Of a DNA stretch of 64,000 bases, positions 1-64,000 are shown piece by piece. Positions within the stretch are counted from its first letter, which is position 1, and each line of letters begins with the position of its first letter. The translations under genes were made by a program, and so were the position numbers. The DNA lies in contig OZ025870.1 in NCBI GenBank assembly GCA_964019415.1, positions 6,313,415-6,377,414 of the forward strand, in the 5' to 3' direction. The DNA is from Ianthella basta (taxonomy: Eukaryota > Porifera > Demospongiae > Verongiida > Ianthellidae). The notes under the pieces are model-generated. The model ran no database searches and was not told where the DNA came from. It saw only the letters and a program-made list of their open reading frames with translations.

Positions 1-277
1 GCATACCAAACCGTAGTGAAATGTACCATGAAGTGCTTGTACTGCATGGTTGGAGCGAACATCACACTGAAAATGGATGATTTTGAACTCTTGATTTAGG
101 ATGCTAACATAATGTACATTAGAATTTATATATGTGGCAAGGACATGCATGTGACCTAGTTGTGAAAGAATTATAATTTTGTTGCATGCATAATTATTCA
201 TTATGAGGTTTCAGAGTGCAGCTTAGTGAACATGTCTGCAAGATGGGAAGATGTAGGTTGTTAGCTGTGTGCAGTTA

Positions 278-631
278 TGTGATCAATGGAGAATCATGCA
301 TGAGCAGATCACAGCAGTGAGTGATGGAACACTCATCCCACAGAATTACTTTGAGCCAGTCAATAGAAGGTCACGAAAGGGGAGTGTTTGCCGTGGGGCA
401 TCGTAGCTCAGTAGCAGAGCACTGGTGCGTTAAGCCAGAGGCTTTGGGTTCGATTTCTGGCAGCGCCACCTTTCTTTTGTCCCCTACCGTTTCAAAGGTG
501 TACAGACAGTAATGCCTCCGTATTCATGTCTACGGTTGGACATGATAACTACTAGGTCTTCGGACTGCAGGAACCCTTCCATCAGGCTCCTCACTGCTGT
601 GATCTGCTCATGATTCTCCCCATTGATCACA
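278..631. mobile_element. Inverted-repeat element carrying a tRNA-like Pol III unit
   Basis: About 42 bp at 278-321 recurs as its reverse complement at 590-631, with two small indels. Between the arms lies a tRNA-like sequence with A and B boxes. The DNA on both sides resembles a continuous stretch at about 50,850-50,910, so this looks like an insertion into an older repeat; the exact ends are unclear because bases from about 245 to 640 are missing from the other copy. No target-site duplication could be fixed. Tc/hAT-type MITEs have such arms, while tRNA-derived SINEs have such a core; the combination is unusual. Confidence 0.6.
397..468 (+). tRNA. tRNA-like sequence, probably a pseudo-tRNA or SINE head
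   Basis: The D stem GCTC/GAGC is perfect and the A box TAGCTCAGTAG fits the consensus. A 5-bp anticodon stem encloses a 7-nt loop with GTT in the anticodon position (Asn-like). The B box GGTTCGATTTC is near consensus. Defects: the acceptor stem pairs in only about five of seven positions, the T stem is mostly G-U, and position 33 is C instead of U. A TTTT run at 475-478 could end Pol III transcription. It is probably not a working tRNA; it may still be transcribed as the core of the surrounding element. Confidence 0.5.
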
Positions 632-633
632 TG

Positions 634-905
634 ATGTCATTATAGGATGATGATGCCTATACTTTACATTCCAGAGTGTGCAAAGAAAAGGAGATCACCA
701 CAGTCTGATGAACCCACAGTGGAGGAAGAGGGTGCTGTGAACAAGTCAGATGAGTGGAATAGACACTGCGCTATGTATGTGTGTATGTATGGTACACACC
801 TGGTGTCTGTGGCATGCCGCAGAAAGCTATAGTGATTACATACTTACTACAGGGCATGCATTGTGTACATGTACTCAGTGTACGGTTGTCATAACTAGTA
901 TACAT
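634..905 (+). repeat. Dispersed repeat family A, copy 1
   Basis: This stretch aligns by eye with 50,885-51,145 in the same orientation: shared blocks include TTCCAGAGTG, TCTGATGAACCCACAG and GAACAAGTCAGATGAG, then a matching tail ending near GGTTGT. Part of the same tail occurs inverted at 49,360-49,448. No coding frame spans it. The family type is unknown. Confidence 0.6.
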
Positions 906-1203
906 GCATACCTCTACAGGCTGCACTGATACTCATGCGCCATAGATGAGTCAGTATACCAGGCCACCTGGCAATTGCAACCTTCCATCCGTTGCAGGCT
1001 TACATCTTCTATTGTATAGCCTATAAAGATGATAGTGGACACTCATGTCATGCATATTGTTGCCATGCACAGACTTTGGTATATAGATACAATATAGCAC
1101 ACAAAGATGAGTGACACAGTGCATACATCTGAGTCCCACAGTGCCACAGCAACATGGCACTAATGACTATGCACACATATCCACGTCGCAATGAGTGAAC
1201 CTG

Positions 1204-1214
1204 TACACACACAC

Positions 1215-1312
<98 letters not shown>

Positions 1313-1313
1313 A
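1204..1313. repeat. (CA)n microsatellite, about 110 bp
   Basis: Nearly pure CA dinucleotides with single CG and TA interruptions. Long frames of alternating Val/Cys or Thr/His across it are artefacts of the repeat. Confidence 0.95.
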
Positions 1314-1319
1314 TAGTGA

Positions 1320-2600
1320 ACAATTGTGGACTCCAGCAAGTGCTTAGCTGTGTATTGCTGGTGGCTCTAATATGTATGAGTATGTATTTGCCCATGCATG
1401 TACCAAGGATTCCTGTATGACTGTTTAACACATTGCAACCATATACAAATGAACCCACAACAATTGCAAATCACAGTTATATACATAAACTCAACAGTAC
1501 TCATGAAATACAGACTAACATGTGTTACATTCCTCTAAGCATTTGTCCAGCACTCAAGAAAATTCCCTAGCCTAACATTCAGCTAGTAACACAACAAGAA
1601 ATGTCAAGCGGATGTGGCAATGTCATATCTTATTATATACAACTACATCACCTATAGCCATATGTGTACAATGATGGGGTTGGGGACAACAACTAAGTGA
1701 AACAACATGCGTTAGGTTGATCAGCAGTCGAAGGAATGGTGAACAAAGGATCAGAATTGTGACCAGTACCTATACTGTGAGGAAAGGTTGCCCATAATAA
1801 TATATTATTATGTACATTATACTAACTGTTAAAGTTAATGATGAGATCCTAACTTTGTCTTGATCTTCAAACGATTGTGCTAGCATAGTTTGCACTACTA
1901 GTAGCAGCCTTCAACTGTTGCTGCAAACAAGCAAAGTTTTAGTAACGATTATGCTCACCTCTGAATTATGTGTAACTAAACTATAATATAATTACAGTAT
2001 AATTGCTTCCCTGCTATTCAGCTTACCATGTCAACAACTGAAACGAGTGTAAGATAAATCATAATTCATCATTGTGCAATAATCAAGAGATTCATCTTGC
2101 TTCACGCAGCAACTTCATCGTGGCTAATAGCTATCTAATCAGTATTTCTACTATGAAATTGCATTATATACTCTGAGTGTCACAAATGCATGCATTTCTA
2201 GTATATACAAGTGATTGAACAGACTGGGAAGATTCATGCACACATCATGCAACGAAGTTGCCAAAGAAGAGTGTTTGTATTTACAGAAAATAATTATCAT
2301 AGATTGCATGAAAGTTGTCAACATTGGGTTATACAAAGATAGCTCATAAAACCATTATAATCAAACAATACATATAGTAACATACTTTAATGCAACATAT
2401 AATGTGTGCGTGGCAGTGAACATGATGGGTTAATTTTAATGGTAATTTTTAGTGTACAAAAATTATCAAATTGTCATGTAATACACGATATAGTATAATA
2501 ATATGTTATAAAAATGCTTACAATCATATAGTACTTGTACGTACGTATAACAGAAAGTTATTAGCTATACTGAAAAGATTTGATTTTAGAAAAGTAAGAT
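1320..2600. other. AT-rich intergenic DNA, nothing recognised
   Basis: AT-rich sequence with only short frames and no clear splice-bounded exon or repeat pair. It lies downstream of the minus-strand GTPase/CARD gene and may hold part of its 3' untranslated region. Confidence 0.5.
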
Positions 2601-2628
2601 GCAATCAAGGTACAGTCACTGTTCAGTA

Positions 2629-5489
2629 CTAAATGGCACTACAAACAAAATGGTGACCTCTGATCTTAAAATCCTCAGCTGCTTTCTGCAGCTCTATTGC
2701 CCACAAGCCATAGTTGCTCTGCTGCAGCAGCTGACAGAAGATTTGAAAGTCTGCATTTCTCTTCCCCCTCAAGATCTGAATGACTTGTGCCATCTGTTCA
2801 CCATCACTCTTCTGATTTGCTACTGATTGTGCTTCTTCTCGGGTCATAAACCCACCAGCTGGTTTCTCCAGCATGTATTGGAGTTGTGGAGCCAATTTGA
2901 CATTTGTCATGAGCCTCAGTTGCTGGGAGACCAATGCAGAGTCATTCCAGGGACTCATTGGAGCAGCAGTGATAGCTAATGAGTAATGAAAGACAGGAGA
3001 GTAAAAAGAAAGGACTGATCTATGTGTTTATACAGTAATCATCAAAAAGAATCATTGTGCCATTTTGTGCATTGTAAATAAAATAAATAATTCTGTGCAC
3101 ATGGGCAGGACCATCATATGTATGTCTTTTGGACTTGAGACCCATTTTAGTGGCAAATACATGCATAAACACATGCAAGCATAATAGGTCATAAGTCCTA
3201 CAGTACGTGTAATGTGCAAAAAGGCTACAAATTGTAACAAAACAAGACATTAAAATGGGAAGACAGATCTATAATTAATACAGTACTTACTCTTGACTTT
3301 TTCAGAACCTTTCACACTGCAGTCACATTCTTCAAAGGTCCAGATTTCAAGGTCATCTTGGTATTTGAGCTAAAACAGGTGAGCACATATTAGTATATGA
3401 AGAGAGGTAGTGCACAATCACCAATATTCAGGTTTCCAATTCAATCTCACCTCATAGTCATCTACTTCGGAGAACCAAATGCGTTGCTGCTTGTTGTATT
3501 CTGGCCGTTTGGATGACTGAGTGCATCGAAGGGACTTCCCTTTGGCAGTAGGCATAGCAAGGTGAGGCACTTTCACCTTTTTGCAAGTGCACTCAAAACC
3601 GACACACAGTTCAGCCTGCATGCTGAAGTGACTCCCCAGAACATCCTTGGTGGAGACGGAGAGGCATTCTTTCAGGGTGGTGAGGACAGCGTCACAGCCA
3701 GTGTGCAACTCTGAGACGGACATCTCATCCACAACTCGTGGAATGAGTGTGATGTAACCAGGGCTCTCCTGGAGGAACAGTTCAAATTCCTCCCAGCAAA
3801 ACTTGAGCAATGTTCGTGTATTCTCTTTGTATACAATTTCCCACTTATTTCGAATGAGATCAACTGCCAAACGGCAAAAAACGCCCCGAGGCAGATCATT
3901 ATATGAGGACACGGAACCCTCCTTGATCTTGTAGGTGAGGCAGATTGGGGATACACTGGCTGGTGGCTTCTGGATTGTTGAGCTCGAAGGGAGAACTGCA
4001 GGGATGAAGTACTCCAATCGTTCTATGGAGGACAAGTGAGCAGCTATTCCAAGATGATCAAGAGCCCTGAGAAACCATAGTGGATCCATCTCCTGGCTCA
4101 TGCCTAGCTTTTGAAAGAGCTCTCGAGTGAAGGCGAGAATTCCAGTCTTCTTGAACTCTGCCATTTCTCTTGTCTTCGGAACCATGAATTGAACAGCTAG
4201 CAGCTTGGATACCTCCTTCAAAAACACTCCCGTGTCAGTGCAAACAAAATTGGTACCAGATGGGACATCTTTGAGGTCAAAGAATGAATAGAAACCGAGG
4301 AAAGTAAACAGATGCAAAAGAGAACGAAACTGCTCCTCTGCACATTCTTCATCAAGGTACTTGTGCTTCAGGCAAAAGCCCATCAAATCTTGACATTTGA
4401 AGAACTTCTGTGCGGTGTCTTGGGTGATTTGCTGGATGATGTACCACGTCAGTGGGACTTTAATTTTGAAGGAGGATTCTTCACTGGAGAGGCTCTCCCG
4501 TAGGCCGCTGACGTACTCTCTCTCCTCCTCTTTGCCTACCATGTTGTCGATGAGATAAAATAGTTGACCTGCTGAATCATACTGAAAACAGCGATAATAT
4601 GGCTGCCCATCCAGTTCCTGCAGGCGCTTCCTGATATCTCTGGTAGCCTTCTTCAACCTGCCTTCCTTGATCAGCCGATCCTTGAAAGTGCCTACCAGAA
4701 AAATGCGTAACTTTGGAAGCTGCCTTGTGCAACCCCCCTGGAGATATGTGTCCAGCTCGCTGGAGCACTTGTCGACCATGGTCTGCACGCTGGAGAGGGA
4801 GTGCTGTAGCATTTGCCATCCAGTCAGCATGCTGGGTGGGAGGACCTCCTCTGTGAGGTCATCAGGGCGATATGTGTTGGGAACAAGCTGATCCAGATCT
4901 TGGGAAGCATTGAACACCTGGATGTATGTACAAGGGGCATTGAGGAGTAGGGGAAGTGCGTCTTGGAAAGATGGCTGACCACCTGTGTCAAGCAGGTGAA
5001 TGAAGGACGCATCTTTTAGCTTGACACACTGATTTTGACTTCTCTCCATCCCCCGAAATCCCTCTCTCATTTTGGCCATAAAATGGGACTGCTGCTCATC
5101 TAGAGAGGCAACAGCTCCAGTAACCCCATTTGGAGTGGTGGATTGGGGTAGCATATCCTTCTCTTCATCCTCCATCATTTGTTGAGGATGCTGACCCTCA
5201 TCATATGCTTGATTTGTAATGCATTCATGCAAGGAGAGCCTCATCACATTGCTATCGACCAGCTGCCAGGCAGATCCTCTGACAGCATACTGCTCAGATG
5301 ATACATAGACCACATCTGGTGTATCCATTACGGCAGTGCTGGTCTTGACAGCCTTAGGGGTATTGTGCACCAGGAGATGTTTCAGGGACGATTTGCCTAC
5401 TGCTGATGGTCCAATGATGACGCACCGTGTCACCCCCATTGACACTGAACCATGTTTATCAAGGGATTCCCTGTATGCCTTTTGCCATC
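2629..5489 (-). CDS. Roc-COR-like GTPase with C-terminal CARD (three visible exons, 5' end missing)
   Basis: Splice model on the minus strand: 5489-3451, 3369-3291, 2975-2629, each junction GT-AG and in frame, giving about 820 residues. The first visible exon begins behind an acceptor (AG at 5490-5491), so an upstream exon with the true start is missing. It carries a P-loop GPSAVGKSS, a switch motif LDTGGQPSF and VGTFKD where Roc GTPases have THxD. A COR-like region follows (VPLTW, then LLHLFTFLGFYSFFDL). The short second exon bridges to a last exon whose pattern (FMTREEAQSV, QILRGK, DFQIFCQLLQQS) fits a CARD. By family, such proteins are cytoplasmic signalling switches and CARDs bind other CARDs. 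No leucine-rich repeats or kinase domain are visible; DAPK-type proteins have Roc-COR-Death instead. GTPase call firm; COR and CARD are pattern-based. Confidence 0.75.
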
Positions 5490-5491
5490 CT

Positions 5492-6700
5492 GGAGAGATC
5501 AGAAGCAGATGATTTAGTGATTCGACTAATAGTGATTATGCAAAGTTTAGGTGTAATATTACAATATATCATCTATTTTTAGTAAGGCAAAGCTTTAAGA
5601 AACAATGTCATTTAGAATTATAAATTGGCCAAGCTAGCTGAACATCAGCGGCGAGTAAATGTTGAATGAATATATAGCACGTGGGTCACATGCAGTTATT
5701 TTAATATAGAAGAATGCAAATGACTGCTTTCATTTTTGCTGTTGTATGACAGCACATTTTCCATGAGGAAAGTTGGAAATCCAGCATTGGTGTTCTAGCG
5801 ACTTGCAAAAGACACTTTGGTGATTAGACCACTGTGTACCATCCGTATCTTGCTTGTTCAGCTTCATTACATTCTGTCCTCCTGTTGGGCAATTCTCATG
5901 ATACATGATACATAGTTTCTGCCTACCAAGGAGGAAACGTAGTAGTGGTAAGAATCGTAGCAATGGTAGGTCACTCTCTAAGAGAGATCTCTCACTAAAG
6001 AGCTCGTTCCTTGGATCATGATGAATCAATTGAAGGGATAGTGACAGATGCCAGAAGCTACAGTAAAGTTTATTATTTGGGAAGCCTAAGAGATGTCTTG
6101 ACTGGTTAAACATCTCACTTATAAAATAAATTATATTACTGCTAAGTTTACAACTATATATTTTAGCGTTGTCAGCTACTTTCTATTTTATCATCACCCT
6201 TGTGTGAGCATGTTTGAGTTTGTAATGTGATGTATACTTAGCGTCCTCTTCACCACACTCCTCTATTATGGTGTCTTCAGATCCCACGAACAGTCTTGCC
6301 CTGACTCATCATCTGCCTCTTCCAGTCCAATGGAGATTGTATACATAACTGATCAACTCTACAAGGACCCTACAAGATTGTTCTCTCTCCCATCAACACT
6401 GTTGGAAACTCCAGGTACTAAGTATGTCGGTCCTTAATGCTTACAACTCCTCTATTCTATTGACAGGTAGCCTATGAAGGTCTTTCCATCACTGATTGCA
6501 ATCATATATGTAATTAAACCTCCAACTCCTGGGGTAGTGAATAGGTCTTACTCACGACATTGCACTGACCCCGTTACTGTGGCTAGGGCTTGGGCCTGAG
6601 ATTGCAGCAAGGCTTCCTGGTAGGTCCTTATCCCGTATCTACTTCAAAAGAATCTCTGGGTCAGTAGCTAATCACTGATCAGTCATCTCAATGCCTTGTC
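5492..6700. other. Upstream of the GTPase gene; possible exons only
   Basis: The missing 5' exon or exons of the GTPase/CARD gene should lie here or further right. Two splice-bounded open stretches were noticed: 6,284-6,414 on plus (frame containing MEIVYITDQLY, ending CCAG before GTACTA) and about 6,558-6,626 on minus (before GTGAGT). Neither could be tied to a gene. The minus frame at 5,730-6,113 looks like chance. Confidence 0.3.
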
Positions 6701-6759
6701 TTTGGCAGTCAAATAGCTCTTGCTTTTTCCTTAGGCCCCACTTCATATATAGTATATGA

Positions 6760-7120
6760 GCAGGGCGCCCGCCTTCGGCGGGCTTCTGCTATGGCGAGTC
6801 GCACAACAGCAAGTCGCCCCCAGCCAGTTTTGACGTATGTGAGCTGATAGCAACGGCCGAGTTTAAAGTCGATCGTTGAACGACAGCAAATCAAACCGTC
6901 CGACAACCGGAAGTCAAGGAAGCAATAATTAATAAAATGGCCGTCAGCCGCGAACAAAAAACTGGAAATAGAAGGATCTCTTCAAGAACTGCAAGACGGG
7001 CAATTTCAACTCATGGAGGACACTCGCGGAGCCCCACTTTATAATCCCTGAGAGTTTGGTGGCGTTCTGTGCAGTAGTTTTTGCCCGAATCGCGAACGAA
7101 CAAACAAACAAACAAATGAA
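6760..7120. repeat. Candidate dispersed repeat with GC hairpin and CAAA-rich tail
   Basis: A GC-rich block in AT-rich surroundings opens with the hairpin GCCCGCC-TTC-GGCGGGC at about 6,769-6,785 and ends in CGAACGAACAAACAAACAAA, a tail common in non-LTR retroelement derivatives. A related start (CCCGCCTTCGGC) appears near 19,504. It has no substantial frame. The class is a guess. Confidence 0.35.
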
Positions 7121-7129
7121 CTGAATTAT

Positions 7130-8290
7130 ATATAGCGTATATGGATACTTTCAGTGTGTGAGATTAACTTGTATAATTATGTAGCTCAATATCATCAATC
7201 ATTATTACCTCAATATTAAATACAAGTAGCTCAATGTATAAACAGAATTAACATGTTCTTAAGCTATAGTGCTACAGATTCTTTTAATGAACAAACCATT
7301 CACATTTGTAACTGCACAAGGAGATTTTGCATGACATTTAACTAGCTATCAGACCTTCACTATTACCAGCTTGAAAAAGGACACTGTGGTGTCTCGAAAC
7401 TTCCTTGGCTGTTCATTGCTATGTATGTAATACTTCTTGTTGCTATAATTTCAAATTTATCACACCATTGGTCACATACGGTGGATGATATTACCATTGC
7501 TAGGCTTCTTAATGCAGAAATTGCAAACTGAATGAATGTCAAACACTAGCTATGAAGGTAAATCAATGGAAATTATGGTAAAACCCTTCAATTTGCTTGC
7601 CTCTACACTGGCTAATTGCAAACCACCGCCCCTTCTTAATTAGCTACCACCACAATTCTCCCAATAGCTATAGCATTAGTTGATGAGCACACAAATTATG
7701 AATTAATAAGATTCTAGGAGTAGACTTTCAAGTTACAGGATATGCATTAACTTTATCCTTGACCAATCAAATATTACAAGTTTAAAAAACTTGTGGGGTA
7801 TGTACCTGCACCCCCAAAAAACTTAAAATGGTTGCTAACAGTTTCACCTTGTAAGCTGTGAATGTTCCATAGATCAGATAGAAGTTGTGGGTGTAGTGTT
7901 GCTTATGGCCTGGGATTAAGGCCTGTTAAGATTCAATAGTCTGTTGGCGTATAGTCATATGCACACCTCTCTCCAAGCCTGCTATAGTAGTCATCGAGTG
8001 AAAGTACCCAGTATAACAATCTTTCAAATGCTTGCTGACTGCTTTACTGATTGAAATACTTAACATTCTGAACAAGGATACATATATGTTCATGTTACAC
8101 TTTGTTCACACTAGCCGGAATTTCAAAAAATTTCTCAGACATTTTGGCAGCAATCATCAATCGGCTACCTGCCATGATCACATTCCAAATTCACACAATA
8201 TTGACAGACTTTAAAGTCAAGTACATTTGTGCTGTTCAATACCTTGCTATGTATAACTATGGCAACTTCCTAGAAATCTTAATATAATTA
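7130..8290. other. AT-rich intergenic DNA, nothing recognised
   Basis: Only short overlapping frames, no paired repeats or exon-like stretches that I could support. Confidence 0.5.
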
Positions 8291-8294
8291 ACGT

Positions 8295-8770
8295 AATGCA
8301 CATTTTCGTTGTCCAGGATATACTCCTTCAATTCTGGATGGAACGTCATGAAACTTGGTAGGATTACAAAGAGGCGCAGTGTGAGTAACCTTGTTGAGCC
8401 AAAATTTGGTCTAATGTCGTTCCGTCCGGGTTCTTGCCACTTCTGCAGTCGCTGCCATATCTAAGAGATAAGGAAAACATCATGTTTTGTTGTTCACAAA
8501 CTCCTCCTTCAAAATTCTACCAATTCTCACCAAGCTTGGAAGAGTATGTCACAGCAATACAGGGGTGACCTAAGGTGGTTTGCGCCTTCACCGTTGATCT
8601 CCTTTAGATGAAATGGATTAACATAAGTAAATTCTTCGCACACAAAATTTTATGGAGTAAGTCTACGAAATGGTCCCAATCCAATGGACTTTTTGATTGG
8701 TTCAACGCTCAAATTACCAACTGCAGACTGGGAACCCACCGAAGGACGGGCATTCAGCTAGTATACATAA
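8295..8770. repeat. Candidate non-autonomous dispersed repeat
   Basis: Composition shifts toward mid-GC and the stretch ends in GGGCATTCAGCTAGTATAC, resembling the ends of transposon-derived repeats. Two internal parts look alike (CTCCTTCAATTCTGGATGG near 8,323 and CTCCTTCAAAATTCTACC near 8,507), hinting at a doubled unit. No coding capacity is seen. Confidence 0.3.
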
Positions 8771-8774
8771 TGTA

Positions 8775-10080
8775 GGAAGTGGCCATGCATGGTAATGGGC
8801 AGCATATGGCCTACTGCTTGAATTCCATATACATAGCAAAAAATTGAACAGCATAAATGTACGTACTTGACCTTGAAATCTACCATAATACATGTGTGAA
8901 TTTCCAAAGGTGGTAGCTACATCAAAAGATAGGCATTGATTATGGGTGTGCCATGCGAAGCAGCGCTATAGCACTATCTTTGCATACAACGCAACACACT
9001 CATGATCAAAAGAGCATGCTTTCTTATGCAAAGTGAGCCAAAAATTACCTTTCACATGCCGGAGTTTGCATTGGAGCTGCAGTAGTGTGCAATCAAGCAG
9101 CTAGCAAACAAGACTAGTTAGGGACAGCTAGGGTGACGCTTCTTGCAACATTAAGCTAGCTAATTACAAGAACAGAGTCATTATAGCTAGCTAGTGTCTC
9201 TGGTGACTCCTAATATCCTCTTCTTGCATTTGGCGCAGTACAGCATGTTCCTGCTTTGTATTCACTTGTTGGTTGATCTAACACAATGACTGAATAGATA
9301 CGATTGCAGCTCTTTGACAGAAAGATGCTCAAGTAGGCAGCTCCTGCAGACACTTTCACATCGCTGTGAGTATGAAACCATGATTAGAGGAAAGCTGTCA
9401 ACGAAGTTCTTCAGCACATGAAAGCTTGGACAGGCAATCTACTGCTAGTCCATAGCAATGAGTGAGACGGTCTGGAAGAGCAAAATTTAAATAGTGTGTA
9501 GCTATAGGTATGGTAGGCAAATGGTGCTGGTGAATAGAGAGACTGGAATGAGGTACAAGCTTGCTTTGAATACAGGAGCAAGCTCAAGTTGAGAGTCTTA
9601 TCCTTTCGCTGTGCAAAGTGAAATGGTGTCATGTCCAACTTCCTACAAATCTCCAATGGCAAACGACAGCAAGGAGAAAGATATGGTTGGAAAGGTCAGG
9701 TACAATATACGAATAGTATCCCATTTCCCTTTCCATCCCCATATCCTCCTTGCTACTGTATAAGAGATACATAAAATTAGTATACTCACATAAAAATGAT
9801 TCGTGCATTCATGCAAATTGCCAGCACAAATTTTTAAGTATTTGCAGAAGATAATGCAATTATATGGTAGTTTGATAGACTACAAGTATGTACTAAGCAT
9901 ATGTCCATGTAGTGCTATTGTCCTGAACAGCTATTGTACATAGGAACCATGGCAACTTTTTATGCATTAAAGGCAAAAAGAGTGCAATACATCTGGTATC
10001 AACAACTACACTACACTAGTGAAACAGTTCCGTAACTGGTTATATTTGAGAACCGTTCTATGGATCGGTTCTCATTGGTT
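8775..10080. other. Intergenic, nothing firm
   Basis: Short frames only, with many AGCTAGCTAG-like runs near 9,100-9,200. I saw no supported gene or repeat boundary. Confidence 0.45.
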
Positions 10081-10600
10081 CAGCCCCCGTTTACACTAGT
10101 TACAGCAAAACAGGTTCGAGTAGTGCAAATGAAGTGCAGAAAACGAACATAGTAGTCTCCAACAGATGATTTCCATTGCATAGGCGCCGAATTTCTAAAC
10201 AAAAGGCGCAGTTATCAGTATTTGCCGCCTGAGTGGCCGTCTCCCATATGCATTTCAATTGAAAGAAGCACCTCTGCGTCACTCCAAACACCAGCCATTG
10301 CTCTTACCTGCTTAGAGCACAATACAGGTCACTACTGAAGAATTGGAACTACTGAAGCCTCTCTGTGCTCTCCATCTACCTGGTTACGCATGAGACAAGT
10401 GGCGTGAACAGCCGCTTACGAGGGGTATTATTTTCACTAGCGAATGGTATGGTTTTGGACCGGTTTGGACCACCAACCTGAGGTGGTACCGTTCCACCTG
10501 GAACGGTTTGCTTTAAACCATTCCACGCCCATTTACACTACGGTAAGAACTGTTCTGGAACCGTTCCAGAACCATTCCACTCCATAGTGTAAACAGGCTG
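10081..10600. mobile_element. Candidate TIR element with CAG...CTG ends
   Basis: The left end CAGCCCCCGTTTACACTAG matches the reverse complement of the right end, CAGCCTGTTTACACTATGG. Inside are repeated GGAACGGTTC-like palindromes and further TTTACACTA motifs. CAG/CTG ends suggest hAT, but the flanks do not show the expected 8-bp duplication, so the ends or the class may be wrong. Confidence 0.4.
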
Positions 10601-10604
10601 ATAG

Positions 10605-11740
10605 ACACCAATAATTACTTACTTTGTGCCTCCAACACCCCTGCAGAAATAAATAAGGAAGAGACGCATAATCCACATACTGTCAACTGCTTATTAATGT
10701 ATAGCACAAACAATGCATACATGACACATCGATAATTAAATTTTGTGACAATATTATATCTACACCACCATTTCATTGCCATTGTGGTCATGAAGGGACT
10801 TGGCTGGCATTCAACTCCATTACAAAAATATGATAAGCAGCATGCACCTATTATTATAGTGAGTGTAAATCACAGAACACCAAACATTCACTATACACCA
10901 CACCCCATGGGCTTGTTGTCTTGGCTCGTAGACAGGCACTCAACAATGTCCCTAATTATTCATGCTCCCCGTAACCTCCCTGACCAGGGAAAGTCCAGCA
11001 AGAGACTAGGCTAGTTACTAAACTGGTGCCAAGATACAAGGTAAACTGTGTGTGTTCAACCAATAGGATTCAAGAAATGGAGAAGAACTTGGACAATTAA
11101 CATCATCTATATGATTTAAGTATGGCACAATTCTACAGATCAGCCAACGCAAGCCACAATAATCCACTTTTGAATGAAGGTAGATTGAGGGTCTCTTAGG
11201 GAACTATGGCACTTGGGGTCAAGTCTCATTACCTGATATAGCATTAGGCTTTGCCTCTTGCTGTATCAAGAAATGAACCTCACCCCCAGCACCACAACAG
11301 GTGGCCAACCAACTGACCAACTTTACGCAATAGTCATTCTGAGAAGTAAGTTACGTATACAGAAAAAGAACTGTACTACAGTATTCAGCAATAGCATGCC
11401 TACCCTGCCATACAGTGGGTGAATGGAAGATGTTCAGATGTCATTCTGCATGTGTACAATCATACACAGCTCATTCAATGGTTCTATAGGGAGTCTAACT
11501 GGGAAGGTTTGTAACAATGCAGTACTAACACATCACTTGAGTCACAAAGCCGAACAGTAAGAACATACACCTCATCTGATTGCAATCTTGTTTTGCATAT
11601 TGAAAGCCAAAAAGGAAGCAACTGAAGACATGTTGGTTACAATCAAGTGCTTACATTCTGGTTTCTCAAGCCATGATGCCCTGTGCCTAGTGGTAGCTGT
11701 ATATAGAATGTAGAGAGATACTTGCTCACACTTGCTGCAA
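10605..11740. other. Intergenic or intronic DNA with one small exon-like site
   Basis: On the minus strand TTTCTGCAG precedes GGGTGTTGGAGGCACAAA, then GTAAGT (about 10,635-10,652). A similar acceptor with GGGTGATGTTAAAGG occurs near 22,030. These may be homologous remnants bounding the duplicated block. Nothing else is recognised. Confidence 0.3.
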
Positions 11741-11770
11741 AACCTGCAACTCACAAAAGTCAGTACTCAC

Positions 11771-11806
11771 ATAAGGATGCTGAAGGTGACTGCACATGAG
11801 GGGTAT
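11771..11806 (-). other. Exon-like unit M, copy 1 (36 nt)
   Basis: Bounded on the minus strand by an acceptor ending ACGCAG and the donor GTGAGTACTG. It is the most divergent of the seven units. The DNA next to it on the plus side (12,008-12,140) is itself duplicated at 17,671-17,797. Confidence 0.45.
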
Positions 11807-12007
11807 CTGCGTGAAGAAGACAGATTGGGGAAGAGTGGCACAAAACGGCCACATTGCCAGAGGCAAACATGGGAAACAGTACCTATATTGTGTAACTTAT
11901 GTCAACATTTTCTATTCTCAAACAAGCCACAGACACAGTGGTCATGCCCACATCAGGTAATACAGTGGAGTGGCAAACAAATGAACTGGTATAAGTTTGC
12001 ATGACAC

Positions 12008-12140
12008 ACAGTAAAGAAGACGATCACATCATCAAGTCATTATGTTATGGGAGCTATGTAACTAACAATAACAGAAACATGCATGCCAAAAAGCTGTCTG
12101 GATATACTGACACAATTATGTACAATAACACATTTTGCGT
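12008..12140. repeat. Duplicated segment D, copy 1 (partner 17,671-17,797)
   Basis: Shared blocks include AAGTCATTATGTTATGGGA and CTGACACAATTA, with scattered substitutions. It links the leftmost unit-M copy to the rest of the duplicated block. Confidence 0.65.
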
Positions 12141-12708
12141 GTTGTTGTATATATGATGAAGCCATACATCAAAGGCAAAAACTGCGGTATATACATATTG
12201 TATAACCACCAGTTTGCTATACTTTAACTTCCCCAAGAGCACTGGTCTCATATTGTTAGCCAATCAGCTTCATGTGAAATGTTTATTTTGTTCTAAAGTT
12301 GTTGCTCATTTTTTTACAAATTTCTTGCCATGCAGCTGCTGTTCACATAGCATGTGACTCTTTCTTGCAGCACATTCATGTGTCACCTTGTGGATGTGCA
12401 ATGTCATGGCAGTGTATGCTCATGTCATCCCATGATTACACATGACTTGCTTGTGCATGCTAGCTAGATGCATTAAGCAAAGAATAGAATATATAAAATT
12501 GGTTGATGTGAATGTATCTAGCATAAAAAATATACTTTTCACACGTATGTAAGTGTCCAACTCTTTTCTCAATACATTGGGCTTTGACTGCTGCACAACA
12601 CTGCTACATGCAAGCTAAAACGTACTGCACTTACAGTGGCTGCCTTGTCTCCATGTATTACAGCGAATTCAGGTAACTTGGTACGGCCTGGTGTGCATAA
12701 CTACCTTG

Positions 12709-12905
12709 AAATCAAGGGCTGTGTTACTACGCTGAAACACCGTTCGCGGAACCTCGTTTCTGGCAAAAGTTACTACTAAGTTCCTCTGGTCACGGCGAAA
12801 ACAAGAACAGCGCTTTTTCCACAGAAGACTCCTTCTGACTTCTTGCGCATTCCTTCTGATCTGGTCCGCTACACGCTTGGCAATGAAACGTTCAATGTTC
12901 AACAT
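12709..12905 (-). CDS. Candidate first coding exon, unassigned
   Basis: An open frame starts at an ATG (MLNIERFIAKRVADQIRRNA) and ends TTTCAAG before GTAGTT, a plausible donor; the codons look used and the stretch is richer in CpG than its surroundings. About 66 residues, basic, with no signal peptide. I do not recognise the family. It might begin a minus-strand gene running toward 11.8 kb, but that is conjecture. Confidence 0.3.
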
Positions 12906-13151
12906 AAAGCAGGCTTCTTGAAGTTACTTGGTCCAGCACCGTCACTAATCACTTACTTTATACTATATCCTCCTGAGTCCATAAGCATCTGCCGTTGGTA
13001 CCTAGGAAACGGCGCTCTAGTTCGATTGATTCGACGATTCAAACCATTCTCGTTCCAAAAACAACAAGCCATATCATGGTATGCTTGGGCGTTAATCTAA
13101 TTTAGCACACTCGGGCGCTTTGCGCCCTTGTGGTCAAATTAGATAACACCC

Positions 13152-13597
13152 TAGTCTAGCCGCTAGCCCCTAATTCATCATTGCGCGCGGGGGGCGGTAG
13201 AAAGTAGGGTCTAGCAGAATGTGTAAATTCCACACCTCGCAATCATCACGCTACTGGGCGTTTATCAAGAACGTCGATTACGAACAACGTCAACGAATAA
13301 TACTCAGTAACGAGAGATAACGATGGCCTGAGGGTGGGAAATGTCGTCGCATAGGCTTTCCTTGAGGATCGCGGGCTCAACCTTGGCCTGCAGCAAATGT
13401 ATTATTGTCTCGGATACAACTGTCGCTTTGTCTCTACTTTGGTACAATAAGCTCCAGTGTCTTCATAATTGCTGCTGTGATCTGAGGCAACAGCGATCTC
13501 ATGGTCAGCACGAGGTGTGGAACTTACACATTCTACTAGACCCTAGTTTCTTCCTCCCCCGCGCGCAATGACAAAGTAAGGGCTAGCGGCTAGACTA
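13152..13597. mobile_element. Mutator-type MITE with ~95-bp TIRs
   Basis: Long inverted repeats (13,152-13,244 and about 13,508-13,597) share TAGTCTAGCCGCTAGCCC, a GCGCGCGGGGG core and GTTCCACACCTCG-like inner ends. The flanks ATAACACCC (13,143-13,151) and ATAACGCCC (13,598-13,606) form a 9-bp target duplication with one mismatch, the length typical of Mutator-like elements. It is non-coding and non-autonomous and sits at the edge of the duplicated block. Confidence 0.75.
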
Positions 13598-13639
13598 ATA
13601 ACGCCCTCACTGCCATAATATAATTATAACTTGTGTCAC

Positions 13640-14440
13640 AATGCTACGTAGCTATATGTATCGCAGTAGCTACAACTGTACACAACCTTGTGTGAAGGTT
13701 GCTTGAGATAGCTACACTTGCTGCAGAGACATTAACTCAGTGAAGACACCATTGGCAATCAGTACTCACAGTTGTAAGATGCTGGAGATGAATGTGCTTT
13801 GGGAGGAACTGTAGAGGAGATATATAGATCAAGGAATAGTGGCACAAAGACCTCTCCACCAAAAGCAATCACGGAGAACAGTACCTATTTCAATCTATTT
13901 TATGGATTAAGGTTGCGAAGTCCACTTACAAGCACTAAAATGTTTGTGTATAAAATTTAGCAGCAACTAAATTTATTGTTCTCCAAAGTTCAGGTTTGTG
14001 TGAGTACTAATTTAGCAAAGCATTTTGTGCTTAGAACAATATTCTGATGGTGTAAACTAATTGTGGGTAACTACACTATTAACAATTATTACATTACTTA
14101 CTAAATTCACTGTGATTCACAGATGCAATGAAGCCTTCAGGGATAGCTATGTAGCTAGAGAAGATTCAGTAAGCCTTGGCTATGTAAACCAAGGTTAGTG
14201 GAGCATTAACATTGCATGTATAGTATGTGAACGTGATGCGGAAATTAAGAGTCAAGGTACACAATGCATGATATAAGTTGAATGCACTGTTAATCACCAC
14301 TTTCATCACACAAGAGTGTGGGTGAACAACTGTTACACCAAATTTGAACAGATCAATGGCTGCTGATTACGGCTTAAAATGTTCACCTAAGAGATCTAGT
14401 ACAATTCATTATATGTTTCAGAGCTAGTCATCCTATGGTC
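13640..14440. repeat. Duplicated segment A, copy 1 (partner 17,800-18,545)
   Basis: Long collinear similarity to 17.8-18.5 kb with substitutions and small indels, for example AGCTACAACTGTACACAACC against AGCTACGACTGTACACAACC and the shared run AGAACAGTACCTATTTCAATC. It contains unit M copy 2. Both copies lack a long frame. Confidence 0.8.
13770..13808 (-). other. Exon-like unit M, copy 2 (39 nt)
   Basis: Acceptor CTCTACAG and donor GTGAGTACTG on the minus strand. Open in all three phases; the conserved phase reads PPKAHSSPASYN. Confidence 0.5.
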
Positions 14441-14444
14441 AATT

Positions 14445-15175
14445 GCAGAGAGATCAGTGCCTACCACTATTCAAACACATAGGCTGTAGCTATATTATGT
14501 CGATATGGTGAAACCACAAATCAGCATCAACTGATATTGACTACGATGGCAAAGGGACCAAAAATGGGTCAACTAAAGATGCATGAATGATCCACAGTTA
14601 ACTAATTAATGGAGTGTGATGCACCACACTCTTCTAGCTAGGATGAGCTGAAGAGCCTGTCAAAATTAGTTTTGCAGAATAACCTGTTTTGGGCTCAGGA
14701 GAGTCAGCAGTGATATGGTACGACAGAATTCTCCTGATTATGCAGTAGTGACTCATGCTATTGTGTTGAATAGAAGTGGGTTGTTATGGAGTGTTCACGC
14801 AGCAAAGAAGAATGAACTGGTGAGATTTTTAACCTTAAAGGTCATATTGCCAGTTCTGCCATGCTGCTATACACCAGTAGCTAGTATGCGGCCTAGTGTG
14901 CAAGTGTTTGACTAGCTACCATATTATAGTTTCTAATATATAGGCGCCCCTTAACAATAATTCCAGCGCTGAAAGGTGCTTCTTATTAGAACGACCAAAA
15001 ATATGCAATGACCAAGGGGCGCTTCAATTAGAAGGGCGCCTAACACATGTACTAGAGCAGAATAGTACTTTTAAGCACCTGCGTACAGAACAGCACGCTG
15101 CTTTTGTTTCGCGGGGTACATAATTATTAGAAATTATACAGTATATATAATTATATACACTTTCTGCAAAGGCTG
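14445..15175. other. Spacer inside the duplicated block
   Basis: Only short frames; the plus frame at 14,715-14,915 has no recognisable content. No repeat boundaries seen. Confidence 0.4.
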
Positions 15176-15210
15176 CAACTCGATCAGTGAAGACACCAAT
15201 CAGTACTCAC

Positions 15211-15246
15211 AGTAGGATTCTAAAGATGAATGTACTTGATGAGGAA
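15211..15246 (-). other. Exon-like unit M, copy 3 (36 nt)
   Basis: Acceptor CTCTGCAG behind a pyrimidine-rich tract, donor GTGAGTACTG. One phase contains a TAG; the other two are open, one reading PHQVHSSLESY. Confidence 0.5.
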
Positions 15247-15707
15247 CTGCAGAGGAGATAAATTGAGGAGTATATAGTGGCACAAAGCTAAAGGGACCAC
15301 ACAACCCAAGGCAAATGTAAGAAACAAGTAATACAGGCGTAGCTACATAATTTATAATGCATCAGATTCTGTGTGATTGCGTATACAAACATTACATTTA
15401 CACTGATTATTTCACCGTCCAATTCTGTACTAAGCAGACTTTTGCGTATAACCAGAGAAGTTTTAGCAAACCATGGTTTTATGGTAGAGCATTTGAAGTA
15501 CCATAGCACCGGCCTGAAGGTGTAGTAATTATACTTCAAGTGATATAATTGTATAATGCACGTTAACATGCAGTTGAGGGCATTACTTCACTGTAATATT
15601 CATTGACATAACTGATGGCAAGCTGGGCTACGTTTTAGCAGCTCAATGCCTACCAATCATGGTCTAAAGACACTAGCATGATCTTTCTTTTGGTCAATCG
15701 AGCACAC

Positions 15708-15888
15708 CTGGAGACACTTGCCAATGTAGTACAACTTTTCACTCATCATGGGCTTTGTCAGGCATACAAAACGAAAAGATGGCAACTTTTGTACTAGCAC
15801 AGTGAGCAAAGATTGGTCAGCTATTGTTTGACCAGTCAGATGGGTAATAATGTTTACTCCCCTAGAAGCCAAATATGGGAGTTCCACA
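15708..15888 (-). CDS. Candidate internal coding exon, unassigned
   Basis: Open for 60 codons between a plausible acceptor (CCCCAAAG) and a donor (CTCCAG before GTGTGC). The frame includes THLTGQTIADQSLL and SFRFVCLTKPMM. It ends in phase 0; the next exon-like site downstream, unit M copy 3, would meet a stop in that phase, so they need not be joined. Family not recognised. Confidence 0.35.
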
Positions 15889-16057
15889 CTTTGGGGATAT
15901 AGCTTGATCTGCAGAATTAAAGATCAAGCTAGTATCAAGTTGGCATGCTTAATATATGTTTCATGACTGTATCTCAAGCAGTTTTGGACCAGCTCATACA
16001 AATAGAATCTACAAACTTAGAAGAGCAGAAGAAAAGTTGGCAAAGGCAAACAACCAC

Positions 16058-16105
16058 CTCATCTTCCTCATCAGATGTCGAAGCCACGTTGGGACGTTCA
16101 GCATT
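16058..16105 (-). other. Candidate small exon with acidic linker
   Basis: 48 nt on the minus strand between an acceptor (CATGCAAAG) and a donor (GATGAG before GTGGTT); one phase reads NVASTSDEEDE. Phase does not match the candidate exon at 15,708-15,888, so direct joining is unlikely. Confidence 0.25.
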
Positions 16106-16229
16106 CTTTGCATGACACACCATACAAACCTAAGCTGCATGTTGTCTAGAAAAACAGACTATAATATTATAGGTGCAGTAATGCATATGCTGGTTCCCCC
16201 ATGGTGCTAACGTTATTACACGGCATGTA

Positions 16230-16650
16230 CACGTTGTTTGTGTGGCTGCCACACTTCATCTGTAGAACAAGCTGCTGCTTACTTGCAACAAGCACACTTA
16301 ACACAGTCAAGGTGAAGATTAATTGACATTGTCGTAGACATTAACCACGTGGATGAGCTCTTGTTGGGCACACATTATGCACTCTTGCATCACAAGCACA
16401 GGTGCAGGATATACAGTGTGTCATGCTACCTAGGTTAAGTGAGTGGACTATTTGACATTCATTTGCATTTCCTGCGGGTGAGCTCAAGGGTGAATACCAT
16501 TACATTTGAACAGCTCAATGCCTGCCAATCTAAGGATGCTGGTGCCACCGAGATTCAATGTACATTGTTAGGTACCTAAAACTAAGGCTATGGCACCAGA
16601 ACACACAATACTCCAACAACACTAGCATATCTGCAGTACAATAATGTGTC
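16230..16650. repeat. Duplicated segment B, copy 1 (partners 18,560-18,770 and 19,165-19,400)
   Basis: The first half matches 18,560-18,770 (shared GGCTGCCACACTTCATCTG) and the second half 19,165-19,400 (shared GTGAGTGGACTATTTGACAT and AGAACACACAATACTCCAAC). The partner carries about 390 extra bases, including unit M copy 6, between the halves. Confidence 0.8.
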
Positions 16651-16883
16651 CTGCTACATATGTACATACTACATACGTAGGTTAAACATCACACCTCTTA
16701 CAGTAAATGGATGATATAGTCTATATTGTTCACTCATGCACATTAAGCAACAAAAGGCTGCATGTATGTCATTATGTAACAGCGAGCATAATGCTTACCA
16801 ACAACACCCTTACAATGCCATATTACATAATTATGCAATTGAAGCAACAAGGAACTAACTCGAAGGCACCAATCTGTACTCAC

Positions 16884-16919
16884 AGTAAGTTTCCGATGAT
16901 GAATGACTTTTGGGGGGAT
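16884..16919 (-). other. Exon-like unit M, copy 4 (36 nt)
   Basis: Acceptor CCTCGCAG, donor GTGAGTACAG. The phase shared with other copies reads PPKSHSSSETY. Confidence 0.5.
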
Positions 16920-17199
16920 CTGCGAGGAGACAGATTGAGGAGTAGTGACACAAAGGGATCCCCGTGCCAATGGCAAACATGAGGCAACAGTATTCACAAC
17001 CATTACAAGTTCAACTAAATATGTGATAAGCTGCTAAGTTTTGTACAGGCTAGTAAAGATGACCCTAGTCATGCAGGAGCAAAGCTGTATTCAGGTATTA
17101 TGTATATTGTGTTTATTGTAGTTCAAGGCACTGGACCATATATATGTTGAAGGCCATATAAAATGGAGTATACACAATTGGTTCAGCCAGAAGTACGTA

Positions 17200-17480
17200 C
17201 AGGCCTTCAGCAGTGGACTACATTGGAGACCTATATGAGAAACTGAAGCGGGGTCCATGCATCACTATGCCAGGAATCACCTCAAGATCATATATGATAG
17301 GAAGAAGCAGATTTATGACTGGCTGCAGTGTGAATATATCACTGTCAGAGTCAGCAGGAGATATTGTGTGGTTTCACAGCCCCATGCATGCACAGAAAGA
17401 AAGGCCCAAGCCTCAAGCTGCAACAGCCCGAGTAAGGACCTTACATATGTGGTGATCAAGAATTCGCAGATCAATGAGTG
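17200..17480 (+). mobile_element. Fossil Ty3/gypsy integrase C-terminal piece, copy 1
   Basis: Fragments resemble the integrase C-terminal region of Ty3/gypsy elements, such as YDRK and GDIVWFHSP (family pattern: ARxxQKxxYDRK, then GDxVWLxxP). It is a short, decayed remnant, broken in at least one place, without LTRs or other domains nearby. It was duplicated together with its surroundings (see 21,470-21,740). Confidence 0.45.
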
Positions 17481-17670
17481 CACAGAAAACATGAAATTCA
17501 ATCAACAATGAATTCTTACTTGTATATACATTTGCAGGTAGTGCCTTGAACTGCCAATGCATCAGCCTGCAATATACCCTCATTTTTAGCACCCCATTGC
17601 ATTTAATTCCTACCATCAAATATAATAATTATTATTCTCTCACCTTTGTGTCTAAACTAAGTTAGTTTGC

Positions 17671-17797
17671 AGTTAAGAAGACGAACACATTTACCAAGTC
17701 ATTATGTTATGGGACTACATAACTGACAACAACGGAAACATGATCATGCCAAGATGCTGTCTGAAAAACTGACACAATTACAATACTACATTTTGCT
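17671..17797. repeat. Duplicated segment D, copy 2
   Basis: Partner of 12,008-12,140; it lies directly before segment A copy 2. Confidence 0.65.
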
Positions 17798-17799
17798 AA

Positions 17800-18545
17800 T
17801 TGTGCCACAATGCAATGCAGCTACACAACAGTAGCTACGACTGTACACAACCTTGTGCGAAGGTTGTTTGAGATAGCTACACTTTGTGCAATAGCTTCTT
17901 TTCAGTGAAGACACCAATCAGTACTCACAGTAGCAAGATGCTGAAGATGTATGTGCTTTGGGAGGAACTGTAGGGGAGATAGATCAAGGAATAGTGACAC
18001 AAAGAACCTCTCCACCAAAGGCAAGCACGGAGAACAGTACCTATTTCAATCTATTTATGGATTCAGGTTGCAAGCACTAAGTTGTTCATGTATACATTTA
18101 GCAGCAGCAAATAAATTTATTGTTCTCCAAACTTCAGGTGTGAGTACTAGTTAAGCAATTATCAAGCATTTTGTGCCTGGAACATTATTCTGCTGATGCA
18201 AAATACTTGTGGGTACACTATTAGCAATTTTTGCATTACTCACTAAATGCACTGTGATTCGCAAAATTGATGCAATGTAGCCTTTAGGGATATGTAGCGA
18301 GAGAAATTCAGCAAACCATGGCTATGTAAGCAAAGGTTAGTGGAGCATTAAAGTTGCATGTAGTATGTGAACGTGAAGCAGAAATTAAGAGTCAGGGTAC
18401 ATAATACATGATTTAAGTAGAGTGCACTGTTTAATCACCACTTTCATTGCTCAAGAGTGTGTGTGAACAACACTAAATTCAAACATATCAATGGCTGCTG
18501 ATTATGGCTTTAACATTTTCACCTAAGAGATCAAGTACAATTCAT
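17800..18545. repeat. Duplicated segment A, copy 2
   Basis: Partner of 13,640-14,440; contains unit M copy 5. Confidence 0.8.
17929..17967 (-). other. Exon-like unit M, copy 5 (39 nt)
   Basis: Acceptor CCCTACAG, donor GTGAGTACTG; shared phase PPKAHTSSASCY. Like copy 2 it has one codon more than the 36-nt copies. Confidence 0.5.
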
Positions 18546-18559
18546 TAAGTTTCAGAGCT

Positions 18560-19400
18560 AGCCATCCTGTGGCTGCCACACTTCATCTGTAGAACAAGCT
18601 GCTGCTTACTTGCAACAAACAAACGTAACAGAATTGCGATGCAAATTAATTGACACTGTCATGGACATTAACCAAGTGGATGAGCTCTTGTTGGGCACAC
18701 ATTATATGCATTCATGCATCACAAGCACATGTACAGTATGTACAGTGTGTCATGCTACCTAGGTTAATCAACAATGCCATAGATTACAATGTTACCACTT
18801 GCTCTTTAAGAAATACATGTTGCAACTCAGAGGGGATACCAATCAGTACTCACAGTAGGATTCCACAGATGAATGACTTTTCGAGGAAACTGCAAGGAGA
18901 CAGATTGCATGAGGAGTAGTGACACAAAATTAATGATCACACTGCTAATAGCAAGCATGAGAAACAGTACCTACATTCCGCATGCACACTATATTATATC
19001 TATTTTGGTCCACTTATGAACTAAGCTGCTATATATGTCTCATGCATGGCCAGACATAATTCAGCACTGTGCAAACTATATATGCACATGGCATGTGCTA
19101 TAGCATTATGTTGTACCACTTGCAAGTGATGCAATTTTATTCCTGGTTATATACTCATACACGCAAGTGAGTGGACTATTTGACATTCATTTGCATTACC
19201 TGTGGGTGAGCTCAAGGGTGAATACCTGTGCCGTTATATTTACACAGCTCAATGCCTGTCAATCATGCTCTAAGGACATTGGGCCACTGAGATTCCATGC
19301 ACATTGTTATATAGGTACCTGAAACTATGGCTAGGGCACCAGAACACACAATACTCCAACAACACTATGGCATATCTGCAGTACAGTATTGTGTCATGCT
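18560..19400. repeat. Duplicated segment B, copy 2, with internal extra block
   Basis: Matches 16,230-16,650 at both ends. The extra central 18,770-19,165 holds unit M copy 6, so either this block was inserted or copy 1 lost it. Confidence 0.75.
18854..18889 (-). other. Exon-like unit M, copy 6 (36 nt)
   Basis: Acceptor CCTTGCAG, donor GTGAGTACTG; shared phase SSKSHSSVESY. Confidence 0.5.
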
Positions 19401-19499
19401 ATATATATATATAACAGTGCAAGTCACAAAGTACAAGGGTGAAGCCATACAATGAACAATGCAATAACAATATAATATCACTGTAATTATATAGCTGCA

Positions 19500-20370
19500 A
19501 GGCCCGCCTTCGGCAAGCCCATAATTTGGCCCCGTTCCCCATCCCTTGCGACGCTCTATGCCATAGTGCAGTGTCCCTGGGCCTCTGAAAGTTTGATGGC
19601 AAACCGTTGCCGTGCGCAGGGGTTGGCTGGTAAAATTTGGCCTAATAAACTCTTTCGCCATTCCTTCCTTGGTTGTTGGCTGTTGGAGAGCACCGACGAT
19701 TCAGTGCACCCTACAGCACAGTGTCGTAGTGCTGAGAACATTTGGTGGCAATTTGATCACAGCCACATGAGAAAAAGTGGGGACAAAGCTCTGGCCGACT
19801 TCTCTATAACAACATGGCTATCTCCACTGATTAAAGATGGCCGCTGTGTGGGGTTAGCGAAGAACCGTCGTCGCGCTGCATGCTCAGAATAGGCCTGCTT
19901 TTGAAAATGATGGTCAACTTGATTAGTAGTAGCAACGGGTGAGATGATTGGGAAAGTTTGGCAGCAATCCACCGGCCGCCATTGGAGGAGTCTGGTTTGC
20001 AAGCGCGCCCAAACTTTTCCTTCTTGTATGCTGCAATGAATGAATAGTTGAATGATGAATAGTTCATCTCCGAACCCCTCTCCTCTAGTGATGCTCTAAG
20101 GCATAGCATGGTGCCTCTGAGAGAGTTTTGTAGCAAACCGCTACCGGACGCGGGAATGGTTGGCGGACGAGTTTTCTAAAAAACTCATTGGCCTTTCCTT
20201 CCTCGGCTGTAGGTTATTAAAGTGGGCTGAAACTTGGGTGCAATCTATGGCACAGCGTCGCAGTGCTGGGCAAAGCTTGATGGCAATTTGTTAGCGGGCG
20301 CCCGAGAATAAGGGGGACAAATGTTCTGCCCACTCTTTAAATTATGTGTCGACTCGTTCGCTTCCCCTCT
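19500..20370. repeat. GC-richer repeat made of two direct copies
   Basis: About 19,570-19,770 and 20,105-20,300 align in the same orientation (GGCAAACCGTTGCCGTGCGC against AGCAAACCGCTACCGGACGC, then TTCCTTCCTTGG/TTCCTTCCTCGG and CACAGTGTCGTAGTGCTG/CACAGCGTCGCAGTGCTG). Composition differs from the AT-rich surroundings. Frames inside look incidental. Probably part of an unclassified transposable element. Confidence 0.55.
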
Positions 20371-20424
20371 CCTCAGTCGTGGGCCATTAAAGAACGAAAA
20401 CATTATTGTGTAGCTTACACCACG

Positions 20425-20872
20425 GCTCCAATTTGTGCCGTTCGACTAGCACCAGCATTGTACTTGCATTGATACTGGTCCCTCACTGCATGCCAATCGA
20501 TGCTGGTGCCCAGTCCCCCTGACCTTCAGCAACTTGCACTGGTGGTGTGTTTCCTTCCATCAACTAGCACAAACACTCTACTTACACTTGGGGTGGTTAC
20601 CCACAGCAACTTGCACCGGTGGCCTTGTTCGTAGAAGCACCGGTGCTTATACTGCATGCGCAGATTGCAACTTGCACTGTGTGTTGGTGGTGGTGGTGGT
20701 GGTGGTGGTGATGGTGGTGGTGATGGTGGCGGTGCATATATATAAAATTATACATAATGTGTTCTGTCCAAGTGCAAGTTTCATACCTGTTGCTGCATCC
20801 TGCAGCTGCTCCAACTTGTGCTGTTCGACTAGCACTGCATGCCGATCAAAGCTGGTGCCCGGTCCCCCTACA
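20425..20872. repeat. Direct repeats flanking a (TGG)n tract
   Basis: 20,425-20,525 and 20,808-20,872 share CTCCAA-TTGTGC, GTTCGACTAGCAC, GCTGGTGCCC and GTCCCCCT. Between them is a TGG-rich tract at about 20,686-20,737. No gene is recognised; the 182-codon plus frame here is low-complexity. Confidence 0.6.
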
Positions 20873-21123
20873 TGTCATAGGTTAAACATCACACGTCTTA
20901 CAGCAAATGAAATGCATGTTATTGTCCATATTATTGTTCACATATGCACATTAAGCAACAAAAGGCTGCAAGCACATGGGTCAATATGGATACCAAAAAA
21001 GTACTCACAAATGAAGTGTGTAATAGCAAGCATAAAGCTTACCAACGCCGCTCATACAATGCCATATTATATATGCAATTGAAGCAACAAGGAACTAACT
21101 CAGAGATACCAATCTGTACTCAC

Positions 21124-21159
21124 AGTAAGTTTCTGATGATGAATGACTTTTGGGGGGAT
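21124..21159 (-). other. Exon-like unit M, copy 7 (36 nt)
   Basis: Acceptor CCTCACAG, donor GTGAGTACAG; shared phase PPKSHSSSETY, identical to copy 4. Confidence 0.5.
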
Positions 21160-21469
21160 CTGTGAGGAGACAGATTGAGGAATAGTGACACAAAAGGGTC
21201 ATCGTGCCAATGGCAAACATGAGAAACAGTAGATCACAACCGTTACAAGTTCAACTACATAATAAGCTGAACTAAGTGATAAGCTGCTAAGTCTTGTGCA
21301 GGCTAGCAAAGATGACCCTAGTCATGCAGGAGCAAAGCTGTATTCAGGTATTATGTATATTGTGTTTATTGTAGTTCAAGGCACTGGACCATATAATAAG
21401 TTGAAGGCCATACAAAATGGAGTATATATTCACAATTGGTTCAGCCAGAGGTACATACAGGCCTTCAGC

Positions 21470-21740
21470 AGTGGACTACATTGGAGACCTATATGAGAAA
21501 CTGAAGCGGGTCCATGCATGCATCACTATGCCAGGAATCACCTCAAGATCATATATGATAGGAAGAAGCAGATTTATGACTGGCTGCAGTGTGGATATAT
21601 CACTGTCAGAGTCAGCAGGAGATATTGTGTGGTTTCACAGCCCCATGCATGCACAGAAAGAAAGGCCCAAGCCTCAAGCTGCAACAGCCCGAGTAAGGAC
21701 CTTACATATGTGGTGATCAAGAATTCACAGATCAATGAGT
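21470..21740 (+). mobile_element. Fossil Ty3/gypsy integrase C-terminal piece, copy 2
   Basis: Near-copy of 17,200-17,480, present because the host segment was duplicated after the insertion. It is a broken remnant like its partner. Confidence 0.45.
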
Positions 21741-21894
21741 GCACAGAAAACATGAAATTCAATCAACAATGAATTCTTACTTGTATATACATTTGCAGGT
21801 AGTGCTTTGAACTGCCAATGCATCAGCCTGCATTATACCCTCATTTATTAGCACCCCATTGCATTTAATTCCTACCAACAGATATAATATTCAA

Positions 21895-22735
21895 ACACTT
21901 TTGTGTCCAAACTCATATCATCCAGCCAAATGCACTCTAGCTATAAATGCTCAATCAACATAATGCAGCACACAATTACAAAGAAAACCATCTATCTAGT
22001 ACTCACTTAAAGTTTGTTTATCCTTTAACATCACCCCTGCAGAAATGACAAGTTGAGGAAGCACTATGTATGCACATGTTAGCATGTCTCCATCTCAGTT
22101 TACTAAATTCACTGTTCACAAATGCCACCAGATGTAGATATTGCAGGCCCAGAGGAAGCACTTTATAGGTGGCCAAGCCATGTCAAAACAATATTACCTA
22201 GACAGTCACATGCACAGGCCACGAAGTACCTTAGCTATATAAAACAGAATGGTCAGACCTAAATATCTGGTCAGGCCATGGCTTGGGCAGCCAGAGCAGT
22301 TCTGCCAGGTGTGTATTGTTTCAATGCACTGCTAAGGAAAACTAAGTAACTGCTCCATCCACCTTGTTTCTGAGCATTTTTTGGAAACGCTGCAGCACCA
22401 TCCCTATAATATTATACCTAAAATTTTCTGGATAACACGTTATTTATATAACGTCTAGTTTCAATACTTTTAGCGAATAGCTCAACAAGTATTGAAAACC
22501 TCGTGGGGCTGCTGCCCCAACTCGAAATACTTGCTCCCTCCGGTCACTGCTGTGCATCAATATATAGTAGCTATTGCAACTTGTGTAATTCATCAAAACA
22601 CTTGTGAACACACTTCATAGGCAAGAATGAACACAAATGATTGCAGTGGACATGTTTGCACAACGGCACAGTACATTAACTTACATACCTTATACACAGT
22701 TTGTACATCCTCAGAGTTGCCAAAAACACAATCAA
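21895..22735. other. Intergenic or intronic DNA
   Basis: A minus-strand acceptor-like TTTCTGCAG with GGGTGATGTTAAAGG and a GTGAGTACTA donor about 30 nt later (about 22,017-22,046) resembles the site near 10,640. Nothing else is supported. Confidence 0.3.
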
Positions 22736-22737
22736 GT

Positions 22738-22748
22738 ACACGCACGCA

Positions 22749-22793
<45 letters not shown>

Positions 22794-22797
22794 GCTA
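22738..22797. repeat. Compound CGCA/CA/CG microsatellite
   Basis: A short tract that passes from CGCA through CA to (CG)n. The (CG)n end may adopt Z-DNA. Open frames across it are artefacts. Confidence 0.9.
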
Positions 22798-22899
22798 AAC
22801 ACACACATGCAAACAAATGTACATGCTCTCTCAAAGACATGGACGAGAGGAGAGGGACCTGGATGGAGGACACTGCACAGATACCTGCAAGTGCTTTAC

Positions 22900-24560
22900 A
22901 GCACACCCCGGCGCAGTTATTGCAGCGGCTATAAGGTTGTGTTGTGATGGAAGGCAGTTCGCTCGACCGCACTACGCGCACCATCTGGAGGAAATTTCGA
23001 AGGGTAGCTATAACTGTGCGAGCTTAAGCTTTAAACGCTATAGACCGTTAGCAAATGTTTGCGTACAGAATTCGTGGGGTTCACCAAGTTCTATGTCGTT
23101 CCTGTCACTTCTCTAAGACAGGGAACTAAAGTCCTTCAACGGGGCGGCCTTGATAGAAAGCGTCGTGTGAACCAAGTCGCCGAACTCCTGGGTGTTATCC
23201 CGCTGCTTCCTGTACGTCTTCAGACCAGAGGTGGTGTGGTTGCCTGTTCTACAACTTTCGAAGGCAGAAGACTCCAACGCTCCGCGCAGATCGACGTTTG
23301 AAAGCCGGTTTCAAGTCCTTCCCTCGGTTCTTCCGGCGTGAGAGGCAAACAAATGGCCGACAATATCCTTATATCTTCATTACTTCCGTCGATACATAAT
23401 TATATAAATGTAAGGACAGTTATACCACCGCAGTTTACGTATTATATGAACCGACATACCACCGGAAGCGTTCCACGAAGTTTCTTATAATTATTTTAAT
23501 TTCCTATATTTTACACAATGGTAGCCTATGTGGCGTCACCTCCTCGTGGGCTGCCTTTTCGCTGGTTTATAACGCGGGTGAATAACGCTACTTTCAGTCT
23601 GTAGCACAACCAACCGCCACCATACATACATAGTCAATTCAATGTAAGCTTTTATATAGGCACACTACGTATATGACCATACGGGTGTCGCTGTCTGGTA
23701 AGTTAACACATTTGTATTACGTACGTAGCTAGCTGTCCCAAAGTAGATGTTGCGATCTGTAAGCATAAAACCTCTATTGGTAGCGTTTTTATGGAAAAAA
23801 AAAAAACAGAGAGTCAGTAGCTAAGCTGAAAGTACTATGAGTTGATAGAACTGTTTCTGATTATGGTGCCGGAGCAAGGCCCTACCTGTGATATCTTATC
23901 ATAACTGCTAACAATTTCTACCTCAAATTCAACGATGAAGGGCTCATCGCACTCACATTTCAACATGGTCACCTCCTTTCCTAGATCGGCCACTTGCGAC
24001 GGTGATTCCTTAAATTTTACACGGAGTTGGTACAGGAGTACACTACAAAATTCTTCATCTGTACAACTGACGGAAGTCCGCTCTTGTCGCTATCTATATC
24101 TATGCTTTTGTCTATCTTTTGTGTGGCCGTGCACGCACTCTAGCTATCACTTCCGCTACGACGTCGTGTAACGGATGTGGTCAGGGCTAGCACGTTGTCT
24201 ACGAGTAGCGATTCCAATCCAGATTTCGAACTATTCGACTTGCACTCATTCACCGTATTACTGCACAGTACGTTTCTTTGTGAGTACAACGGTCTTTATC
24301 CCATCGAAATTGGTTAAGGTTAACCCACACTCCGCTCTCCATTTAGCCGGATAGGTGACGTTAATGTTGTACCGCCTTTGACTTAAGAAAGTAGATACTT
24401 CCTGCGGAAACACGTACCGAACTCGTGGCTCGCGAGCTGCGCCTCGTAGCGCCGTATCTTGGCCGTTTCTGGACTGATTCGGACGGGTTATGGCTGAAAT
24501 TGAAGCTCTCAACAAGACACAACGAAGTTTTTCATAGACTGTGCCACAGAAGTGAATGAT
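22900..24560. promoter_or_regulatory. CpG-rich region with unassigned exon-like frames
   Basis: CpG is clearly denser than in the rest of the window, as around promoters or first exons. Two minus-strand stretches look coding: about 23,925-24,087 (frame with SVLLYQLRVKFKESPSQ, ending TTTGAG before GTAGAA) and 24,258-24,515 (frame with REPRVRYVFPQEVSTF, open while the other two frames are closed). A plus frame at 23,059-23,301 also looks coded. I could not join any of them or name a family. Confidence 0.4.
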
Positions 24561-25615
24561 GGTTTAGCAGTTTCACTTGAATCTACTGTCTCTCTGACTT
24601 GCATAGATCCTCCAAGACTTAGAGGATCTAGCTGGGCAGAAATCCACTTTTTGCAGAATCAGCATCAGTAGGAACAAGACTACTGATGCATACTGTGATG
24701 ATACACCATCACAATAGATGTATATATGGGGCTTGCGTACAAGAGATCCTACAAAGTTCTATTTTATAACGTAGTACTAATTTACTATTCATAATAATGG
24801 CATTGTAGTGCATGATCTGATCTGCATGCATGCCCAACTCTACCAGCAGACTCAGTTCAGGCTAGGGCCACTTGTAGAGTTGCAGGGTTGACCGGGTAAG
24901 AAGTACAAGGCAGAAAAATTAAATTGCTGGCATGCAAGGGTGTCGGGATATACCTAGCATTGGTCTGGCAGAAGTATAATAATGTGCAAAAAGTGTTGGC
25001 CTACCCCATCCTGGGAGGTGGGGGCATGCCCGCGGCAAATGTTTGGAATATTACACCTTCTGAGAATTCTCCTCAGGCAATATTGAGGTACAAAAGAAGC
25101 CTTAGATAGCTACCAAGCATAAAATAGCTACGTATATACACCCATATACCCCCTCCCCTCCTCCCACCCACACACTTACTGCTTGCAGTAACTGAGCTAG
25201 CATCTAGAATTCAATATAGCTATTTCCATAGCTACATAAATTGCTGGAAGCAGTAGCTAGCTAACACTGTAAAACTGTGAGGCAAGCTTCCTAGGAGTTG
25301 GTTCCATTGTGGCTACAACATGTAATTGCATGGGACTTGTTGCTCTGCAAGTGGAAGCTGCATGTTATGAATACAATATAGAGTGAGCTGGTAGTGCATC
25401 CCACTAGACTGCTCAATAATTATATGCAAACGTCATAGATATGAGCATACTGTGCATACAGTGAGTTTGCATTGAAGTGCCAGTTTACTAGTCTGTACTT
25501 GTAAAACGTCATTGTTACCTTTCAGCCAAGAAACTAACCTACCAGGGGAGGGAGCACTACCTAATTATATACTTATTTAGTTGTGTACTGCATGCATGGC
25601 AATAACAAACGAACT
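24560..25615. other. Intergenic, nothing recognised
   Basis: Short frames only; several pyrimidine-rich and AGCTAG-rich stretches. Confidence 0.5.
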
Positions 25616-25620
25616 TGGAA

Positions 25621-26961
25621 TCACTGCACCAGCTGCCTTAGTTACCAGAATTGTAAAAGATCTTGTTAACTTGAAATAACAGCTTACTTAATATGGTTTA
25701 ACAGAGTTGTAAGTTAACAGACTTGCTTAACACTGTTAATCCAAGTAATGAATGTATAATCATAATTATTCATCATATCAATATTGATATTCATTGTGCC
25801 ATATACAAGCTGTACAAATGACTGATTATACTGTGAGGTATATATTATGTACATTTGTATGCTGTTAGACTAAGTACTGTTCTAGCTATGGTGTTCGTGA
25901 GACTTGCAAGCCATCGACAGGCATGAGAACAGAATGGAGGGAATTTTGTGTACAGTAAACTGATAGTGAAGAGGCATGACAGCAGATGGAGCCCAATTAC
26001 TTTGGAATGGTTGTAACCCCTGAGTACAGCAATAGTTACCTTCCAACCTTTCCAAACTAAGTGGGCTGTATACCTCTTCACTATCAGTTTACTGTACACA
26101 AAATACCCTTCATTCTGTTCTCATGTCTGTCTCCTCATGCCATGTACTATGTATACTTTAAGGCATACTTTAGAAACGCTAGCCATCTGCTGTAAGGCCT
26201 CTTCACTATCAGCTTACTGTACACAAAATGCCCTCCATTCTGTTCTCATGCCTGTAAATGGCTTGCATGCCTCACATACACCATAGCTAGAACAGTACTA
26301 ACAACATACGAATGTGCATATACCTCACAGTATATTCTCATTCAACTATATGCACACAAATGTACGTACATACAGCAGTATAGTAGCTTAAAATCATGAG
26401 CTTGCATGTGTGTACTGACTGCAGTGCTGCATTCTACTTTAAATTTGCATTCTGTTACTAGTTCTTCTACTCATTCTGTAGCATGCAGAAGTCAGCAATG
26501 TATATGATTTGTGTGTGCATGTACACGCAAAAGCACACATGTACACCTTCCTGAAGTCTACATGCATGCATGCACAGGATGCATACAGGCAGCTGAATGT
26601 CTGCTGTTTGATTAATGCCTGGGAGTATGTGCAAAGCAAATTGTTTTATTTATCTTGCAGCATGCAGGCCAAGATAGGAGCAATGGGCAGTCCTTCATCT
26701 TGCTCCACGCTGAAGTGATTTTCAAAACAGTAATTATGTTCCTAGGCTGAAACCTACAGTACATTTGTATCGTGAGTTTGTATATGTCACCATGAATATC
26801 AATATTGATATTATGAATATGATTATACATTCATTACTTGGATTAACAGTGTTAAGCAAGTCTGTTAACTTACAACTCTGTTAAACCATGTTAAGTAAGC
26901 TGTTATTGCAAGTTAACAAGATCTTTTACAACTCTGCTAATTAAGGCAGTTGGTGCGGTGA
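25621..26961. mobile_element. Fold-back element with ~180-bp TIRs and nested inner inverted repeats
   Basis: 25,621-25,800 matches the reverse complement of about 26,790-26,961 at over 90% by eye, including TCACYGCACCA ends. Inside, 25,829-25,992 is inverted against 26,180-26,336, and a third partial copy lies at 26,058-26,125. No transposase frame. No clean target duplication; TGGAA occurs near both ends but one base out of register. Confidence 0.8.
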
Positions 26962-26964
26962 ATG

Positions 26965-27420
26965 GAACGAATAGGAATCGGTTTGGGACCGCCAAAGCCT
27001 AAATGTAGGACCAGTACCATAGCTTTAAACTCATTTCCACAAGCAGAAATGAGCTAGATGGCCGAACGAGTACATCATATCTACTCCTCAGGAGTTGGCC
27101 AAATAATATATGAATGAAGCTAGTGTGTTGCAGCTCCAGCTACTAAGAAAAATGCAGTTTTCCCTTTTAATCGGCGACACAAACTACAAGGTAAACGTTA
27201 CAAACTAGCTTCAACCAGTTTTAGAAGCCTTCATTTATCTTTTACACTTGGGAACCTTAAAAAAATCACGAAGGTTGCTTCTCGTCTGTGGAAATCGCTT
27301 CGCGTGAACACGGCAGAGGGTGCCATTTTGTTCATATACGAGCCATGTTGTTCAAAGGTACGCGAGGAATTTGGAATGGGAATCGGTTTGGAATCGCTAG
27401 CGAATATTATTGTAAGGGCA
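26965..27420. repeat. Short direct repeats GGAATCGGTTTGG
   Basis: GGAATCGGTTTGGGACCGCC near 26,971 and GGAATCGGTTTGGAATCGC near 27,379 are direct repeats about 410 bp apart, with a CpG-containing stretch between. Possibly the ends of an element of unknown type. Confidence 0.35.
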
Positions 27421-29570
27421 ATTTGGCAATTGAACTTCCCCAGGTAAGGTCATGAACCCGCATGTACTTTCAGTATGGAAATGACAATTATAATCTTACA
27501 CTTAGGGTGAACATACTTAGCAGTATAATGTAATAATAATAAAACAATGCGATGCAGTGACCAAATCTGTGCATGTACAGATGGAGTTAATGATATTATT
27601 ATAAATACTTGCATGTGATCAGTCCTGGTATGGATCTCAGACCTATAATTATAGGACGCTGTTTAGATCTGTTTGTGTGCATGCTTTCTTCACTCACACA
27701 CTTATATTTAGGCTTGAGTTTCCTGATGGACACATTTCCAGACAATCCACTTGCCTGCATTATCAGGACTATCATTCTGACAGGTTTTGTCTAGCAACTG
27801 TAACATATCTTCTACTTTGCATGCACTGTACATGTGTAAAAAGAATCTGCCTCTGTCTTTACCTGTTTGGCACTGTTTCTCTGACGTCCAGATCCACGAG
27901 GTGTAAGCGTAAACTGTCTTTCAAGGTGTCCACAATGCACTTTTGCATTCATTTTTAAATATATAGCAGGCTGCAAGTTGTTGATACAGCATTTATGTTA
28001 ATGTCAAACTATGAGTAGCTGGTGATCGAACATCAAAATTGAATTTTTATGTATACATGCAACAGACAGAAGTGACCAACTTCGTAGAAAGGGCTATTCA
28101 CTGATTGTGTTCATGTGCATGTTCAAGTGTGGTGTGCCTGTTTGTGAGCCTAAAAACAAGACACGTAGCAGCTGCTGTTGTTTGTATAGCAACAGCTACA
28201 GTAACCTATATACAGTTTGCACAACCACCGTTCAAAATTTCATAACATTGTCATAGCAAATGGAATTAGAGTGTTGTTGGATGCACATATGAAATTGTAA
28301 CTGAAATCAGGTCATGTGTTATATAAAATCTGACAACTAAACAACTAGCTGCATGACCTTTCAGACCTGACCCGATTTGCATAATTATAATGCAGTCTAA
28401 TGAAAGGTTGCATCTGGCATAGTGCAGGCGTGAGGCATGCATGACATAAGAAAATTCATCAATTTCAGCAACATGAATGAGCTCAGTGCATTCCACAAGT
28501 TATAGTGCATTACTAAGCCAAGAGACATGTTCATAAGAAAAGTGCCACATACCAAAGCATGCCAAAACATGCCAACGCATTCATGCAATCATGTCGCGTG
28601 TAGTCATTGTCATAAGCATACACTGCCATGGTGATATGCATTGACATGGCAAGGCGACAGGACAGTGATAGTAGTTGCAGTGTCGGGCAGCATCGGCATG
28701 GCAAGAAAGTTGTGCGAGATGAACACTGAAGTTTCATAGTACATAAAGCTGTTTCAAAATATGAGCTAAGGTCTCCTGGTCAATTTGTATATACCCCATA
28801 TAGATAGCTATAGGTGTATGAGATATGTATCAGACAGCATAGCAGTGCTGTCTATGTAGGGATGGTGGTGCATGGTTGTTTATATGCTGTAATACAATGG
28901 AAAATATAACGCTATTCTTGTACAGGATGGGAAACAGATGAATTGTGCTCCCCAAGATGAAGTGGCAGTTTTGCGCTATATAGGACTGACCTTACGCACT
29001 CCCCAGCAAAAGTGCGCACCCCATGATTACAACTTTGGCATTCTTCGGATCCAAATAATTGTCGCATAATGGCTGTGGGTCAACAATCACCACTGGGAGC
29101 CGGGAGTGATGACACTGGAGGCTCAAGACTCAATCATAATGTATATGGAATAGGATATCACTCTTGGGTGCCAGTTAGTGACTATATAAACATATAATAA
29201 TTATACTGCCCAAATGAAGCAGAGATCGGAGGATGCCTAATGATTGGTACAGTGTTGGAGAGTCCGAAAGTGCATGTGAAACTTGTGTTCTGTGTATAAC
29301 CGTGTACCACAATTTTTGTTGCAACCAAAGAGGTGCGTTACTATTATTACGTAGCTCGTATGCATTAATTACTTGAATCTGAATCCTAGTACAATGATGT
29401 AATGGTACATCTTAAATGTGGCCGCATAATTGGTGAAACAACTACATTGACGCTGCTATGTTTGCAGCCCATATTGAGTCAGATTCACATGTACCTGTGG
29501 ACTAAATAATTTCATGTGGATACAAAAGAAAAGAGATGAAATGTTCACTATTTAGCTGCAGTGGAGTTTA
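27420..29570. other. Intergenic, nothing recognised
   Basis: Downstream of the collagen/fibrinogen-like gene. Short frames on both strands, no exon pair supported. Confidence 0.5.
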
Positions 29571-29575
29571 TATCT

Positions 29576-30922
29576 TCAATAGACCAGTATCTCAAGCTGA
29601 TCTACTCCGACACCCTCATTTGTACCTCCGCCTTCACCAAAGCACCACCGCACTTCAATATCATCACTCACTTCCTGGCTCAATGTGTTGGTGAACCATG
29701 GGCCACCACGATCACAACAAGTGCTTCCACTTAAACACCCATGTGAGTCCCACAGTGGGTCATCCAGGTACCACTGGCCATAGCTCCATGATCCAGTGTC
29801 TCCCGATTCGCAGAAGTAGTTCTCTCCCACAAATGAAGGTGCAGCTATCCCAGGATGAGGGGCAGAGCAAGGACAGTTTTTCATTCCACGATCAAAGCTA
29901 CTGTCTTTGGTTATTCCTGCTGCAAATGTCCAAATGTGTTTTCGTGGACTGCCGCTTGTTACTGACAGGCCATCAGCATAATATCCATCAAGAGAGGTCT
30001 GCCTATATGCCATGGTGTTGTAGAATGCATCTGGGGTTCCTAGCTGGTAGCCACGAGCTCTGCCACAGACCTTGGTGTAGGGAAGTGAATGTGTTGGGAA
30101 GGTCAAGGGATTGCAGCCCCTACCTCTCCGTCCACCCCTGCACATACGAGTGGAGCTCACTGTAGTTAAAGTTAGTCCTCGAGGACAAGTTCTGCTGGTG
30201 TTAGTCATATCAATATGGGCAACCCTCATCCATCCTCCAGTGGTGTTGCTGCAATTGATTGCATTCATTTCACAGTATGCTTGCACTGGTCCTGTGGTGG
30301 TGTTGATCCAATAATTCCCAGATGGAGCAGTTGGATCGCATTTATAGATTGCTTTGCACGATGCAGCAGGGCTTGCCTTGCTAGCTTTGATATTTTTACA
30401 CTCAGCATGTGGGTGTGCACTTTGGTCCTTCGGGGGAGTCGATGTACTGTTACATCTCTGCATGCTTAATTGCTCCCTCAGTGAATCCAAAATTTCTTCT
30501 TTCAACTGTTCTCGATCAGCAGTTGTCAGTCTTCCAGGCAATCCAGGTAATCCATCACGCCCATTGCGGCCAGGAGGCCCTGCAATGCCATCTAATCCAT
30601 CACTTCCAGGACGCCCTGGAGCACCATCACTCCCATCACTTCCGGGACGACCTGCGGCACCATCATTTCCATCACGACCAGGTTCTCCATCGCGCCCATC
30701 ATGTCCAGGATCTCCATCGCGTCCATCACGTCCAGGAGTTCCATCACGTCCAGGAATTCCATCACGTCCAGGATGACCGTCTTTGCCATCCCTTCCTGAT
30801 ATGCCAGTGGTACAACACGATGCACTGGTTGAGCAAGTGTCAGTGGCAACTGATGCAAGGCATAAGACAGTGAAGCAAGAAAGAGCTACTAGGAGCTTGA
30901 TGGTGAAGGGAGTTGTTGTCAT
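29576..30922 (-). CDS. Secreted collagen-stalk protein with fibrinogen-like C-terminal region
   Basis: Single-exon frame of 448 residues. An N-terminal signal peptide (hydrophobic run LLVALSCFTVLCLASV) precedes paired cysteines, then about 31 Gly-X-Y triplets (residues about 41-132) rich in GRD and GxP. A short amphipathic segment (REQLKEEILDSLREQL) could align the trimer. From about residue 190 the sequence starts like a fibrinogen-related domain (CKAIYKC, SGNYWIN, VQAYCEMN). It continues into a Cys-rich region with FVGENYFCESG, DPLWDSHGC, CCDRGGPWF and DIEVRWC rather than the classical fibrinogen C-terminus; I believe related regions occur in cnidarian and sponge proteins. Likely a secreted trimeric matrix or recognition protein. 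The ATG is chosen because the signal peptide begins there. A TIR element starts 133 bp upstream. Confidence 0.85.
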   Translation of the reverse strand: MTTTPFTIKLLVALSCFTVLCLASVATDTCSTSASCCTTGISGRDGKDGHPGRDGIPGRDGTPGRDGRDGDPGHDGRDGEPGRDGNDGAAGRPGSDGSDGAPGRPGSDGLDGIAGPPGRNGRDGLPGLPGRLTTADREQLKEEILDSLREQLSMQRCNSTSTPPKDQSAHPHAECKNIKASKASPAASCKAIYKCDPTAPSGNYWINTTTGPVQAYCEMNAINCSNTTGGWMRVAHIDMTNTSRTCPRGLTLTTVSSTRMCRGGRRGRGCNPLTFPTHSLPYTKVCGRARGYQLGTPDAFYNTMAYRQTSLDGYYADGLSVTSGSPRKHIWTFAAGITKDSSFDRGMKNCPCSAPHPGIAAPSFVGENYFCESGDTGSWSYGQWYLDDPLWDSHGCLSGSTCCDRGGPWFTNTLSQEVSDDIEVRWCFGEGGGTNEGVGVDQLEILVY

Positions 30923-31054
30923 TGTCGAGCTCTTCCGCTTTTACTTATACGATAGCTCTCACTGCTCTTGGTTTCTTCTCTGGTGCTCTTTAACTCTGTG
31001 CTTGCTGTTGGAGTTGGTAAGTAGTGGCAGTGCAGAAGTCTTCCATTCCTTTTA

Positions 31055-31908
31055 CGCATGTGGGACATGTCCAGTTTTGTTTACATAAGGGAAATCATAA
31101 CATAAATGTTGTGAATTTCTCTGTTTCCGTGGCAACGCGCGCAATGTCATGTGATGTGCACGTGATTTGCGAAGTCTTAAGAAAGAAATTGTCCTAGAAC
31201 GCCGTATCTGGCAGCTAGGTATGTACCTAAGGACGAAAGAAGCCGTACCGCGCAGTCATGATCGAATCGTTCGAGCGAAAATGCCAAACAGCGCGATGTG
31301 CTATCTTGCCGTCAGCCATTTTTTTAGAAATATCACGAGGACGTCACGAGACATGGCCCCGAGGGCGGATAGCTGCGGTTATCCACGAAAAGAACGTTCT
31401 GGCTATCGGTGTTGGCAGTAAGAGGCACGTTGATGGCTCGTTTCGCATGCTAAGGAAATTATCTATCTTTTCCATGCATGCATTGTTCGTCCTCACTTCC
31501 TGTGAGGAGTTACATTGCGCGAAAGTTGGCCAGAGAGAAACGAAAGTTAGTTTTCTTGCTGTAACTTTGCATAGGATTGGTTTAACAACAATGCATGCAT
31601 ACAAAAGTTAGATCGTATGTGTATGAACAGATTAATGTTGTCCTTTTTCCTTTTAAACGTTCCACCGATAGCCAGAAAGATATTTCCCGCTAATTTGATG
31701 GCTTCGTTGGCGGTGACATTATTCAATGTAGCAAGGCGCCATCATCAGATATCGTACGTAGAATTGGAGAGCTAAGTCTGTTCTTTCTTCTGGTACTCGT
31801 CTGACTTTGATTGAACAAAATTTGCAGGAGATATAAGCAATTATACGAAGGTCAAAAATCGGCCGCCATTGTTGAGCGTTTGTTTACATAGGACATGTCC
31901 CACATGCG
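31055..31908. mobile_element. TIR element family B, copy 1 (854 bp)
   Basis: Inverted ends CGCATGTGGGACATGTCC, flanked by TA on each side (31,053-31,054; 31,909-31,910). It is collinear with 58,643-59,560: shared blocks include CATGTGATGTGC-CGTGATT, AGGAGATATAAGCAA, AATCGGCCGC and TGTTTACATA. No transposase frame, so non-autonomous. TA flanks suggest a Tc1/mariner-type mobiliser; the other copy has TT/TT, so the class is tentative. Confidence 0.8.
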
Positions 31909-32107
31909 TATACTTGCTGTGCCTTTGAAAAGCCACAATAACATTTTGATGTTGTATTACCAGTTAGGGGCTCTAAGGGTACCACCAGTTGGTTACAATA
32001 TATTACTGTACTTTGTCAGTGTATATATGTGTGCATTACCTTTCACTAATTAGCTGGAAATAAATAAACTCTTTTTCTCAGCATGGTGCTACTTGTGGAG
32101 TATTGAG

Positions 32108-32304
<197 letters not shown>

Positions 32305-32309
32305 CACAG

Positions 32310-33415
32310 TCAAAACAGCAGAACGTTAGGCAAATGTAGGATAACTGAAAAGTCAAGGTAGAGTGCTGTAAGTTGAAAAGATGGTTTTGCGATCATGCCA
32401 CCATCACAGAGAAGAATGATGGTGAAGTTGCGATTGTCTGAGAGTCTCTAATAATATCTATTGTCTGTTGATGGTAGGTTGCAAATTGTGCGCATGGTAC
32501 ATCTCAAACTTCTGCCACACAGTACACACACCAGTTCTGTTGGGTCCAGCTATCAGGTAGAGCACAATATGCAGTGCCCAATAGCCATGTGGGTGTCCAT
32601 CAGTTATCACCCATTCACAACTGATGATAAAGTAACACCAGAAATGCAAGTCACTACAATTACTGCAATTCTACAGTCTATTTTGCACTCCAATGATCGA
32701 CAGTTGTTAACACCACTGTCAAACCTTCAAGGTATATAGATTCATTGTACATATGCAATATCAGATTAGTGGGCAAATGAACCTTCAACAATGACAGCTA
32801 TATAGTGACTGAGTTTATCGACCTTCATTGATGAGATAACTGTAGTGAGCACAACCAGAGAATAAAAGAGGGCAGCACATGTTCTTGATGAGGTAACACG
32901 CTGGAATGGTAACTACGGATTGATGAGCATGCCCAATTATGACTACACTTATGCTGTTCAGTGTGGTACTTGGTATATATAGTCATATAGCTAAAGTTAA
33001 TTCATAACTGGATGGCTAAAACATGCAGTTGCTAAAGCATGTCCTTCCCAAAGGTTAAAACTAAATTATGGAGTATGGAGATGGACCAATAGTATTGCTA
33101 GCACATGCATGAGCTGATAACACCACATGCTTCATCAATACAGCAGCTCTACCATCACATGCATGTGCCAGATGTGCATGCATGTTCTCAGTTTTCACAC
33201 TCTATGTTTATGTGACCATGATAAGTTATACAATGACATCACAGGCTGTGCACTTTCCGTTCATGATCAGTTGAGCTCACTGTGAGCTTCTCATAGTCCA
33301 CAATGTTTCTGGAAACGTAATAATCTTGATTGAATGCTGTGTACAGTGTGATCAAGAACCCCCTAATGTTAATTATGTATACCGTGTCTTGTGCTGTGAA
33401 GTGCTCACTGTTATA
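32310..33415. other. Intergenic, nothing firm
   Basis: A plus frame at 32,461-32,739 (with QVTTITAILQSILHSNDRQL) looks slightly coding-like and contains a possible donor after CTATCAG, but nothing could be joined to it. Confidence 0.35.
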
Positions 33416-33424
33416 TACTCACAA

Positions 33425-34160
33425 GCTATATCCCACCATATAAAATGCTGTGCACAATGCAATTCCTCATAGAAATATAATGCTGCAGCACCGGTACCTC
33501 TTCAGTAACTTAATTTGTTATTGTACTATGAAGCGATTTGTATCTACTATAACATAGTTTAGTGTATAATCCATCCCATTTGATGGTGTGTATGTAGTCT
33601 ACAGTGTACATATAAATGCAAATCCTCACAGTAACATTATTATTCATGCACCTATTCAGTAACTTAGGGTTACGTACTTACCTTAACTTGTTAATGTGCT
33701 CTGAAGTGATTATAAACTGTCTCTTATGCTCTATCCCACAAGACAGTATGCTGTGTACAGTGTATAATCATGGAGTTCTCACAGTAATAGGATAATACTG
33801 TGCATCTATCTCTTCTGTAATATATTTGCGTGCTCTGAAGTGATTATAAACTGTCTTATGTCCTATCCCATATGAGATGGTATGCTGTATACAATGCAAT
33901 CATGGAGTTTCTCACAGTAATAGAATTGTGCACCTCTTCTGTAACTTTGTTACTGATCCGTGAAGTGGATTACATGGCTGTCTCTCTTACTCTATAATTA
34001 TATTATTTGTATATGAGATAGTACATGGAAGTCCTCACAGTTATATGATTATGCACTTCTTCTGTGACTTGCTATTGTACTGTGAAGTGATTGTGTCTTG
34101 ATCCTATAATGTAATTTAATCTATAAATGACTCTATCCCATCAGATGGTGCACTGTAAAA
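33425..34160. repeat. Decayed tandem array, ~140-bp period, about five units
   Basis: The marker CTATCCCA (or variants) recurs near 33,427, 33,571, 33,731, 33,863, 33,991 and 34,133. Each is followed by a GATGGTATGCTGTGTACA-like block, CTCACAGTAATA, CACCTCTTCTGTAAC and GTGAAGTGATTATAAACTGT. Units differ by many substitutions, so the array is old. Confidence 0.75.
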
Positions 34161-34350
34161 ATGGTGGTGGAAATATTCCACCAATATTGTAGTCAGGTGT
34201 CGCATGACTACCAATATTGGTGGATTTTCATTGTCCCAAATAAGCCAATATTGGCGGAAATAATCCACCATTCAGGTGTGGTGGTCTATTACCACCATGC
34301 TTGGTGGCACATTGCCACCAAATGTGGTGGTAATAGTACACCATTAATGT
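34158..34350. repeat. Cluster of short palindromes around CCACCA/TGGTGG
   Basis: Several small inverted repeats in about 190 bp: CCACCAATATTG/CAATATTGGTGG, CCACCATGCTTGGTGG, CCACCAAATGTGGTGG. They could form a multi-hairpin structure. The cluster abuts the decayed 140-bp array. Confidence 0.65.
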
Positions 34351-34359
34351 AACCATGCA

Positions 34360-35400
34360 ATCCAAATTGGTTTCAATTCCAACTTCAATCAGGTTCCATA
34401 CAAATACGGAAAATAGTTTTAATATGACAAGTACAGTAAAGAGTAGAAAAAAGGCAAAAAAGATGATACAGAACTTGTCTCACACATGCATGCTCTTGTC
34501 TCTATGTTTCTCTGCAGATGATGAATCTCAGATCACCTTTTATATCACTGGTCCCTTGCATGTACATTGTCTTTTCAGTGCAGGCATGGGATAGCTTCAT
34601 GCACTATAGGTTCAGAGAAAGAAATGCCAGCAATAAATACACAAACATAGTAACAACAGTTACTCATAATCATCCACTGTCACAAATACACACAAACCTG
34701 TGTTTCTCTAATGTGGTACACATGAAGTTGTTGAAGCTTCGTCCAATTATACCCTTAATCTGGATGGAAGTAATAGCAACAATGTGCATAAATCCATGGG
34801 TGTATGCATGTACTCACCTTGCCATGGAGTCCATCCATGCATGCACTTGTGTTTCTGCATGAGCAAGGGATATAGAGAGAGTCATATAGCTTACTCATTC
34901 AACATTGATGCTGGTTGCCAAATGCACACCATATACACGAGGCAACATTTAGCACAGAAAAACGGTGTCACAATGCTGAGCTCCTGCATTCAAACATACA
35001 CATGCAAGCAGCATATCAAACATACCCTGCATTGTCAGAAGAGTTTGATCTGAAGCCATGCACTTCAAGCATAAATTGGGATTCTACAGAAGAGAGTTGA
35101 GAACCAAAAACACACTGCATACACACCTGATTTAAACTGCCACTTGAGAATCGAACACAAAAATGGGGAACACACTTACCAACTGACAGACACTGTCACA
35201 CAGGCACAGCTACCTCATTGCCACAAGCTTCACAAAAGACACTGCATAAAGACCATAGAGTAAGCTTACAGATGCATGGCAAGGTATGGCTATTCGAAAT
35301 GAGACATAAGTCATGTGCACACAGGTATAAGCACGCAATTGCAACGCCACACATGTACAGCGGATAGCTAGCTAGTAGGTTTAATTACCTGTGGTCCTTT
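34360..35400. other. Intergenic, nothing recognised
   Basis: Short overlapping plus frames rich in His/Cys from CA/TG-rich DNA; not believed to be genes. Confidence 0.45.
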
Positions 35401-35830
35401 GCCCTGAATCGCTTGCATCTCCTCTATCAATAGTGTAAGGGTCCAAGAACTTGACTTTAGAGGCAATGATTGACGTGTAGCAGCGAAAAAGCAGTTTACG
35501 ATATACGCCCACGTCGTATCAAGCGAAATTTAAAATACTATCACTGTATTGGTCCATGTGACCCATTTGACGATGCAGTAGGCGGAGTCAAAATGGCCGG
35601 CGACTAAAATGGCATCTTGTTAATCCGGCCGCTTCTTTTATATGGAAGTGAATGCGTGTCAGATCGGGTCTTTGTGTTTTTGTGAAGTCGAGGAGCCAAG
35701 CCTGGGCCTAAATATTAACGAAAGAGAGTTCTGTTCAGGTTAGCGTGAGAGGCTTATGCGTATGCATTAGATCGCTGAAGTCCCGTTTGACTGCGCTGCA
35801 TGACCGTGATCCTGACTTCCGCCTTTATTA
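35400..35830. promoter_or_regulatory. CpG-rich patch, possible promoter or first exon
   Basis: CpG density rises. On the minus strand an open stretch containing SLPLKSSSWTLTLLIEEMQ ends at ACCACAG before GTAATT (about 35,391). No family recognised. Confidence 0.3.
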
Positions 35831-35933
35831 TGTGCATGTCTCGATTGCATGCATGTACGTATGATAGCGCAAATGTTATAACTATGCATGTAATTCCTCA
35901 CTGATGTCAACTTTTGTTCTACACAGGCTACAT

Positions 35934-36336
35934 TTCAGCATAGATAGAGGTTAAATAACAACCTGTTAACTGTTTGCGTCCACACTGGATCGGGTTGAGC
36001 CAAGTGAAGGACCACATGGAAGGCATCCCAACAACTCTTGAGATCTGATATCCTCTTCTCGTAGAATAGCTGGTATGATTTAACCCTCCTCGAATCCACG
36101 GACTTTCTTGGACCAGCAATACAGCTACTTATACCTGAGATGAGTTCAGTACAAAAAAGGCGATACTTATCTTCATTCTCCTTCGCATGAACAGCCTCCT
36201 TAAACCTCCGTACCTCTTCATTCTGCCTCTTCCCTCTTTCCGAGAACGTGTTACAGTACACTCCGGTCCCTAAGATGTCCAAAGCGTCACTGACCTGCTT
36301 GGTAAAACACCTGTCAACGTGCGCAGCTTCTGCCAT
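35934..36336 (-). CDS. Unassigned N-terminal coding frame, probable first exon
   Basis: From the ATG at 36,336 (good context, ATCATGG) the frame MAEAAHVDRCFTKQVSDALD runs about 130 residues. It has coding-like composition and a soluble, mixed-charge character (EEVRRFKEAVHAKENEDKYR, SYQLFYEKRISDLKSCWDAF). A possible donor lies after GTTAACAG at about 35,961. The upstream DNA is CpG-rich with a GCCATGTTG YY1-like motif near 36,395, as expected for a promoter. Downstream exons were not found. No family recognised. An earlier in-frame ATG at 36,357 is possible. Confidence 0.45.
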
Positions 36337-36479
36337 GATCGCGTACAATACTGGCAAACCAGAGAGCCAAGAATCGATAAGTGAGAAACGTCCGCCATGT
36401 TGTTACTAAGGGAACATGTGACCTGTTCGGGAGCTGGTACCACTTCCGGTCCGCGTTGCCAATCCCGTTCTTCCTCTAT

Positions 36480-37745
36480 CTATGATTTCAGTATCAGTAT
36501 ACAAGTGTAAACAGGGAAAGTCTACGCATATGAAGCATACTGGAAAGAAAGTTATATATGGTAGGCAAAAACTCTAAGTTTTGTTTATGCTGTGTATGTT
36601 GTTCAGTATTCTATGCACTCCTGAGGGCAGTTTCTAGTGTTCTCACTGTCTTGGGAACGTCTTTCACTGTTTGTTTCACCCCATGTACTCTCTCTAGGTA
36701 CGTAAATAGGCCAGTATGTTTTCTGCCTTTCTGTCGGTCAGTCTTCCTTCTCTACATCACTCAGCTGTCTCAGGTGCAAGTGGCTCATCTCCACTCCATT
36801 CATAACTTGCCATGCATAGACCTAGTGCATTCCCAATGGCGACCTAAACACCAGTCACTGTGTATGCATAGCTTTCCTGGCCTTCTCTGTATGCTTGTGT
36901 GCACTTACCGCAACAGTTGTTGCAAAAACTGGGGACAACCTAATCCACTCCCAGCAAACCTGATGATGGCCTGGTATTGGCTGAAACGCAGTTTTGTGCG
37001 TCGTTTGCACTGGAGTGTGTAATGCTTCTCTATAATATTATTAGCTTAGGTACATACATTGGAGTTTAATAAGTTAAACGATGTTAATGGGTCGTGAGTG
37101 GGGTGCACGCCACCGGTGCATGCACAGTTTAGTTAGTACCTCGACGCAGGTGACAGGAGGTGGCTGCAGCCATCTAGGCAGTTTTACTACGCTGACAAGG
37201 GCAAACAAAGAGACAGATTAGGGCACAGACAGCGACAGATCACACTGTCAAACAGATAGTGGCTCCTCAGACCACGTAATAACATGTCACCACTGTAACT
37301 TAAATTTAGCAAGTGCAAGCTACCTCAAGAGCAATTTGACTGTACACTGTAAAAACAGGTTGGTGAATGTCCCTAGTCTGCCTAGTTAAGCGCCATCTCA
37401 ATGGTAAAATACATGTTCTACATGTTTAATTGTATAATTATTAAAAAAATAGCGATATGATAGTTATTCAACCATTTTCATGCACGTGACTAAACTAGCT
37501 ATAAAAATAACACACACACGTGCAGTTAGTATACCATGTAATGTATACTAGACGAATGCAAGGCATTGTGGGGGCGAGCGGGAAGTTTATTTTGTTTTTG
37601 TCCTCAATGGTTTTATTTTTATTATTATCAAGAACATACATGCGTACAATTGCAATCAGGATTTAGTTAGAAATTAGTTGTAGTGCATGCTGTGCATAAT
37701 AATATTGCCTGCAGGCAGATGGGTGGGGTCTGGTTATGACGGAGA
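36480..37745. other. Intergenic, nothing recognised
   Basis: The 154-codon plus frame at 36,558 is Cys/Leu/Ser-rich and looks incidental. No repeat pairs noticed. Confidence 0.45.
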
Positions 37746-37748
37746 CTA

Positions 37749-37926
37749 CAGCTGATTTCAGAATGGTTGGCCAAAATGGCAAATGGTAGAACGGCCAAAT
37801 GGCGTGACGTCACTAGTAGTTTTGCTGCTTGCTATTACGTCACGCCTATTGTTCAGTATTGCCATTTGCTGTGACATCACGTCATTTGCCATGTGCCATG
37901 TTGGCCAGTCATTTTGAAATCAACTG
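37749..37926. mobile_element. Palindromic MITE with TA target duplication
   Basis: The outer ends CAGCTGATTTCAGAATG and CAGTTGATTTCAAAATG (reverse complement of the right end) are inverted, as is the inner pair GGCGTGACGTCAC/TACGTCACGCC. Flanking TA occurs on both sides. At 178 bp it could fold almost completely. Consistent with a Tc1/mariner-type MITE. Confidence 0.8.
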
Positions 37927-38278
37927 TACATCTGAACAGCCAGGAACTGGCAGCTGCGGTGTGCTAAATATTGCCCAATTCCATAATATAGCCAGCACGA
38001 GTAAGAGAAGTAAGTCCTTGTATGGCTAAACCGGCCAGTTCACCTTCACTATCTTGACAGTCACCTGTCCAGCAGAACAGTACATTAAAAGCCGGCACCA
38101 GAGACTGTGTTGTGTAATTGCACCAGCACAAGAGACAAAAGTAGCCAGTCACAGAGGCAGCTGTAGCAAGCAAGCGTAAGAGACTTTACTTACGTACCAA
38201 AGATGGTAAACTATTGTGCAAATGCGCGACAACCCCCAAACTATTGCGCAATGCAGCGAACATTCCATATAAGGTAAA

Positions 38279-38392
38279 GTATTGCACAACCGCGACATAC
38301 CAAAAAGTATTGTGCAACCGCGACGTACCAAAAAGAATTGTGCAACCGCGACGTACCAAAAACTATTGCGCAACTGCGACGTACCAAACTTC
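38279..38392. repeat. 28-bp tandem repeat, about four units
   Basis: Unit close to ATTGTGCAACCGCGACGTACC plus AAAAAGT, with a few changes per unit. It lies downstream of the kinase-like fragment, within a minus frame where it would encode a hydrophobic repeat; more likely non-coding. Confidence 0.85.
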
Positions 38393-38589
38393 CGGTTTTC
38401 GCACCACCCAGATGAGAGGGGCTTCGCTTTGCTCGCCCCAAAAGCCAATAATGAATGTTCTCTGTGTATAATATGTGATACTTCAGTCACCAATTTCTTC
38501 TTCGAAGAACAGTTTCCAAGCTGACTTGATCTTGACCTTGCACATCTTCCAGAACTCCTAAGTTGGGTTAGTTTCCATCTCGTAATTGT

Positions 38590-38932
38590 GTGACAAAACG
38601 TTTCCAAGCCGGCCCACCATCCCATTGCAATGACGTACAGCAGATTGGAACCAAAGCAATGCCAGTCCATGTCAAAATTGTTAGACTTCTTAGCTCTATC
38701 GAAATCAATCAAACAACTTGAAATGTTTCGTTGAAACACATGTTGGGTAGACGGACATCATTATGCAAATAGCCAACTCGATGAAGTTGCTTGATTGCTT
38801 CTATTGCAGATTTCACAAAGCCTTTCATGCAGTGGACAACTTGGTCCTTTACCAGTGGCTGATATCTCATCATGGGAAAGATGAACACAGATACTTCACT
38901 CCTGTGCCTCTTAGCGATAGGTAGACAAAGTC
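38590..38932 (-). pseudogene. Protein-kinase-like gene fragment
   Basis: Behind an acceptor (TGTGCAG, AG at 38,933-38,934) the minus strand encodes EVSVFIFPMM, a hinge-like stretch, then IKQLHRVGYLHNDVRLPN, which matches a kinase catalytic loop with HND for HRD and the conserved Asp and Asn kept. Next comes LIDFDRA, a DFG-like motif reading DFD, with an aspartate-containing helix after it (DMDWHCFGSNLLYVIAMGW). The catalytic loop and DFD frames are offset by one base near 38,710-38,716 with a TGA between, so this copy is a pseudogene, has a sequencing error, or has an unseen splice. The N-lobe glycine loop was not found. Confidence 0.5.
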
Positions 38933-39059
38933 CTGCACAAAAGTATGAACAAACATGAATGTGCTAGCACCACTGGGAATAGTATACATTCTTGCTAAAA
39001 CAATCTTATACCCTAACCCAATGCAATAAGATGCACCAAGCCGTTTCTTCTGCAAAAAT

Positions 39060-40110
39060 TGGAGGAATGATATCTGTTATACATTGCTAGCATAGGGAAA
39101 AAGACGCCATTTTTTGAATGCAAAAATGTTGCATAACCACTAAGTTACCCCGGCGAAACAGCCGTGGAGACACATCGACTGAGTGTAAACACTTCTTGAG
39201 ACATCTGGTGGGGAGGTTACTATTCTCTTAGATGCAGGCCCTTATATGGCCATATTCAGAGGAGGTAGGCCACGACTCACGTGATCTCACCGTAGGGTCA
39301 TACCACAGTGAGGTGAAGCATGTATACACCAGACACGACTCAGACAGAGAGTCTGCATTGCACTGGAGTCATCGCAATACAACACACATGTTCGCCTACA
39401 AGTGCGCGCATGCGCACACACACACACACAGTGCCATGCTTAATAAATCGGTACAATGCACAGTATGTGTGTACATGACGGTCATCTGGAAGGCTGACAC
39501 AGGACTGATGAGAGAGACGCACAAGGGTCTCTAGATGGGGGACAGCAGCTACAGGGGCACCACAGTTTAAAGTGATACAGACATTCATAAGTGCTAGAAT
39601 GCCATGTGTGTCTTGGCTGATGCAAGTTGCTTGCATTGCTTGTCTAGACTGTCTGGTGGCATAGCAGGGGCATGCATGGGCAACACTAGACAAGTAGCTA
39701 TGAATACTGCTTGTGGCCAAGGAGAGAAAGACATTCATGCAAGTCTGCAATGCTGTCGGCTTTCAGCATTTTGCCAACTAGCTGTAGAGAATCCACTGGA
39801 CGACGCTACTACCAGGATAGCAAAGATGAACTGGATGAGTTGGCTCGCTGGCTACACAAGGACTTGTGTTAGGTGCAAAGTGTGCTGTCGTTTGATGATT
39901 AGTTATTAAAGTTCTCTTGCTCGTTGTCACTGAAGTTGCATCGGCCCAGCTCAAGTTGCATGGTTCACTTATAGGCATGGGCTGGAAGCCGTGCCAGTGA
40001 CAGGAAGGCGAGCTGCATGGAAAGAGAGTTGAGATGGCTGAGGGCAAGCGAGCAGTATGGCATAGGTCAAGAGGAAGGCAAGGCAGGAACGCTATGTAAC
40101 TTCCTTGAAC
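39060..40110. other. Intergenic, nothing recognised
   Basis: Short frames on both strands and a small CA tract at about 39,414-39,430. Confidence 0.4.
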
Positions 40111-40114
40111 TCCA

Positions 40115-41620
40115 GTGCTACTTATAGAGCCTAATGTGCATAACCATAGGGCCTCTACAGCTGCCCATAATTATGGCCCCTGATGCTACCCATAGGGACT
40201 CCTGTGCAAACCCATAGAGCCTCCAGTGCTACTCACTGGCCCTGCTCTGCACACCCATAGGCCTTTCAGAGCTGCTACTAGGGCTTCCAGTGTACACCCA
40301 AGCGACTCCAGTGCATATCCATTGGGCCTCAATCCGGTGCTACCCATAGGGAGTACAGTTCATACCCATAGGGCCTCCAGTGCTAACATAGAGCCTCCAG
40401 TGCTAACATAGGGCCTCCAGCGCATATCCATACTGATAGGGCCTCCAATGCTATATACCCATGGTGCCTCTAGTGCATACCCATAGGGCCTCCAGTTCAT
40501 ACCCATAGCTGTATCCCTTTTGCACAGAATCTTGAAATTAAGGAGGTTACTTTCCTACCTCATTAAATATTCATATCTTCCAAAAAGGTCTGTGTCACCT
40601 CCTCTGAGAGGTATTTGAAGGGCTCTAACTACACAATGGATGGATGTTTTGTTTCAGAACTTAGTACACGCTCAAATGAAACGTTTTTCTACAATAATAC
40701 GCGAAGTACTGTCACATATACGTAGATTGCTAGCACAGGAGGTCGCATGGGTATGCACTGGAGGCCTTATGAGTAGCATTGGAGGCTGTTTATGTAGCAC
40801 TGGAGCTGTTGTATGGCTATGCACTGTAACCCATAGGGCCTCCAGTGCTAACCCATAGGTCTACCATGGCCAGTGGTACACATACTGCCTCTAGTGCTAG
40901 CCAGTGGGCCTCCAATGCTACCTATACGGTCTCCAGTGCATATATATCCACGGGGCCTCTATATAGTGCTACCATAGGGCCTCCAGTGCTTACCATTATC
41001 GCCTCCAGTGCATATCCATAGGGTCTCCAGTGCTACCCATAGGAATTCCAGTGCAAATTAAGCATAAGACCTGCAATACAACCCATATAATATGGGGTCT
41101 CCAGTGCACATAGGGCCCAGGCCTTCAGTGCATACCCATAGGGGCCTCCAGTGCTACCCATGGGGTCTCCAGTGCATATATACCCATAGGACCTACAGCA
41201 CATATATACTCATAGGGCCTTCAGTGCATATATACCCATAGGGCCTCCATAGCTGCCCATGGGGTCTCCAGTGCATATATACCCATAGGACCTACAGCAC
41301 ATACTCATAGGGCCTTCAGTGCATATATACCCATAGGGCCTCCATAGCTGCCCATAGGTCCTTCTTCAGGGTTGCCCATGGGGCCTCCAGTGCACACTCT
41401 CATAGGGCCTCCAGTGCATAGCCAATGGGCCTCCAGTGCTATACCCATAGGGGGCCTTAATTCTGTGCATACCCATAGGCCTCTGCATGGTGCTATTCAT
41501 AGGGCCTCTAAGGCAACCTAAAGGCCTCCATGCTACCCACAGGTCCTCCAGATCTAGAGCATGCCAATAGGGCCTCCAGTGTATACCCATAGGGCCGTAA
41601 TTCAGTGCTACCTATGAGGC
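40115..41620. repeat. Minisatellite, ~20-25-bp CCCATAGGGCCTCCAGTGC unit
   Basis: Dozens of degenerate units around CCCATAGGGCCTCCAGTGC plus a variable ATAYA spacer. It has two blocks, 40,115-40,510 and about 40,740-41,620, interrupted by about 230 bp of unrelated DNA. At about 40,738-40,820 the units run in the opposite orientation (GGTATGCACTGGAGGCC) before switching back. No protein is implied. Confidence 0.9.
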
Positions 41621-41624
41621 CACC

Positions 41625-43300
41625 AAAATATAATAAAGATGATTTTGAGTGTAGCAAAACAGAGAGCGTCGAGCGTGCGGCCGTATATTACAATGTCCAC
41701 CAGTGATAATTGGAGCTGTATCTCGAAGAAGAGACATACATTCCTTAGCTATAGGCTTTTTATTAGTATCACTCTATTAACATATGTTCATGACCACATC
41801 TGGTTCAATTCAAGGACAGCAAAACGTCATTGGAGACGATATAAAGCTTTGTAAAGAATGACATGAGTGCTGCCATTTGCAATGACAGAAATATATAATT
41901 ATACGAACATGAAGCCATCCGAATACCTAAAAGTGAAAACAAAGTTGTTCTCATCTCTTTCCCCCTCCTGTAGTAGTCACGATGGCACAATGCTTTTTCC
42001 TGTTAGCTATGGCACAGATATCCTTAGTTGCTCATCAACTAACTATCTACATGATGTTTCTTATGTTTGTGTGTGCTACATTGGACCACAGTGAGTCCTA
42101 GTGCCACCATGTGACATGATGCACGTTAATAATAATTGAATTGATTGTATTGATGTAGGGGCGTATTATGCACCATGGTGTAGGATATCGCATGCATGTT
42201 TTGACTATGTACCAGCCCTCTCCAAGCACTGGCTGGTACAGCTTCCACATCAGACTCATCTCGAAGTTGTACTAGTACGTAGGAGTGCTGGTAGTTAAGC
42301 CAGTGCATCTACTGATTGTTTTATCTGAACCAGTATTCAATGTTAGCAAGTAAGGGTATGTGTGTGTTTCTGTCTGCCCGTCTGTCTATTTGTCTTTCTG
42401 ACCGTCTGTTTGTGACTGTGTGTTTGCATGTATAAAACAAGTTACTAATGTGGCCAGAGAGAAGAATTGCTCCTTAGGAGTTACCTATGTCAATAATTTT
42501 CTTGAGAGGTTACGTGAGCATGAATTATAAGTAAGACTATACCAATGAACATTCAACACTATTTGTGATATGAGTTACAGCATGGAGGCAGCTCATTTGC
42601 TCATCATGGAACTTAATTCTGGGAAGTTGAGCAGGCCCCTTCTGTGAGCGTATAGGACAGCACAAGGCGTGAAACACTATAATACAAGTAGAGTGACAAC
42701 AGTCCATGAGATGTTACAGTATCTACCTCAAAGCACCATCAGGAGGCCTCATAGATAATTGATCGAAGGCTTCAACAAACTGGAGCAGGAATGCCCAAAT
42801 ATCATTCTAATAACCATAATTCCACAGCTGAGACCTACACCTCAGAAGAAGTACCAGATGACCACCCTCTGCTCATGAAGGCTGGAACTGGCTAATAAGT
42901 TCCCACAGCAAATGCACAGTAGACCAGCCAGCTGCCCTCAGCCAACAAGCAACACCATCAGTCCTTACCTTCCAACTAGATGGTCTTCCAGGATTCATTC
43001 ATGCACTCCCCATTATGTACAGATGTATGTAACTTGGTATGCCAAGGATCATGATGGCTCAGATGTTTTGGTGACTTCACAGTCACCTTCATCAGTAAAT
43101 GACTAAACAGAAATGCTCCAAATGTTAAATACAGTGTGGCATTGATGGGATTTGTGTAGTGTTATGGTCACAACATCAAAATTTAATGGATAGGAGAATT
43201 ATGAATCCATAAATAAGTGAGTTATTTTGCATGGAAGGAAGGAGTACCACTGTGAATAAGGATCATCAGTGCGTCTAGGAGTGCTGTATACATTTCTGGT
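41625..43300. other. Mostly unassigned; one exon-like site and a (TCTG)n-like tract
   Basis: About 41,975-42,091 on plus lies between a strong acceptor (TTTCCCCCTCCTGTAG) and a GTGAGTCC donor. One frame starts MAQCFFLLAMAQISLV, signal-peptide-like; another is open through SHDGTMLFPVSYGTDILS. No partner exon found. A degenerate TCTG tract lies at about 42,365-42,430. Confidence 0.3.
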
Positions 43301-43309
43301 AAGGCTCTT

Positions 43310-43800
43310 GACTTGTGCTTTAGATTCTAGAATGTCTGGTTGTGCTGGATGTTACAGCTTTGCAATGTGGAGTCAAATTTTCTGAAGTCTACTGCATGAC
43401 CGGTTTCAATCACCTGTTCTGCCAATGCAGATGTTGGGTGTTATCAGTTTTCAAGGCACTACTCGTCACTTAAGGCAACTTTGAATCCTGTCTAGATCTG
43501 GCAATATACATTTTGAACACTTGGCAGAGTAGGCAGATGCTGGTACATGTACCAATCCACTGCCAACAGCACTTGGATGTCATGGGCACAATGAAGGATA
43601 CAACCAGGTTTAGCCACAATTGCTCAATGTCAGGTCTCAGATCAGTGATTATATACAGACTTCCTAGGCTGACAACTAAGGAAGGAGAAGCAATACCTTC
43701 ATCTGTAGGAAGAGGAATGGAGGGATGCCTCCTTGTGCCATGCACCATGCAGTCTAGGATGCAGAGGTTTCCTTTAACTCGGCCACTCTTCATGCTGTCA
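43310..43800 (-). mobile_element. Possible decayed Penelope-like element piece (GIY-YIG end)
   Basis: Minus-strand fragments resemble the C-terminal nuclease region of Penelope-like retroelements: KMYIARSRQDSK, close to a YIGxTxxxxxxR motif, and about 100 bp later SALAEQVIETGHAVDF, close to the SALAEHxxxTGHxxxW motif downstream of it. The pieces are not in one frame. Short and eroded. Confidence 0.35.
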
Positions 43801-44309
43801 TGAATCAGTCACAATGGCCAAAACACCTAGAATCAGAACATCAGAGCCACCACAGAGGAAATGCACACCGTGTAGGCCTTCTGTAACCAGTAAATCATGC
43901 TTCATCCTACCCCTACTAATAATGCTAACTGCATGCTCTAGAATCAAAATGCAGCTATTCGTTCTAAATTGTACCATACATCTCCTAACATGCTGACAGA
44001 CACTGTCATATGCATGCTTCATTTCTGTTTCTCTACTAATCATTAGCAAGAAAATGTTCTGCGCCACTTGTGTGTATGTTTCCATGCTGTATGGGTGTGT
44101 TACATTGTGTAATAACAAATGCACATGTACTATAGGTTAGTATAGACTTAAACATGCAGTATACATGTTTAAGTCATGTTATGTACAGTATGAAGCATTT
44201 GCATGCGTGAGGTATGCAGAGTTCCACTGAATGTGCATCCAGTGTGAACATATATTATTATATGTACCTAACTATATATAGTGGTAACTCTTTCTTTTGC
44301 AGACAAGGT

Positions 44310-47029
44310 ATGGTTAGCACAGAAGAGATTACCTATGCCCCTGGGCAGTCCCTCAATGTGATGGTCAAGCCGGCAGGCACTCAGTGGGACTCCTTCTGTT
44401 CCTACGTGTGTAACCAACACACCGATGCCTTCCTGCTTGTTGATCTTAGTCAGCTGCTTCATTCTTATAAGTTGTGGGTGAAGTACATGCCTCGCATCAG
44501 ACCCCACTATGGTGAGTGGTGTTGTATAGGTACATGCAGGTGAATACATTGTACTGCACCAGTAGAGAACAGATGATGAATTACAGCAGTGGAAAACAGA
44601 ACACATCTTGTATCACCTAATTTGGTACCTGCATGTTAGCAATTTCATTCATATTACCCCTTATTATCTCATTATGTGATTTTGTCACAGCCTGTTATGT
44701 CTTGTTTCCAGTATGTGAAGCACAAGTTCCATGTAGCTAAGTAGCATTGTATGCATGTTGATCAGAAAAGATGTTTGCTCAATCCCATCTATCAACCTTG
44801 CAGCTGTTAAAGCCAATGATAACCCAGCTATAATCAAGATCCTTGCTACTCTTGGTTGTGGCTTTGACTGCGCCAGTAGAGGTGAAGTGGAAAGGGTTCT
44901 CTCTTTCGCAGTGAACCCCAACAGTATTGTCTATGCAAACCCTCACAAGCAACCAGACCATGTCCTGTAAGCAAACACAGAGCTTTATCAATAATGAAAC
45001 AAGGTACCAAGCCTGCATATAATGTTACTGCTGGCTTGTGTCCATTATTGTAATAGCCTCCTGGTACATTTCCACATATCTCGCCCTATGTGTCTCCTCC
45101 TTTCCCATCAATCGTCATCTTGGAGTATAGAAAAAGTTTTGAACACACACTTTTTCTATTTCTTTTCCAAAAGAGTCAGTATCTAAGTATACTACAGTAT
45201 ACCAATACTGGGTAGCTTCCAATATCTAAACTATAAACTCCTTGCATGCAAAAGTCTCTTCTGAATTATAACTCACATCATGTACCTCCTGTTCAGATTT
45301 GCTGCATCTCGAGGTGTGCATCTCTACACGTTTGATAGTGAGTATGAGCTCCAGAAAATGGCTAAGCTGGATCCCACTGCTAAATTGCTAGTTCGTATAA
45401 AAGTGGACAACCCAAAGTCTGTCGAATTCCAGGTACACTGTGCTATTGATGCACAAATAGTGAGAAACAATGATTCAAGTCTTGATCTCCGGCTGACTGT
45501 GCATGCTCTACTATGATTCATATATAGGCTGGCCAGAAGTTTGGTGTGACTGTCCAGGAGGCCTGCTCTCTGGTTGAATATGCAAGCAATTGTGGCCAAC
45601 ATGTATACGGAGTTAGGTAAGTATTACTTACTCATGTGCGCACATGAGAAATATTTACATGCACATGTTACACATGATGTGGATCTCTCTGTCTGTCTGT
45701 GCATATACTGTCACACTAATAGTTTCCACATTGGTGACTGTGTGGATCCATTAGTCTTTGAGAAAGCACTAAAGATGAGTTGTGAAGTGTTTGACTATGC
45801 AAGAGATCAACTGGACCTGACACTGAGCATGGTGGACATTGGGGGAGGCTTCACAGTTGGCGAGCAGAAGGAGTCAGAAGCCACCTTCATACAGGCTGCC
45901 ACTGTCATCAATGAATCAGTAGAGAAAGTGTTTACAGCCTATCCTAATGTGAAGTTGATTGCGGAGCCAGGACGCTTCTTTGCCAAATCCACCACTTGCT
46001 CATTTGCACAAATAATTGGAAAGAGGCGGGTTACTGTGGAGGATAGACAAGTGAGAATCCATTTTCAATTCCATAACCAAATACCAGTTTCCATGTACAC
46101 ATAATCTGGGAGCACAATGCAGGACAAGCCTTCTAACTTCTGTTTCTCCATTCATCACGCATACACAGAGCATGTGCAAAGTCAGGCACATCATTCTCTA
46201 TGTATTATTCTGCTCCCCATCTACCATGCAAGGAAATGTACTGTTATGTATAATAATAATATTTTGTACCCTCGTAGTCTATAACTGTTGTTTTATGTCC
46301 TCCAGGAGTACTGGTACTATTTGAATGACGGACTGCATGGCACCCTTGATGTGTTTCCCCCACACCCAACATTGATAATGGTATGTGGTTTGTGATCATC
46401 CTTACTTGTGTATGCACTCTTATAGCAGACCTCTGTTCCATTGCTCCCAATTCCTCTGCTCACAGGAAAGTAATGGTGCACTCTGCAAAAGCAAATTACT
46501 TGGCCAAACTTGCAATCCTTACGACATTATAATGGATACTGAACTCCCAGAGCTGAGCATTGGAGACTGGCTGTGTTTCAAAGGTATAGTAACCTTGAAA
46601 GGGGCAGTTGCTTGCAATGAGCCATGCACTGCTGAGCTCCAAACTATATTCATAGATGTTGCCTGGGTGTTATGCCTACCAGCCTGCTACCAGTAGCAGT
46701 AGTCAGCAATGCCTAACTCCTCTTAATGAGGGTATATATAACCATGTTTGCTAGCAGACTCTATGGCCCAAACAGTCAGAAGCCCAAGTCGATCAGAAGC
46801 TTCCCTTGCAGACTACTCTCAAATATCTATCTTCCACATAATTATGGTTCTTTCCGTGATGACCACTGAGTGCAGCATGGAGCTTGTGTCACTGTAACGC
46901 ATGCCATGTGCGCATTTGCTCTTTCCATTCAATACAGAAAGAGGAGCTTATGCTGATGTTGTATCATCCACATTCAATGGTTTTCCCAGGCCACAGTCCT
47001 TCTTCATGGTGGCAGAGGATATGCTGTGA
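44310..47029 (+). CDS. Ornithine decarboxylase-like protein (8 exons, 400 aa)
   Basis: Exons 44310-44511, 44804-44966, 45297-45432, 45528-45616, 45723-46050, 46306-46380, 46466-46583, 46938-47029: all GT-AG, total 1203 nt, in frame to a TGA. The start is the first ATG behind an acceptor, so an untranslated 5' exon is likely. Fold III PLP-decarboxylase motifs are in order: YAVKAND (PLP lysine K70), FDCASRGEVE, VYANPHKQ, SFHIG, DIGGGF, AEPGRFF (277-281), YYLNDG, GQTCNPYD (C347), STFNGF. ODC makes putrescine from ornithine in the cytosol, the entry step of polyamine synthesis. Oddities: the residue after the catalytic Cys is Asn instead of Asp (N348), the specificity Asp of the YDHA motif appears as His in PPHP (H326), and the C-terminal Tyr is Phe (SFFMV). 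The C-terminal degradation tail of vertebrate ODC is absent. It may be an ODC, a relative with changed substrate, or an antizyme-inhibitor-like protein. Confidence 0.88.
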
Positions 47030-47765
47030 GCCACCTTTGTACAAAGTGACATGGCTAAAGTGATAATGTGCATGTCCTTTACAGTGACCTCTTCTCCGTC
47101 TTCTAAAACATGTGCAGAGATGATCTCAAGATGAAGCTGAGCGACAACTCCTAGGCGTTGGGCAGTTACTTGCCACAGAAATATTTATGAAATTCATTGA
47201 CACTTACTTTATACTAAGAAATAATATCTTTGCCAAACTGAAAGCAACCAAGCACTTCTACGTAGAGCAGATATATAATATTATAATTATAATTATTATT
47301 TATCAGTTTCGCACTGTAACACTCAATTACTATAATTATAATAGCTCTATCTAGGTTACAAACAGTGCTATGTGCGCGTTGTGTGTACGTTGTGTGTGCG
47401 TGTGTGTAGTCAAGGTGGATGGACAATTGCAACATGCACTGTGCATACGGATGGATGAACTGCTAGTAAATTGTGCATGGGCTACACACACACATGGGTG
47501 ACAGTATATATGCATGCATATGTGACACTGACCATTCAGAAGCATCTATTCTGTGACTTAAAAGCAAAGTTGGTCCTCACTCCATATTTATAGCTCAGGG
47601 ATATAAAGTAGCAACACCTACCTAGGTATGCACATATGTAACATATGTACATAGGTGCAAGCATATGGACTCTAGCATTCACTTCAACGCCTACTGTACA
47701 ATGTAAGGGAGGCTGTTAGCTGGTCGTGGTGAGTCCCTTAACTTGCTTAGTATGAGTAGATGAAG
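47030..47765. other. 3' flank of the ODC-like gene
   Basis: Probable 3' untranslated DNA followed by AT-rich intergenic sequence and a short GT-rich patch near 47,370-47,410. No gene seen. Confidence 0.45.
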
Positions 47766-47789
47766 TGGCTGTGAAAACTAATGCTGACA

Positions 47790-47927
47790 GAAACAAGTAA
47801 AAGCTGATACACAGTGGATCAGTAACCATTGTCCCCATATTCAACAATGTAGGACTATGCGGTGTGACATTCTTGCATGTAGGGACCATGGTTAATGCTC
47901 CACTGTGTAACAGCCTTTACTTGTTTC
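47790..47927. mobile_element. Fold-back element with 61-bp arms
   Basis: 47,790-47,850 and 47,867-47,927 are inverted copies (about 85% by eye) around a 16-nt centre; the shared core is GAAACAAGTAAARGCTGNTA. The right arm and its flank to about 47,965 recur inverted at 49,240-49,360, so the family is dispersed. Confidence 0.75.
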
Positions 47928-47999
47928 TTAGTTTTTATCCCATCCCTACAGCCCTACTATTTTTGTGGAAAATTTTATCATGTACATATCTTTCATTAA

Positions 48000-48545
48000 C
48001 ATATGTCAACCAACACATACAATGTAATTAAAGTAAGGAGACCCTGTAGTATGCAGTTTGCATGCATACTATGCATGCATGGTCATTGTTTGAGTCTGCA
48101 GGTTCTCATCACTTGTGTGGTCATATAATTTTTTGCTGCACTTGGACATGAATTGGTCACCACCAATGATCACCACCAATATTACACATACACTGGCAGA
48201 TGTACGGCAAAATAGATCACAAACTGAATAGCTTAAGACAGCAATGAAAATTAATCATATCCTATGCTGGGCAATGACTATGTACAATTTGGCTGGTTAA
48301 ACGAGCTCAAATTGCAGAGACTGATGCATGAGTGGCTGTAGGAGAGTACTAGTGGTAAAAAGCTGGAGCATGTAATTTTAAGAGAAATGCAACCTATTCA
48401 AAACAGCAATGCAAAGGCATGATCCTCCAGCAGTATGCACATGCAGAGGTGTGCTTTCTATCCAGTAGCCTACTTCAGCCTGCTTTCCTAGGCCTTGACC
48501 AAGTTGATCCTGCTGTGGAAGCTGCCTTGGGCAATCCCTTGGTGA
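48000..48545. other. Intergenic, nothing recognised
   Basis: AT-rich, short frames only. Confidence 0.45.
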
Positions 48546-48547
48546 TA

Positions 48548-48982
48548 TCGTAAATATTCTAAAAAATTGTGAACATATTCTGCATTTTAAATCTTACATT
48601 CTGCAATTTAGGAGGCAATATTTGCTTTACTGTCTTTTTGTGAAAATTAGAGCCTTCTTGCAAAATTGGAGCGTTCTCTGCCGCCCTTTTAGGATAGCTC
48701 TGCATAGAAGATGGCCGCCACTGGTGCTTTCTTTGTCACAGTATCGTGCGTTAATCGTGGATATCATGTCTACAAGGAGGTATAGAATCCCAGTATTGGA
48801 GAAGCGTTCGTGTTCATCAACCATGGAGACAAAATTAACGGCGAGAACACCTTGCCCTTGCCAAAATTAGAGGTTTTCCCGAACTTTAGAGATGGCCAAT
48901 AAATTGATTTTTAGAGCGGGTCGAGGCAAGGTCGCTGGAAGTTTGCGAACTTTAGATTTTTGACATGTTAGAATATTTACCG
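48548..48982. mobile_element. Candidate TIR element with TA flanks (435 bp)
   Basis: The left end TCGTAAATATTCTAA and the right end (reverse complement CGGTAAATATTCTAA) are inverted; each is flanked by TA (48,546-48,547; 48,983-48,984). The interior is richer in CpG and includes AAGATGGCCGCCA, a YY1-like motif. No transposase frame. Confidence 0.6.
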
Positions 48983-49239
48983 TACATGGCCAGCTCTTTG
49001 GAGTACTTGTGCCCATAGTCTACACACTGGAGATTGAGGCACCTACTGCTCCTCTCTGCATGCTGGATGGAAGGGCATCATCAAAACATACATTTTGGCC
49101 CTGTCCATAAAACTATGTAAATGATTGCACAATCACTATTATGCGGTAGTTGGAGGCAGAATAAGACTATATACCAGTGCAAGTAACAGAGGGCTACTAT
49201 TATGTTATGCACATAATATACTAGAAATAATAAAAATTT

Positions 49240-49360
49240 TCTACAAAAACAGCAAGGATGTAGGGATGGCACTAAAAGTACAGAAACAAGTAAAGGCTGT
49301 TACACAGTGGAGCATTAACCATGGTCCCTACATGCAAGAATGTCGCACCTTATAGTCCTA
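49240..49360 (-). repeat. Single-arm copy of the fold-back family at 47.8 kb
   Basis: Reverse complement of about 47,851-47,965 with few differences. It lacks the second arm and instead joins directly to the inverted family A tail at 49,361. Confidence 0.75.
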
Positions 49361-49448
49361 CAACCTTACATTGAGTACAGTATACATGTAACCTTAGGCT
49401 GAACCAACTGCCCTCCTCTAGTAATAATGTATTCTCTGCAGACATGCT
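49361..49448 (-). repeat. Inverted copy of the family A tail
   Basis: These 88 bp match the reverse complement of about 51,050-51,137 without a difference that I can see. The two copies face each other across 1.6 kb. Confidence 0.85.
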
Positions 49449-49821
49449 ATACACAAGCAATTCAGTAAGTCAGAGCAAATCAGTTTGTGTTCAGTGGGCA
49501 ATGTTTGTTGTTAGGGGATGCAGTCACTGATAATCTTGCCACCATGCCTGGGCATAATCCATTGACATACCATAATCTCTGGCTCTTGAACCTTGAACCT
49601 TGTACCTTGCACTCTAGCCCACCAGCACCCCAAACCCCAGCCAAATAGTTGGTGGTGAAAAAGACTACCATATGCAGCGCAAGTTACAGAGGGTCAGGAC
49701 AAGCATGAGCACCATTGAAGTGCCTGATGCAGCAAGCAATTGTTATTTGGGCAAGGGCAGCAGCAATTGGTACTTCTTGTTTGTAGACATTAAATGGGCT
49801 GCCCTTGTGCAAATAACAATT

Positions 49822-50096
49822 GCTTCTACATGAAATATGAGGACCTTGGATTCACTTAATTGAAAAAACATGCCTACTGCTAGATGTGTCTAAGTCTTTG
49901 GTACCAAGGTGTCTATGTGAATGACAGACTTTGGACTCCCCTAATGGAATAAACATGTGCATTCCGTTAGATGAGCTCAAGTTGGTACTTGGGACAATCC
50001 ACATATAGTAAATAGGCTTTAAATTATTTGAATGGCCCACTAACAGAAAGCACAATGTGTATACTGTGTTAGAGGCCCACTCATAGATTACATTGT

Positions 50097-50152
<56 letters not shown>

Positions 50153-50430
50153 TGTTAAGGTGCTCTCTACATGAAGTATGGGGACCTTGGACTCAATTGA
50201 AAAACATGCCTACTGCTAGATATGTCTAAGTCTTTGGTACGAAGGTGTCTATGTGACTTTGGACTCCCTTAATGGAATAAACATGTGTATTCCGTTAGAT
50301 GAGCTCAAGTTGGTACTTGTGTGGCAATCTGCATATAGTAAAATAGGGTTTAATTGAATGGCCCACTAACGGAAAGCACAATGTGTACATTGTGTTAGAG
50401 GCCCGCTAATGGATTACACATTGTGCATAT
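49822..50430. repeat. Tandem duplication, two ~270-bp units at a 340-bp step
   Basis: Unit 1 (49,822-50,100) and unit 2 (50,162-50,430) share CATGCCTACTGCTAGAT, TGTCTAAGTCTTTGGTAC, GAGCTCAAGTTGGTACTTG and GAAAGCACAATGTGTA. A (CA)n tract sits between them. Both are rich in CCACTAATGGA-like palindromic motifs. No gene. Confidence 0.85.
50098..50149. repeat. (CA)n microsatellite, about 52 bp
   Basis: Pure CA run at the join between the two tandem units. Confidence 0.95.
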
Positions 50431-50849
50431 TTCATTAGTGACCCACTAATGGAATACTATAAATTATATAATATACATTGCCATTTGCACAAAAAGAGTA
50501 TTTGAAGAAGTTAGCATTGGGTTGAAATACTATACATAGCTACTAAAATAATCACATAATGGCAAGTGGTAACATACACGTGGAGTGTGAGTGCAGTAGA
50601 AACCTGTCATGATCACAGTGGATAATGCATGGTAGCAGCCCAGAAGTAACACCTGTAAGATTGATAAACCTCATCTGCTGATTGATAGCATCTCTGTGCC
50701 CAGATGCTATATACCTTAATGTACTTTACACTGCAAGTGACTAGGACAATACATATGTGACTTGTGGGAGCACTATTATATTGATATGTAATATTACAGC
50801 TTTAATTTAAGAGTGTACAAACATTGGCTGCAGTTGAGAAGGCACACAG

Positions 50850-51145
50850 CTTTGTGAACATATCTGCCAGACTAATCACTAAGGATGATGCATACAGTTC
50901 ACATTCCAGAGTGCGTAAAGAAGAGGAGGTAACCACAATCTGATGAACCCACAGAGGAGGAGTAGGGTGTTGTGAACAAGTCAGATGAGCTAAGTGGGTG
51001 TTTTTCTTGCAACTTGTGTATATGGCAGTACACATCTAATGTCTATGGCATGTCTGCAGAGAATACATTATTACTAGAGGAGGGCAGTTGGTTCAGCCTA
51101 AGGTTACATGTATACTGTACTCAATGTAAGGTTGTAATAACAATT
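50850..51145 (+). repeat. Dispersed repeat family A, copy 2 (uninterrupted)
   Basis: Corresponds to 205-245 plus 634-905 without the tRNA-like insert, so it shows what the first copy looked like before insertion. Confidence 0.65.
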
Positions 51146-51149
51146 ACCA

Positions 51150-51740
51150 CTACAATTAAGCTGCACATACACATCCCCCACACATGCATGAGCATACCCC
51201 ACTGCAAACTGTCATCTATGCACTGAAGGATTATAACTTCTCTTTAACTTCTATTACATACAGTGCATCATACAGAGATGATGCTGGACTACATGCAATA
51301 ATGCCTTTTGCAGTTAGAATCATAGTTACATTTATACATAGGTGCAAGCATGTTCACCTTTACATAATGATATCGCACTCCCTGATCAATGTGCATGCAT
51401 TGAAGTGATGCATTATTCACATCTAACCTTTCCTATAATCCAACCCAGCCCATAGTACAACTAAGTACATTCTCACATATGCCCTTTGTGTGCTACCCCT
51501 TGAACTGTTATAAGTGCAAATTTTCCCTCTCAATTTCTAGCATATATCTGAAGCTGCTTCTATAAAAACCATGAATAATGTTAAGTTCACACTCAATGAA
51601 TACTTGAGTAAAGCAACCTATAAATTAGATAACTGCACAGAAGCTGCACTAAGCGTCTGCTAAGAACCGCTTGATAGTACACTGCCGCTGCCATTCAGCA
51701 TACGTATATACTTGCAGTCTGCGACTACTTTCTTCCAGAG
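51150..51740. promoter_or_regulatory. Upstream region of the second collagen-stalk gene
   Basis: Possible TATA boxes at about 51,559 (TATAAAAA) and 51,619 (TATAAAT), some 180 and 120 bp before the ATG. Otherwise no feature. Placement of a TATA box is inference. Confidence 0.35.
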
Positions 51741-52679
51741 ATGAAATTGGGAGTTCTGTGCTTTGCAGCTGCTGTTTGGCCACTGCTAATCCAGCGCAAC
51801 AGTGCTGTAGCATCCCCATCTGACTGCAAAACTCAACCAGCACCAGGACGCCCTGGACGTGACGGCCTTCCAGGACGTGATGGTATCCCAGGGCTTAATG
51901 GCCTTCCTGGGCGCGATGGTCCAGAGGGACCTCCAGGAAGATGCCCTGTTGAAGACGAAATAGGTGAGCTGAGGGCTCAGTTAAATGACACACTGGAGAT
52001 GCTATCGGCATTGAAAGAATCAGAATCAGAGATAAGTTGCAGCTGTAAAAATTGTACTCGCATTTTTGAGGTTGATCTCAGCACGGGGAAGTATGAATAC
52101 GTCTCTCAGTCGGATGTATCTCTCAACTGGAATAGACGACCAACTTCACCTGCTGGTACATGCACCAGGCAAGGTGTGATGACAGCAACCTTTCCACGAC
52201 CAAGACAGGGGCGACAACCATGCAAACTGAAATTTGTCTTTCACTTTCAGTCAAATAGAGCAGGTTTCACGTTTGATATTGCTGACTCACCAACGGTGAA
52301 TGGTTATGGCGGTGATGCTGGCACTACCTCCAATGCAGCAGAGGTACATAGTCTCAATAATCACACCCTTATCTATACCGGCACACTCCCAGGATACCGT
52401 GACTATACCATTGATGGACATTTACTGGTTGACAGTAACATACTCCTTACCAACGTTGTCACCATCACAATTGGAGATGAACTTGTTGAAATCGACAACC
52501 ACCGTGGTGTTCAGCGGCGTTATAAAAGCCCCTATCTTTTTACTCTCAATGGACAAGCAACCACCTATGGGCCAATCAACTTTGACATTCACTTCAGTAT
52601 GAATCGTGTAGTCAGCAGCACATATCGCTCCGGTAAAGGCCTCTGCAAGGTTATGATTCAGGAGTGCTGTTCCCCCTGA
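51741..52679 (+). CDS. Secreted short-collagen protein with unrecognised C-terminal domain
   Basis: Single-exon frame of 312 residues. Signal peptide (LCFAAAVWPLLIQ), then eleven Gly-X-Y triplets (about residues 36-68: GRPGRDGLPGRDGIPG and on), a short amphipathic helix (IGELRAQLNDTLEMLSALKE), a Cys pair cluster (CSCKNC) and about 200 residues that look beta-rich. That region has NHTLIYTG, VTITIGDELVEI, INFDIHFSMN and a final CKVMIQECCSP. N-glycosylation sites NDT, NCT and NHT are present. The layout (signal, collagen stalk, trimerising helix, globular head) resembles C1q/collectin-like proteins, but the head matches no family I recall. Probably secreted and trimeric. Same general design as the gene at 29.6 kb on the other strand, with a different head. 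Confidence 0.8.
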   Translation: MKLGVLCFAAAVWPLLIQRNSAVASPSDCKTQPAPGRPGRDGLPGRDGIPGLNGLPGRDGPEGPPGRCPVEDEIGELRAQLNDTLEMLSALKESESEISCSCKNCTRIFEVDLSTGKYEYVSQSDVSLNWNRRPTSPAGTCTRQGVMTATFPRPRQGRQPCKLKFVFHFQSNRAGFTFDIADSPTVNGYGGDAGTTSNAAEVHSLNNHTLIYTGTLPGYRDYTIDGHLLVDSNILLTNVVTITIGDELVEIDNHRGVQRRYKSPYLFTLNGQATTYGPINFDIHFSMNRVVSSTYRSGKGLCKVMIQECCSP

Positions 52680-52689
52680 CACAGCTTGT

Positions 52690-54285
52690 ATCTCCAACAT
52701 TATCAACAGCTTCTAAGTGTAACCATGTGCAAAGTGCAACTGCAGTAGCTATATAGTATGCATAGTTTGCAGTACAATGGTAGCAATTGAGTGACTGTTT
52801 ATTCTTCACTAGGTCAAATGATTACTGTAAGCTCATTCTTGATGTACTTACAAGAACACTAGCTCTAGGACTGACACTTTCAAGTGTGGTAGTGTGATTT
52901 ATGACTAAGGTGTTGTTCAAGAGTGTCTCTTAACTGCATGCGTCCAACTTGACTTCACTGGTGAGCGGTGAGGCAAATGTTCATATTCTCCACTAATTGC
53001 ATATGCAGGGATGCATTATAAGTGGCATCCAAGTACAAAGGCTGTATGCCAGTCAACAAAGGAACAGAATCTATATTTGATAATTGCATCATCAATATAA
53101 TATGAATGATTAGCTGCCACATCGTTTACACCATCATTGAGTACTGACATGGTACAGTGGAAGAAAGCTGACTGTTAGGTGATATATATGAACTATGTAT
53201 GCAAGTATGTATGCATGCATGAAGATCATGCAGCACCCAACATGACCAGGTGGGAACACTTTGGTTTCCGTTAGGCACAATGCCCGACAACAGAAAACTG
53301 GCACAGTCAGAACTACACTATATAGCTCATGCCCAAACTGGAACATTCTCAATCATAAAGCAACCTGCATGAAGCATACTGCTAATACATGCTGAATGAG
53401 CACCATGAAGCGACTATCACAAGTAAATGCACACTAGCTCATACTGCAGTCCAGCTGAACATTGTGTGACCTAGTTCTAATCATTACATATAAGGCGCAA
53501 TAATCACTGCACTCTTTGGGCATCAGAGTGCTGACATTCCATTGTCTTACCCACTATGGCAAGTTAAGCACTGTAGCCACAGACAGCAATTGAATAGGCT
53601 TCGGAGTGCATTGAAAATAGCAACCAAAATGTATACTCACATCCCAGGCAGAGCAATAATTATGCGTAGTTTGCAATTGGCTGGTTTGATAAGCCCAAAT
53701 TACAGACTGCTTGGGTGGCATGACGGGTGCAGGGCTCTATCAATATGCAATGTAACTTTTGAGGATGAAGATATAGCAACCAAATGTATACATGGCATTG
53801 CATGCCTCTAGGAGATCTGGGCCCATGCCCTATGGAAAATTAATTTAGGCTTTCTGAGACTGACTCTGATGCAACCTCAGAAATGAAAATTATTCTCATT
53901 TTTAATGCAGTTGGCAAAATTTCAACCATGCATGCCCCTTTAGTAGTCATAACATTTGAGTAGAATATTAACACATCAATGCAATATCAGTGACTTTCTT
54001 AGAGCTAGCTTGTGGCCGTTTCTCCGCTAGCTATTTTTCATGTTCTACTGTAACAGTTGCCAAAGAAGAGGTAAGCTAACTGCAAACACTGTAAAACTTT
54101 CTCTTGGAAGTAAGGTTAAAGTACTGGACTTGGTGTGAAGGCACCTCATCCTTATGGGTAGCCATGTTTGCTATTTTTCAATTCCAAACATGAGTAAGTA
54201 TATAGCACTACATTTCTATCATGTTACAGTATACACACAAGAACCACCATCCCTACATAGACAGCAGTACTCTATCAATGGCACA
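52690..54285. other. Intergenic between convergent genes
   Basis: 3' flanks of the collagen-stalk gene (plus) and of GALT (minus). Frames here (for example 53,542-53,811) have no recognisable content. Confidence 0.5.
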
Positions 54286-54287
54286 GT

Positions 54288-57752
<3,465 letters not shown>

Positions 57753-58336
57753 CTATAGCAGATAGAATAAATATACTAGCTGCAATGATAAGTTTGATCA
57801 CAAAAGATGAAATGTCATGCTCATCACATGGGAGTCATATGTCATGTCACGTCACATGTACTGTTACGCATAGCTAATGTTATGTCATGTCATGTCAACA
57901 ACCTTGCACCAGCCACACTCTGACTTAGTTCTCCCTCCTATCAATTGCTTGTTGAAACATCAAGTGTTTCACTTGTGCTCCACTTGTTCACAAAATTAAT
58001 GTTTCACTTGCGGTGAGTACAAATTAAAGCATTTAGTCAACCTTGCATATACACATTATGCCTCACAAGTACTGGGTTAGGGTTAGGGTAGGGTAGGGTA
58101 GGGACCAGGGCTGTGGTAATGGCAATTGGTAATTGTAATTGGAAGTAATTAATTGCACTTTTCTCAGTAATTATAATTTAATTGGAATTGAGATATTTTT
58201 GCTGAAGTAATTGTAATAGTAGTTGATTACCTTCATGTAATTGATACCTAATTACATAATTACACACAATTACATGCCTCCTCCTTTGTCCCCAAGTCCC
58301 CTATACTACATTTGGAGGCTAAAATCCATTGATTAC
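57753..58336. other. GALT upstream intron remainder with simple repeats
   Basis: Contains ATGTC-rich runs (about 57,835-57,895), a short TTAGGG/TAGGG tract (58,075-58,103) and a TAATTG-rich low-complexity stretch (about 58,115-58,275). No GALT exon between 57,753 and the LTR. Confidence 0.6.
58075..58103 (+). repeat. Short telomere-like TTAGGG/TAGGG tract
   Basis: Two to three GGGTTA units followed by GGGTA units. Too short to mean a chromosome end. Confidence 0.7.
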
Positions 58337-58636
58337 TGTGACGTTTCGAGCGTAGTAGGGCGCGTTTCGATCTCGGGGCAAGGACGACAACAGGTCTCAA
58401 CGTCAGAGATTCAATCACAACTGAACCACAGCACTACAAAGATCATTTAATTACAAGCATGCACAGGAAACAGGGCCAAACATCAAAAGATAATACAAAG
58501 CATGCGACTCCATAATACAGCATCAATTATTAACAAACACAAACAAAGCAATACATACGCAGCACATAACTGACACACCAGACACAGCTACAGCATTACA
58601 AGATACAGCATTACACACAAACACAACTTTGTCACA
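58337..58636 (-). repeat. 3' LTR of the Gmr1-like element (300 bp)
   Basis: Read on minus it begins TGTGAC and ends GTCACA, a perfect 6-bp inverted terminal repeat of the TG...CA type, and it is preceded by the polypurine tract. The adjoining host bases (58,332-58,336, ATTAC on plus) are the predicted target duplication. Confidence 0.8.
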
Positions 58637-58642
58637 CCCCTT

Positions 58643-59560
58643 CGCATGTGGGACATGTCAAGTCCGTTTACATAAGGCGAACCCTGAGGTATTCACACCT
58701 TGAAGTGTGAAATTCCTATGTTGCCATGACTACGCTCTCGCTGCATGTGATGTGCGCGTGATTCGAGAGGACTGAGAAATCGAACGTCATATCCGGCGGT
58801 GACAAGGAACAAAATTTAAAAAGACAAGAAGAAGTTTTGGTAAGAGTGAAACAGTGCTGATGTCTTTATCGTTCTCAAACTTTGAAGGGATCGACGTTTC
58901 AAGCCTTTATACAGAGGAATCTCGCACTTCAAACTCGGCGAACGTTGAATGACGTCATGTGCTTGCTTCCGTTTTGTACTCCATATATGGTTTGTCACGA
59001 GAACGTCATGTGATGCGCTCGGCAAAGAGGCTTTCCTGCCATTGCTTTCACAAACCGCCGTTGTCGAAATCGCTGAGACGATTTCTTGGCCAGATAAAGA
59101 TTGAAATGGTTAGCCAAGTGAGTTTTCTAAGTTTTCCATGAGGGATTATGCTTTGCGCCTTTCCTATCTAGAGTTAGGCGACCCGAACTTTCTTGGATAA
59201 AGAAGTAGTCGCTGTTTTCTTGCTATAAGTTCTCAGTAGATTGGTTGATCAACTAATCCCTCATGCAAAAGTTAGATAGTACTGTTGCGCACCCAATGAT
59301 GCTATTCTTTACCCGCTGCGCCCTTCCATTGATTTCGACATCGCCATTTACTGCTATTTCGGTGGCTTCGTAATTGTCACTATAACTCGATTAAAGAAAG
59401 AATTATTAACAACGCTTATACACAGAGTTATAGAAGAGTTCTTTGTCTATACTTTGGTATTTGTCCCGCTCTGATCCAGTTGAGCCTGTAGGAGATATAA
59501 GCAAAAATGCGAAGGGCAAAATCGGCCGCGCATTGTTTACATAGCCATGTCCCACATGCG
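58643..59560. mobile_element. TIR element family B, copy 2 (918 bp), nested in the LTR element
   Basis: Ends CGCATGTGGGACATG/CATGTCCCACATGCG, flanked by TT on each side (58,641-58,642; 59,561-59,562). Same family as 31,055-31,908. It splits the polypurine tract of the LTR element: with one flank copy removed, the minus strand reads AAGGGGGAAGGGG directly before TGTGAC. Non-coding. Confidence 0.85.
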
Positions 59561-62500
59561 TTCCCCCTTAAAATGTCAGATGGGGTGAGGAAAACGTCAA
59601 ATGTCTACGACACACAGGGCCCTCGTGACAGCCCATCTGCGTTTCCATTGTCACACCCTTTCCGGTGCGACATCGTGATTTGGTTGGGCTGCACAACCAG
59701 GGCCCACCGCGTGAGACGCCCATTGGCATTCTTCATTTTCTGGAGCCATGCGAGGGGCTTGTGATCGGTCTGGACCGTGACTGGTTGGCCTTCAAGGTAC
59801 ACATTGAAGTAGGTCAGTGCCCACATGATGGCCAGACATTCTTTCTCAATGACGGAATAGTTCATTTCTCTTGGGAACAGCTTCCTGCTGGTGAATGCTA
59901 CTGGGTGCTCTTCACCCTTCGCATCTTCCTGACTCAACACTGCGCCAAGGCCGTAATCAGATGCATCTGTCTGTAGGAGGAATGGCTTTCCAGGATCAGC
60001 TACCTGCAGCACCGGCTGAGTCATCAAGACTCCTTTGAGGTGGGTAAAGGCCTTCTGACACGGTTGATCAACATTGACCAAGCTAGGCTGACCCTTCTTG
60101 GCCAACTGGGTGAGGGGGCTGCCACCGTTGCAAACCCTGGAATGAACCGTCGATAATACCCTGCGAGCCCAAGAAATGAGCGAACATCCTTCTTGGTCTT
60201 CGGCTCAGGGTAGTTCTGAACTGATCGGACTTTCTCTGGATCTGGTTGCACCTTCCCGCCACCGATCACGTGACCCAGATAACATGTGTGGTCTTGTCTG
60301 AAACGGCACTTTTTCATCTTCACCGTCAGGCCAGCCTGTCGAAGTTGATCAAACACCTCCTGAAGGTGTCGCAGGTGTTCCTGCCAGTTGTGGCTGAACA
60401 CGACAATGTCATCAATGTACACTTGAGCAAACCCCTGACATCCGCACAACACATGGTTCATGGTTCTTTGAAAGGTTGCAGCGGCATTGTGCAGACCGAA
60501 TGGCATCACTTCAAATTCAAACAAGCCGAAGGGGGTTGTGAAAGCTGTCTTCTCTCGCGACTCAGGAGTCAGAGGGATTTGCCAGTACCCTTTGGCAAGG
60601 TCTAAGGTCGACACAACCGAGGCAGTCCCCATGCCCTCAAACACCTCTTCCACTCTTGGCATGGGGTAGGCGTCAAACTTGGCCACCTGGTTCACCTTTC
60701 GGTAATCCACACAAAATCGCACCTCCCCATCTTTCTTGGGGACCAAAACAATCGGTGAAGCCCAAGGGCTGGTTGACGGTTTAATGATGTTCTCGGCCAG
60801 CATCTTGTCCAGTTCTGCCTTCACTGCTGACCTACGAGAATAGGGAACTCGATAAGGTCTCTGGTGGATCGGTGTGGCATCTCCCACGTGGACTTCATGC
60901 TGTATCACGGTTGTACGTCCTGGCTTGTCATTGAAGACTGAAGGATACTGTGAAATCAATGAGAGAAGTTCCTCCCTCTTGGATGCATCGAGATTAGGGC
61001 TGAGCTCTGGGAGGAGATCCGTCCCCATGGGCTTGGAGTCAAAGGAATACAGTTTCTCCTCCAGGTTACTGGCTTCCTGAAGTGGATCTTCCCAATCCTC
61101 CCCTTCTTCGGGTGACTCACCTACATCACTGGCTTCCCATGTCTGTTCTGTCTCACCCTCAACTATGGCCAACAGGGCGGTCTGGGGGTCATTCCACTTC
61201 TTCAGGAGGTTGATGTGAACTATCTTCTTCTCCCTACGTCTCCCCGGGGTCTCTACCTCATAGTCCACATCGTTTAGTCGCCTCAGCACTTGGTAGGGTC
61301 CAGCCCACTCCAATTTGAGTTTGTTGGCCGAACTGGGCAACAGGACTAGCGCCTTGTCCCCAGAGGACAGGGCTCTCTTCTTGGCATGTTGGTCATAGTG
61401 GCTTTTCTGGTGGATTTGAGCTTTCTCAGCAGCTTCTTTCACTACATCAGCCATGTCCTGGAGGCATTCCCGCATCTCCATCATGTGGACAATTGCAGGA
61501 GTCTCCTCCCCTGTCTGTGCTGTCCATGCCTCCTTGAGAACGTCAAGAGGTCCACGCACCCTCCTTCCGAACAGCAGTTCGAATGGGGAGAAGCCAGTTG
61601 ACTCTTGGGGTACTTCTCGGTAGGCGAACAATAAGTATGGCAAATACTCATCCCAGTCCTTCCCCTTCTTGTTCACAAACTTTTTCAGCATCAGCTTGAG
61701 CGTGGCGTTAAACCGTTCCACCAACCCATCCGTTTGGGGGTGGTAGGGGGAAGTACGGATTCTCTTCACTTGCAGTAAATGGTACACTTCCTCCAGGGTG
61801 GCTGACATGAAGTTGGTGCCTTGATCTGTCAGTATCTGCTCTGGGATCCCTAGCCTTGAAAAAATGGACATCAGCTCCTTGGCCACACGTGGCGCTTCTA
61901 CACTTGGAAGGGGCACTGCCTCAGGGTACCGAGTTGCATAATCACAGAAAGTGAGTATAAACCGGTTGCCTCTCCTCGTACGCGGTAAGGGCCCACAATG
62001 TCCATTGCAACTCTCTGAAAGGGTAGTGGTACCAAAGGCATTGGCACCATCTCAGCACGAGCAGGTCGCCGAGGCTGGCTCTTCTGACATACCTCGCAGG
62101 ACTTGCAGTATCTGGCTACCTCCGAAAAGATTCCTGGCCAGTAGTAGCGCTGGAGGATTCGATCCTTGGTCTTTGTGATTCCAAGGTGTCCGGCCATTGG
62201 CACATCATGGGCCAGATGCAACACTACCAGCCGGCACTGTTTGGGTAGTACCAGTTGCTCACAGGCCTTGGCTAGCCCCGCTGACCCTTTTGGCTGCCAG
62301 TGTCTGTACAGGAGTCCCTCCTGTTGGTAAAAGTAAACTCGTTCCTCTGCTGGCCCCTCAATGACCAGGCCACGGGCTTTCTCTAGGGTGGGGTCACTTT
62401 GCTGCCAAGCTCTCAACTCCACTGCAGTGGCTGGCAGCCCTTGTTCACCCCCTTCCTGTACTTTGTCCTCTGTACCTGTCACCTCTGACTCTGACTCTGT

Positions 62501-64000
62501 GGGGGGGGGTGTGACTCAGTGACCTCTGTGGGAACCCCAGGTGCCAATTTCTCACTATCAGCTGTTGTCTCCTCTGGGCTGGCTGACTCATCACTGGGTA
62601 CATCCCCACTCAGCCCTTGGCTGTCCTCAGAGTTGGCAACATCTTGTTCAGCCTTTTTCTTGGCTGACCTGGTAACCACCATCAAACCTCTAGTGGGGCT
62701 TTCCCTATCAACTGGGTCGTACAAATCCCGCCCCAGTAGCACAGCCACTGGTAGTTCTGGTGCTACCACCACCCGGGCCTGCTGCTGCCAAGTCCCCACC
62801 TGTAGTTGTACCACCACTGTGGGGTATGACACTGTGTCACCGTGTACGCACACAACAGGCACCCGATCTGAACCGTTGACCTTTGATGATTCGATGAAGT
62901 CGGCTGCTACCATGGTTCGATCAGACCCTGTATCCACAAGCATCTGTACTGATCTACCATCCAGCCGCCCCCGTCGTAGGTACTTATAACTCTGCTCATT
63001 CCAAGCAACCTCTTGGCAGCTCCCTCCATAAAGGGCTTTAGGTCTGGCAGGTGTGGAGGCCTCCTTCTTGTAGGGGCAGTTGTACATCATATGTCCAAAT
63101 CTGTTGCATTGGAAGCAGCGTTTTTCCCCTCGGTTGGTTTGTCTGGTCACGCCCCTTCTGCTCTCCAGGGCCACTGGGCTCCACCCACCGGGATTCCTGC
63201 TTGTTGGCTCGTGGGGCTGTCCCCAAGGGAGTGGTCTCCTTCGCGCTCCCTTTTCCACCGTCTTCCCTGGCCAGGGCATAGGTGTCTGCCAGTTCAGCAG
63301 CCTCTGTCAACGACTTTGGCTCCTTCTCCTTAAGTGCAATTGCTAAGCCCTCAGGCACCCCTGCAATAAACTGCTCTAGAAGGATCATCTCTTCTACAGA
63401 GATCTCCCTATCCCTCTTCCACTTCGCGAAACGGTCTCTCAGCCGATCTGCCCACTCAGCATAAGATTCGTTGGACTTCTTGCGGTCCTGTCGAAACTGC
63501 TGTCTGTGGGTCTCGGCATTCACTTGGTATCGTCTCAAAATCGCTTGCTTGACTGCTTGGTAGTCGTTGGCGCTCTCTATTCCAAGGTTCGCGTAGGCCG
63601 CCATCGCCTTACCCGTTAGCAAGCCCGCGAGCTGCATTGCCCACACGTCCTCGGGCCAGTCGCGCTGCTTGGCAGTCCGTTCAAACATCTCTAGAAAGTG
63701 TTCGACATCGTCATCGACACTCAACTTCTGCAATGTGGGCTTAGGTAAACTCACCTTGGTCGTATCTTTACCTGCACCCGCCTCCGCCCTAGCGAGGATG
63801 TCAGTCATCTGGTCGCGATGTTTGGCCATCTCCGCCCGCTGTTGTTCGATGATCTCCATCAGGATCTGTCTCTGGGACTCCTGCTGATCTTTCATCAGCC
63901 GCTGCTGGTCCCTGAGAATCTCTACTAGTGTCGTTGCTGACACTCCGCCGTCCGTCTCTTCTCCCGTTACAACTGCGGTCGGCTCCTTTTCTCCCCGCTC

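Follow-up and report, generated by a model that had tools for sequence, protein, structure and literature searches.

The minus strand at positions 58337-64000 of a 64,000 nt stretch of genomic DNA (the window, meaning here the whole stretch analysed) carries a Ty3/gypsy element whose integrase precedes its reverse transcriptase (RT), which raises the question of whether Gmr1-like elements reside in the genome of a probable sponge or whether the same order arose there separately. The Gmr1 clade of Ty3/gypsy (Metaviridae) was first described from the Atlantic cod, Gadus morhua. Its mark, according to the available parts of PMC2582038 and PMC8220671, is an integrase-first pol order, protease-integrase-RT-RNase H (PR-IN-RT-RNase H), and the accessible text of PMC6238403 likewise gives this order for Gmr1. 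Excerpts of two further papers describe homology between the capsid of Gmr1-like elements and the SCAN domain (PMC4592553) and, in frogs, a SCAN domain in more than 50% of Gmr elements and in Gmr elements only (PMC4131045). The initial annotation cited the group as described from deuterostomes; as a statement of present range this is out of date, given that the sections available report Gmr1-related elements from hydrothermal shrimps, a spider crab and a prawn (PMC3587641) and from the annelid Lamellibrachia (PMC8220671), the excerpt of PMC8556966 remarking that this Gmr1 clade was missing from the annelid results of that study. These protostome elements (GyRex4, Gychoro2, GyMaja1, GyLiva4 and Lamellibrachia LGF3), related to Gmr1 by their authors' trees as excerpted (PMC3587641, PMC8220671), have bilaterian hosts, unlike the sponge element, and are set beside it here by description only.

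Organisation of the element

Pfam matches together with direct reading of motifs gave the order gag, CCHC knuckle, protease, integrase, RT, RNase H and LTR on the minus strand, in agreement with the initial claim that integrase lies ahead of RT in a Ty3/gypsy element. The features are as follows:

58332..58336, no strand: target-site duplication ATTAC, 5 bp (the right copy, 67555-67559, falls beyond the window)
58337..58636, minus: 3′ LTR, 300 bp, TGTGAC...GTCACA on the minus strand, starting exactly at 58337
58637..58645, minus: GCGAAGGGG, a purine-rich stretch adjoining the 3′ LTR on its inner side, read in the sequence; a short, putative polypurine tract, assigned by position only
59689..59997, minus: RNase H domain (RT_RNaseH, 1.5e-41)
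60264..60743, minus: reverse transcriptase domain (RVT_1, 4e-34; YIDD)
61197..61973, minus: integrase core and C-terminal domain, 5′ of RT (rve, 3.2e-08, with DD35E spacing; Integrase_p58_C, 4e-13; GPY)
62069..62245, minus: integrase zinc-binding domain (Integrase_H2C2, 2.9e-22)
62725..62970, minus: retroviral-type aspartic protease (gag-asp_proteas, 1.5e-10; DTG)
63073..63120, minus: CCHC zinc knuckle, motif CX2CX4HX4C (Pfam zf-CCHC 0.027, below the cut-off)
63263..63514, minus: SCAN-type C-terminal domain of the Gag capsid (Pfam, 2.8e-14)
63038..64000, minus: visible part of the gag open frame, which runs on past the window end

A single open frame (62051..60024) holds both the integrase core and RT. 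The window copy is not intact: its domains lie in different frames, with four frame changes between neighbouring domains. Three near copies share 97.7-97.8% DNA identity with it over approximately 3950 nt, and in each of them the SCAN and RT matches list an equal open-frame length (1465, 1543 or 1540 codons), so we read these as one gag-to-RT frame.

Integrase-first copies and their capsid

A search for further copies with the same order, as the initial annotation had proposed, was carried out with an IN-RT query and returned integrase before RT before RNase H in all 30 loci fetched (27 distinct places, the window included), spread over many contigs and approximately six families, among which RT identity falls to 48%. 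Since the sister copies share the order, the element seems to carry the known Gmr1 group into a very old animal lineage and not to be a new kind. The best RVT_1 matches (L001-L008) gave no match to the domains of the element at E 1e-3 and were left unused.

Order was also counted by Pfam models alone, independently of the window sequence, by pairing RNase H with H2C2 on the same strand; the scored set comprised 150 RNase H candidates out of 561 and 150 H2C2 candidates out of 578. Pairs were formed by 67 of the 150 RNase H matches, 46 in standard order (RT-RNase H before H2C2-IN) and 21 integrase-first, and a SCAN-type capsid lay within 7 kb of 19 of the 21 integrase-first pairs versus none of the 46 standard ones; the other two integrase-first pairs had no SCAN match. 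The 83 RNase H matches lacking an H2C2 partner were left unclassified, SCAN being found at three of them.

A profile built on 10 capsid rows of the genome had five PDB matches at E up to 0.1, all of them SCAN proteins, with ZNF24 the best (1.2e-12). The C-terminal domain of the capsid is thus homologous in sequence to the SCAN domain of vertebrate zinc-finger proteins (ZNF24, ZNF42, ZNF174, PEG3 and ZSCAN10), where it is a module of host proteins, whereas here it belongs to a retrotransposon Gag, with a CCHC knuckle and a protease downstream of it. Ten of 41 SCAN matches had no listed pol domain nearby. Three of these (L043, L044 and L063) and two others (L045 and L053) all matched the gag-pol frame of L042, the match being confined to gag in L043 and at approximately 37% identity in L063, and all five are therefore regarded as remnants of elements. 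When seven SCAN loci were searched with a simple C2H2 pattern, the one match fell in L043, on the strand opposite gag.

Termini and recent activity

The element is cut by the window, the gag start, primer site and other LTR lying between 64000 and 67554; a repeat search within the window alone accordingly found none, because the other LTR (64164-64268 plus 67352-67554) sits outside it. The two LTRs are identical at 300 of 300 bp. A 3083-bp MULE-like insert, a nested DNA transposon, splits the outer LTR outside the window; neither this insert nor the SCAN-type capsid figures in the initial annotation. The primer site fits tRNA-Leu(AAG) at 17 of 18 bases, with a one-base difference in the tRNA-Leu(AAG) genes; searches with exact tRNA patterns gave no match. 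Eleven occurrences of the 15-nt complement of the primer site were found in the genome (reversed control, 0); nine of them precede a SCAN gag on the other strand by 606-630 nt, and the two exact matches away from SCAN are not tRNA genes. The exact primer site is present at only 9 of 41 SCAN matches. Two LTRs, target duplication, primer site and putative purine tract thus complete the marks of an LTR retrotransposon, and the identical LTRs indicate that the family was recently active, although the frames of the copy are broken.

We regard this locus, with good confidence, as a recently inserted and now non-intact copy of a Gmr1-like Ty3/gypsy LTR element, one of approximately six integrase-first families of what is probably a demosponge genome. 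Because LTR elements are able to pass between species, a Gmr1-like element transferred horizontally into the sponge, and not inherited from early animals, would be compatible with this identification. The recent activity of the family would suit such a transfer, but some six families with RT identity down to 48% in one genome point to long residence, or else to many transfers, and we consider horizontal acquisition unlikely.

Relationships within the genome

Trees restricted to elements of this genome placed the integrase-first elements in one group apart from standard-order gypsy elements, whether built from RT (16 integrase-first versus 10 standard rows; group support 100/100), integrase (15 versus 9; 85/92, 90% of 200 bootstraps) or both jointly (15 versus 9; 100/99). 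The RT tree omits L015, L027 and L030 because of stops or frame breaks, and L077 because its match was short; L015, L019, L027 and L030 were left out of the integrase tree, for which L010 had no row, and the joint tree also excludes L010 and L019. Standard-order elements of the same genome (such as C6:5171876, C8:4158850 and C13:6045273) share at most 50% identity in RT and 42% in integrase with the integrase-first rows. Scans of viral_contigs yielded no relative, whether the query was the window protein, with 5 candidate stretches, or alignment A2, with 15, and a scan of genome_contigs (20 candidate stretches) yielded one, L090, of standard order and filed under a bacterial MAG.

These trees bear on whether a sponge gypsy lineage moved integrase ahead of RT by itself and merely resembles Gmr1. 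The midpoint-rooted RT tree, which places the integrase-first group among standard-order elements (90/90 with L072, L073 and L076), is in keeping with that, as is the composition of the trees, in which there is no outside Gmr1. However, the integrase and joint trees separate seven nearer standard elements into their own group beside the integrase-first one (95/93 and 89/81, respectively), so the nesting is not firm. Of the two outcomes the initial annotation had offered, a widened range or an independent rearrangement, the latter is the less likely because a second reported mark of Gmr1, the SCAN-type capsid, accompanies the order (19/21 versus 0/46 pairs); we give it little credence.

Rearrangement or misassembly of a single copy, to which the frame changes and nested insertion of the window copy might be ascribed, is ruled out for practical purposes by the 30 concordant loci on many contigs. 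It is likewise exceedingly improbable that this element belongs to Ty1/copia, or that it is of gypsy type and captured its integrase from copia: the domain order equals that of copia, but RVT_1, RT_RNaseH, Integrase_H2C2, the p58 C-terminus and GPY are gypsy-type, the integrase is 29-41% identical to nine standard-order integrases of the genome, and RVT_2 and gag_pre-integrs, the Pfam models of copia, were not listed at E up to 0.1 in the Pfam search of the element, so a copia origin was rejected on domain types. Domain types, the fetched loci, Pfam pairing and trees together bear out a Gmr1-like order in a Ty3/gypsy element, and the contrary pattern raised initially, an RT within ordinary gypsy lineages while other copies have the standard order, was not seen in the genome copies or trees.

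Host

The mtDNA of the genome carries atp9 and has a minimally changed mitochondrial code, which point to a sponge (Demospongiae) and support the initial guess. Some non-animals likewise have mitochondrial atp9 and such a code; that the host is an animal is favoured by a collagen ORF in the window. The available part of PMC2444032 gives atp9 in mtDNA and a minimally changed code as demosponge marks.

Origin and implications

By description, the Gmr1 clade has in common with the element the PR-IN-RT-RNase H order, a SCAN-like capsid C-terminus and gypsy-type RT, RNase H and integrase, and differs in host, here a probable sponge; set beside Gmr1, several of the sponge copies have gag and RT listed with one and the same frame length. 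The element RNA would be translated into one Gag-Pol polyprotein, from which protease would free integrase ahead of RT-RNase H. The SCAN-like domain may drive capsid assembly, tRNA-Leu would prime cDNA synthesis, and integrase would insert the cDNA with a 5-bp stagger. The pol order probably arose once, before the split of the sponge integrase-first families, and may be common by descent to these and the vertebrate Gmr1 elements. As the trees hold elements of this genome and no Gmr1 sequence, shared descent with Gmr1 would rest on two characters, order and SCAN-type capsid, and not on phylogeny. We judge it an even chance that Gmr1-like elements, with integrase-first pol and SCAN-type capsid, were present before the sponge and vertebrate lineages parted and have passed down by inheritance ever since, in which case the capsid fold from which vertebrates later made the SCAN domain would date to the first animals.

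The finding changes nothing in the mechanism of retrotransposition. It extends an integrase-first gypsy group, reported from bilaterians in the literature consulted, to a non-bilaterian animal, in which order and SCAN-type capsid also go together. With sponge sequences it becomes possible to test how old the group is, whether it had a single origin, and where the SCAN domain of vertebrates came from.

Domain order and structure of the element

The initial annotation placed integrase (IN) before reverse transcriptase (RT) in the Ty3/gypsy element at 58337..64000, an order borne out by both Pfam domains and motifs. From 64000 down to 58337 on the minus strand we found a SCAN-type C-terminal domain of the Gag capsid, aspartic protease, the H2C2 zinc-binding domain, integrase core with a p58-type C-terminus, RVT_1 and a gypsy-type RNase H. 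A CCHC knuckle, DTG, DD35E spacing, YIDD and GPY could be read from the sequence. The main features of the element, some lying beyond the window end, were as follows.

62051..60024, minus strand: single open frame common to the integrase core and RT
58337-58636: LTR, 300 bp
64164-64268 and 67352-67554: second LTR, identical to the first over 300/300 bp
64269-67351: DNA transposon nested in the 5′ LTR, 3083 bp, with 44-bp inverted ends and the 8-bp duplication CTACAAAG

The element is flanked on both sides by ATTAC. A 401-aa ORF in the nested insert matched a MULE transposase model weakly (2.9e-4, under the model cut-off). Some 6.4–8.5 kb past the window end we also noted a standard-order gypsy element (PR-RT-RNase H-H2C2; L010:3843-5951).

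A putative primer site, TGGTGGCAGCGGTGGGAT, lies two bases past the 5′ LTR and fits the 3′ end of this genome's tRNA-Leu(AAG), with CCA added, at 17/18 bases. The genome contains 11 copies of its 15-nt complement and none of the reversed control. Nine of the 11 are 606–630 nt upstream of an opposite-strand SCAN gag, so that the exact site accounts for 9 of the genome's 41 SCAN matches. The exact complements at C1:13286120 and C1:13592310 have similar flanks. Neither is a tRNA gene, and neither has an opposite-strand SCAN match within 1.5 kb; they are perhaps remnants of a related element.

The window copy is broken, as neighbouring domains change frame four times within 59600-63300. Near copies at C7:8004731, C12:3006644 and C3:3865324 (97.7–97.8% DNA identity over ~3950 nt) have open frames of 1465, 1543 and 1540 codons, respectively, each length being equal for the SCAN and RT matches, which we read as one predicted gag-to-RT frame; in the C7 copy the frame shifts within RNase H. 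Identical LTRs combined with broken frames indicate that the window copy was either recently inserted while already broken, or contains assembly indels.

Other copies in the genome

The search of the same genome (209 Mb in 96 contigs) for further copies, proposed in the initial annotation, recovered further IN-first elements. With the IN-RT frame as query, tblastn gave at least 85 matches (best 66 of 1343 candidates scored), and all 30 fetched loci, representing 27 distinct places (L025, L033 and L039 overlap, as do L028 and L029), carried H2C2, IN, RT and RNase H in this order, ruling out an oddity of one copy. Because this query is biased towards IN-first elements, a separate survey was made with Pfam models alone, covering the best 150 of 561 RNase H candidates, the best 150 of 578 H2C2 candidates and all 46 SCAN candidates, which gave 41 matches. 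Same-strand H2C2 partners were found for 67 of the 150 listed RNase H matches, 46 in standard and 21 in IN-first order, numbers that do not give a genome-wide ratio since only best-scoring candidates are listed. H2C2 lay 500–700 nt downstream of RNase H in the standard pairs and 2.2–2.3 kb upstream in the IN-first pairs, all 21 of which were also among the tblastn matches. SCAN was present within 7 kb of 19/21 IN-first pairs versus 0/46 standard pairs, and near 3 of the 83 listed RNase H matches that had no H2C2 partner.

Two same-contig pairs of IN-first elements had identical IN match scores (C19:810733 and C19:5957920; C23:1765878 and C23:1815525), representing either recent copies or duplicated stretches. 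Among the matches listed, eight RNase H matches that share one score and a frame of 993 codons lay within C20:3283156-3541175 (~260 kb), as in local amplification of one gypsy family.

Trees within this genome

All rows of the RT, IN and joint trees came from this genome, the standard-order rows comprising 10 for RT (9 of the 10 loci fetched for it, plus L010) and 9 for IN. A single branch separated the IN-first rows from all others in the RT tree (16 IN-first rows of 26; support 100/100), the IN tree (15 of 24; 85/92, and 90% of 200 bootstraps) and the joint tree (15 of 24; 100/99). The IN-first rows form about six families, with lowest identities of 48% (RT) and 54% (IN). When the trees were drawn with a midpoint root, a choice made for display alone, L075 and L080, together with L010 in the RT tree, were outermost among the standard elements; with these most distant standard elements outside the rest, the IN-first order looks derived.

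SCAN-type capsid

Searched alone against PDB at E up to 1, the window capsid domain matched ZNF24 (7.5e-4), ZNF42 (8.4e-3), PEG3 (0.23) and Bd3460 (0.62). A profile of ten rows from this genome, several near-identical, gave five matches at E up to 0.1, every one of them a SCAN protein.

Capsid profile matches in PDB
ZNF24: 1.2e-12
ZNF42: 1e-8
ZNF174: 3e-8
PEG3: 1.1e-7
ZSCAN10: 0.0054

The capsid models used in work on metaviral capsid genes of mammals are described as having missed human SCAN proteins (PMC11011659), which places SCAN far from other capsids in sequence. A capsid C-terminus resembling SCAN is reported for Gmr1-like elements (PMC4592553), and among elements surveyed in frogs, Gmr alone is reported to have SCAN, in over 50% (PMC4131045).

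The host and the known range of Gmr1

The sole COX1 match in the genome, on contig C96, has nine internal TGA codons and six AGA codons where code 4 gives Arg. These six positions are presumably conserved Arg in COX1, evidence against a mitochondrial code of bilaterian type. The same contig encodes atp9 (ATP synthase subunit c; C96:4910-5098), a mark of demosponge mtDNA that is described from all 22 demosponges analysed except Amphimedon queenslandica (PMC2444032). In the window, a 454-aa ORF (29576-30940, minus strand) matches collagen repeats at 1.9e-15 and, under cut-off, part of the fibrillar collagen C-terminal domain. The host is probably a demosponge.

The pol order of Gmr1 has long been known (PMC2582038, PMC6238403, PMC2774666). 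The initial annotation gave the group as described from deuterostomes, which is too narrow, as the printed range already takes in crustaceans (PMC3587641) and an annelid (PMC8220671), and Gmr1 is listed among clades occurring in several phyla (PMC8556966). Our search of the open-licence literature, with Repbase and GyDB lying outside it, turned up no description of a sponge Gmr1; the sponge mentions seen in the text of PMC6238403 and PMC8556966 concern BEL/Pao. Set against published descriptions of Gmr1, and with trees covering this genome alone, the elements carry two reported marks of Gmr1, the IN-first pol order and a SCAN-type capsid.
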